Shown here piece by piece: positions 1 to 35,183 of a stretch of 35,183 bases of DNA; positions within the stretch are counted from its first letter, which is position 1, and each line of letters opens with the position of its first letter. The DNA lies in IMG/VR virus record IMGVR_UViG_3300037502_001286, positions 1 through 35,183 of that record; one strand, given 5' to 3'. This stretch comes from a virus. The notes under the pieces were generated by a model. That model saw only the letters and a program-made list of their open reading frames with translations, did not search any database and had not been told where the DNA came from. The position numbers and the translations under genes were made by a program.

Positions 1-13
1 GTCGCGAATTACC
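1..13. repeat. Terminal direct repeat, left copy
   Basis: The 13 bases GTCGCGAATTACC open the window and are repeated exactly at its right end (35171-35183). This shows that the contig closes on itself or has short cohesive ends. The left copy is flanked by a small inverted repeat, TCGCG (2-6) and CGCGA (17-21), a symmetry often found at cos nicking sites. The terminase is of the lambda GpA type, which usually cuts cos ends, so a filled-in cohesive end is plausible; simple assembler overlap is the alternative. Confidence 0.8.
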
Positions 14-22
14 CGCCGCGAG

Positions 23-88
23 TTGTCCACAGGAGAACCTAAGATGGGGTCTATTTGCCTTTTTCGCTGTGGATAACTATGTGGATAA
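23..88. promoter_or_regulatory. Cluster of three DnaA-box-like 9-mers
   Basis: TGTGGATAA, the reverse complement of the consensus DnaA box TTATCCACA, occurs at 68-76 and again at 80-88 as part of a 12-bp tandem repeat. A one-mismatch box in the opposite orientation, TTGTCCACA, lies at 23-31. All are in the non-coding stretch around the genome junction (35116-35183 plus 1-97). Host DnaA binding, for replication initiation or regulation, is the natural inference. Confidence 0.6.
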
Positions 89-97
89 CTCATCGCA

Positions 98-721
98 TTA
101 CGCCTTCATGGTGTTCAGTGCTCGCCTCAACGCCTCGATCATTCGTCTATTGAAGTTAGCGTTCACTGACTTAGCTGCGGTTTCATAAATCTTGAGGCGT
201 GGCTTGTATTCTGTTTGCAGCTCGTATGCCGCCAGCATTTCAGCGGCTGATCGGCGGGTGCGTTTGTAGACGCCAGGCTGTTTGTTCTCGCGTTCACCGG
301 CGTGGAATAGGGTGCCTGTTGGCTGTGCGTACCTGCGGCGGGTGGCGCGTGAAATGTTGCCGTATTTGTCTTTGGGTGCCTTGAGTGTGGGCACAAGGAT
401 GGCTTGCTTCTTTGGTTTGCGCACGCCACCTTCGACTTGAAACAGCAGGTATTCGGCTTGCACCTTGTCGGCAATGATCGACACCTTGAGGTCGCGCTTG
501 CTTGATCGCTTGCCTTTAAACTTTCCGGTCTTGGTCATAAATGCCATCTTGGTGAATGGCGTTGGTCTGTCAAGCTCGGTGTCCATGGATGCGGTGACAT
601 CTGCTGCGACATCGTTGGCAACCGCGTTGAGCGCCAGCGAGGTGGCAAACGGAAGTTGCTCGCGTTGATACCAGCGCAATTGCTTGGCAATCTCATCGGT
701 GTTTATTCGGATTTCGACCAT
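98..721 (-). CDS. Putative tail-completion / minor tail protein, GpZ-like
   Basis: The product is a 207-aa basic, soluble protein. I chose ATG at 721 because AGGAG lies five bases before it; a GTG one codon upstream is also possible. The N-terminus has a helix followed by a segment reading LALNAVANDVA (residues ~29-39), which resembles the 'A-N-x-V-A' helix near the start of lambda gpZ-type tail completion proteins. A lysine/arginine-rich centre and a C-terminal amphipathic helix follow, also in that style. GpZ normally lies between the head-tail connector and tail terminator genes. That slot (around 26287) is empty here and this gene sits at the far end of the replication block, so the two observations support each other. 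It has its own upstream palindrome (736-750). The function is an inference from weak similarity and the missing slot; some other virion or DNA-binding protein remains possible. Confidence 0.5.
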   Translation of the reverse strand: MVEIRINTDEIAKQLRWYQREQLPFATSLALNAVANDVAADVTASMDTELDRPTPFTKMAFMTKTGKFKGKRSSKRDLKVSIIADKVQAEYLLFQVEGGVRKPKKQAILVPTLKAPKDKYGNISRATRRRYAQPTGTLFHAGERENKQPGVYKRTRRSAAEMLAAYELQTEYKPRLKIYETAAKSVNANFNRRMIEALRRALNTMKA

Positions 722-735
722 CACTGCTCCTTTGA

Positions 736-750
736 AAAAGTATTACTTTT
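736..750. promoter_or_regulatory. 15-bp palindrome upstream of the GpZ-like gene
   Basis: AAAAGTA (736-742), one central T, then TACTTTT (744-750) form a perfect inverted repeat. It ends 15 bases upstream of the start codon at 721 and just upstream of the ribosome binding site. Position and symmetry suit an operator for a dimeric regulator; an RNA hairpin is less likely because the loop would be too tight. Confidence 0.35.
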
Positions 751-784
751 CAGAATCATTGTATTGCAATTATTGCAACGCGTG

Positions 785-990
785 TTACCGTACACCACCG
801 GCAACCCCGTACACCAATTTCCATATAGGCTACGCGTTTCTCGCGCGGGTGATCGCGCTTACCCATTTCCTATGCTCTCCCTATATTTCTCTATTTCTAT
901 CATATAAGGTGTACATAGGTGTACGGTATATAAAAAGGGTATATAAATCAAAGACATTTTTTATGTACACCTTACCGTACACCGTACACC
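785..990. repeat. Iteron-like GTACACC repeats with AT-rich core; candidate origin
   Basis: Within the 250-base gap between two leftward genes (722-971) and the last codons of the primase gene, the heptamer GTACACC occurs at 790-796, 809-815, 965-971, 977-983 and 984-990. Its reverse complement GGTGTAC occurs at 908-914 and 918-924. The last two direct copies are in tandem. Several copies share the longer form ACCGTACACC. Between the groups lies a very AT-rich stretch (about 877-965) with TATATAAA-like tracts. Iterons beside an AT-rich unwinding element next to a primase-helicase gene are the usual anatomy of a phage or plasmid origin; a multi-site operator is the alternative. No gene is visible in 722-971. 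Confidence 0.55.
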
Positions 991-3269
991 TTTGCAGGTG
1001 GAATATGCAACAAACGGGTGTTTTTACCCCTCTTTGTCAGTCCACCGTTCAATTTGCGAATAATCATCCCTGCCTTGGTTGAGTCGGCCTTGGTCGGATT
1101 TTGCTTGCCAATCGACATAAGTGCCTCGGTAGGTGTACGCCAAACCCACTCGACCGATGACGCAGACCAATCAAGCGAATTGGTAATTAAGTCCTCAATC
1201 GGGTCAATAACTGTGAACTCCTCATTGTGGGTGTTTAGGGCGTCCAATTCGTCTGGTGTCAAGAACCAAGATTCGCCAGGCAGGTAGAGTTGCTCGTAAA
1301 TTTGCGCCCAACACTGCTGCATATCAACGCCATGATCGTGGTCTAGCGATTCGCATTCAATCGTCCAATACCGGCGGTTTCCTGTCTCGTCGTGCAGGTA
1401 GTTTTTTTGGTTTACGCTGGCAAAAAATACAGTGCGGCGGGCATAAGCTGATTCTTTTCGGGCGTAAGCTCGGCGCAAGACATCGCGGTCGCTTGTCAAG
1501 AATGATTTCAACGCGGCCACATCCGATTTGCGGAACGTGGCGTCGATCTCGCCCAATTCGACCAACCAGTTTGAAACGCACTTCATCACGCTGTCGCGGT
1601 CATCTGGCCGCAAAAGCATCCCGTCCTTGAGCACGCCAAGGGTGTCCGGTACAAGCGTTTTAAACCATTTGGTCTTGCCGATGTATTGCGCGCCCTGAAA
1701 CACCAACACGCCGTGGGCTGAAACGCCGTTTGGCCGGAATGCCGCCGCGACTGCTGAGATCATCCATCGGGTCATGAAAGCGGTCTTCATGGCCGTCACG
1801 CGCGGGTCTTTGGCCTCGTTCTTGGCCTTCACGGTTGCGATGAGTTGGCTCAAGTGGTCTTGGCCGTCCCATGGGCTGCTAGTAATCCACTGCGCGACAG
1901 GGTTGTATTGATTTTGATCGGCCAAATAGGTCACGAAGTCTGGCACGCGGTCTACGGGCATCTTGAACTTTGCGCACTCAGAGATCAGCCACGACAGGCT
2001 GGCGTTTTGCCGGTTGTCCATGCTAAAGCCAACGGTCGGGATGAGAATCTCCTCCTCTTTGCTGATGACGTTGTATCGCACGATGACGTTGAGCCTGCGC
2101 ATCACCTCGTTCAGATTTTCAATCGTTGCCAGCGGCTTGCCTTTGTCGTTTGTGTTTGGCAGCCAGCCGTAGTAATCCACCATTTGCGATGCTGGCGCAG
2201 GTAGAGGTGCAGTGGCTGCCGGTAGAGAGGAGCCGACACCACTGCTTACGGGGTTTTTCGCTTGCTCGACCGCTGCTGCACCAGCCGAGGGCAGGTCACT
2301 CGCCGCATTGACCATGGGCGAATTATCTGCGGATGCAACAAAAATTGCACTGTTGATGCGCGTTTTTACTGATTCCAAGCCTTCGCTGATATGCAGGTCG
2401 TTGAAATCGGTTCCCTTGCCGCGCTCGTCTTCCCATCGAGGTGTCGCGATCTTTGCGCGAATTTCGGTGGCCGCTTCGACCGCCGCCAAGACGCCAGGGT
2501 TCCATGGCTCGCCTGCTTGCGGGTGGCTTGCCGGTCGTACCGTAAAGGCGTCGTCGTCCGCCGCAATAATGATCTCGGCCTCTGGCAGTGCCGCGCGAAT
2601 CTTCTTGGCGACCGGCTTGATGTTGCCCGCGTTGAAGGCCACCACGACACAATAACCTGTCGCGGCTCGGATGGACATTCCGGTAGCCCATCCCTCGCAG
2701 ATCACCACCGGCCCGAGCTTGGTTGGTTTGCCGAGCACCGTGTATGCACCGGTGATGGGAGTGCCTTTCAGAAATTTCTTTTCACCATCCTCGCCGATTC
2801 GTTGAAGGCCGACGATAGCCCCAGGCCCATGACGCAGAGGAATCAACAACTCACCGTTCAAAACGCGTGTGCCTTCGGTGCCCACCTGCTTGCGCACGCA
2901 GTAAGGGTGAGACATTTCTTGTGCCTGCTCCCACATTTGGGCTGATATGGTTGCGCACTCGGCGCGCTCGCGTGCTGCCTCGGCCTCACGCTGTGCTTTG
3001 GCATCGTCCATTTTCTTGCGCCACGCTTGTTTTTCTTCGGGCGTGAATTCGCGTTTGTTTTTCGATGACCATGTGGCGTCGATCTGCGACCTGTTGCATC
3101 CGAAGCGGCCAGCGGGTCGCTCGTCATCGTGGAAAACGTACCAACCAGCCTTGTCGCGCGGGTTGCCGTTTGAGCTAAACCGCTGGATTTTTCCATCGCC
3201 AATGATCTCGTCAGGGGGCGTCAGACCCGCTGCTGCAATGGCATCTCTAAATTCTTGTTGTGCATTCAT
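972..3269 (-). CDS. Primase-helicase: TOPRIM N-terminal part, VirE/D5-like helicase C-terminal part
   Basis: The product is a 765-aa replication protein of two fused parts. Residues ~1-310 hold a TOPRIM-type primase core: an acidic strand with CEGWATG (around 190) and the Asp triad in AADDD (around 240), with a charged helical linker (~90-125). Residues ~370-740 form a virulence-associated-E / D5-like ATPase with a Walker A loop GAQYIGKTKW (around 525) and a Walker B strand WLVELGEID (around 570). An arginine-rich sensor region with AYARRTVFFASVN follows, and NRRYW (around 640) is also typical of the family. It should make primers and unwind the fork in one polypeptide. It lies downstream of helicase and nuclease genes on the same strand. 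Its 3' end runs into the GTACACC iterons, suggesting that it or a partner acts there. Confidence 0.9.
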   Translation of the reverse strand: MNAQQEFRDAIAAAGLTPPDEIIGDGKIQRFSSNGNPRDKAGWYVFHDDERPAGRFGCNRSQIDATWSSKNKREFTPEEKQAWRKKMDDAKAQREAEAARERAECATISAQMWEQAQEMSHPYCVRKQVGTEGTRVLNGELLIPLRHGPGAIVGLQRIGEDGEKKFLKGTPITGAYTVLGKPTKLGPVVICEGWATGMSIRAATGYCVVVAFNAGNIKPVAKKIRAALPEAEIIIAADDDAFTVRPASHPQAGEPWNPGVLAAVEAATEIRAKIATPRWEDERGKGTDFNDLHISEGLESVKTRINSAIFVASADNSPMVNAASDLPSAGAAAVEQAKNPVSSGVGSSLPAATAPLPAPASQMVDYYGWLPNTNDKGKPLATIENLNEVMRRLNVIVRYNVISKEEEILIPTVGFSMDNRQNASLSWLISECAKFKMPVDRVPDFVTYLADQNQYNPVAQWITSSPWDGQDHLSQLIATVKAKNEAKDPRVTAMKTAFMTRWMISAVAAAFRPNGVSAHGVLVFQGAQYIGKTKWFKTLVPDTLGVLKDGMLLRPDDRDSVMKCVSNWLVELGEIDATFRKSDVAALKSFLTSDRDVLRRAYARKESAYARRTVFFASVNQKNYLHDETGNRRYWTIECESLDHDHGVDMQQCWAQIYEQLYLPGESWFLTPDELDALNTHNEEFTVIDPIEDLITNSLDWSASSVEWVWRTPTEALMSIGKQNPTKADSTKAGMIIRKLNGGLTKRGKNTRLLHIPPAKVYGVR

Positions 3270-3374
3270 ACCTGGCTCTCAAAACTGGCGAAAAGTTGGG
3301 GCAGCACTCGCCAGGGTCATGCCTCGTCACCTGATAGCTAGTCAGGCCAAGCCCCGATAGAAATATACCATGTT
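3270..3374. other. Intra-operon spacer with a small inverted repeat
   Basis: These 105 bases separate the VRR-NUC gene from the primase gene, an exceptionally long gap in an operon of overlapping genes. An inverted repeat with arms CCTGA/TCAGG around TAGCTAG lies at 3330-3346. No coding sequence or poly-T terminator is visible. It may hold a promoter or processing site for the primase gene, but nothing here identifies which. Confidence 0.3.
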
Positions 3375-3704
3375 TTATTGCGATTTTTGCAACAGAAACA
3401 CAGCATCATCGACCGAACGCACAATTGCCGCGATTGCGCCGCGCTGGTGCATTGCAATTAAAAAGGCTTTTTGCGCGGGTGAAACGCGGCCTGTTTCCGT
3501 TTTGACTTCAAGAAAAAATGGCCTCACTTTGTTGGTAAATCCAAACAAATCTGAAAACCCAACGGGCAGGCCGGACTTCACAAGGCGACCGTCTTTTGTG
3601 AAAAACAGGCCGACGTTGCCGCGAAACACCATGTGCCCCTCTTGCGACAGCGCCAGCATGATGGAGCGCATCAGGTCAGATTCGGACAGTTTTTTTTCAG
3701 TCAT
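3375..3704 (-). CDS. VRR-NUC domain nuclease
   Basis: The product is a 109-aa stand-alone VRR-NUC protein, the virus-type PD-(D/E)XK nuclease fold linked to Holliday-junction or flap cleavage. The pattern is clear: SGLPVGFSDLFGF (residues ~43-55) supplies the catalytic Asp, and FFLEVKTETGR (~63-73) the E-x-K pair with the following glycine-rich turn. The frame is open far upstream, but I chose ATG at 3704 because it forms an ATGA overlap with the stop of the preceding gene and begins at the family's usual N-terminus. The start is followed by eight adenines (GAA AAA AAA), a slippage-prone run. It probably works with the neighbouring helicase and primase in replication or repair of branched DNA. 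Confidence 0.85.
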   Translation of the reverse strand: MTEKKLSESDLMRSIMLALSQEGHMVFRGNVGLFFTKDGRLVKSGLPVGFSDLFGFTNKVRPFFLEVKTETGRVSPAQKAFLIAMHQRGAIAAIVRSVDDAVFLLQKSQ

Positions 3705-3976
3705 CGAACCGCCCACAATTTCTTGACCACCTCGGCCAGACGAAGCCCAGACGCCTGACCACGTTTTTTTGCAACGCCGTCGATGTAATCGCGACGCTCG
3801 AATTTGCTTGGCAACGAGATCACATGGCGGGCCTCGCACTCCTCGCGATAGTCCTCGCAGAAATTGCAAACACTGCGCCCGTCCGAGAGCGTCACCATCG
3901 GCCCTGTTTCGCATTGTTGGCAGCCAAGGCACTCAGACACGGCGAGCCTCTTTTGCATGGCGCGCACGCAGGACAT
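3701..3976 (-). CDS. Small cysteine-rich conserved phage protein (DUF7696-like)
   Basis: The product is a 91-aa protein with two CxxC pairs, ECLGCQQCE near residue 15 and VCNFCEDYREECEARH near 36. They probably bind a zinc ion and are followed by a basic helix with RRDYIDGVAKKRG. The cysteine spacing and the 'DGR-VC--C---R-ECEAR' wording match a conserved phage family that I recall as DUF7696; its function is unknown to me. It overlaps the end of the helicase gene by 44 bases, or 26 if the internal ATG at 3958 is used, and its stop overlaps the VRR-NUC start. Neither start has a clear ribosome binding site, so translation probably depends on coupling. Confidence 0.75.
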   Translation of the reverse strand: MSCVRAMQKRLAVSECLGCQQCETGPMVTLSDGRSVCNFCEDYREECEARHVISLPSKFERRDYIDGVAKKRGQASGLRLAEVVKKLWAVR

Positions 3977-5321
3977 GACGAGCCCACAAAGCAGGTCGCT
4001 TCATGCCTCTGGCCGTACCGATGGCGATCAAATCTGCCTCTGTTTGTGCGCGGCCTTGTTCCATGCGTTTGGCCTTTGCTGCGGCCTTCAAGTCGATTTC
4101 TTTGAGCTCCCCATCAACATGGTTCACCTCGCGCTTGACAATTGGAAATTCATAACCGCATGAGCAATGGGTCGCAATGGCCGCGACGGTGGCGAAACAA
4201 GCGCCGCAGGTCTTGACCGGCACTTCGGATTTCTTTTCTGATTTTTTCTTTGTCGCGCCAGTGAGCGACCACAAGTGCTCCTCATCTGGCAGGCCATGGC
4301 GCTTTACATTGCCCGCGTGGTCAAGGATGATGGCCTCGGACTTGCCATCAAAGATGCGCAACGCCCGCCCGACCTGTTGCAAATAGAGACCAAGCGACTG
4401 AGTTGGCCGTAGCAGGATTGCGGCCTCAATCGAGGGCACATCGAAACCTTCGGAAATCAAATCGCATGACGTGATGATTTGGATGCGACCCTCGGCAAAT
4501 TCTTTGAGAAGCGATTGACGAAGCCCGCGCTCCATTGAGCCGTCGATGGCCTGAGCCGTTATGCCAGCCGCCCTAAATTGCTCGGCCACATGGTTGGCGT
4601 GCGCAACAGAAACGCAAAAGGCCACCGCGCGTTTGCCGCTTGCCAGCTTTAGGTAGTGCGAAACAGCATCGCCAGTGATTGATGGTTTGTCGATTGCGGC
4701 CTCAAGTTCCGATTTCACGAAGTCGCCCATGCGGGTGTGCACACCCGAGAGATCAACGCCAGCAGGGGCAAAAAGCCGGTAAGGGCTCAAGGCACCAAGC
4801 TCAATCAGCTCTCGCATTGTTGGGCCTTGCACCATGCACTCAAACAAATCGCCCAAGCCCTCGCCTGAAAGTCGAATCGGTGTGGCGGTGACGCCGAGCA
4901 GTTTTGCCTTTGGAAATTCCTTGATGACCTTGCCCCATGTGCTGTCGCTAATCGCGTGGTGTGCCTCGTCAACGATGATTAGATCGGGCGGGTTATAGCG
5001 TTCCATTCGTCGCACCATGGTGAACACCGAAGCGACCTGCACCTTTTGGCTTCTGTCGGACATATAGCCAGGCGCGACCATGCCGTGAGCCACGTTGAAA
5101 ACGCTCAGTGTGCGAGAGATTTGCTCAAGCAATTCGACGCGGTGCGCAAGAATCCACACGGTGAGGTTTTTCTCGACAGCTTTGCTTGCCATGTAGGAAA
5201 AGCAAACGGTCTTGCCACCACCGGTGGGGAGCACAAGAAGTTGCGCTCGCTTGCCCGCAATGAAATTTGCCCGCGTGCGCTCGATTAGCGTGTTTTGGTA
5301 GGGGCGAAGGGTGATTGTCAT
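3933..5321 (-). CDS. Superfamily 2 DEAD/DEAH-type helicase
   Basis: The product is a 462-aa SF2 helicase. The ordered motifs are Q-like LRPYQ at the extreme N-terminus, Walker A PTGGGKT (residues 32-38), DEAH box (118-121), motif III TAT (145-147), motif V near EGFDVP and motif VI QQVGRALR (~318-325). After the helicase core comes a Cys cluster (CGAC ... CSCG, ~372-390), likely a zinc knuckle, and a basic C-terminal tail. This is the compact form common in phage replication modules, acting on forks or branched DNA. I chose ATG at 5321 because it makes an ATGA overlap with the methyltransferase stop and starts at the conserved LRPYQ; an ATG at 5342 would add seven residues. Confidence 0.9.
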   Translation of the reverse strand: MTITLRPYQNTLIERTRANFIAGKRAQLLVLPTGGGKTVCFSYMASKAVEKNLTVWILAHRVELLEQISRTLSVFNVAHGMVAPGYMSDRSQKVQVASVFTMVRRMERYNPPDLIIVDEAHHAISDSTWGKVIKEFPKAKLLGVTATPIRLSGEGLGDLFECMVQGPTMRELIELGALSPYRLFAPAGVDLSGVHTRMGDFVKSELEAAIDKPSITGDAVSHYLKLASGKRAVAFCVSVAHANHVAEQFRAAGITAQAIDGSMERGLRQSLLKEFAEGRIQIITSCDLISEGFDVPSIEAAILLRPTQSLGLYLQQVGRALRIFDGKSEAIILDHAGNVKRHGLPDEEHLWSLTGATKKKSEKKSEVPVKTCGACFATVAAIATHCSCGYEFPIVKREVNHVDGELKEIDLKAAAKAKRMEQGRAQTEADLIAIGTARGMKRPALWARHVLRARHAKEARRV

Positions 5322-6226
5322 TCTGCGCTCAGAATTCGCCATGCTGTTGCGGCACAGAGTGGGACTTGCCCGTTTCCAATGGCTTTAAGTCTGTCCACCC
5401 GAGCGGCCACCCCATCAGCCACTCGACCCACGTTGGGTTCAGCTTGCCACCATTGCCTGCCCCCATGAGTCTGGCTTCCTCTTTGCTCGTGTTCTTGTTG
5501 AGTAAATCCCATGAGCCACTGCCGCCACACATCCCTTTGGTTCTCGGTGTAGGCCATTTCGCCGCATATGACTGAAGTGTTCTGCCTGATTGCGATTTCG
5601 CCTGTGGGTCGAAATCCTTCGTTGGGCCTCTTTGGCTGGCATCTGGTGTTGGTAGTAAACGCTTTTTCAATGCTTTCCTGCTGTTGCTCCCACCGTCTAA
5701 ACCTGTCGTGTTGGGTGTGTGGAAGCTGTCCACGCCATTTGGCGACAATCCAGATTCTGTCCCTCTGATGGTTTGCTCCAATATCCGCTGCTCCCAACAC
5801 TCCCCATCGCGCATCAAACCCCATTGAGGCCAAGTCTCCGAGAACAGCTCCAAGTCCCCTAGAAGTGAGCATTGGTGAGTTCTCCACGAAGACGAATCTG
5901 GGTCGTACTTCGTAAATGATGCGCGCCATTTCTCGCCACATTCCTGACCGCTCTCCGTCAATTCCTGCGCCTTTTCCTGCGGCTGAAATGTCTTGGCATG
6001 GAAACCCGCCAGAAACCACGTCAACAATTCCTGCCCACGGTCTTCCGTCAAAGGTTTGTATGTCATCTCAAATCGGGAAAGTTTCAAGAACGCCGTCATT
6101 TTGTCGGGCGCACAATACGCTTGCTGGATAGGGTTCCCATTCAACGGCGCAGACCGTTCGCCACCCGAGGAGTTTGCCTCCAAGTATTCCTCCACCAGCG
6201 CCTGCGAAAAGAGCCAGCTCATTCAT
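5318..6226 (-). pseudogene. Cytosine-C5 DNA methyltransferase interrupted by an in-frame TGA
   Basis: Read from ATG at 6226, the frame gives a 302-codon C5 methyltransferase with the catalytic motifs in order: motif I LFAGAGG (residues 6-12), motif IV GGFPCQ with catalytic Cys77, motif VI ENSP (115-118), motif VIII HQRDR (153-157) and motif X GNGQVP (about 284). One TGA stop interrupts it at codon 53 (6068-6070), between motif I and motif IV. Homologues as I recall them carry Trp there, so a single TGG-to-TGA change explains it. Start and stop both form ATGA overlaps with the flanking genes, showing this was the native operon frame. The stop would leave a 52-residue stub. Restart at an internal GTG (6019) would lack the SAM-binding motif. 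Readthrough, sequencing error or a recent null allele are all open. Confidence 0.8.
5329..6222 (-). CDS. 297-codon frame overlapping the methyltransferase gene
   Basis: A second uninterrupted frame, shifted relative to the methyltransferase, starts at ATG 6222 and covers almost the whole locus. Its text is familiar from phage annotations: LTEDRGQELLTW, KYDPDSSSW, WGLMRDGECWE and a C-terminal LNPTWVEWLMGWPLGWTDL. Such proteins are often deposited as hypothetical or methyltransferase-related. It has no methyltransferase motifs of its own, and many of its conserved words lie exactly opposite conserved methyltransferase words, so its conservation may be a shadow. The C-terminal VEWLMGWP segment is also found in-frame at the end of some single-frame phage C5 methyltransferases, which hints at a past frame fusion. 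It may be a real overprinted gene or only a long open shadow. Confidence 0.35.
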   Translation of the reverse strand: MSWLFSQALVEEYLEANSSGGERSAPLNGNPIQQAYCAPDKMTAFLKLSRFEMTYKPLTEDRGQELLTWFLAGFHAKTFQPQEKAQELTESGQECGEKWRASFTKYDPDSSSWRTHQCSLLGDLELFSETWPQWGLMRDGECWEQRILEQTIRGTESGLSPNGVDSFHTPNTTGLDGGSNSRKALKKRLLPTPDASQRGPTKDFDPQAKSQSGRTLQSYAAKWPTPRTKGMCGGSGSWDLLNKNTSKEEARLMGAGNGGKLNPTWVEWLMGWPLGWTDLKPLETGKSHSVPQQHGEF

Positions 6227-6471
6227 TCACCCACCACGCAAATCAAATCCTCGGCAGTCAGGCTCACATTATGAGCCTTGGCGAGTGTTAAAACCCGATT
6301 TTGCAAGGCCGATGGGACGCAGCCACCGGTGCCGCCTTCCTCTTTGGATTTGCGCCAGCGGCTGATTGATGATGCGTTGCGGCCAAGCAATTTGGCAAGG
6401 TTTCGCACGCCGCCGAAGGCTTGGATGCACTTGTCGGCAGGGGTTGTGGGTGTTGCGTTTTCTGTATTCAT
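6223..6471 (-). CDS. Small helix-turn-helix regulator, YdaS/Cro-like
   Basis: The product is an 82-aa DNA-binding protein. Residues ~17-45 read as a helix-turn-helix with the pattern 'AFGGVRNLAKLLG-N-SSISRWRK', as in YdaS/Cro-like and 'carph-isopro' phage regulators. A short C-terminal helix could support dimerisation. It is the first gene of the leftward unit and faces the rightward early genes across a 131-base control region filled with ACGCAAC repeats, so it is the best candidate for their binding protein. There is no ribosome binding site before ATG 6471, and a -10 box ends six bases upstream, so the mRNA is probably leaderless. Its stop overlaps the methyltransferase start. With no CI-like partner visible, its role in lysogeny or only in early timing is unknown. 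Confidence 0.8.
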   Translation of the reverse strand: MNTENATPTTPADKCIQAFGGVRNLAKLLGRNASSISRWRKSKEEGGTGGCVPSALQNRVLTLAKAHNVSLTAEDLICVVGE

Positions 6472-6477
6472 GCGTAA

Positions 6478-6483
6478 AGTATA
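6478..6483 (-). promoter_or_regulatory. Leftward -10 box, probable leaderless transcript
   Basis: Read leftward, TATACT (6483 to 6478) is followed by six bases and then the ATG at 6471. Transcription would therefore start at or next to the A of the start codon, as for lambda cI from PRM. No good -35 box lies 16-18 bases upstream, so activation or a bound regulator may be needed. Confidence 0.4.
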
Positions 6484-6536
6484 GCAAAAAACGCAACGGG
6501 CTAGATGTGGTAAATAAGCAACGCAAGCAAATTTAT

Positions 6537-6566
6537 TTGCACTCTAGCACATTGGTGGTGTATAGT
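6537..6566 (+). promoter_or_regulatory. Rightward early promoter candidate
   Basis: TTGCAC (6537-6542), an 18-base spacer and TATAGT (6561-6566) fit a sigma-70 promoter with a good -10 and a weak -35. It would start transcription inside the 7-bp inverted repeat at 6565-6586, about 30 bases before the first early gene. Confidence 0.45.
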
Positions 6567-6602
6567 TGCGTAAATTGCAACGCAACACAAGGAGAGAATG
6601 AA

Positions 6603-6809
6603 ATGACAAGATTCACAGAGAAAACAATTCGCACAGCTAATCAGTGGATGAAAGTTACCCGCGACAACAAAGAGCGCACCTTTACTTTTGCTCGTGGTTA
6701 TACAGGTCAATTCACAGCAAATGAAATTCAAACCCTGTCCTTCAAATGGGTCGCCAATTGGACTGAGGCTTTAGAAAAAGCCAACAGAACTTTGTCAACA
6801 TACGCTTAA
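6603..6809 (+). CDS. First early protein, unknown function
   Basis: The product is a 68-aa basic protein with many aromatic residues (Trp and Phe) and alternating polar segments, possibly a small beta-rich fold followed by a helix (EALEKANRTL). I do not recognise it. The start at ATG 6603 follows AAGGAG at eight bases, one of the strongest ribosome binding sites in the window; an ATG at 6598 is out of frame and hits a stop at once. As the first gene behind the operator array it is likely made early and in quantity, the typical place for a host-takeover or anti-defence protein. That role is only positional inference. Confidence 0.75.
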   Translation: MTRFTEKTIRTANQWMKVTRDNKERTFTFARGYTGQFTANEIQTLSFKWVANWTEALEKANRTLSTYA

Positions 6810-6815
6810 ACCAAC

Positions 6816-6827
6816 GGGCTTCGGCCC
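6816..6827 (+). other. GGGC-TTCG-GCCC intercistronic hairpin
   Basis: A 4-bp GC stem closed by a stable UUCG tetraloop sits seven bases after a stop codon and just before the next ribosome binding site. No T-run follows, so it is not a classical terminator. It may mark an RNA processing or stability point; a similar hairpin lies at 10467-10480. Confidence 0.4.
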
Positions 6828-6846
6828 ACTAACAGGAGAGAAAACC

Positions 6847-6999
6847 ATGGATGAAGAAACCAAAACCCCAGACCGTCGAGTGATCGAATTAACACCAGAC
6901 GAGCGCGAAGCGCTTGAGCGTGCAATGCAATGGCCCGAAGATTTAGAGCGCTTTGACCGCATTGCAAAACCCACAAACTTAACCGAAATTCAAATTTAA
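6847..6999 (+). CDS. Small acidic early protein
   Basis: The product is a 50-aa protein, mostly one charged helix (TPDEREALERAMQWPEDLERFDRIA) with many Glu and Asp residues. AGGAGA lies nine bases before ATG 6847, which fixes the start. I recognise no family. Small acidic early phage proteins often bind host enzymes or mimic DNA, but nothing specific supports that here. It follows the UUCG hairpin and precedes a membrane microprotein. Confidence 0.65.
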   Translation: MDEETKTPDRRVIELTPDEREALERAMQWPEDLERFDRIAKPTNLTEIQI

Positions 7000-7009
7000 G
7001 GGGAACACC

Positions 7010-7147
7010 ATGTTGCATCACCAATTTCGTGAGAACTACAAACCCGAGCCAGCGCCAGAATATCGCAACACTGGCAAGGACTATTTGACCGCCGTGGTGA
7101 TTGGCACTTTGCTGGCCTTGGCTTTGACTGCTTGGTGGTCGGCATGA
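7010..7147 (+). CDS. Small single-pass membrane protein
   Basis: The product is a 45-aa protein with a polar, tyrosine- and proline-containing N-terminal half (to residue ~24) and one hydrophobic helix (YLTAVVIGTLLALALTAWW, residues 25-43). It is likely inserted in the inner membrane with the tail in the cytoplasm. GGGGAAC upstream serves as ribosome binding site. Its stop overlaps the next start as ATGA, opening the chain of coupled early genes. Function unknown. Confidence 0.65.
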   Translation: MLHHQFRENYKPEPAPEYRNTGKDYLTAVVIGTLLALALTAWWSA

Positions 7148-7452
7148 GCGCGAAGCACACACCAGGGCCGTGGGCCAGCTACACCTTGAGCATCAGCGCA
7201 GACAGCGGCTATGAAAGCTCAACAGAAGGGCGCTGCACCGCCGACCAGTACGGCATCGCAATAGCAGCCCTGCATGGTGAAACACCGACATCGCTTGACC
7301 TAATCGCCGCCGCGCCTGATTTGTTGCAGGCGCTGCAAGCCATCGTAAAGTCGCTCGCAGATCAAGACGACGAGGGCATGATCGAGCACGCACAGCCGAT
7401 GATCGCCGCCCGCGCCGCCATCGCCAAAGCAACAGGGGAACAGCATGAATAA
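7144..7452 (+). CDS. Conserved phage protein of the 'HTPGPW' type
   Basis: The product is a 102-aa protein starting MSAKHTPGPW and carrying LIAAAPDLLQALQAI (residues ~57-71) before a short alanine-rich C-terminal helix. These two phrases recur in a large family of small phage proteins of unknown function, widespread in phages of beta- and gamma-proteobacteria. The start at 7144 is set by the ATGA overlap with the preceding membrane protein. It overlaps the next gene by eight bases. No catalytic motif is visible. Confidence 0.8.
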   Translation: MSAKHTPGPWASYTLSISADSGYESSTEGRCTADQYGIAIAALHGETPTSLDLIAAAPDLLQALQAIVKSLADQDDEGMIEHAQPMIAARAAIAKATGEQHE

Positions 7453-7657
7453 AGAAACAGGTGGGCCAGCGTTTCCAGTTTTTCCAGAGCACAGCTATTC
7501 AACAGGCATGACCCTGCGCGATTACTTCGCGGCCAAGGCGATGCAGGGAATTGTTCATGTATTGGTTCAGGGTATTCGGCCTTCAGATGTTGGATTGATG
7601 GCGGCTGATTCGTATGCAATAGCAGACGCAATGCTGAAAGCGAGGGAGCAGGCATGA
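7445..7657 (+). CDS. Conserved phage protein, 'GGPAFP / TLRDYFAAKAM' type
   Basis: The product is a 70-aa protein with GGPAFPVFP near the N-terminus, GMTLRDYFAAKAMQG in the middle and YAIADAMLKARE at the end. This is a recognisable, very common small phage protein family without known function. The length is typical. It overlaps the preceding gene by eight bases and the following one by ATGA, within the coupled early string. Confidence 0.8.
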   Translation: MNKETGGPAFPVFPEHSYSTGMTLRDYFAAKAMQGIVHVLVQGIRPSDVGLMAADSYAIADAMLKAREQA

Positions 7658-7932
7658 CCGAAATCAACAAAATCCTAGAAGAACGCGGCGCTCGATATGG
7701 GAAGTTTAAAGACCACGCACGCATCTCGCAAGAATTGAAACGCGCGATGTATCGCCACATTGACCAAGTTAGCAAGATTGACCCAGACCCAGACCAGATG
7801 GAAGCATTGGAAATGATCTGCCACAAAATCGCCCGCATCCTCAACGGCGACCCAGACTATTCAGACAGCTGGCGCGACATCGCAGGTTATGCGACTTTGG
7901 TGGCTGATCGGTTGGAGGGCATTGAGAAATGA
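7654..7932 (+). CDS. Conserved phage protein, DUF6378-like (MazG-like context)
   Basis: The product is a 92-aa helical protein: ILEERGARYGKFKDHA (residues 6-21), then MEALEMICHKIARILNGDP (~48-66) and DSWRDIAGYATLVADRL (~70-86). This order (R-x-x-x-Y-G, E-M-I--KIARI--GDP, W-DIAGYA-L) matches the DUF6378-type family, which resembles all-alpha nucleotide pyrophosphohydrolases. A house-cleaning role on nucleotides is possible, but the metal-binding residues are not obvious enough to claim it. Both ends are ATGA-coupled. Confidence 0.75.
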   Translation: MTEINKILEERGARYGKFKDHARISQELKRAMYRHIDQVSKIDPDPDQMEALEMICHKIARILNGDPDYSDSWRDIAGYATLVADRLEGIEK

Positions 7933-8132
7933 CACAAGATGAAATTATTGAAATATGGGTCACTTTAGTCCATAAAAACACCGCAGGTGGGGCGTGCAAT
8001 TTTCAACAAGCAGCAATTGATTTAGCCAAACTGGTGGCGACTAAAGAGCAAGAATCAATTATTGATTTGGTTGCCTTTTATGGTGGGCCCGTTGATCTTG
8101 AAGCCGCAATCCGAGCAAGGGGTCAAGCATGA
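7929..8132 (+). CDS. Small early protein, unknown
   Basis: The product is a 67-aa protein with two helical segments (QQAAIDLAKLVATKEQES and the C-terminal PVDLEAAIRARGQA). The closing AIRARG phrase is shared with the next gene's AAAIRARGEA, suggesting a small duplicated C-terminal module. ATGA overlaps occur on both sides. No known function. Confidence 0.65.
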   Translation: MTQDEIIEIWVTLVHKNTAGGACNFQQAAIDLAKLVATKEQESIIDLVAFYGGPVDLEAAIRARGQA

Positions 8133-8449
8133 AACAAGAAATCGTTGAGATGGCTAAAAAGGCTGGGATTTCAACCGGCTCGCGTTTTGTGGGTAATGAG
8201 CTTGTTGAGTGCGTAACGATTGAGGTTCAAGCCTTTGCCAAACTGGTAGCAGCTAAAGTCGAAGAAGTCCTGACAGAACAACACATGACTGACATACATC
8301 AAGCAATCAAGATTGAGCGTGAGGCGTGTGCAAAGGTGTGTGAGGACATTTCGCCAAAAACGGAGCCAGTTGAATATGGCGATATTCGATGGGGATGGAA
8401 ATACAAATGTCCATACGCCGCCGCAATCCGAGCAAGAGGTGAAGCATGA
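8129..8449 (+). CDS. Conserved phage protein with 'REACAKVCE ... AAIRARG' ending
   Basis: The product is a 106-aa protein. The stretch IEREACAKVCEDI (~72-84) and the final AAAIRARGEA are hallmarks of a very common small phage protein of unknown function, usually found in early operons. The N-terminal half (EIVEMAKKAGI ... FAKLVAAKVEEVL) is helical. Its C-terminus resembles that of the preceding gene. ATGA coupling occurs on both sides. Confidence 0.75.
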   Translation: MKQEIVEMAKKAGISTGSRFVGNELVECVTIEVQAFAKLVAAKVEEVLTEQHMTDIHQAIKIEREACAKVCEDISPKTEPVEYGDIRWGWKYKCPYAAAIRARGEA

Positions 8450-8559
8450 AATGCGAGCACTGCGGTTGGCGAGCAGCAATGCGCGATTTCATCGTTTGCA
8501 AAAAATGTTGGCAAATTTTTTTCCCAGAAAAAACAAATACTTCACGATCTCACCAATGA
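8446..8559 (+). CDS. 37-aa zinc-ribbon-like microprotein
   Basis: The product is a 37-residue protein beginning MKCEHCGW and carrying CKKCW at residues 18-22, giving two CxxC pairs that probably hold one zinc ion, followed by a basic Lys/Ser/Arg-rich tail. Its start and stop are both in ATGA overlaps, strong evidence that this tiny frame is translated. Zinc-ribbon microproteins may bind nucleic acid or RNA polymerase; no specific role can be assigned. Confidence 0.65.
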   Translation: MKCEHCGWRAAMRDFIVCKKCWQIFFPEKTNTSRSHQ

Positions 8560-8615
8560 CCCTAACCATCCTCCTGATCGCCATGGCAATTGACCACATC
8601 CTTTTAGACCTATGA
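8556..8615 (+). CDS. 19-aa hydrophobic microprotein
   Basis: A 20-codon frame encodes a very hydrophobic peptide (MTLTILLIAMAIDHILLDL) that could just span a membrane. Its ATG overlaps the stop of the zinc-ribbon gene and its TGA overlaps the ATG of the exonuclease gene, both as ATGA. Without it the coupled chain would be broken by a 52-base gap, so it may serve mainly to hand ribosomes on to the exonuclease. Real product or coupling device: both possible. Confidence 0.5.
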   Translation: MTLTILLIAMAIDHILLDL

Positions 8616-9583
8616 CACCACAAACAATTCGCACAGTCCAAATCATCCAGCCAGACAACGAAGCGCACTGGCTTGATATGCGCACGAAGGACGTCACCAG
8701 CACCGAATCTGCCGCGCTGTTTGGCATGAGCCCGTATGTCACGCATTTCGATCTGTGGCACCGCAAGAAATCTGGCGAAGTGCCTGAGTTCAAAGCCAAT
8801 GAGCGCATGAAGTGGGGCAACCGCCTCGAATCGGCCATCGCCCATGGCATCGCCGAGGAAAACGGCTGGCAGATCAAGCCGATGAAGGAATACTACCGCG
8901 ACCCAGACGCGCGGCTTGGTAGCTCATTCGATTTCGTCATCACCAACCACCCAGACGGGCCCGCGCACTTGGAGATCAAGAACGTTGATTATTTGGCGTT
9001 TCGCGATGGTTGGATTGAGCACGACGATGGCAGCATCGAAGCGCCAGAGCACATCGAAATGCAAGTCCAACACCAGATGGCGGTCAGCGGATTCAAGCGG
9101 TCGTTCATCGGCGCATTCATCGCAGGCAACCGTGGCGTTGTGATCGAGCGTGAGCGCGACGAGGCGGTGATCGCCGCAATCCGCGCGAAGGTGGCCGAGT
9201 TTTGGGCGTCCATTGAGGCGGGTCAAGAACCCACGCCGGTGATGCCCGCAGACGCCGAAGTGCTCATCCGGTTGAATCAATATGCACAGCCAGGCAAGGT
9301 GCTCGACGCCACAAACGACGAGGAAATCGCCCGCCTTGTGGCCGACTACAAGCACGCCGCAGATCAGGAGAAGAATTGGAAGGAAGACAAAGAAGTATGC
9401 AAGGCCAAATTGCTTGAGGCCATAGGCGACGCCGAGAAAGTCATCCTCGAAGGATGGAGCATCAGCGCAGGAATTCAAACAGAAACCCCGCCAACCTTAA
9501 TCACAAAAGAAATGGTCGGATTGACCTACGGTGGCAAAAAAGGGTTTAGAATGTTGAGAATTTCGCAACGCAAGGCAAAATAA
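8612..9583 (+). CDS. YqaJ-type viral recombinase exonuclease
   Basis: The product is a 323-aa nuclease of the YqaJ/lambda-exonuclease (PD-(D/E)XK) superfamily. The motifs in order are DVTSTESAALFGMSPY (residues 27-42), WGNRLESAIA with Glu73, GSSFDF with Asp107, LEIKN with Glu121 and Lys123, and QVQHQMAVSG (151-160). The D...E-x-K set is the active site for 5'-to-3' digestion of double-stranded DNA ends. A charged helical C-terminal region (~225-290) follows, as in longer members. It stands just before recT, the usual exonuclease-annealase pair for single-strand-annealing recombination of phage DNA. The start is fixed by the ATGA overlap. Confidence 0.92.
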   Translation: MTPQTIRTVQIIQPDNEAHWLDMRTKDVTSTESAALFGMSPYVTHFDLWHRKKSGEVPEFKANERMKWGNRLESAIAHGIAEENGWQIKPMKEYYRDPDARLGSSFDFVITNHPDGPAHLEIKNVDYLAFRDGWIEHDDGSIEAPEHIEMQVQHQMAVSGFKRSFIGAFIAGNRGVVIERERDEAVIAAIRAKVAEFWASIEAGQEPTPVMPADAEVLIRLNQYAQPGKVLDATNDEEIARLVADYKHAADQEKNWKEDKEVCKAKLLEAIGDAEKVILEGWSISAGIQTETPPTLITKEMVGLTYGGKKGFRMLRISQRKAK

Positions 9584-9589
9584 CCGCCG

Positions 9590-9611
9590 CAGGTCGGCCA
9601 CCTGTTTTTTT
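9590..9611 (+). terminator. Weak intrinsic terminator or attenuator between exonuclease and recT
   Basis: CAGGT (9590-9594), a five-base loop and ACCTG (9600-9604) form a hairpin directly followed by seven T residues (9605-9611). The stem is short, so termination would be partial, lowering recT and later genes relative to the exonuclease. The ribosome binding site of recT follows at once. Confidence 0.4.
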
Positions 9612-9621
9612 AGGAGAAACC

Positions 9622-10461
9622 ATGAGCAACAACCAGATCGTCGTGCAAGAAGTGCGACACGCCATCGAAAAGATGGCACCTCAATTCAAAGCGGCCCTGC
9701 CAGCGCACGTCAGCACAGAGAAATTTGTGCGCGTCACGCTCACAGCCGTTCAGATGAACCCCGCCCTGCTTGACGCTGACCGTCGCACCCTTTTTGCAGC
9801 GGCCACACGCGCCGCGCAGATGGGTTTGCTCCCAGACGGGCGAGAAGGCGCAATCGTCACGTTTGGCAACAACGCGCAATGGATGCCCATGGTCGCGGGC
9901 ATCATGAAGCTGGTGCGCAACAGCGGCGAGATCAGCACTTGGTCTGTGCAAGCGGTCTACAAGAACGACAATTTTGATTTCAGCCTTGGCGACGAGGAGC
10001 ACATCAGCCACAAACCGGCCTTGTCAAACCGAGGCGAGTTGATCGCGGTTTATTCAATCGTCACCATGAAGGACGGTGAGAAATCACGCGAGGTCATGTC
10101 GGTCGAGGATGTGAATGCAATTCGCGCACGTAGCCGAAGCGGTAAGTCCGGCCCATGGGTCAGCGACTTCGCAGAAATGGCGAAAAAGACCGTCATTCGT
10201 CGCCACAGCAAGCGATTGCCACTGAGCACCGACATTGAAGGCGTCTTGAGGGACGACGACGATTTATTCATGCCGCTAGCAGAGGCAGAAACCGCCCCAG
10301 AAGCGCAAGAAAAACCAGCGACACCCAAACGGGCCAGCCGCCTGCAAAAAGTCGCGGAACAGGCTCCTAGCGTTGACGACGATGGCGTGATCGACGTGGA
10401 GCATCGCGCTCCATCGCATACGGACGCAGCTCCCGAATCTCACGAAGATTCGCCAATTTAA
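9622..10461 (+). CDS. recT: RecT-family single-strand annealing protein
   Basis: The product is a 279-aa RecT annealase. Hallmarks are VRVTLTAVQMNPALLDADRRTLFAAATRAAQMGLLPDG split over residues ~36-72, then GREGAIVTF, MPMVAGIMKLVRNSGEI (~91-107) and FAEMAKKTVIRRHSKRLPLS (~182-201). The last ~75 residues are acidic and proline/alanine-rich, likely a disordered tail as in SSB-interacting annealases. It coats the 3' strands produced by the YqaJ exonuclease and anneals them to complementary DNA. TAGGAG stands seven bases before the ATG. Confidence 0.93.
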   Translation: MSNNQIVVQEVRHAIEKMAPQFKAALPAHVSTEKFVRVTLTAVQMNPALLDADRRTLFAAATRAAQMGLLPDGREGAIVTFGNNAQWMPMVAGIMKLVRNSGEISTWSVQAVYKNDNFDFSLGDEEHISHKPALSNRGELIAVYSIVTMKDGEKSREVMSVEDVNAIRARSRSGKSGPWVSDFAEMAKKTVIRRHSKRLPLSTDIEGVLRDDDDLFMPLAEAETAPEAQEKPATPKRASRLQKVAEQAPSVDDDGVIDVEHRAPSHTDAAPESHEDSPI

Positions 10462-10466
10462 ACAAC

Positions 10467-10480
10467 GGGGCTCCGGCCCC
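10467..10480 (+). other. GGGGC-TCCG-GCCCC intercistronic hairpin
   Basis: A 5-bp GC stem with a UNCG-class tetraloop lies five bases after the recT stop. It matches the plan of the hairpin at 6816-6827: stop codon, AACGGGG-type stem, then AACA. No T-run follows. It may stabilise the recT mRNA end or cause pausing. Confidence 0.4.
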
Positions 10481-10490
10481 AACAAACACC

Positions 10491-10688
10491 ATGAATCAAA
10501 ACGAACTTTTAACACCAGATCAAGTGGCTGAAATTCTCAAAGTGACAGTCGGAACGCTTGAGAACTGGCGCTTCAAAGGGTACGGGCCAAAATATCTCAA
10601 GCTCGGCAGCACGCGAAGGAGCCCTGTGCGCTACCGGCGCAAGGATGTGGACGGTTGGGTTGCATCGGTAAGTGGCGAGGCGGTATGA
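10491..10688 (+). CDS. Helix-turn-helix protein, AlpA/excisionase-like
   Basis: The product is a 65-aa winged-helix protein of the MerR/AlpA/excisionase class: LLTPDQVAEILKVTVGTLENWR (split over residues 6-27) is the DNA-reading helix pair and SPVRYRRKDVDGWV (~44-57) the wing and closing helix. Such proteins act as transcription factors, or as Xis where an integrase exists. No integrase is present, so a regulator of the middle or late genes is more likely. The upstream ribosome binding site is poor. Its stop is ATGA-coupled to the next gene. Confidence 0.85.
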   Translation: MNQNELLTPDQVAEILKVTVGTLENWRFKGYGPKYLKLGSTRRSPVRYRRKDVDGWVASVSGEAV

Positions 10689-11167
10689 AGCGCAAGCAGA
10701 ATAACTACCCAATTCGTTACACCGTGATGGATGTGATGATGGCCTCTCCGAACGAGCCAATGAAGCCAGAGCGTCGCCGCCACCAGCTAACACGAATGTG
10801 GAACGGTCTTGCCTCAATTGAGACAGCGCCAGCACCAACGACAGACGATTGGCGTGTTTGCAGCGACGCGGTGAACCTTATGGAAATGATGGTCACAATG
10901 GGCATCGTTGAAGACAGCCAAGGCTTGATTCAAGACGCTGTGACCGCGCTCGCGCACGCAGGCAAGCGGTTCTACAAAAACGGCGTCATACGCCTTGATG
11001 CGCAAGGAATGATGGCCGTTCGCGCAGTTCTTGAAGACTATGCAAACGTCTTGGAGCAATTGCCAGAGCGCACCATGATTCAGGTGCATCGCAACACCGA
11101 GAAACGAATTCGAGAGATCGTCCTCGGCAAAAGAAAACCCCATGATGTTGAGGTGATGGACTTATGA
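10685..11167 (+). CDS. Conserved hypothetical early protein, 160 aa
   Basis: The product is an all-alpha, slightly basic protein with a lysine/arginine-rich N-terminus (MKRKQNNYP) and several methionine-rich helices in the middle (NLMEMMVTMGIVEDS). A long C-terminal helix follows, with VRAVLEDYANVLEQLPERTM and a Lys/Arg-rich end. Start at 10685 follows from ATGA overlap with the preceding HTH gene. It resembles small phage proteins found after excisionase-like genes, but I cannot name a family. Coupling to an HTH gene suggests a linked role in gene control; this is inference. Confidence 0.7.
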   Translation: MKRKQNNYPIRYTVMDVMMASPNEPMKPERRRHQLTRMWNGLASIETAPAPTTDDWRVCSDAVNLMEMMVTMGIVEDSQGLIQDAVTALAHAGKRFYKNGVIRLDAQGMMAVRAVLEDYANVLEQLPERTMIQVHRNTEKRIREIVLGKRKPHDVEVMDL

Positions 11168-11253
11168 AACAAACGATTTTGATCTGGATTGCGGCAATTC
11201 TTCTCGCCATCGCGATCAGCGCATCGCATTTGCTTGATGGTGGCGTGTTATGA
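11164..11253 (+). CDS. 29-aa single-pass membrane microprotein
   Basis: The frame encodes a hydrophobic helix (residues 4-20, TILIWIAAILLAIAISA) followed by SHLLDGGVL. Short phage proteins with this shape and the 'S-LLDG' ending recur in early operons. Start and stop both form ATGA overlaps, arguing that it is translated. Function unknown. Confidence 0.6.
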   Translation: MKQTILIWIAAILLAIAISASHLLDGGVL

Positions 11254-11393
11254 ACGATGACGATGATGACGATTACATTTGCCCAACGTGCAACGGGTCT
11301 AGCGAAGGAATGTGGGACGGCTCGACTTGCCTGAAATGCAAGGGAACCGGTGGATGGCCTAAAAATTACATGGGTGATGATGATGAGCATTGA
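11250..11393 (+). CDS. 47-aa acidic zinc-finger protein, DnaJ-type repeats
   Basis: After a run of six aspartates come CPTCNGSS (residues 11-18) and CLKCKGTGG (27-35), two CxxCxG(x)G-like elements as in the DnaJ zinc domain, then a second acidic patch (GDDDE). The metal site is likely real; the acidic ends suggest contact with a basic partner. Proteins of this kind are common in phage early regions. ATGA overlap at its start; its end overlaps the next gene by eleven bases. Confidence 0.6.
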   Translation: MNDDDDDDYICPTCNGSSEGMWDGSTCLKCKGTGGWPKNYMGDDDEH

Positions 11394-11916
11394 AGCAATT
11401 AAACAGGCGCTTGAGGCGTTGGAAATCAATTTGGTTTTCTTGAGAAATGTAAAGCCGTTTAAGGGCCAAGAAAATTTGGCATCCGACTGCGTGGCAATGA
11501 CAGAGGAAACCATTACATCACTACGCCAAGCCATCGCAGAGGCAGAGGACAACTACCAAGGAAGTGATGCAGCCAAAGCAGCGCACATGATGGACTTGTA
11601 CACTGCATTAGGAGTTAAGTGGGGAGAAGACCCGTTTGCCGTGATTGCCAAAATGCGCTCCATCGCAGAGGCAAAGAAGCAAGAGCCTGTGGCGCTGGAG
11701 ACTGTCTACGAAACCATCATTCATTGGGATGAGGGTGGTGGCAAACGAAGCCGCAGAGAGTTGGCAAGACGCATTGAGGCGCTCTACACCCACCCACAAC
11801 CAAAGCGTGAATGGGTTGGGCTGACAGTAGACGAGATGGCAATTTGTATTGATGAACCAGCATGGGATTTGGTACTGCGTAAGGCAGAGCAAATCCTCAA
11901 GGAGAAGAACACATGA
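11383..11916 (+). CDS. Conserved early phage protein with 'LYTHPQPKREWVGLT' region
   Basis: The product is 177 aa if begun at ATG 11383, chosen because homologous proteins usually start near SIEAIKQALEALE; two further in-frame ATG codons lie just upstream. The N-terminal part is helical (residues 1-60), followed by MMDLYTALGVKWGEDPF. The C-terminal half has EALYTHPQPKREWVGLTVDE, a phrase very common in small modular phage proteins that accept different N-terminal pieces. A closing amphipathic helix has Lys and Glu residues. No enzymatic motif. Coupled by ATGA to the next gene. Confidence 0.75.
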   Translation: MSIEAIKQALEALEINLVFLRNVKPFKGQENLASDCVAMTEETITSLRQAIAEAEDNYQGSDAAKAAHMMDLYTALGVKWGEDPFAVIAKMRSIAEAKKQEPVALETVYETIIHWDEGGGKRSRRELARRIEALYTHPQPKREWVGLTVDEMAICIDEPAWDLVLRKAEQILKEKNT

Positions 11917-12101
11917 TGACCGTAAAGGAACTTATGGAAAGCAGATGCCAATCATCACCAGATGGAAAGCATTGGGAGCCAGCATTGCCAGAACAACCAA
12001 CTTGGTGGCGCATCCGTCTGCGCGACGCTTGGGCTGTTTGGAAACGCGAAGCAATAGCAATCCGCCAAACAACCAAATCTGATGTGGAGAAGAACACATG
12101 A
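11913..12101 (+). CDS. Small early protein, unknown
   Basis: The product is a 62-aa basic protein with three tryptophans in the middle (PTWWRIRLRDAWAVWKREA), which may form an amphipathic surface helix. Two ATG codons stand in tandem at the start; the first makes the ATGA overlap. No family recognised. Confidence 0.6.
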   Translation: MMTVKELMESRCQSSPDGKHWEPALPEQPTWWRIRLRDAWAVWKREAIAIRQTTKSDVEKNT

Positions 12102-12289
12102 CCCCCGCCCGCCAACAATTCGAGCAAGCATTTGGTGATCTTGGCCTAAGAGATTCAGACGCCGCTTGGCTTGTGTTTCTTGCTGGCTGGAATGCTGCGC
12201 TTACAAAAGCATCGCAGGATTTTGAGCGTATGCCGTTTGGAGACACATCCACAAGCACTTCCGTTTATTTGAAGAATTTGCAAGAATGA
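12098..12289 (+). CDS. Small conserved early protein
   Basis: The product is a 63-aa protein with RQQFEQAFGDLGL at the N-terminus and AAWLVFLAGWNAAL (~22-35) as central helix. The 'F---W--A--AA' pattern is seen in many small phage proteins of unknown role. ATGA overlaps on both sides keep it in the coupled string. Confidence 0.6.
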   Translation: MTPARQQFEQAFGDLGLRDSDAAWLVFLAGWNAALTKASQDFERMPFGDTSTSTSVYLKNLQE

Positions 12290-12456
12290 CAGAAAAAACC
12301 AAAGAGCCAACGCCGCAAACAAAAAATAAAAACTGGCGCGGCATTTCTGAAACCGAGATCGTTGAGATTTTGCGCGACTACAACATGGTTCCATCGCCAA
12401 ACAGGATGGAATACACCAAGGAAATCATCCGCACTTTGATGGAGCGAAACACATGA
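12286..12456 (+). CDS. Small basic early protein
   Basis: The product is a 56-aa protein with a Lys/Thr/Pro-rich N-terminal stretch (to residue ~17) and a helical C-terminal part (TEIVEILRDYNM ... YTKEIIRTLMERN). ATGA overlaps with both neighbours support it as a real gene although the frame is short. No function can be assigned. Confidence 0.6.
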   Translation: MTEKTKEPTPQTKNKNWRGISETEIVEILRDYNMVPSPNRMEYTKEIIRTLMERNT

Positions 12457-12560
12457 ACGAAGAAATAAAAAGCCTGCTGACGTTGCTCGGAATCATGTTC
12501 CTGTCAGCAGGCGTAGTGGTCGCCTTATTTGGCTGGCTTTTTCTTAGCAAAAAAGATTAG
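12453..12560 (+). CDS. 35-aa membrane microprotein, last early gene
   Basis: The product is a single hydrophobic helix (LLTLLGIMFLSAGVVVALF, ~8-26, extending to residue 31) with a charged N-terminus and a Lys-Lys-Asp tail. It starts in an ATGA overlap. Its TAG stop overlaps the TAA stop of the converging endolysin gene within the four bases 12557-12560. A 10-bp inverted repeat lies inside it. It may be a membrane modulator or a lysis-related helper, but only position supports that. Confidence 0.55.
   Translation: MNEEIKSLLTLLGIMFLSAGVVVALFGWLFLSKKD
12472..12512. repeat. 10-bp perfect inverted repeat at the convergence point
   Basis: GCCTGCTGAC (12472-12481) pairs with GTCAGCAGGC (12503-12512) across 21 bases. 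It lies inside the 35-aa gene, 45 bases before the convergent stop codons, with no poly-T tract on either side. It could be a protein-binding site, a factor-dependent bidirectional pause site, or an mRNA fold that limits the microprotein. Confidence 0.5.
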
Positions 12561-13027
12561 ACAAAAGCGCGTGTGCCCTGCTTGTCGATGATGAGCTTTG
12601 ACTTCTTTGGAATGTCGCTCTCTTTTGTTGTGATCGAAACGTGCGTCCAGCGGTCAAACTCGCGAATCACTTGCTGATATGGCAAATTGCTTGCGATGAT
12701 GGCGCGCACCACTTGGTCTGGCGTCATGCCTGGCACACGAATGTCCGCAGCGCAACCACGGCGGTGATCGCTGGTGTTCTTTGAGCCAACTGCCGTGTTC
12801 ACGGCCTCAGAGCGAAATGCGCTGTTCACCATGATGGGCTTGCCACCCAAGATGACTTTGAGTTGCTCCAAAAAGTCAGCCAAGCGAGGCAGATTCGCAG
12901 CCGCATCGACAAGCACTTCTTTGCCGTCGATGATGCACTTTTCTTCGCTTGTTGGTGTGTTGTCCAACTCGCGGTGATCTGTGTGTGTCAGTTCTTCAAG
13001 TGTGAAGTTTGGTGTCAGGTGTGTCAT
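12557..13027 (-). CDS. Peptidase M15A-type endolysin
   Basis: The product is a 156-aa peptidoglycan peptidase of the M15 (D-Ala-D-Ala carboxypeptidase-like) family. NSAFRS (68-73), TSDHRRGCAADI (85-96) with zinc ligands His88 and Asp95, and THVSI (128-132) with His129 give the full metal site. No signal peptide is present, so it needs a holin to cross the membrane. Its ATG overlaps the TAA of the holin gene by one base (TAATG), placing it in a lysis cassette. It is the last gene of the leftward late unit. Confidence 0.9.
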   Translation of the reverse strand: MTHLTPNFTLEELTHTDHRELDNTPTSEEKCIIDGKEVLVDAAANLPRLADFLEQLKVILGGKPIMVNSAFRSEAVNTAVGSKNTSDHRRGCAADIRVPGMTPDQVVRAIIASNLPYQQVIREFDRWTHVSITTKESDIPKKSKLIIDKQGTRAFV

Positions 13028-13527
13028 TATTTGCCTTTCAGTTTTTCAATTTCAGATGCCTTATCTTTTGAGCCTTGGCTTGAACCTCGATGAAAATTCA
13101 AAATGGTGCCACTCATTGTGATGAGCGAACCCAGCGCCATGTAGACCAACTCTTTGTTTTGCTCTGGCACGCCCTTGATGAAGGCGAACCAAGCAAGAAA
13201 CACAGTTGCCGACACGATGCCGATGTCCAGCGCATAGGCCGTGTTCTTGGCCAGCCACGATGCACTGGCCGAGTTTTGAATCTCGGCGTTCATCTTGCGC
13301 GCGCTGTCGGTGTTGGCGTTGTGCAGTTCCAACTCTTTGAGGTCGATCTCTTTGAGTTTTAGCGCCAGATCAGGATTAGCTTCCAGCGCGGCGGTGACCT
13401 CGCTCACAGAAGCGGGCACGCCGAGTTTGTCGGCAATGGCCTTCACAGCCATGCCGCCCATCGGCCCCGCCACCGCAGTTGCAAGGGCAGGGGCCGCGCC
13501 CTTCAGGATATTAAGAAGGCTGTCCAT
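13027..13527 (-). CDS. Holin, GTA-type three-transmembrane family
   Basis: The product is 166 aa. An alanine/glycine-rich hydrophobic N-terminal segment (APALATAVAGPMGGMAV, ~9-25) is followed by a charged amphipathic stretch and two C-terminal membrane helices (YALDIGIVSATVFLAWFAF and ELVYMALGSLITMSGTIL). The tail is charged. This plan matches the gene-transfer-agent holin family. The ATG at 13527 is preferred; a TTG at 13542 would add five residues. It precedes the endolysin with a one-base overlap, so together they form the lysis pair. Confidence 0.8.
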   Translation of the reverse strand: MDSLLNILKGAAPALATAVAGPMGGMAVKAIADKLGVPASVSEVTAALEANPDLALKLKEIDLKELELHNANTDSARKMNAEIQNSASASWLAKNTAYALDIGIVSATVFLAWFAFIKGVPEQNKELVYMALGSLITMSGTILNFHRGSSQGSKDKASEIEKLKGK

Positions 13528-13834
13528 CGTCAGGTTTCCCAACTATCATTTGAGCAATGGCGTTTGTGGCTTTGCGACCAGAAATGCCGCCAAGAGTTCC
13601 GACGCCCATAAACGCGATGGCTTTTAGAATTTCTAAAAAGATCGCGTCGATTGGCGATAGCGTTGCTTCTTGTGGTTCAAACGCGATTGCGTACATGACA
13701 CCCATGGCGATCAAAAACACCATAGCGCAAATTGTTTTTACAACAAAAGCCCAAACCTCGACTTCAACTTCTTCAACGGTTGGTTTTGGTCGATTTATTC
13801 TTGCGAGAATAATCTCGCGCAACAACTCTTTCAT
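13511..13834 (-). CDS. Two-helix membrane protein of the lysis region
   Basis: The product is a 107-aa protein with a basic N-terminus, an acidic patch (EEVEVEV), a first membrane helix (VVKTICAMVFLIAMGVMYAI, ~31-50) and a second (ILKAIAFMGVGTLGGI, ~69-84), then a short polar tail. This is the plan of class II holins or antiholins. It overlaps the start of the GTA-type holin, so a second holin or regulator of lysis timing is a fair guess. Confidence 0.65.
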   Translation of the reverse strand: MKELLREIILARINRPKPTVEEVEVEVWAFVVKTICAMVFLIAMGVMYAIAFEPQEATLSPIDAIFLEILKAIAFMGVGTLGGISGRKATNAIAQMIVGKPDDGQPS

Positions 13835-14043
13835 TCCGCACCTTTCTCGGCATCTTTTGCCGCTTTAAATTTCTCGCGCTCCTCCCGCAGAAGCACGATT
13901 GCTTTGTCCACCTCGCGCTTGTTTCGCACGAGCTGGGCATCCACCGTTAGCAGGCGCATCAAAAAGAACGCCAGCACCACAAACAAAATGCCGATGACCA
14001 CGCACAGCAAAAAGATCACTGCATTGTCTTCGTGTTTAGCCAT
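13831..14043 (-). CDS. Membrane-anchored coiled-coil protein, possible i-spanin
   Basis: The product is 70 aa from ATG 14043: one N-terminal membrane helix (AVIFLLCVVIGILFVVLAFFL, ~8-28 split) and a charged C-terminal coiled coil (KREVDKAIVLLREEREKF). The topology is like an inner-membrane spanin or an LysB/Rz-like protein, though shorter than most and with no recognisable outer-membrane partner nearby. The start overlaps the preceding gene by 28 bases; the frame is open further upstream, but that part would be embedded in the neighbour's coding sequence. Its stop is ATGA-coupled to the next gene. Confidence 0.6.
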   Translation of the reverse strand: MAKHEDNAVIFLLCVVIGILFVVLAFFLMRLLTVDAQLVRNKREVDKAIVLLREEREKFKAAKDAEKGAE

Positions 14044-14762
14044 ACAGCACTCATCAACACCCAGAAGTAACCCACCAAAACAAGCGCCCAAAACCATGTC
14101 AGGTTGCGATCAATTCGATCACTGCGGTCTTGCGCCTCTTGCGCCTCACGCTTGGCCTTCTCGCGCCGCTGCTTCATTTGTCGCGCCGCTTGACCTGCCT
14201 TCACCTTGTCCTGCATTTCCCTGAATTGTGACCAAATGGGGCCAAGTTGCCAAGGCGCACCGGTCATCAAGTCGCTCAGGGTTGGATAGGCGCTGTCGAG
14301 TTCTGCCTGCAATTGCGTGAGCTCGAGCACTTCTTTTTGGTCGATTTCATCCTTTCCGAAAACCTCGACATATCGCTTTTCGGCGTATGCCTTCAGTGTG
14401 CTGTAATTGTCGAACCAATCCCCAAGGTGCCCAATGAATTGCTGAACCACCTCGTCTTGTGTTGGAATGTGAGTTGTGTATTCGTCTTTTTTGGCACCGG
14501 CCTTCTTTTTCGCCACAGGCTCGGCAACTGGCTGCGCGGCACTGGCTTTTGGCTTTGGGGCTTGTCCGATGAGGGATTTGAACCATCCCCATAATCCGGT
14601 GACTTCGGTGTAGAGCTTCTTAGCATCACCGACGCCTTGCTCGACAGTTTTCTTGATCTTTTGGACTTCAACGGTGCCCTCGCGTAAGGCATCGCAGCAA
14701 TATTGAATGCCAGCCCATGCGCCACGCATGGCTTGCAGGGCGAGCATGATCTCTGGGCCCAC
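14016..14762 (-). CDS. Unknown late protein with C-terminal membrane helix
   Basis: The product is 248 aa with a GTG start at 14762; ATG at 14747 is the alternative. It has an N-terminal helix rich in Ala and Gly, an Ala/Lys/Pro-rich linker (~70-92), a soluble middle (Trp- and Asp-rich, ~100-175), a strongly charged coiled coil (QMKQRREKAKREAQEAQDR, ~197-215) and a final hydrophobic helix (WFWALVLVGYFWVLMSAVWL). I recall similar proteins near lysis genes of freshwater and marine phages, without function. The membrane anchor and location suggest a role in the cell envelope during lysis or virion exit. Confidence 0.65.
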   Translation of the reverse strand: MGPEIMLALQAMRGAWAGIQYCCDALREGTVEVQKIKKTVEQGVGDAKKLYTEVTGLWGWFKSLIGQAPKPKASAAQPVAEPVAKKKAGAKKDEYTTHIPTQDEVVQQFIGHLGDWFDNYSTLKAYAEKRYVEVFGKDEIDQKEVLELTQLQAELDSAYPTLSDLMTGAPWQLGPIWSQFREMQDKVKAGQAARQMKQRREKAKREAQEAQDRSDRIDRNLTWFWALVLVGYFWVLMSAVWLNTKTMQ

Positions 14763-14763
14763 A

Positions 14764-14835
14764 TCAGTTGTTCAACCACAGTAGGGCGATACCGGCCATC
14801 GCCATTGATATGTAGAGCAACCGTTGCAACCACAT
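14764..14835 (-). CDS. 23-aa membrane microprotein
   Basis: A 24-codon frame, MWLQRLLYISMAMAGIALLW followed by LNN, fits exactly between two late genes. Its ATG overlaps the upstream TAA by one base (TAATG), and its TGA ends one base before the GTG of the next gene. Without it there would be a 72-base gap in an otherwise gapless string. The peptide is hydrophobic enough to span the membrane. Evidence is positional only. Confidence 0.45.
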   Translation of the reverse strand: MWLQRLLYISMAMAGIALLWLNN

Positions 14836-15062
14836 TAGCTGGCCTTGTCCTGCTTGTTGTCTAGTTTGTCGAATATCTGGCGCAGGATGTCCTTGATCTC
14901 TTTGATGTCGCCTCGATAGTCATCCTTCTGGACATAATCATGCGGCAGGTTTTCCAGTTTGTCCTCAAGGCGCTGAATCTTGCGAGTCATTTCGTTTAGC
15001 ACCCACAAAGCCAAACCACCAGCGCAGGCGATTGCAATGTTGAAAATGATTTGCGTGTCCAT
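14835..15062 (-). CDS. Small membrane-anchored coiled-coil protein
   Basis: The product is 75 aa: a membrane helix (IIFNIAIACAGGLALWVL, residues 5-22) then a long charged coiled coil including YVQKDDYRGDIKEIKDIL and FDKLDNK. This is a familiar late-gene family of short phage proteins placed near fibre or lysis genes, with no proven role. TGATG coupling to the preceding gene and TAATG to the following microprotein. Confidence 0.75.
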   Translation of the reverse strand: MDTQIIFNIAIACAGGLALWVLNEMTRKIQRLEDKLENLPHDYVQKDDYRGDIKEIKDILRQIFDKLDNKQDKAS

Positions 15063-15601
15063 CAGTCACCCTTTGGCCAATTTTGAGCTGTCACAACAGA
15101 GATCAATTCTGGCACATCTTCGCACGCTTCAATGGCGTCCTCAAGACGTGCGCACTCAAGCACCACAGCGGCGCGGAAAGTCACAACATCAGCAGGGATT
15201 GCGATGTTGCGCTCGGCCTTGCGCCATACAGTCCAGTCGGTAGGCTGCATAAGTTTGTGCGCTGTGTCTTTGATCTGTGCAATCCACTGAGATTTCAAAC
15301 CTTTGGTTACCAAACGCTTATCTGAGTCCACCATTGCAGGTTTGCCGTTGACCTCGCCCAAGACCTTGACAAACAAAGGATTGCCATCCTCGTCAGATTC
15401 TTCACGGTCATTCAACAGTTTTGGATTGTCAACGCCCCAAAAGAAACGATCATCGTACGAAGCAGGGTCATCAACCTCTGTGATGCCAATGGCTGCTCGT
15501 TCCTGTGGTGAGGCAAGACGAAGCCAGTTGCTTGGGTACTGAATTTCGTTGTGAGTGAAGGCAGTATCTAGTGCCAATGGTTTGTTGTTGAGCATGAACA
15601 T
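15062..15601 (-). CDS. Tail-fibre-associated / assembly-type protein
   Basis: The product is 179 aa. The opening MFMLNNKPLALDTAFTHNEI and 'QYPSNWLRL-S--ER-AIGITEV' style, plus the C-terminal helical part with DWTVWRKAERNIAIP and a closing SVVTAQNWPKGD, match proteins found after receptor-binding genes in many phages. The C-terminal half resembles the DUF4376-like region of fibre proteins and fibre chaperones. It likely helps fold the LamG-type tail protein or is part of the fibre. AAGGA lies ahead of the ATG. Confidence 0.7.
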   Translation of the reverse strand: MFMLNNKPLALDTAFTHNEIQYPSNWLRLASPQERAAIGITEVDDPASYDDRFFWGVDNPKLLNDREESDEDGNPLFVKVLGEVNGKPAMVDSDKRLVTKGLKSQWIAQIKDTAHKLMQPTDWTVWRKAERNIAIPADVVTFRAAVVLECARLEDAIEACEDVPELISVVTAQNWPKGD

Positions 15602-15613
15602 GGTCGTGTGTCC

Positions 15614-16102
15614 TTATCTTGCGAGTGCGTTTTTGAATGGTGGATTTTGAAGGTAGGCGATTGCTCTTTGCAGACCAGCCACATTGTCACCAAGATGGCC
15701 TAGACCTGTATTGCAACCAGAGCAAAGGATGCCTCGCACTTCATTCGTGTCGTGGCAGTGGTCAATGTTCATCCTCCGTCTAATGGCTTCCATTGGTTTG
15801 CCGCAGATAGCGCAACCACCACCTTGTTCAGCAAGCAGATCAGTAAATTGCTTCATTGAAATTCCGTACTGCTTGCGAATTTTGTTGTCTTGCTTTTCTA
15901 AGCCAGACCAGTTTGGCGGCTTGTAGTTGCTGCAAGACATTGGTGAATTACCGTTCTTTACTTCACGGCTGCTCTGTTCATGCAGCTCACCGCATGACTT
16001 GCAACGACCCAACCACTTATTAGGCGCACCGACAGATTCGACAACGACATAGTCGTTCTCAAATCCAATCAGGTCGATGCGGGGCTTGCGTGTTCGGGTC
16101 AT
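15614..16102 (-). CDS. HNH endonuclease, recombination endonuclease VII type
   Basis: The product is 162 aa. The N-terminal part has a zinc pair (CKSCGE ... SCSNY). The C-terminal half is a typical endonuclease VII/HNH fold: YGISMKQFTDLLAEQ, then CAICGKPM, NIDHCHDTNEVRGILCSGCNTGLG with the His and Asp of the active site. A free-standing homing endonuclease is the usual reading for such genes beside tail genes. The last residues, PPFKNALAR, closely copy the end of the upstream tail protein (HPFKNSLAR) although the DNA differs at nearly every third base. Its ATG overlaps the tail gene stop. Confidence 0.88.
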   Translation of the reverse strand: MTRTRKPRIDLIGFENDYVVVESVGAPNKWLGRCKSCGELHEQSSREVKNGNSPMSCSNYKPPNWSGLEKQDNKIRKQYGISMKQFTDLLAEQGGGCAICGKPMEAIRRRMNIDHCHDTNEVRGILCSGCNTGLGHLGDNVAGLQRAIAYLQNPPFKNALAR

Positions 16103-18444
16103 CGGGCCAAGCTATTCTTAAATGGGTGTTCTGCGAAGGCTGCGAATATGTATGTACCGCCGCTGACATTCAGCGAGTTGTTAGCTCCTCTGTTCTTGAA
16201 TCCGTTTGACAGGATGTCAATGTAGATGTCGCTAAAAACACTCTCAGCATCCGAAGCATTAGCTTGGAAGTATGCGTTCGTCAAATTGAATGTGTTTCTC
16301 GCCGTATCAAAGACACTCCAGCTTGATGTCGAGTCTGTGCGCTTAAATAGAATCCACCTCGGCCTAAACCCACAGAACACAAACGGCCCATCAGTAGACC
16401 CGTTGCCTGTGTAGCTGCCGAAGCGACTGAAGCCAGCGACTTCTGCGAATAGGTAGGCGACCATTGTTGCGCCTGCCACTTGGATGCCAGTTCCACAATA
16501 GAACACGCTGCTTGTTGGCTCACCGCCCCAGATGTTTGTTGAAGTCTGAGCAGCCGCAGTGGATTCCAAGTTAATCCATTTGTCAGCCATGTTTGTGCCA
16601 AGCGATTTGTGAGCAGTAGTCCAGTTGCTAGTGTTACTGCGAGACTTCACAATAATCATTGAAGGCTTGACGCCAAGGTTGTGGGCAAACGATGACGACC
16701 CGCTTGACGGGTTTGTGAATGTCACAATGTCAAAGCCAGCGGTGGCTGATTCTTTCCATAGCCATGCGACATCTGTATCAGAAGAACGATTGTGCGATGT
16801 GCTAGCAAAGTTGCTGTTATATACAAAATCAAATCCAGATGAACTAAAAGACCCAATAGACCCGAATCCCGTAGCTTCTGCATTGGTGTTGTTTGAATAA
16901 AGTACTAGCAACCCATCAACACCAGATCGCAGCTTATCAACAAGTGCGTGTAGGTATGTATTTGAACGGCTCTTGAACCAAGCAAAATCTGGTGCAAATT
17001 GCGTTGTTATGGATTGATTTCCACCATTGCCAGAATAGGTCACCGCATCAAAATACTGGTTCCCCTTCAAGATGCTAGGCGCTGGCAAGTTCTGCGTGTT
17101 CAGCGCTTTGAAGCCTGTGGGTGGGGTGTAGGCGAAGGGGCGTTGGCCTGCGTTGAAGTAGGCAGATGGCGTACCAGCCGCACCGCCACCGTTGCCGATG
17201 TACGGGAATACTTCGCTGGACAAACTGCTTGCCACTGAACCAGTGCCAGCCACGGGGTCGCCAGAGTTCAGCCATGTGCCGTTCTTGGCGATGTAGAGTT
17301 TGTTGCCCTTGACCGCAAAGCCAATCACATCATTGGTGGTGAATGTCGCCAACACACCAGTGATAGCAGCAGCGTTGTTGTAGACCTTGCCATCAGATTG
17401 GTAGATCGCCCAACATCCAGCCCAGTTAAAACTAGAAAATGCTGTTGAGTTTGCAACGCCAAGTGTTAGGTAGTTTGTTCCACCAGCCACGACTTCCCAA
17501 TAAGAACTATCAAACGCAGCCATTGTGCAGCGTGAGTGCCCGTAGTTGACCGCTGAGAAAGAGATGTATTGGTTGCCTTGCGCCACTGACGATGCGTTCT
17601 GAACATCAAGTGGATTAATAACGCAGTAATTCCCCCGCCCATTCCCGCCATCAGCGTAAGGCGTTGGCACATCCAGCATTGAATCGTAGGTCACCCCACT
17701 GGTCACGCTGATGTTGTTGGGTGTCCAGTTGTTGCCGTTGCCAGAGTAGTCCTTGCCAATGGTGGCTGCGGTGTTGTTGCTGTTGTCTGAGAAGTTCAGA
17801 TAAAAGCCGTTTGTGCCGTATGTGCCACCGTACTTCTTAGGCTTCCACACGCCTGTGATCGCATCGGTTTCACCGAAGCTGCTTGGGGTCAGGGCTTGAC
17901 CGTCAATGAAGTTGATTTCGGTTAGGTAGCCGTCAAGGTTGTAAGCAGCCGCATCACCACGGCGACCAATAGCGTGAACCACAGCACTATTCAGATTTAA
18001 GTCTGTGTTTTGTGATGGGTATGTCGCAACTGCGAACGCTGTTTGCTGAACCCCGTTGACATACATCTTGACGCGATTGCTTGCCGTTGCCTGTGTAGTG
18101 TCAAACGCTACAACGATGTGATACCACGCAGACGGGTCACGAAACACGGCGGTGGTCGTAACCTCATACGCGCCACCAGTTGTGTCTCTGAAATGAAGCG
18201 CATCGCCGTTGCCAGATGTGCTACCAAAAAAGCCAACAACTTCGCGTGTTCCTGCATTTCCAAGAATTGCGGCTGTTCCACCCAATGCACCACGCTTTGC
18301 CCAAGCTGACAAAGTAAAGATGCGTCTTGATGTTGGTGTTGTAAATGTGCGGTCTAGATAAGCACTCGCACTTGAGCGCAGACGCACAGAACGGCTGATG
18401 TTGTAGCCATCATCGCTAAGAAGTAATGGATTTCCTAGCATCAC
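16099..18444 (-). CDS. LamG/concanavalin-like receptor-binding tail protein
   Basis: The product is a 781-aa virion surface protein. Residues ~30-190 form a LamG-like jelly roll (LSAWAKRG ... WYHIVVAFDT ... RVKMYVNGVQQ ... LDGYLTEINFIDGQAL), residues ~300-440 a SPRY-like segment (SSYWEVVAGG, DVIGFAVKGNKLYIAKNG), and ~460-780 a DUF7483-like beta-rich part ending with AAFAEHPFKNSLAR. Such proteins sit at the tail tip or fibre and bind host sugars. The start is GTG 18444 in a GTGA overlap, with ATG as second codon. It is followed by an HNH gene with the same C-terminal ending. Confidence 0.85.
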   Translation of the reverse strand: MMLGNPLLLSDDGYNISRSVRLRSSASAYLDRTFTTPTSRRIFTLSAWAKRGALGGTAAILGNAGTREVVGFFGSTSGNGDALHFRDTTGGAYEVTTTAVFRDPSAWYHIVVAFDTTQATASNRVKMYVNGVQQTAFAVATYPSQNTDLNLNSAVVHAIGRRGDAAAYNLDGYLTEINFIDGQALTPSSFGETDAITGVWKPKKYGGTYGTNGFYLNFSDNSNNTAATIGKDYSGNGNNWTPNNISVTSGVTYDSMLDVPTPYADGGNGRGNYCVINPLDVQNASSVAQGNQYISFSAVNYGHSRCTMAAFDSSYWEVVAGGTNYLTLGVANSTAFSSFNWAGCWAIYQSDGKVYNNAAAITGVLATFTTNDVIGFAVKGNKLYIAKNGTWLNSGDPVAGTGSVASSLSSEVFPYIGNGGGAAGTPSAYFNAGQRPFAYTPPTGFKALNTQNLPAPSILKGNQYFDAVTYSGNGGNQSITTQFAPDFAWFKSRSNTYLHALVDKLRSGVDGLLVLYSNNTNAEATGFGSIGSFSSSGFDFVYNSNFASTSHNRSSDTDVAWLWKESATAGFDIVTFTNPSSGSSSFAHNLGVKPSMIIVKSRSNTSNWTTAHKSLGTNMADKWINLESTAAAQTSTNIWGGEPTSSVFYCGTGIQVAGATMVAYLFAEVAGFSRFGSYTGNGSTDGPFVFCGFRPRWILFKRTDSTSSWSVFDTARNTFNLTNAYFQANASDAESVFSDIYIDILSNGFKNRGANNSLNVSGGTYIFAAFAEHPFKNSLAR

Positions 18445-19058
18445 TTCACATCCGTCAAGAGTTTGGCTGTGATGCGTGTTGAACTTTCCACGTAGTAGGC
18501 AAGCACATCAACCGCAGATGCTGTCGTGGTCAAAGTCGGGGCAGTGCCGTTTGGAAATTTCCAGTAACTACCATACGCCAATGTGCGTGAGCCTGTGCCG
18601 TCTTGCGTGATGACGATGGAGCCGTGTTGCCCTGCTGTTAGGTTGGTTGGGTTGGCTAGTGTCCGGTTACCGCCAAGAGTGACGCTGAAGTTGTTTCCAA
18701 GCGCCATGTCGGTGGCGATGCTTGATGCGTCAGTCAGCGCGACAACAGCGCCGCGTTGTGCGGCTGTGAATGATTGAGCGCTTGCCAATCGCGCCGCATT
18801 TGTCAGCGTCAGAGAACCAATGGCCGTGAGCGCATCGGTTGTTTGGTCAAGCGTAAACAGCGAAATCCAAGCGTCGTTATCCTCGTTTCGCATCTTCACG
18901 ATGTTGTTGGCCGTGTCGTACCAAATCATGTTGGCGAATGTGGTCGAAGGAGCCGTCGCACCGCTGCTTTGAGAGCCGAGCGCTTGTAGCGCGTCATTCA
19001 GATCAGAACGGAATGCTGGGAAGCCTTGGTTGGCGATGGTTAGGTCATGTTGAGACAA
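18441..19058 (-). CDS. Tail fibre / distal appendage protein
   Basis: The product is 205 aa and starts SQHDLTIANQGFPAFRSDLNDALQALGS, the well-known opening of phage 'appendage' proteins that attach to the tail tip (split here over residues 2-29). FANMIWYDTANNIVKMRNED and a beta-rich Thr/Ala-rich C-terminal part follow. The start codon is TTG at 19058, supported by AAGGAG seven bases upstream and by the conserved N-terminus. It links the hub protein to the LamG receptor protein that follows. Confidence 0.82.
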   Translation of the reverse strand: MSQHDLTIANQGFPAFRSDLNDALQALGSQSSGATAPSTTFANMIWYDTANNIVKMRNEDNDAWISLFTLDQTTDALTAIGSLTLTNAARLASAQSFTAAQRGAVVALTDASSIATDMALGNNFSVTLGGNRTLANPTNLTAGQHGSIVITQDGTGSRTLAYGSYWKFPNGTAPTLTTTASAVDVLAYYVESSTRITAKLLTDVK

Positions 19059-19069
19059 TTTTTCACTCC

Positions 19070-22015
19070 TTAAATGGCAAGCTCGCCATAGCCCTTGGCA
19101 ACATAATCAAAGGTGCGGCTCACTGCTGTACCGCCTGAATTCTTGAATGTGATTGTAAAGCCTGACGCTGATTTCGAGGTTATTTCGTAGAAGTCACCCT
19201 GTTGCAAATTCTGCGCAGAAATGCCAATCGCAGGCGTCACCTTGAACGCAGGGCTGAACGTCACAGAGTAAGCACCAGCGCCCGATGCAAGGTCGTTGCC
19301 TGCGCTCACACGGTCTGGCATATCAACCGACACCGAGAGGTCTGAAACGGTCGGGCTTGAATCGCCGGTCTGTGCGGTCAAAACGATCTTGAACCTGAAA
19401 GCGCGCGCCTTGTAATCGCCAACAAAGAAGCGGCGGTAATCCGTCCACACCGGTGAACCCGCAGGGTCATCCTCTGTCGTGGAAATGTAAAACTCGACGT
19501 TTGTGTCGCCGTAGGTATTTGGGTCGCCATCAAAGAGGCCGCTGCGGTCATCGAATAGCTCGGTCGGGTCATCGAACAGATTCACATAATCAACACGACC
19601 AACTGTGATGTTTGAGGTCACCCGCGAGGTGTAAACCGCGCCCAAGTCCACGGTCTGGGCGAAGAAATAAGTGCCCTCGGTCGATGTTGTGCCGCCACCA
19701 CCGTCAAAGTCCCCGTCAAGGTCATCAAACAGGCCTGTGGCGCTGTCAAAGTCGATGGAGGTGTCGAGCACAAGCACGCCTTCATCGTTGACATGGCACT
19801 CGGTTTTAGAGCCTGCAAACGATGGTGATTCCGTGATCGTCTGAATCGCGTTGAGGCCTTTTATGTCCTCAATGATCGCCACGACCTCTGCGACACCCAT
19901 GGATTCATTTCCGAGTTTGTCGATTGCCTTGATGAAGTATGTGCCGGTCATGGCTGGAACCACGGCAAAGACGCCTGGCCGTGGCACCTTCTCGACCAAA
20001 TCAATGGCGTTCGAGTAGGTCGCGCCAGTTGTGTCGCGCGAATGCCGAATGCGGTAATGGCTGAGGTCAAGGTCGCCAACGGGCGTCCAAGTCAAATACG
20101 CTTGCGTTCCAACGATGTTGATTGAGAAGCCAGTCACATCCTCTGGTGGCGCGGTCTTGCCGACAACGATGTGGTCATCAAGCGCCCAATCAGATCGCAC
20201 GCCAAGCGAGTTGATTGACCGAGCGCGCACGTTGTAGGTAGCGCCGTCGATCACGTTGTAAAGCTCGAACACAAAGCCGGTGGCTTGGCCAAGATTTATC
20301 CACTCGCTTGATGTGCTGATCTTGGCCTGCACCTCATACCGATTTTGGAATGATGCCTCGCCCGACAAACTCACCACCAGTTTGGTGATGACCGTTTCTG
20401 CGGCGATTTCCAAAACGTCTGTGGTTGCCACGCCAGGCGCGGTCACAGTGAACGGGTCTGGCAGGGTTGTATTCGGCGCAATGTCCACAACGGTTTCATC
20501 GCCAGAATTCCAGTCGTAAACGCCGGATGCTGTCTCGCGCAGGGTCAGGTTGACGATAGGCGCTGAACCGGTGTCCGAGTTTGTGAACGAGAACGACCAA
20601 TCAATGACCTCGAAAACCTTTGAGCTCCAACCGTATCGGCTGAAATTTAGGCTCACCGTGTTGCCTGGCTGCAATTGAAACGCCTTGAGGTTGCACGACA
20701 AGTTCACGCTGATCTGCTGGCGCGATTTCTCAAGATCAATTTTTGCGAGGCGCTGGCAAGCGGCCACCGAGGTCGTGAAAGGAAATTGAATGTCCTTCCA
20801 AATTTTCTCGTTGTCCTGCGAGGTGTATAGCGCATTGGTGACGGGTGGAAAGCTGCTCAGTTGATAAAGCGCTTCTGGCTCGGAATATGTGCCCTTGACA
20901 GCGTTGAAAATGTCGCGGCGTGATTGTGAGCCCTGCACAGAAACAGAGCCAACCAAGTCATCGTCATCGAGCGTGACCGTAGGCGCGCTGTATTCAGCGA
21001 CCTTCAAAGTCCATTTGCCGCCGATGTAGGCAAGATTGCCGCCGCAGGCTGTGAGCATCTTGCCAAGTATGTCTTTTGGCTTTTCGCCAGAGCTGAAAGC
21101 GCCGTTGATCGTGTAGCGTTTCTCTGTGCCACCACCTGCGAGCGTCACGTCTTCGTCGCAAATGTCAGCCGCAGCGATAAATGAATCGTCATCGATTTCG
21201 TCTGTTGTCGCGGCGAAACCATAATCAACGTCGGTCAGGTAATCGCGAATGCAAAGCGCCGCATTTGTTGAATATGCGGTGGTTGATGTGCGTGGGTCAA
21301 AGACTTTTTTGCCTTCAATCTCTGCTGTGATGTTTGGCAAGCCTTGGGGCCATACATCTTGATCGAATTCAAGTCGACAGGCTAATACAGCTATTCCTTT
21401 GTAGGTGTAATTTACGGCAGAAGTACCAGAGAAAATCACAGAAAATGGTTGCTGATTGCTAGTTCCCAAAATCCAATCAAACTCAGCATATTTTTTTGAT
21501 GTCACGCCTTCTTTTTTTAGAATAGCCATCAAAATACCACCAACTGTTGCAGCTAAAATGTTTTCATTGGATGCAGGGTCAATGTAATAGCGACCACTTT
21601 CTTCAATTAAAACAGCGGGCGAATCATTTAAATAAACTTTTTTAACATCGTTTATTTCATGCCCTGCCATCGCTATTGCCATATGCATCATCTCATTTTT
21701 TGAGCCGGTTGTTTCCATATAAACAATCGTCCCACCAACGCGAGTTTTTCCATAGACAACCATCGCATCGCCTGCTGCCTGCCGCGACGATACAAGTTGG
21801 CCTCTTAGTTGTGCGCCGAGATCGAAATCTTTTGGCGTTTCAGCTAGGAGTTGGGAAACGGTTGATGCCGCCGCAGCTGTTACAGCCGCTGCGCCTGCGA
21901 ATGCGGCAAATGTCTGACCGCCTGAGATCGCGGCTGGCCCCAAATAGTAAACAGCCGCCGCAACAACGATTGCCGTGGCGACTGACTTGAAGATACTTTT
22001 TAAACTTAATCCCAT
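19070..22015 (-). CDS. Tail tip / central hub protein, lambda J-like
   Basis: The product is 981 aa. A hydrophobic N-terminus (residues 10-50) probably docks into the tail tip. Then come the hub domains (~75-530; RGQLVSSRQAAGDAMVVYGK, DILGKMLTACGGNLAYI) and a fibronectin-type III domain at ~620-710 (VTGFSINIVGTQAYLTW). An Asp-rich repeat region with DDPTELFDDRSGLFDG follows, and a C-terminal knob with VTFSPAFKVTPAIGISAQ and a closing FDYVAKGYGELAI. This order is typical of J-like host-recognition hubs. ATG 22015 is chosen because of a TAATG overlap with the preceding gene; four extra upstream codons are possible. Confidence 0.88.
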   Translation of the reverse strand: MGLSLKSIFKSVATAIVVAAAVYYLGPAAISGGQTFAAFAGAAAVTAAAASTVSQLLAETPKDFDLGAQLRGQLVSSRQAAGDAMVVYGKTRVGGTIVYMETTGSKNEMMHMAIAMAGHEINDVKKVYLNDSPAVLIEESGRYYIDPASNENILAATVGGILMAILKKEGVTSKKYAEFDWILGTSNQQPFSVIFSGTSAVNYTYKGIAVLACRLEFDQDVWPQGLPNITAEIEGKKVFDPRTSTTAYSTNAALCIRDYLTDVDYGFAATTDEIDDDSFIAAADICDEDVTLAGGGTEKRYTINGAFSSGEKPKDILGKMLTACGGNLAYIGGKWTLKVAEYSAPTVTLDDDDLVGSVSVQGSQSRRDIFNAVKGTYSEPEALYQLSSFPPVTNALYTSQDNEKIWKDIQFPFTTSVAACQRLAKIDLEKSRQQISVNLSCNLKAFQLQPGNTVSLNFSRYGWSSKVFEVIDWSFSFTNSDTGSAPIVNLTLRETASGVYDWNSGDETVVDIAPNTTLPDPFTVTAPGVATTDVLEIAAETVITKLVVSLSGEASFQNRYEVQAKISTSSEWINLGQATGFVFELYNVIDGATYNVRARSINSLGVRSDWALDDHIVVGKTAPPEDVTGFSINIVGTQAYLTWTPVGDLDLSHYRIRHSRDTTGATYSNAIDLVEKVPRPGVFAVVPAMTGTYFIKAIDKLGNESMGVAEVVAIIEDIKGLNAIQTITESPSFAGSKTECHVNDEGVLVLDTSIDFDSATGLFDDLDGDFDGGGGTTSTEGTYFFAQTVDLGAVYTSRVTSNITVGRVDYVNLFDDPTELFDDRSGLFDGDPNTYGDTNVEFYISTTEDDPAGSPVWTDYRRFFVGDYKARAFRFKIVLTAQTGDSSPTVSDLSVSVDMPDRVSAGNDLASGAGAYSVTFSPAFKVTPAIGISAQNLQQGDFYEITSKSASGFTITFKNSGGTAVSRTFDYVAKGYGELAI

Positions 22016-22572
22016 TATCTTCCCCAAGCGATCTGTCGATCTTGCAATTGTGCAACACCGGAAAGCGATTCATCGCCAGGGTAGCGTTCCAGTTGCTCCT
22101 CGTTTGTCAGTTTTCTGGTTCGCGGACGATCAAGGTCAATCAGCACGTTTTCAACCGCAATGGCAACGGTGGCCGTTGAGCCATCCTCTTGCAATGTCAT
22201 CACATCCATGCGGCCAGCGAATATCTGGTACATATCCGACACAGGCTGGTTGGTTGCGTCAAGAGCGCCCAAATAAATCTTTGCCGACCTGCCGCGATAG
22301 TTCTCGCCAAGCATGATGGAAATGATCTGAGTGTCAAGACCCGTCAGGGTGATCGTGATTCCGTTTGCGGATAGGTCTGTGGCCTCTGTAACCTCAGAGA
22401 AGTTCATCACGCTACCGGCACCTGACCAAGTCTCGCCGTTTGCGGTTATGTTGCCGTAGCCCGTCCAAAAGCGCAGGTCGCCAGAATCGAAAAGCAATTC
22501 GACAGCGTAGAACGGCTTGAGCTCTTTGGCGTCAAACTCGGTTGCAAGTGCGGCGGGTAGGCTGCGAGACAT
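22015..22572 (-). CDS. Tail tip assembly / baseplate hub-associated protein
   Basis: The product is a 185-aa beta-rich protein with FYAVELLFDSGDLRFWTGYGNI near the N-terminus (split over ~19-40), ITLTGLDTQIISIMLGENYRGR (~72-93) and RMDVMTLQEDGSTATVAIAVE. It is a standard member of the tail-tip gene trio between tape measure and hub in freshwater siphophages. It probably bridges the distal tail protein to the hub. It overlaps both neighbours by one base (TAATG). Confidence 0.75.
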   Translation of the reverse strand: MSRSLPAALATEFDAKELKPFYAVELLFDSGDLRFWTGYGNITANGETWSGAGSVMNFSEVTEATDLSANGITITLTGLDTQIISIMLGENYRGRSAKIYLGALDATNQPVSDMYQIFAGRMDVMTLQEDGSTATVAIAVENVLIDLDRPRTRKLTNEEQLERYPGDESLSGVAQLQDRQIAWGR

Positions 22573-23192
22573 TACAACGCCTCTCTAGCACCGAAGGTGA
22601 TGCCATAGAAGGTTGCCTCGTTGATGTCCCATGATTGCTCGCCGCTTGTGAGCCTAAAAACGCCCTTTGGCGACGAAACCACGATGGCTGCGTTGTCAGA
22701 TGGGGCCGAGCGCAAATCAGGCCACAGCGTGAGCGTGGCATTGCCTGAGCCGTCAGAATTCACATCGTCCAGCACCTTGTGGAGCAACGAGGTCGAACCG
22801 GTGCCGAGTTGGATGTAATCGCCAGCCTTCAAAATGCCTGTCGTGTTCGGTGTCCAGCCATCGGTAATCAAATCGGTACCGGTCTGGTTTGCTCCGTTGA
22901 CAAGCGGCGTGCCGGTTGCCGCACCTCTGGCCGTCGCGCCGTTTGGGTCACCAAGCAAAAAAGTGCCGTATGAGCCATTGAGTTTCAACAGAAACGAAAT
23001 CCAATATTCGGCATCCGAGCGTTTCATCGGTGGCAGAGAAATATCTGCCTCCCAAAATTGACCGGTGTATTTGTAGACCTGCTGGCGGGCTGTGAACGGT
23101 GATTGCGACACGCCAACCACGTTGTTGGCCGTCAGTCGCACCTTTGCCAGACCCTTGTTGGTTGGTATTGCGAGAGGATATGTGATTGCCAT
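22572..23192 (-). CDS. Distal tail protein
   Basis: The product is 206 aa. The N-terminal part is beta-rich (RLTANNVVGVSQSPFTARQQV). W-EADISLPPMKRSDAEYWISFLLKLNG-YGTFLLGDP (~48-84) is the phrase seen in phage distal tail/tip proteins directly after the tape measure. A second beta domain with GDYIQLGTGS and a C-terminal ITFGAREAL follow. It forms the ring at the tail end on which the hub is built. The start lies two bases before the tape measure stop ends, so translation is coupled. Confidence 0.78.
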   Translation of the reverse strand: MAITYPLAIPTNKGLAKVRLTANNVVGVSQSPFTARQQVYKYTGQFWEADISLPPMKRSDAEYWISFLLKLNGSYGTFLLGDPNGATARGAATGTPLVNGANQTGTDLITDGWTPNTTGILKAGDYIQLGTGSTSLLHKVLDDVNSDGSGNATLTLWPDLRSAPSDNAAIVVSSPKGVFRLTSGEQSWDINEATFYGITFGAREAL

Positions 23193-23193
23193 C

Positions 23194-24945
23194 TTATGCC
23201 ATCATCTTTCCAAATGAGCCGCCACGACGCTTGCTGTCGGCCACAGCCGCCTTGGTTGCTTCCATGATTCTTGGCATCATACCAATGACCTCGGCCCGAA
23301 CGGTCTGAGAAACCCCTGCCGACAGGTTAATTGTCTGGTGTACGGTCACACCCGAGCCGCCGCCGCTTGCGTCGTTGTCAATCGTGCCAGAAGATCGTGG
23401 GATGAATATCTCGGGGCCGTTCTCGCCAACCAAATAGGATTTTCCAGCCGTGACGGGCCCGCCCATGGCTCTCATGCCATCGACTTTAGAAGTTCCAATA
23501 AAACTGTCTAAATAACTCGTTCCTGCCTTCACCAGCGGGTCTGTGATGTTCTTTTGGATTTGTATGCGAATCAGGTCGCGAATGATTGAGCTCGCCATAT
23601 CCGAGAAATTCAATTTGCCGGTCATGGTCGCTTCGGTCATCACATTGGTGAAATCCCTGCCCCATCCCTGCACAGCATATTTCAAATCTTCAAGCGCGGT
23701 TGTGCCGGTGTCTTTGAGCTCAACAAATGCGTCGGTCGCATCAAGAGTGGCGCGCGCATAGACGTCCCAACTAATTGCACCCAATGCAAGCAGGCGATCA
23801 AGCTCTGCCATTTGGATGTTCATTTTCTCAAGCGGCGTGCGAGTGTCATCGTATAGCTTTTTGGCCTTGTTGATGAGCTCGACCTTATCCTGAAAGCCCT
23901 TCTTCGCCATTTCGTCAGCCTCGCGGCTTGCGGCATCCAACTCGCGATCTTGCGCGGTCATCATTGCCTTCTGGCGCAGCAATTCTTCAAATTGTTTGAT
24001 CTGCGGTTTGGTGACGCCTTCCATGCGCGAAAACTGAGCGACGGCCAAGGCGTTTTCGCCCTGCGTCATCTTGATGATTTCGTCGTTGATGTCGCGCAGC
24101 TTCTTTGCGACTTCTTCTGCATTTTTTGCGATTGCAGGGTCGAGAGGTTTTAGCGTGATCGCATCAGGCTTGACGGGCTCAGGGTTTACAAAACCACGGC
24201 CACCGCCAACACGCGATGCCTTTTCAAGCTCAAACGCTTTTTTGAATTCGCGGTTAAAAAACTGCAAAAGAGGCAGTGATTTTTGGCCAATTTTTTCTTG
24301 TATTTTTTGGCTTAACAAATCAATGTTATCTTTGAAAGTCGCCGATTGCTCTGCAAATTCTGTGCTCACGGTCGCACCAAACTCTTTGATGCCAGCCGAG
24401 CCTTTGCTCAAAAATTCATTGAGGTTTGCGCCAGATTTGCCAAATAAGGCCATCTGATACTGCGTCTTGATCGCGCCATCATCAACTCGCGAAAACGCGT
24501 CAGCAATATCGCTGAGAACCTCAACGGTTGATCGAATATTGCCCTCGGCATCGCGCACAGACACGCCAAGGTTTGTGAAGGCAAGCGCCTGATCTTTGCT
24601 GCCGGATGCGGCCTCGGCAATGCTCTTGTTCAAACGGATGAGGGCGCTTCCGAGCTCCTCTTGGCTTGAGCCTGCAAGCGCCGCAGTGTTTGACAGCGCG
24701 GAAAGGGTTTCAACAGCGATGCCGGTGCGCTTGGATAGCTCATCCATGCTGTCGGCGATGTTGATGACGTTGCGCACGTAGGTGATCGCACCCAAAGCGG
24801 CAATTGCACCGCCAAGGCCGACCATCGCATTGCGCACGCCTGCGGTCGCCGCGTTGATTTGTGTCAGGCCACTTTGAACAGAGCGGAATGCAGCACCGGT
24901 CTTGTCGGTCGCAAGAATGTCAATTTTTAGGTCTTGCGCTGCCAT
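23194..24945 (-). CDS. Tape measure protein
   Basis: The product is a 583-aa tail length ruler. The N-terminus has the usual DLKIDILATDKTGAAFRSV, then a hydrophobic stretch (VGLGGAIAALGAI, ~42-54). The 'SMDELSKRTGIAVETLSAL' pattern and long coiled helices (~200-440) follow. The C-terminus carries GGPVTAGKSYLVGENGPEIF (~510-529), typical of the end of the family. At the usual ~1.5 angstroms per residue the tail would be near 85-90 nm. The start overlaps the end of the GT frameshift product by 26 bases. Confidence 0.92.
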   Translation of the reverse strand: MAAQDLKIDILATDKTGAAFRSVQSGLTQINAATAGVRNAMVGLGGAIAALGAITYVRNVINIADSMDELSKRTGIAVETLSALSNTAALAGSSQEELGSALIRLNKSIAEAASGSKDQALAFTNLGVSVRDAEGNIRSTVEVLSDIADAFSRVDDGAIKTQYQMALFGKSGANLNEFLSKGSAGIKEFGATVSTEFAEQSATFKDNIDLLSQKIQEKIGQKSLPLLQFFNREFKKAFELEKASRVGGGRGFVNPEPVKPDAITLKPLDPAIAKNAEEVAKKLRDINDEIIKMTQGENALAVAQFSRMEGVTKPQIKQFEELLRQKAMMTAQDRELDAASREADEMAKKGFQDKVELINKAKKLYDDTRTPLEKMNIQMAELDRLLALGAISWDVYARATLDATDAFVELKDTGTTALEDLKYAVQGWGRDFTNVMTEATMTGKLNFSDMASSIIRDLIRIQIQKNITDPLVKAGTSYLDSFIGTSKVDGMRAMGGPVTAGKSYLVGENGPEIFIPRSSGTIDNDASGGGSGVTVHQTINLSAGVSQTVRAEVIGMMPRIMEATKAAVADSKRRGGSFGKMMA

Positions 24946-25422
24946 CTTTGCTCCGTTCTCGCTGAATCTTCAGCCAAATCTGCCATTCGGTGAACTCCTC
25001 AACGCTCATTTCTTCAATCTCTGCGACTGTTTTGTGTAATTTCTCAGCAAGAAAAAACATGAATTGGCGTTCAGGAGTCTCCGTTAGTTTTTTTCAATGC
25101 TCCCAAAGTCAACGCGCATGATCTCAGTCGAAATGCGCTCCAAGATGCGCGAATCGACAGCGTTGCGAAGCGCGTGCTTGTCGTCGATGGTAAAGAGCTT
25201 CTCGCCGTTTTTGTCCAGCGACTTCATCACGACCAATTCAACAAGTGCGTCGATCTCGCTGCCAGACACCTTGGTGACCGCTTGGAGTTTCGCCTTATCC
25301 TTGAGCGTGAAGGGCTCAACGTAAATCAGCAAAGGCCCATTCTCATCGCCCCATTCTGCGACCTCGATGGTCTTGGTTTGGAGCGTTTTGAAGTGAGCCT
25401 TTGCAAGCTCAATCGCCTTCAT
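24920..25422 (-). CDS. GT tail assembly chaperone made by -1 frameshift
   Basis: Reading the G frame from ATG 25422 to the slippery heptamer at 25093-25087 and then shifting back one base gives a 167-aa fusion. The added 55 residues (LTETPERQFMFFLAEKLHK..., with EEMSVEEFTEWQIWLKIQRE) end at TGA 24920-24922. This T part has the acidic-helix and 'E-F-EW' features of lambda gpT-type domains and no start codon or ribosome binding site of its own. The shifted product binds tail tube and tape measure during tail assembly. Confidence 0.88.
25084..25422 (-). CDS. G tail assembly chaperone
   Basis: The product is 112 aa, made when ribosomes stay in frame. It has LIYVEPFTLKDKAKLQAVTK (~30-49) and LVELVVMKSLDKNGEKLF (~60-77), the compact fold of phage tail assembly chaperones (GpG/DUF-type TAC). 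It lies between the tail tube and tape measure genes, the fixed position of G. ATG overlaps the tube gene's TAA by one base. Its last codons, GAA AAA AAC TAA, form the frameshift site. Confidence 0.88.
   Translation of the reverse strand: MKAIELAKAHFKTLQTKTIEVAEWGDENGPLLIYVEPFTLKDKAKLQAVTKVSGSEIDALVELVVMKSLDKNGEKLFTIDDKHALRNAVDSRILERISTEIMRVDFGSIEKN
25087..25093 (-). other. -1 programmed frameshift slippery heptamer A AAA AAC
   Basis: On the minus strand the zero-frame codons GAA AAA AAC TAA contain A AAA AAC in exactly the right phase, immediately before the stop. A -1 slip continues with CTA ACG GAG for 55 residues. This is the canonical efficient bacterial slippery sequence. A weak GGAG/CTCC element lies downstream; I see no strong pseudoknot. 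Confidence 0.9.
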
Positions 25423-25811
25423 TAGCTTGCAGTGCTAAGTGACAAAGCGCCGGTGCCTTGCAATGTCAGCGAAGCCTCGACCATGCCATCAAACGAGCCG
25501 TTTACGGTCAAGCCAGTGACGATTGCAGAGCCGGTGAAATATTTGTCGCCAGTGGTTGCGCCCTCTGGGTAGACATTCAGGGTCACGCTTGAGCCAACGC
25601 TCAAAGCTGTTTGACCTGTATCTGTCTCATCCCAAAACACGTCCACAGAAGCTGTGAAGCTCTTGAGGCCGGTCTTGAATGTGCGGCTTGCGTCGCCCAT
25701 TGAAGTGTCCTCGATGGTGTCAGCGGTTTCGCTGATCGAATAGCTGCGAATTTCACCAACGGTGTCGCTGCCGACTTTGATTGTGCCTTCTGAGCCGGTG
25801 TGAGTAGCCAT
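25422..25811 (-). CDS. Major tail tube protein
   Basis: The product is a 129-aa beta-rich protein: EGTIKVGSDTVGEIRSYSIS at the start, TIEDTSMGDASRTFKTGLKS (~32-51), DVFWDETDTGQTAL and a closing TGLTVNGSFDGMVEASLTLQ. This matches short siphophage tube proteins of the lambda V / phage-tail-tube fold. AAAGGGG seven bases before ATG gives a strong ribosome binding site, as expected for an abundant protein. It lies between terminator and chaperone genes. Confidence 0.88.
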   Translation of the reverse strand: MATHTGSEGTIKVGSDTVGEIRSYSISETADTIEDTSMGDASRTFKTGLKSFTASVDVFWDETDTGQTALSVGSSVTLNVYPEGATTGDKYFTGSAIVTGLTVNGSFDGMVEASLTLQGTGALSLSTAS

Positions 25812-25846
25812 TTTTAGCCCCTTTCAAGTTCCAATATTTTGCCACA

Positions 25847-26290
25847 TCATGCGGCGGTTTCGATATCGTTTTCACGTACAGAATAAATTATCTGCACGTT
25901 GAAATTCCCAACCCCGACGACCTTTTCGCCTTCGCCGGAATAATCAGCCTCAAAGCCTGTTATGTTGATCTGCTTGACCAAGGCGTTCAGGGCTGCGTTT
26001 GAATAAATCGCTTCTTCAATTTCGACCGCGATTGTGTCGAGCGTGTTGTCGAAGTTTGTGTTCGCCATCAAATATGCCTCGACCGACGCCTCAAGCTGGC
26101 GCATTTGCGTGCGCGGGCGGGTCATGGTGGAGTTGATGACTTCCTCTGATTTGGTGTAGACGCAAAGGCCAGGCAACTTGCCAGATTCCAATGGATACAC
26201 ACGGCTGCGGTAAACGCGTGAACCTGTCGTTGTGAGCCCTGTCACAGCGGTCACAAGCGCATCGCGGATTTGCTTGCGAACGTGGCTCAT
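25847..26290 (-). CDS. Tail terminator, GpU-like
   Basis: The product is 147 aa: HVRKQIRDALVTAVTGLTTTGSRV at the N-terminus (split over residues 3-26), LPGLCVYTKSEEV (~39-51), RQLEASVEAYL (~64-74) and a C-terminal ITGFEADYSGEGEKVVGVGN with a final beta strand. This is the fold signature of minor tail protein U, the ring that ends tail growth and joins to the head. It stands directly before the tail tube gene, where gpU belongs. ATGA overlap with the preceding connector gene. Confidence 0.83.
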   Translation of the reverse strand: MSHVRKQIRDALVTAVTGLTTTGSRVYRSRVYPLESGKLPGLCVYTKSEEVINSTMTRPRTQMRQLEASVEAYLMANTNFDNTLDTIAVEIEEAIYSNAALNALVKQINITGFEADYSGEGEKVVGVGNFNVQIIYSVRENDIETAA

Positions 26291-26592
26291 TGCTTCTCCA
26301 AGACGATCTCTGTCATGCCTGTGCCATCATCTTGGACGATGCGAGAAAGATAGGTTGTGCCAGAGATCACGAAGGTGTCGCCTTCGGTGCAATTCACAAC
26401 GTCCTGCGTGCGGCAGGTCAATCGAGGTTGTTGAACGGCAAAACCAACGGTGCCGCCAGAATCAACCTCAACGAATTGGTTGTCGAAAATCGCAGTGATG
26501 GTCGCAGGTGAACCGCCCTGAACTGTGTAGGTCACGGATTGACCGAAATCGGCCAGAAACACCAAGCGGTCAGCTGCGGATTCGACTGCCAT
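26287..26592 (-). CDS. Head-tail joining protein, GpFII-like
   Basis: The product is a 101-aa all-beta protein with FLADFGQSVTYTV near residue 11 and ATITAIFDNQ. EVDSGGTVGFAVQQPRLTC (~42-60) and GDTFVISGTTYLSRIVQDD (~71-89) follow. The plan and position match the lambda FII / Gifsy head-tail joining proteins that cap the connector. In lambda the next gene would be Z; here the terminator follows at once and the Z-like gene is at 98-721. Confidence 0.8.
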   Translation of the reverse strand: MAVESAADRLVFLADFGQSVTYTVQGGSPATITAIFDNQFVEVDSGGTVGFAVQQPRLTCRTQDVVNCTEGDTFVISGTTYLSRIVQDDGTGMTEIVLEKQ

Positions 26593-26888
26593 TATTTAGC
26601 CTTCTTTGGACGCCCACGGCGAATCACCGGCTCGGCATCCGAAGATTCCAAACCAATGCTTGTATTTTGCAGTTCATCGGTGTCGAGGCTGGTGTTATGC
26701 AACTCGTCAACATTGATGCTTTGTGCTGGCGCTGTTTCAACTGCATCTGCTCGGACTGCATCTGCCTGAACGCAACGGCCATAGTTGATGAGGCTTTTTG
26801 CCTCGAAATCAGGCAAGTCAAGAGCATCGCCAATGCGGGCTTTGCCTTGACTTGTGATTGTGTTTCTTTTGAACACTACGTGCATCAT
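26592..26888 (-). CDS. Small head-region protein with AT-hook-like tail
   Basis: The product is 98 aa. The first half (VVFKRNTITSQGKARIGDAL, DLPDFEAKSLINYGRC) is the common 'K--T---GKA--GD-LDLP--EA--LI--G-A' fold of small phage head proteins near FI/FII. The second half is acidic and repetitive (DELHNTS then DELQNTS) and looks disordered. It ends in RRGRPKKAK, which reads like an AT-hook. Position suggests a connector-completion or packaging accessory role. Confidence 0.65.
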   Translation of the reverse strand: MMHVVFKRNTITSQGKARIGDALDLPDFEAKSLINYGRCVQADAVRADAVETAPAQSINVDELHNTSLDTDELQNTSIGLESSDAEPVIRRGRPKKAK

Positions 26889-27256
26889 GGCAGGTATTTC
26901 TTCACTGCAACCAATTCGACACCAATCTTATAAGACGCGGTGCCTGCAACTGTACAAACGGCCTTCACAAACTGCTTCATCTCGTTTGTATTGACGCTGA
27001 TTTTTTGCAAACTTGCGGTGTTTGCAACTTGAGTGAATGTCGCGCCTGTCACATCGGTATATGTGCCGCCAGATGTGTCGCTGTGGGTCAATTTGACATC
27101 ACAGGTCGCGCCAGCACCACCGGCACTGCAATTCAAAATCACAGCCGCTTCACCTTCGTATTCAAGCAAATCAACAGCCGAACCGGTTGTTGTTGTTGTG
27201 ATTGTGTTTGAAGGGATGAGTGCAACCGCTGTTGCGTTATCGCCAAAATTTACCAT
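26885..27256 (-). CDS. Virion structural protein, probable head decoration or connector-associated
   Basis: The product is a 123-aa Ser/Thr/Ala-rich beta protein: GSAVDLLEYEGEAAVILNCS, VKLTHSDTSGGTYTDVTGA, QKISVNTNEMKQFVKAVC and VELVAVKKY. The 'HSDTSGGTYT' wording is common in phage structural proteins next to the capsid gene. It follows the major capsid gene after a strong hairpin and has AGGGGA before its ATG, so it is probably made in quantity, as a decoration protein would be. An exact role is not proven. Confidence 0.65.
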   Translation of the reverse strand: MVNFGDNATAVALIPSNTITTTTTGSAVDLLEYEGEAAVILNCSAGGAGATCDVKLTHSDTSGGTYTDVTGATFTQVANTASLQKISVNTNEMKQFVKAVCTVAGTASYKIGVELVAVKKYLP

Positions 27257-27276
27257 TTGAATCCCCTGATAAGAGT

Positions 27277-27297
27277 AGGGGGGTTTTTAGCCCCCCT
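27277..27297 (-). terminator. Strong hairpin after the capsid gene
   Basis: AGGGGGG (27277-27283) pairs with CCCCCCT (27291-27297) around a 7-base loop, only seven bases after the capsid stop. On the transcribed strand no U-run follows, so it is more likely an RNA stabiliser, processing point or partial terminator that lifts capsid mRNA above the downstream genes. Confidence 0.55.
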
Positions 27298-27303
27298 TGA
27301 TGA

Positions 27304-28401
27304 TTAAGCGATGTCAGCGTCGCCGTAGCAGAATGACACAGCGTTGCGGACAGCGATGTCCACGTCTTGCAATGCCACCACGCGGACGGTGCCGCTTGTG
27401 CTGTTGCTGTAAGGGTCAACAGTCAGGTCGAGGCCAGACCAGAAGCCCAACAACAAGTCGGCAAAGTTACCGAAGAACACATCGCCAGCAGTGATCTGGT
27501 TAGATGTCTCAGTGCGGTAGCCGTTGACCGTGTTGCCTGGTTCCCACACGAATTGGCCTGCCGATGTAGACGACTTCTCAGTGGTCTTCAACGAACCGCG
27601 CTGTGCAGGGTTGAACAAGTAGGTCATGGTGCCGATGTCAGCGTTGTCGCTTGCCACTTCGGATTCCATTGCAACCAATTCAGCAAATGTTGGAGTGGTT
27701 GCGGCGAAGTCCTTGGTGTTGACGCCAGAGGTGTTTTTGATGCCGGTGGGTTGGTTGCTTGAACCAGAACCGTACAAGGCAGCAACGTCGATGGCCAAGG
27801 CGATGACTTGAGCCAAGTCACGACGCACGAAGTTCTCGATGTCCAATGAGCTCTGCAACATCAGCTTGCGGCTGAAGTCGGTGTAAGCGCCCACAGTCTT
27901 GGGGGACATGGTCACTTGAGCCATTGTTTGCTGGCTCTCGGTAGGAGCACCAGATTCAGCCACCCAATAGGCAGTAGCAGCACCAGATTGCTTGGGGATT
28001 GCCACGTTGCCGACCAAACCGTTCATCACGGTTGCGCCAGCGCGTTGCACCACAGAGCGATTGCGCAACATTTCGATGAACGAATCGGCCATCAAATCGG
28101 TTGCGACAGAGAAACCACCGGCGCTGTTTGTGCCAACAGTCAGGTCACGCTTGCCGAAGATCACTTCGTTTGGCACGAAGATGCCTTGTGCGGCGCGGCC
28201 ATAAGTTTTGACAGATGCCTCAGACACTTCACGCTCGAAAGCGGCTGCTTCCCATGCGCGTTTGTCTTGTGGGTTAGCCATGGCGTTGATGGCCTTCAAG
28301 AAGCTGAATTGACGAACTTCTTGTTTGGTCAAACCAACTTCGGCTTGGATAGGAGCGTCGAAAGCGCGGCTTTCAACTGCAACGGTTGCTGAGTTTTCCA
28401 T
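27304..28401 (-). CDS. Major capsid protein from an internal start
   Basis: Inside the long protease-capsid frame an ATG at 28401 is preceded by AAGGA at seven bases, a strong ribosome binding site. It would give a 365-aa protein starting MENSATVAVESRAF. This equals an HK97-type major capsid protein: short delta-like N-terminus, then VRQFSFLKAINAMANP, AGGFSVATDLMADSFIEML, ATVMNGLVGNVAIPKQSG and SFCYGDADIA at the end. Independent initiation would supply capsid subunits in excess over the protease fusion. Confidence 0.7.
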   Translation of the reverse strand: MENSATVAVESRAFDAPIQAEVGLTKQEVRQFSFLKAINAMANPQDKRAWEAAAFEREVSEASVKTYGRAAQGIFVPNEVIFGKRDLTVGTNSAGGFSVATDLMADSFIEMLRNRSVVQRAGATVMNGLVGNVAIPKQSGAATAYWVAESGAPTESQQTMAQVTMSPKTVGAYTDFSRKLMLQSSLDIENFVRRDLAQVIALAIDVAALYGSGSSNQPTGIKNTSGVNTKDFAATTPTFAELVAMESEVASDNADIGTMTYLFNPAQRGSLKTTEKSSTSAGQFVWEPGNTVNGYRTETSNQITAGDVFFGNFADLLLGFWSGLDLTVDPYSNSTSGTVRVVALQDVDIAVRNAVSFCYGDADIA

Positions 28402-29547
28402 TTTTGTTTCCTTGCGTTCAGTCTCGGTAGCAATTTCAGGTTGCGCCACCTCGACAGCGGTTTCGGTAATTTGTTGTTTTTCAACAACAGCTTCAGAGGT
28501 TGTATTCACGCTCTCGCTTCTACCAACGCCAACAGACGTGTCGGCAGGGATGGAAACGATGGACGCTTCAACAGGTCGCCAAGCAGTCGCGCGGTATGTT
28601 TTGCCATCGGCCTCTTTCACCAACTTGGAGATTGAGTAGCCAATGGAAACATTGCCACGGATTTGATCGGCAACGTCTCCGTAAACCTCCGAAGCCAGCG
28701 CGCTCTTACCGAAACGCACTGTCGCCCGCAACTTGCGAGCCGAGCCGTCGAGGGTCACAGATTCGATCACGCCAATTTGCTGCGACGGGTCATGGTCGAG
28801 TAGCAATGGCGCACGACCGGAATTCATGAATTCCAAGTCGATTGATTCAGGGTTGTGGTCTAGGATTTCGTCACCGTAGTAACGAGCCACAGGCAGTTCG
28901 CTGGAAATGGACATCGAAACGCGGCGATCAGCCTCGGAATCAATGCGAGCATCCATGGCATCAGCGCGCGTCAAACGTTGATCTGATTTGCGCATATCGT
29001 CCATCACGACTTCCACTTCTTCAACAACTTCTGCATCGGTTGCTGTCTCTGATTCAGCGGCCATCACGGTGGCTTGTGCTTCGGCCTGCGCCTCGATGAT
29101 TTCGGACATATCCTCGGTGTCAACATGGACGTGTAGGCTCACCACTGCGCGTTCTTGATCGGTCATAACCATTCCTTCAGGTTTTGCAGATTCTAACAAT
29201 TCATTCGCGTCTTGCATATTTTTTTGCTCCGAACGATCTTCTTGCAATTTTTCATATTCGCGCTCGGCCCAAGCGCGGCCAGGGTCGCCGCCCCACAAAG
29301 CCCAAGCGATGCGACCGTTGGATGGGTAGCCTTCCTCGCCAGGCCGAAAGCCCTCGGCCTCTTTGTCAACCTCGTGACGGGCGAAATAGCTCACCATACG
29401 ACCGATGGTTTCATCCGAAAGATCGCGACCATTCACGATGTCGCGCGCGCGCGCGATGCCGACTTCTGTACCGCCACGGCCAAACTCATCGCGCCAATCA
29501 AGGCCCCGTTGAGCTTCTTCTTTCATCGCTTCATTCGGTACTGGCAT
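27304..29547 (-). CDS. Prohead protease-major capsid protein fusion
   Basis: One 747-codon frame holds three parts. Residues 1-105 are a small helical domain (AQRGLDWRDEFGRGGTEVG, GRIAWALWGGDPGRAW) often found in phage head proteins. Residues ~205-345 are an HK97-type S78 prohead protease with LLLDHDP (His near 250) and RGNVSIGYS (Ser near 302). Residues ~383-747 are the HK97-fold capsid protein. The linker (~345-383) is Glu/Thr/Val-rich and could act as scaffold. Protease and capsid fused in one chain are known in some phages; self-cleavage would release the shell subunits. It overlaps the portal gene by 17 bases. Confidence 0.85.
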   Translation of the reverse strand: MPVPNEAMKEEAQRGLDWRDEFGRGGTEVGIARARDIVNGRDLSDETIGRMVSYFARHEVDKEAEGFRPGEEGYPSNGRIAWALWGGDPGRAWAEREYEKLQEDRSEQKNMQDANELLESAKPEGMVMTDQERAVVSLHVHVDTEDMSEIIEAQAEAQATVMAAESETATDAEVVEEVEVVMDDMRKSDQRLTRADAMDARIDSEADRRVSMSISSELPVARYYGDEILDHNPESIDLEFMNSGRAPLLLDHDPSQQIGVIESVTLDGSARKLRATVRFGKSALASEVYGDVADQIRGNVSIGYSISKLVKEADGKTYRATAWRPVEASIVSIPADTSVGVGRSESVNTTSEAVVEKQQITETAVEVAQPEIATETERKETKMENSATVAVESRAFDAPIQAEVGLTKQEVRQFSFLKAINAMANPQDKRAWEAAAFEREVSEASVKTYGRAAQGIFVPNEVIFGKRDLTVGTNSAGGFSVATDLMADSFIEMLRNRSVVQRAGATVMNGLVGNVAIPKQSGAATAYWVAESGAPTESQQTMAQVTMSPKTVGAYTDFSRKLMLQSSLDIENFVRRDLAQVIALAIDVAALYGSGSSNQPTGIKNTSGVNTKDFAATTPTFAELVAMESEVASDNADIGTMTYLFNPAQRGSLKTTEKSSTSAGQFVWEPGNTVNGYRTETSNQITAGDVFFGNFADLLLGFWSGLDLTVDPYSNSTSGTVRVVALQDVDIAVRNAVSFCYGDADIA

Positions 29548-30991
29548 CGCTCACCTCAGATGGTGCGGGCAGTTTGGGGCCGAAAGGCTGGAATGCGAGT
29601 GAGATTCCAAACACATCAGCCAGTTCTTTTTCTGCCTTGATTTGATCGAATGTTTCCTCGACGTCGCGGCCATATTGGTTGGCAACGTCCTGCATCGACA
29701 AGATGCCATTGTTGAGGCCGATGACAGCGGCGTTCATTTCCTTGAGTGGGTCAACCCAATGGAATCCGCGCGCGCGGAACACGGTTGCATCAGCGAATTT
29801 GTCAAAGCGGGTGGTCGGTATGTTGATATAGCGATTTTCCATGATCGAGGTCAGGAAGTCGCGGTAAACCGGCTCAACGAAATGTTGCACCAGCATATCT
29901 TGTATGACCTTCCATTGGTCGCGATCTTCAATCGTGCCCTGACGAATCGACGAGTAAGAAACGCCTTCAAGATCGTTTGCAAGGCTGGTGTATGAAACGC
30001 CAAGACCCGATGCAATGCCACGCAAGATCGCCTTCTCGAAATCGGCAAACGCTGTGGTTGGGTGTGTTGGGTCAAACGGCTTGAAATCCACGCCATTCGG
30101 CAACTGGTGGAATGTGCCTGGGTCTGCCTCCATCACAGGAATCTTGTTGTCCATGTCATCAGCCGTGAACCCGTCACCACTTGGCGAGGTGAAGAAACCC
30201 ATCTTTGACGCACCGGTGCGCGCAGCGACAAGCTCTGCCTCACGATACCCATGAAGCATTTTTAGGCTCGCAATGGCGGGTGCCATCCATGGCACGCCAC
30301 GCGTTTGCTGTGCGCGCTCCATCACGTAGTGATGCAAAATTTTGTCTGCGGGTATGCGCAAGCGCGGGCCCGCCAAGGCCATGGACTGACTGACATCGCC
30401 TGGGTGTTTTGTCAGCAACCAATACGCCACAGGGCGACGGAACGGGTCAAGCTCAACGCTCATGCGAATCACATTGCCGTTTGCCAAGTCGTCGTTGTAA
30501 GTCTCATCAAGAAGATCGGGCTCCAAAAACTCAAGCGCAAAACCGAAGGCATTTGGGTATTTGACTTTGCGAACCAAAACCTCACCGTCGCGCACCAGAG
30601 ATTCAACCCAGAAGCGTTGCGCATCCACCCAAGACAATCGGCCATCAACGGTGCAGGTGCCCTTTTTGCCCCACTTGTCCCACGCTGTTTCGATGGTCTT
30701 GTTGCCAAACGAATCAATTGCGCCGTTGTCATTGCGGGCCTTGACCTGCAAGGTCACGCCGCGCTCGCCAACCACGTTTGATTTCGCCAGTGCCAAAAAA
30801 CGCTTGGCATATTCGTTATTGCGGGCAAGGTCGCGGCATCGGTTGCGCAGAATCAAAATCGCTGTTTTGATCTCTTGGTCTGGCGACTTTGATGACGCAA
30901 TGAAATCGCTGAAAAGACGCCCAACGTTTGCGCCCGCATAAGACCGCTTGGCGTGCTTTTTCTTGCGAGAAAAAATATCAAAAAGCGCCAT
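29531..30991 (-). CDS. Portal protein, lambda GpB family
   Basis: The product is 486 aa. It carries AILILRNRCRDLARNNEYAK (~43-62), VVGERGVTLQVKARND, WDKWGKKGTCTVDGRLSW and LVRDGEVLVRKV. The central ADKILHHYVMERAQQTRGVP and the later ANDLEGVSYSSIRQGTIEDR are classic for lambda-type portals. It forms the dodecameric DNA channel at one capsid vertex. ATG 30991 overlaps the TGA of the preceding gene (TGATG); a TTG one codon earlier is possible. The basic N-terminus (FSRKKKHAKRS) probably touches DNA or scaffold. Confidence 0.93.
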   Translation of the reverse strand: MALFDIFSRKKKHAKRSYAGANVGRLFSDFIASSKSPDQEIKTAILILRNRCRDLARNNEYAKRFLALAKSNVVGERGVTLQVKARNDNGAIDSFGNKTIETAWDKWGKKGTCTVDGRLSWVDAQRFWVESLVRDGEVLVRKVKYPNAFGFALEFLEPDLLDETYNDDLANGNVIRMSVELDPFRRPVAYWLLTKHPGDVSQSMALAGPRLRIPADKILHHYVMERAQQTRGVPWMAPAIASLKMLHGYREAELVAARTGASKMGFFTSPSGDGFTADDMDNKIPVMEADPGTFHQLPNGVDFKPFDPTHPTTAFADFEKAILRGIASGLGVSYTSLANDLEGVSYSSIRQGTIEDRDQWKVIQDMLVQHFVEPVYRDFLTSIMENRYINIPTTRFDKFADATVFRARGFHWVDPLKEMNAAVIGLNNGILSMQDVANQYGRDVEETFDQIKAEKELADVFGISLAFQPFGPKLPAPSEVSDASTE

Positions 30992-31584
30992 CAATTACCC
31001 CCGAATCGTACTTGAACGGTCGCTCCCGTTGCTTGGCCGCGACGAATTCGCTCGCTGATCTGCTCTTTGCGAACCTCTGAGCGATAGTAATCACGCGCCT
31101 CAAGCAACTCTCTAAACGACATTTTTGTGAGGCTGCGACCCGCGACCGAATAGCTCGCGACATCAGAATCAGCCTTGCCAGACAGAATGCTCTCAATCTT
31201 GCCGACCATGATTTCCGCGTGCGTGCGGGGGTCTGCGCCGTTTACATCAAGATCGGCAATTGCCGTGAAATACCCGCGATCAATGACGATTCGGTTGTTG
31301 TCCGAATTGCGCTTGATCTCAAGCTGCCAATGGTACAAGCCCGCGACAAAATCAGTCGATGTTGTGCTCGAAACCGTGAAAAGATAGTCACTGCCCGTGG
31401 CCGTACCAACAACCTGCACTTCGGTGTTGCCGCCGCCAGTGATGCGGGCAACATAAGTCGCCGTGTATGCGGTGTTAGGGTAATCTGCGCCGATGTCTAT
31501 GCGTTTCCATTGGATGAAGTCACCGGCGACAATCGTTTCCGGTTCAATCGTTGGAGCATTGGAAACGTCAAAAAGGTTAGACAT
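30991..31584 (-). CDS. Connector protein with gpW-like C-terminal domain
   Basis: The product is 197 aa. Residues ~10-120 form an Ig-like beta domain (GDFIQWKRIDIGADYPNTAY, AGLYHWQLEIKRNSDN, IVIDRGYFTAIADLDV). Residues ~120-190 are helical, with SYSVAGRSLTKMSFRELLEA and RDYYRSEVRKE, the signature of the gpW/gp6-like head-completion fold. It occupies the gpW position between TerL and portal. The Ig-like addition is unlike lambda gpW and may face the outside. TGATG coupling to the portal gene. Confidence 0.75.
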   Translation of the reverse strand: MSNLFDVSNAPTIEPETIVAGDFIQWKRIDIGADYPNTAYTATYVARITGGGNTEVQVVGTATGSDYLFTVSSTTSTDFVAGLYHWQLEIKRNSDNNRIVIDRGYFTAIADLDVNGADPRTHAEIMVGKIESILSGKADSDVASYSVAGRSLTKMSFRELLEARDYYRSEVRKEQISERIRRGQATGATVQVRFGGN

Positions 31585-31618
31585 AGGCCACCCGTAGTTT
31601 GTGAGATTCTATGGCATT

Positions 31619-33412
31619 TTATCGCCAACCGTTAACAAATCCAGTTGTTGGTCGCTTCTTGACCGGTTTCACCTCTTTTTTGACCTCGGCATCGGCTTGC
31701 CGCGTCAGCTCCACCCGTTTTGCCATATTCGCCAAGTTTACATTCAACAACGCGAGCGCGGCCATGCCATAAACGCGCACGTCAAGCGCCTCATTCCTTG
31801 GCCTTGACTTCACAAACTCGCGACGCGCAAAACCTTTGTGATACCGCGTTGCGATCTTTTCGGCTGTGAGTTGCTTGAAATATTCGTCCTCTCGGCCAAC
31901 GGGGAAGTGGCAATAACCAGGCCCTGGTTCTGCAATCCTGAAGCGCGAAAACAACAAATGCTTGGCCGTGTCCACCCCGACAGGGAACAATTTGATCTTG
32001 CCGATGTTGTTTTTTGACGGCTTGCCCAACAGCGGTCGGCCCTCACCGCCAACGCCCTTGATCGCAAATATCCGCTTGCCTTCTCGCGGTGCCACGTATT
32101 TGTAAACCGCCTGCGTGTGGTGACCGCCAGAGTCGATGCACGTTGCGCGCACGATCATATCGTTGCCAAATTCGTGCTCAAACGACTGTTCCAAGAATTC
32201 GTCAAGGTCGCGCCAAACGACAGGCGCAGACGGGTCGCCGTAGATCGTCTTGTATGCCACCGACCACGATTCTTCGTCTTTGCCCCACCCGATGATTTCA
32301 GCCTCAAGTCGATCATCTTGAACGTCCACGCCTGCGGTCAAAATCAGCACATCTGCAGGCAGCACGTCGCCCCAATCCTCGGCGCGGTTCGATAGTTCGT
32401 AATCGTCAACCTGCTCGCCCTGTTCCTCCCACGTTTCGCCCAAATAGGTGTTCACCCAAACCTTCAACGTGGCCGGTTGCTTCTTGGCCTCAAGAAAATC
32501 GCGCACGCCATCGGCCAGCGGCGTCCATGGCGAGTAGAGAGCCGACAAGTGAAAACCGGCCACGCCATTGAACGGCGCAGTCGCAATCCATTCGCCGCCA
32601 CGGATGGCTCTGATTCGCTCGGGCTCGTCCCAAAGCGAGCCGCAACTGGTGCAGGCATACCGCGCGGTTTCCGGCTTGTCCTGCTCCCATTTCACGCTCG
32701 ACCAAGCCATGACCTGCTGGTGATCGCAGTGCGGGCAGGTAACGTGAAATTTTCGTTTGTCAGATTCCTCGAATGACATTTCAATCCTGCTCGCCCCCTT
32801 GTTTGTCGGTGTTGACACTTGCACGATCTTGCGGTTCCAAAATGTCGCCGCGCGCTTCTTCGCCAAACTTATCGGGTCACCCTCAGAGCCAGCCGATACA
32901 GGGTAGCGATCAACCTCGTCGCACAAAACAACACGAATAGGACGAGAAGCAAGAGAGGAAGGGCTGTTAGCACCACAAGCAGTGATATGGCCGCCAGGGA
33001 ACACTTTGTGCAAAGTCGTATTGCCCGAATCCCGAGCCCGAGGGTCTTTAACAAGCCCGCTAAGAATAGGACTGTCGCGCAGCATAGGAGCCAGCCGGTC
33101 TTTTGACCAAGTTTGCGCCATGTCGAGTGTGGGCTGCACAACGAGGATGGGTGATGGGTCTTGCGATACATGAAAGCCAACGATGTTGTTCAAAATTTCC
33201 GTCTTGCCCACCTGCGCCGATGTCATCACCACAACCTCGCGCACGTTCGCTTCTGATACGGCGTCCATAATCCCGCGCTGGTATTCCGCGCGCGCTGTGT
33301 CCCATGAGCCAGGCTCCGCAGATGATTCAGGGCTTAGTTTGCGGTATTCGTCCGCCCACTCGCTGATTTTTAGGTCAGGTGGTGGTCTTAGGCTCTGAAA
33401 CACCTTCGTCAT
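31619..33412 (-). CDS. terL: Terminase large subunit, lambda GpA family
   Basis: The product is 597 aa. The ATPase part has a Walker A variant TSAQVGKTE (64-72) and Walker B VVLCDEVDRYP (161-171). A zinc motif CPHC ... CTSC (225-256) is typical of GpA, and the nuclease domain has LTAGVDVQDDRLE (358-370). ATG 33412 is chosen because homologues begin MTKVFQ-LRPPPDL and AAGG stands just upstream; the frame is open for 26 more codons inside terS. It drives DNA into the prohead and cuts at the packaging site; GpA enzymes usually make cos ends. Confidence 0.95.
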   Translation of the reverse strand: MTKVFQSLRPPPDLKISEWADEYRKLSPESSAEPGSWDTARAEYQRGIMDAVSEANVREVVVMTSAQVGKTEILNNIVGFHVSQDPSPILVVQPTLDMAQTWSKDRLAPMLRDSPILSGLVKDPRARDSGNTTLHKVFPGGHITACGANSPSSLASRPIRVVLCDEVDRYPVSAGSEGDPISLAKKRAATFWNRKIVQVSTPTNKGASRIEMSFEESDKRKFHVTCPHCDHQQVMAWSSVKWEQDKPETARYACTSCGSLWDEPERIRAIRGGEWIATAPFNGVAGFHLSALYSPWTPLADGVRDFLEAKKQPATLKVWVNTYLGETWEEQGEQVDDYELSNRAEDWGDVLPADVLILTAGVDVQDDRLEAEIIGWGKDEESWSVAYKTIYGDPSAPVVWRDLDEFLEQSFEHEFGNDMIVRATCIDSGGHHTQAVYKYVAPREGKRIFAIKGVGGEGRPLLGKPSKNNIGKIKLFPVGVDTAKHLLFSRFRIAEPGPGYCHFPVGREDEYFKQLTAEKIATRYHKGFARREFVKSRPRNEALDVRVYGMAALALLNVNLANMAKRVELTRQADAEVKKEVKPVKKRPTTGFVNGWR

Positions 33413-33911
33413 CACCGCCTTCAGGCTCGGATGGCCTGACAGGGTTATGCACATGGATTTCGATGTTTTCAAGTTCTTTGAGCGCTTCATAAATTTGTTC
33501 TTTTAAGACGATCTTCACTTCTTGCAAACTCTCCGCAGAGAAAACCTCTGATGCCGCCTTGGTCGGTAGTGACAGCATCTTCGCCCGCATATTTGTCACC
33601 GCCTCGACCCACGCCTGCTCAATGTCGCCAGCCGGAATGAGCTTCTCCTCCATCTGCGCCTTTTCCATTTCCATGATGTCCGCGCGCGCACGCGTGAGCC
33701 TCATTCTGTGGGTCGTGTAATCGTCCTCTGGAAGATCGCGTTTCAAATTGCCCATGCGCAAATACTGCACATAGGCCCGCACCACCGGAACAAGCTCGTA
33801 TTTGCCGCGCTCAAGTTTAGGGATTACACCTTCCTTTGCAAGTTGGTTGATGCGCTGAGGCGTCAGGTCAAGCAACTTGCAAATCGTGTCAAGCGGTACT
33901 GTCGTCGCCAT
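33375..33911 (-). CDS. terS: Terminase small subunit
   Basis: The product is 178 aa. An N-terminal winged helix-turn-helix (TICKLLDLTPQRINQLAKEG, residues 9-28) binds the packaging site, as in lambda Nu1. A long coiled-coil middle (RMRLTRARADIMEMEKAQME) and the 'W-EAVTNMRAKMLSLP-KAA' segment typical of Nu1-type small terminases follow, then an acidic disordered tail. It overlaps the upstream methyltransferase gene by 23 bases and terL by 38. Confidence 0.9.
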   Translation of the reverse strand: MATTVPLDTICKLLDLTPQRINQLAKEGVIPKLERGKYELVPVVRAYVQYLRMGNLKRDLPEDDYTTHRMRLTRARADIMEMEKAQMEEKLIPAGDIEQAWVEAVTNMRAKMLSLPTKAASEVFSAESLQEVKIVLKEQIYEALKELENIEIHVHNPVRPSEPEGGDDEGVSEPKTTT

Positions 33912-35115
33912 TGATTAGCTCCGCTTTTTTGCCAGTGAAATCTTCCCATCGCTTTACGATCACGTCGCAATACTTGGGGTCTAGCTCCATCAGGCGGGCT
34001 TGTCGGTTTGTTTTTTCGCACGCGATTAGCGTGCTACCGCTGCCGCCGAATAGATCAACAACAACATCATTTGGTTTTCCCCACTTGTCAAAAACCCAGC
34101 AATGCAAATCAATTGGTTTTTGTGTTGGGTGAACACGCTTTTGACCGCGCTCAATGGAATCAAAACCTACCCATCTTTTCCAGAAAGTCGCTTTCTTATG
34201 CCTTTGTTTAGACCAACAGATTTCAAAGTCGTTGCCAATCATTTCGGCATCGGCCTTATCTCGCTTTTGCCAAACCAACAAACTACCGCCGCGCGGCAAA
34301 CATTCAAAGTAGTAGTCTGCACCCCACCAAAAATGCTCTCTCGCTTCCTTAAAAAATTCGATCAATGCGGACGGGTCAAAGTCTTCATCATCCCCAATTA
34401 CTTTGTCCCATTTATAACCCTTTGCATTTGGACTTTTATTAGAACCCTTAATTTTGCTGTAATCGGTGTCTAAGGCCATACCATAAGGCGGGTCGCAATA
34501 AACCATATCAGCCTTCTGCCCATCCATCAATTTTTCAACAGCATCAATCGAGGTGCTGTCCCCACACATCAACCGGTGGCGACCCAACTTCCAAATGTCG
34601 CCCAAACGAGTGACCGGTTCCTCCGGCAACTCTGGCACCTCGTCCTCGTCGGTCAACCCTTCCACTTCCTCCACGATCTGCTCTGCAAGTCCGGCCAGCT
34701 CATCATCGGTAAACCCGAGCAAGTCGATGTCGAAATCCTCGTCCTTAAGTTCGGCAATTTCCAGCGCCAGCATTTCATCGTCCCAGCCTGAGTTCAACGC
34801 CAATTTGTTGTCGGCGATCACGTAAGCCTTCTTTTGGGTTTCGGTCAAATATCCGAGCCGGATGCAGGGCACCACTTTCAGTTGCAATTTACGCGCGGCC
34901 AGCACGCGGCCATGGCCCGCAATGATCTGGTTGCCGTTGTCAATCAAAACGTTGCCGTTGTCAATCAAAACGTTGCCGTTGTCAATCAAAACGGGGTTTG
35001 TAAAGCCGAATTCCTTGATTGACGCGGCAATTTGCGCGGTTTGCTCGTCCGAATGCGTGCGCGAATTCCTCGCGTAAGGCAGCAGGCTCTCAATCTCAAT
35101 TTGCTCAATTTGCAC
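33889..35115 (-). CDS. ParB-nuclease / DNA methyltransferase fusion
   Basis: The product is 408 aa. Residues 1-130 are a ParB/Srx-type domain (LLPYARNSRTH, then IIAGHGRVLAARKL with GHGR at 67-70). An acidic linker (~115-170) follows. Residues ~170-400 are a beta-class N6-adenine or N4-cytosine methyltransferase, with LGDIWKLGRHRLMCGDS, catalytic DPPY (208-211), HPTQKP and motif I DLFGGSGST (354-362). Such fusions are common next to terminase genes and are thought to modify phage DNA against restriction. The start is GTG 35115 with AGGAGA four bases ahead. The ParB part carries a threefold VLIDNGN repeat. Confidence 0.92.
   Translation of the reverse strand: MQIEQIEIESLLPYARNSRTHSDEQTAQIAASIKEFGFTNPVLIDNGNVLIDNGNVLIDNGNQIIAGHGRVLAARKLQLKVVPCIRLGYLTETQKKAYVIADNKLALNSGWDDEMLALEIAELKDEDFDIDLLGFTDDELAGLAEQIVEEVEGLTDEDEVPELPEEPVTRLGDIWKLGRHRLMCGDSTSIDAVEKLMDGQKADMVYCDPPYGMALDTDYSKIKGSNKSPNAKGYKWDKVIGDDEDFDPSALIEFFKEAREHFWWGADYYFECLPRGGSLLVWQKRDKADAEMIGNDFEICWSKQRHKKATFWKRWVGFDSIERGQKRVHPTQKPIDLHCWVFDKWGKPNDVVVDLFGGSGSTLIACEKTNRQARLMELDPKYCDVIVKRWEDFTGKKAELINGDDSTA
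34931..34993. repeat. 21-bp tandem repeat, three perfect copies, inside the ParB domain
   Basis: The unit at 34931-34951 recurs without change at 34952-34972 and 34973-34993. It keeps frame and encodes VLIDNGN three times (residues 42-62), where relatives have a single 'PVLID--G-IIAGHGR' stretch. This is an expansion by two units just before the GHGR motif. Confidence 0.95.
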
Positions 35116-35170
35116 GATCTCTCCTAAATGAAAATGTGAATTAATACTTTGTCGCTAGGTAAATATCGGG

Positions 35171-35183
35171 GTCGCGAATTACC
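35171..35183. repeat. Terminal direct repeat, right copy; junction region
   Basis: This copy is identical to bases 1-13. The preceding 55 bases (35116-35170) are non-coding and AT-rich and hold the ribosome binding site of the ParB-methyltransferase gene. Joined to bases 1-97 they make an intergenic region of about 150 bases carrying the DnaA boxes and the possible cos site. No convincing late promoter could be picked out. Confidence 0.8.

Follow-up and report, generated by a model that had tools for sequence, protein, structure and literature searches.

Overlapping reading frames for a putative two-polypeptide DNA cytosine-5 methyltransferase in a phage genome with an in-frame TGA

Results and Discussion

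The DNA analyzed here (the window) is a stretch of 35,183 nucleotides from a virus recorded in IMG/VR. It contains a locus that very probably specifies a two-polypeptide DNA cytosine-5 (C5) methyltransferase of the M.EcoHK31I type, with a single stretch of DNA read in two frames. Its larger frame (alpha, frame 0) is interrupted by an in-frame TGA. The TGA itself is a minor matter; the main interest lies in a widespread, largely unannotated overlapping enzyme.

Two full-length reading frames in one gene

The initial annotation described a single gene, and re-reading the sequence confirmed its ends on the (-) strand, i.e., a start ATG at 6226-6224 and a stop TGA at 5320-5318. Likewise, ATGA overlaps are present at both ends (upstream with the HTH gene, 6471-6223, and downstream with a helicase ATG), as are an internal GTG at 6019 and a lone in-frame TGA at codon 53 (6070-6068) that is followed by a G. 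What had been missed is a second full-length ORF (beta) on the same strand, which comprises 297 amino acids in the +1 frame and overlaps nearly the whole alpha gene (Table 1). Its start ATG is kept in 129 of 129 sequences. Beta matches the profiles PHROG 1008 (E 1.5e-22) and PHROG 26627 (E 1.1e-15), and both are matched by beta in all 104 members of the family alignment. A search for the beta family in Pfam and NCBIfam returned none.

Table 1. Features of the methyltransferase locus (positions refer to the window).
Feature	Position	Strand	Matched by
Beta ORF, 297 aa, open through the TGA; subunit with target-recognition region and motif IX (assigned)	5329..6222	(-)	
ATGAATGAG, with alpha ATG (6226) and beta ATG (6222) 4 nt apart	6218..6226	(-)	
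Alpha 5' piece, 52 codons including motif I, closed by TGA	6068..6226	(-)	PF00145, PHROG 363
Alpha motif I, FAGAGGG	6188..6208	(-)	
In-frame TGA, alpha codon 53; Gly52 to Glu in +1 frame	6068..6070	(-)	alignment of relatives
+1-frame ATG one base 3' of the TGA and past beta Glu52; candidate site for re-initiation after truncated alpha	6064..6066	(-)	
Alpha remainder: motifs IV, VI and VIII, near-unconstrained spacer, motif X, stop TGA at 5320-5318	5318..6067	(-)	
Alpha motif IV, GGFPCQ (catalytic Cys)	5993..6010	(-)	
Alpha motif VI, ENSP	5873..5884	(-)	
Alpha motif VIII, HQRDRIW	5750..5770	(-)	
Recognition-region stretch, alpha codons 166-270; +1 frame constrained, frame 0 nearly neutral	5417..5731	(-)	
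Beta motif-IX-like segment, LNPTWVEWLMGWPLGW, beta 261-276	5395..5442	(-)	
Alpha motif X, RVDRLKAIGNGQVPLCAATAW, alpha 276-296	5339..5401	(-)	

About 250 homologous loci were examined, drawn from phages and a wide range of bacterial phyla; each of them has both frames, with an offset that is always +1. In the IMG/VR scans, all 160-odd viral and phage loci match in both frames, mostly over the full length and at 50-75% identity, irrespective of whether alpha or beta served as the query. Alpha is overlapped by beta at +1 in 92 out of 92 cases, made up of 12 named phage, plasmid and E. coli records and 80 bacterial or archaeal genome loci, which include Pseudomonadota, Verrucomicrobiota, Planctomycetota, Spirochaetota, Nitrospirota and two archaeal MAG contigs; the viral and genome loci are the best 80 per scan, chosen by similarity, and these sequence counts do not represent independent events. 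For a Pseudomonas locus (L191), a sample of 399 genomes of its genus was searched with alpha alone. All 17 carriers found in this way have an open beta that starts 4 nt after the alpha start, and stops are absent from either frame. In another locus, from a Gallionella MAG (L237), the alpha and beta frames swap at one point within the gene, as if one indel had shifted both.

Selection acts on both frames

Upon synonymous-codon shuffling of alpha, 5.4 stops are expected in the +1 frame, whereas none is observed in 127 of the 129 sequences; the +2 frame averages 18.6 stops in the same comparison. We additionally classed isolated substitutions in 62 disjoint sequence pairs by their effect in each frame, with rates expressed per 1000 weighted opportunities. 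The rate amounts to 128 for changes that are silent in both frames, 24.6 for those silent in frame 0 only, 12.1 for those silent in the +1 frame only and 2.2 for those silent in neither. Frame-0-silent changes that create a +1 stop are absent (0 out of 1870 opportunities). The helicase gene was dropped as a single-frame control because the loci contain too few of its homologues, and the +2 frame of the alpha gene was used instead. This control shows no comparable pattern (34.7 versus 27.2, with stops at 67 out of 4052). Both frame 0 and the +1 frame are under purifying selection.

Within the gene, the strength of this selection shifts. Frame 0 is the more strongly constrained up to about codon 160 and again after codon 280, while over codons 165-270 it is nearly neutral and the +1 frame is strongly constrained. 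In C5 methyltransferases, this is where the recognition region and motif IX are located. Over codons 166-255, changes silent in frame 0 only occur at a rate of 2.2, compared to 44 for changes silent in the +1 frame only, and this order is reversed before codon 160 and after codon 280. Frame 0 dominates in motifs I-VIII and X, and the +1 frame in the target-recognition region, from where its dominance extends into the putative motif IX.

Division of the methyltransferase motifs over the two frames

The earlier claim that every C5 methyltransferase motif lies in one frame did not hold. Frame 0 by itself does not make up a complete methyltransferase, as the recognition region and the assigned motif IX belong to the conserved +1 ORF: measured against a single-chain C5 methyltransferase, frame 0 has a nearly unconstrained recognition region and no motif IX. 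Its alignment with M.HhaI and M.HaeIII extends no further than motif VIII (residue 162). Motif X, on the other hand, is found in frame 0 (RLKAIGNGQVP), where it is nearly invariant in 102 relatives and where the PHROG 363 match reaches the C-terminus. A larger polypeptide with motifs I-VIII and X is thereby a feature of the family, and of the window copy only if the TGA is read through.

The segment LNPTWVEWLMGWPLGW at the end of the +1 frame fits motif IX in order and pattern, presumably as in M.HhaI. Order, pattern and the matches to PHROG 1008, 10223 and 116 agree, making motif IX a well supported, if indirect, assignment at the level of sequence. The IX-X segment yielded nothing relevant in Pfam, NCBIfam or solved structures, and the Pfam match was not extended over a composite of alpha and beta. 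In five relatives (Streptomyces phage phiBT1, Mycobacterium phage EagleEye, L233, L236 and L250), alpha ends after motif VIII and beta carries the motif-IX-like segment and motif X in one frame. The beta ends of these alpha-short relatives match the methyltransferase profile PHROG 116, in phiBT1 at 441-496, with the alpha match upstream at 212-390. AlphaFold models reached a pLDDT of 57 for alpha and 55 for beta. The alpha core was predicted fairly confidently and the alpha middle with low confidence, which is consistent with a spacer. The beta model was poor and had no structural match, and such weak models give assembly no structural support.

A proposed two-polypeptide enzyme and its known counterparts

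In the arrangement that we propose, ribosomes arriving at ATGAATGA would use both ATGs. Alpha would be the catalytic, SAM-binding polypeptide (motifs I-VIII) and also provide motif X, its middle serving as a tolerated spacer, while beta, starting from the ATG 4 nt downstream, would carry the DNA-recognition region and motif IX. The two products may then assemble into one enzyme, and the phage context points to an orphan phage methyltransferase that would shield phage DNA. In the window record, the TGA would truncate alpha ahead of the catalytic Cys, and the same base would alter an invariant Gly of beta.

There is precedent for such a division. The smaller polypeptide of M.EcoHK31I is reportedly encoded within the gene for the larger one, in another frame, the original description being attributed to Lee, Kam and Shaw in 1995; the second polypeptide of the present locus likewise lies in an alternate frame. 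M.EcoHK31I is a natural split C5 methyltransferase that has motif IX on a polypeptide separate from the one bearing motifs I-VIII and X, M.AquI has motifs I-VIII on one polypeptide and IX and X on the second, and active enzyme also forms by reassembly of separated fragments of other C5 methyltransferases (PMC3404938). With M.EcoHK31I (YGGCCR), the locus shares a larger polypeptide that bears motifs I-VIII and X; under the indirect assignment given above, motif IX would fall on the smaller one here too. The likeness is one of motif layout. The locus differs in that beta, with a start 4 nt behind that of alpha, almost equals it in length, in that the constrained recognition region lies in beta, whereas it is predicted in alpha for M.EcoHK31I, and in that the present family occurs in phages and prophages, with no evident endonuclease partner in the window. 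With M.AquI (CYCGRG), it shares the split after motif VIII and, under the same assignment, motif IX on the second polypeptide. Motif X, however, is on alpha here and on the second polypeptide in M.AquI, a layout that is shared by the five alpha-short relatives.

Three other readings of the overlap were considered. The +1 ORF might be a mere by-product of conserved frame-0 codons, the locus then being an ordinary methyltransferase with a nonsense mutation. Public annotation, which mostly gives the frame-0 gene alone, fits this reading, but we consider it barely credible: the substitution test contradicts it, as frame-0-silent changes are suppressed where they alter the +1 frame and give rise to no +1 stops, the +2 frame is without any such pattern, and conservation in the recognition region is much higher in the +1 frame than in frame 0. 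A single chain made by programmed frameshifting would follow alpha to motif VIII, shift to +1 for the recognition region and motif IX and shift back for motif X. The constraint does pass to +1 at about codon 160 and return to frame 0 at about codon 280, in the order that one chain needs. Yet two shifts would be required, codons 1-160 likewise show constraint and no stops in the +1 frame, which a shift product would not need there, and the beta ATG is present in 129 out of 129 sequences, leaving this reading improbable. To a similarly small degree, beta may have a role of its own (e.g., in DNA binding or regulation) that is kept after loss of alpha, so that the record would represent a natural beta-only state. 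The counts of alpha-only versus beta-only stops lean toward beta outliving alpha, but the loci came from a beta query and the counts were therefore not used as evidence. The M.EcoHK31I-type enzyme remains our preferred reading.

Meaning of the in-frame TGA

The initial annotation expected a Trp at codon 53 in homologues, and the alignment at this codon, a check that it had named beforehand, agrees: all 128 aligned relatives carry TGG, 81 of them within PFPIWDDVQT, and the stop is shared by none. The difference at the invariant Trp codon is of the single G-to-A type, and the TGA occurs in the window sequence only. Upstream of it, the alpha 5' piece still matches PF00145 (16.7 bits, below the cut-off) and PHROG 363 (E 2.4e-9). 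In beta, the same base replaces Gly52, which is kept in all of the other 128 sequences, by Glu. Because the alpha and beta frames overlap, the TGA is not a beta-sparing change. As it truncates alpha and changes an invariant Gly of beta, the window allele is probably inactive, or its base is wrong. The earlier reading as a null allele stands insofar as a single change hits an invariant Trp, but frame 0 is not self-sufficient, so the change would be a null of the alpha subunit, and the +1 ORF is uninterrupted.

Most likely, the allele reflects either a loss of function by recent mutation or an error in the consensus base, two explanations that we hold about equally likely, with readthrough less so. 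If the metagenomic assembly has a wrong consensus base, for which the chance is close to even, the phage itself would have TGG and an intact two-subunit enzyme. This agrees with a TGA that is unique among 129 sequences and hits an invariant residue in both frames, and with a copy in which private changes are otherwise few and decay is not seen elsewhere (one stop and six private changes, with no further lesion, against the aligned sequences). Alpha-only stops nevertheless also occur in L069, L189, L190, L204, L205 and L224, where a stop breaks alpha while beta stays open, none of them at codon 53. Such recurrence in relatives speaks for a real, recent loss-of-function mutation of alpha, to which we give the same nearly even chance; in some hosts, phages can do without their orphan methyltransferases. 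Against a real mutation, no alpha stop is found among the 17 alpha-found genomes of the Pseudomonas sample, and beta is damaged as well (Gly52 to Glu). A near-identical contig for comparing the base at codon 53 was looked for and none was found. Homologues with the same stop were also sought in IMG/VR by the pattern TTYCCNATTTGAGATGAYRT; the six matches are unrelated sequence, and no other matching contig encodes the alpha gene.

A functional TGA is unlikely. Readthrough or near-cognate Trp insertion might keep alpha at a low level, or a stop-and-restart at the +1 ATG might tune alpha versus beta. The arrangement TGA-G-ATG indeed sets a +1 ATG one base past the stop (the +1-frame residue at this position is Met in most relatives), and misreading of TGA by tRNA-Trp would insert Trp, which would give back the native residue. 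However, no relative shares the stop, its context is TGA-G and the window has no suppressor tRNA. A general code in which TGA means Trp was ruled out, as TGA is the normal stop of 19 of the 37 window genes examined and the window has no tRNA gene.

Half-annotated enzymes in public records

Wherever public annotation was read, only one half is annotated, with the exception of one mycobacteriophage. In the literature, searched largely outside subscription papers, no description of overlapping phage methyltransferase subunits was found. PHROG 363 and 116, the phage DNA methyltransferase profiles matched by alpha, are annotated as one protein, with the overlapping beta undescribed; PHROG 1008 is labelled DNA methyltransferase and PHROG 26627 is without function, and neither is described as an overlapping subunit. 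In phiBT1 (L167:1905-2837), an unannotated +1 ORF with recognition-region-like repeats and motifs IX and X lies beside gp9.1, which is annotated as 'DNA methylase may be inactive'. By its motif content, this ORF is likely the missing second polypeptide of gp9.1. In EagleEye (L162:1730-2744), gp89 and gp88 are both annotated as methyltransferase, and gp88, located in the +1 frame of gp89, has motifs IX-X; together, they look like the two halves of one enzyme.

If the two-polypeptide reading is true, a common class of 'orphan cytosine methyltransferases' of phages and prophages is annotated as half an enzyme, and a second, fully overlapping gene for sequence recognition has mostly been overlooked. 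Cloning and testing would be affected, as recoding or codon-optimizing alpha would destroy beta, and methyltransferases that have been called inactive, such as gp9.1 of phiBT1, could be accounted for. The locus also represents a broad, well-sampled case of two overlapping genes in bacterial viruses: both frames are selected, and constraint clearly passes from one to the other.

Other features of the window

Elsewhere in the window, a perfect 21-bp tandem repeat in three copies (34930-34993) lies within an ORF (33889-35115) whose putative product is ParB-like/adenine-methyltransferase-like by appearance, and adds VLIDNGN three times. Two adjoining ORFs (15614-16102 and 16099-18444) have near-identical ends (PFKNALAR versus PFKNSLAR), with DNA that has diverged. 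The shorter one looks like an endonuclease VII type (putative) and may be an insertion carrying a copy of the longer gene's end.
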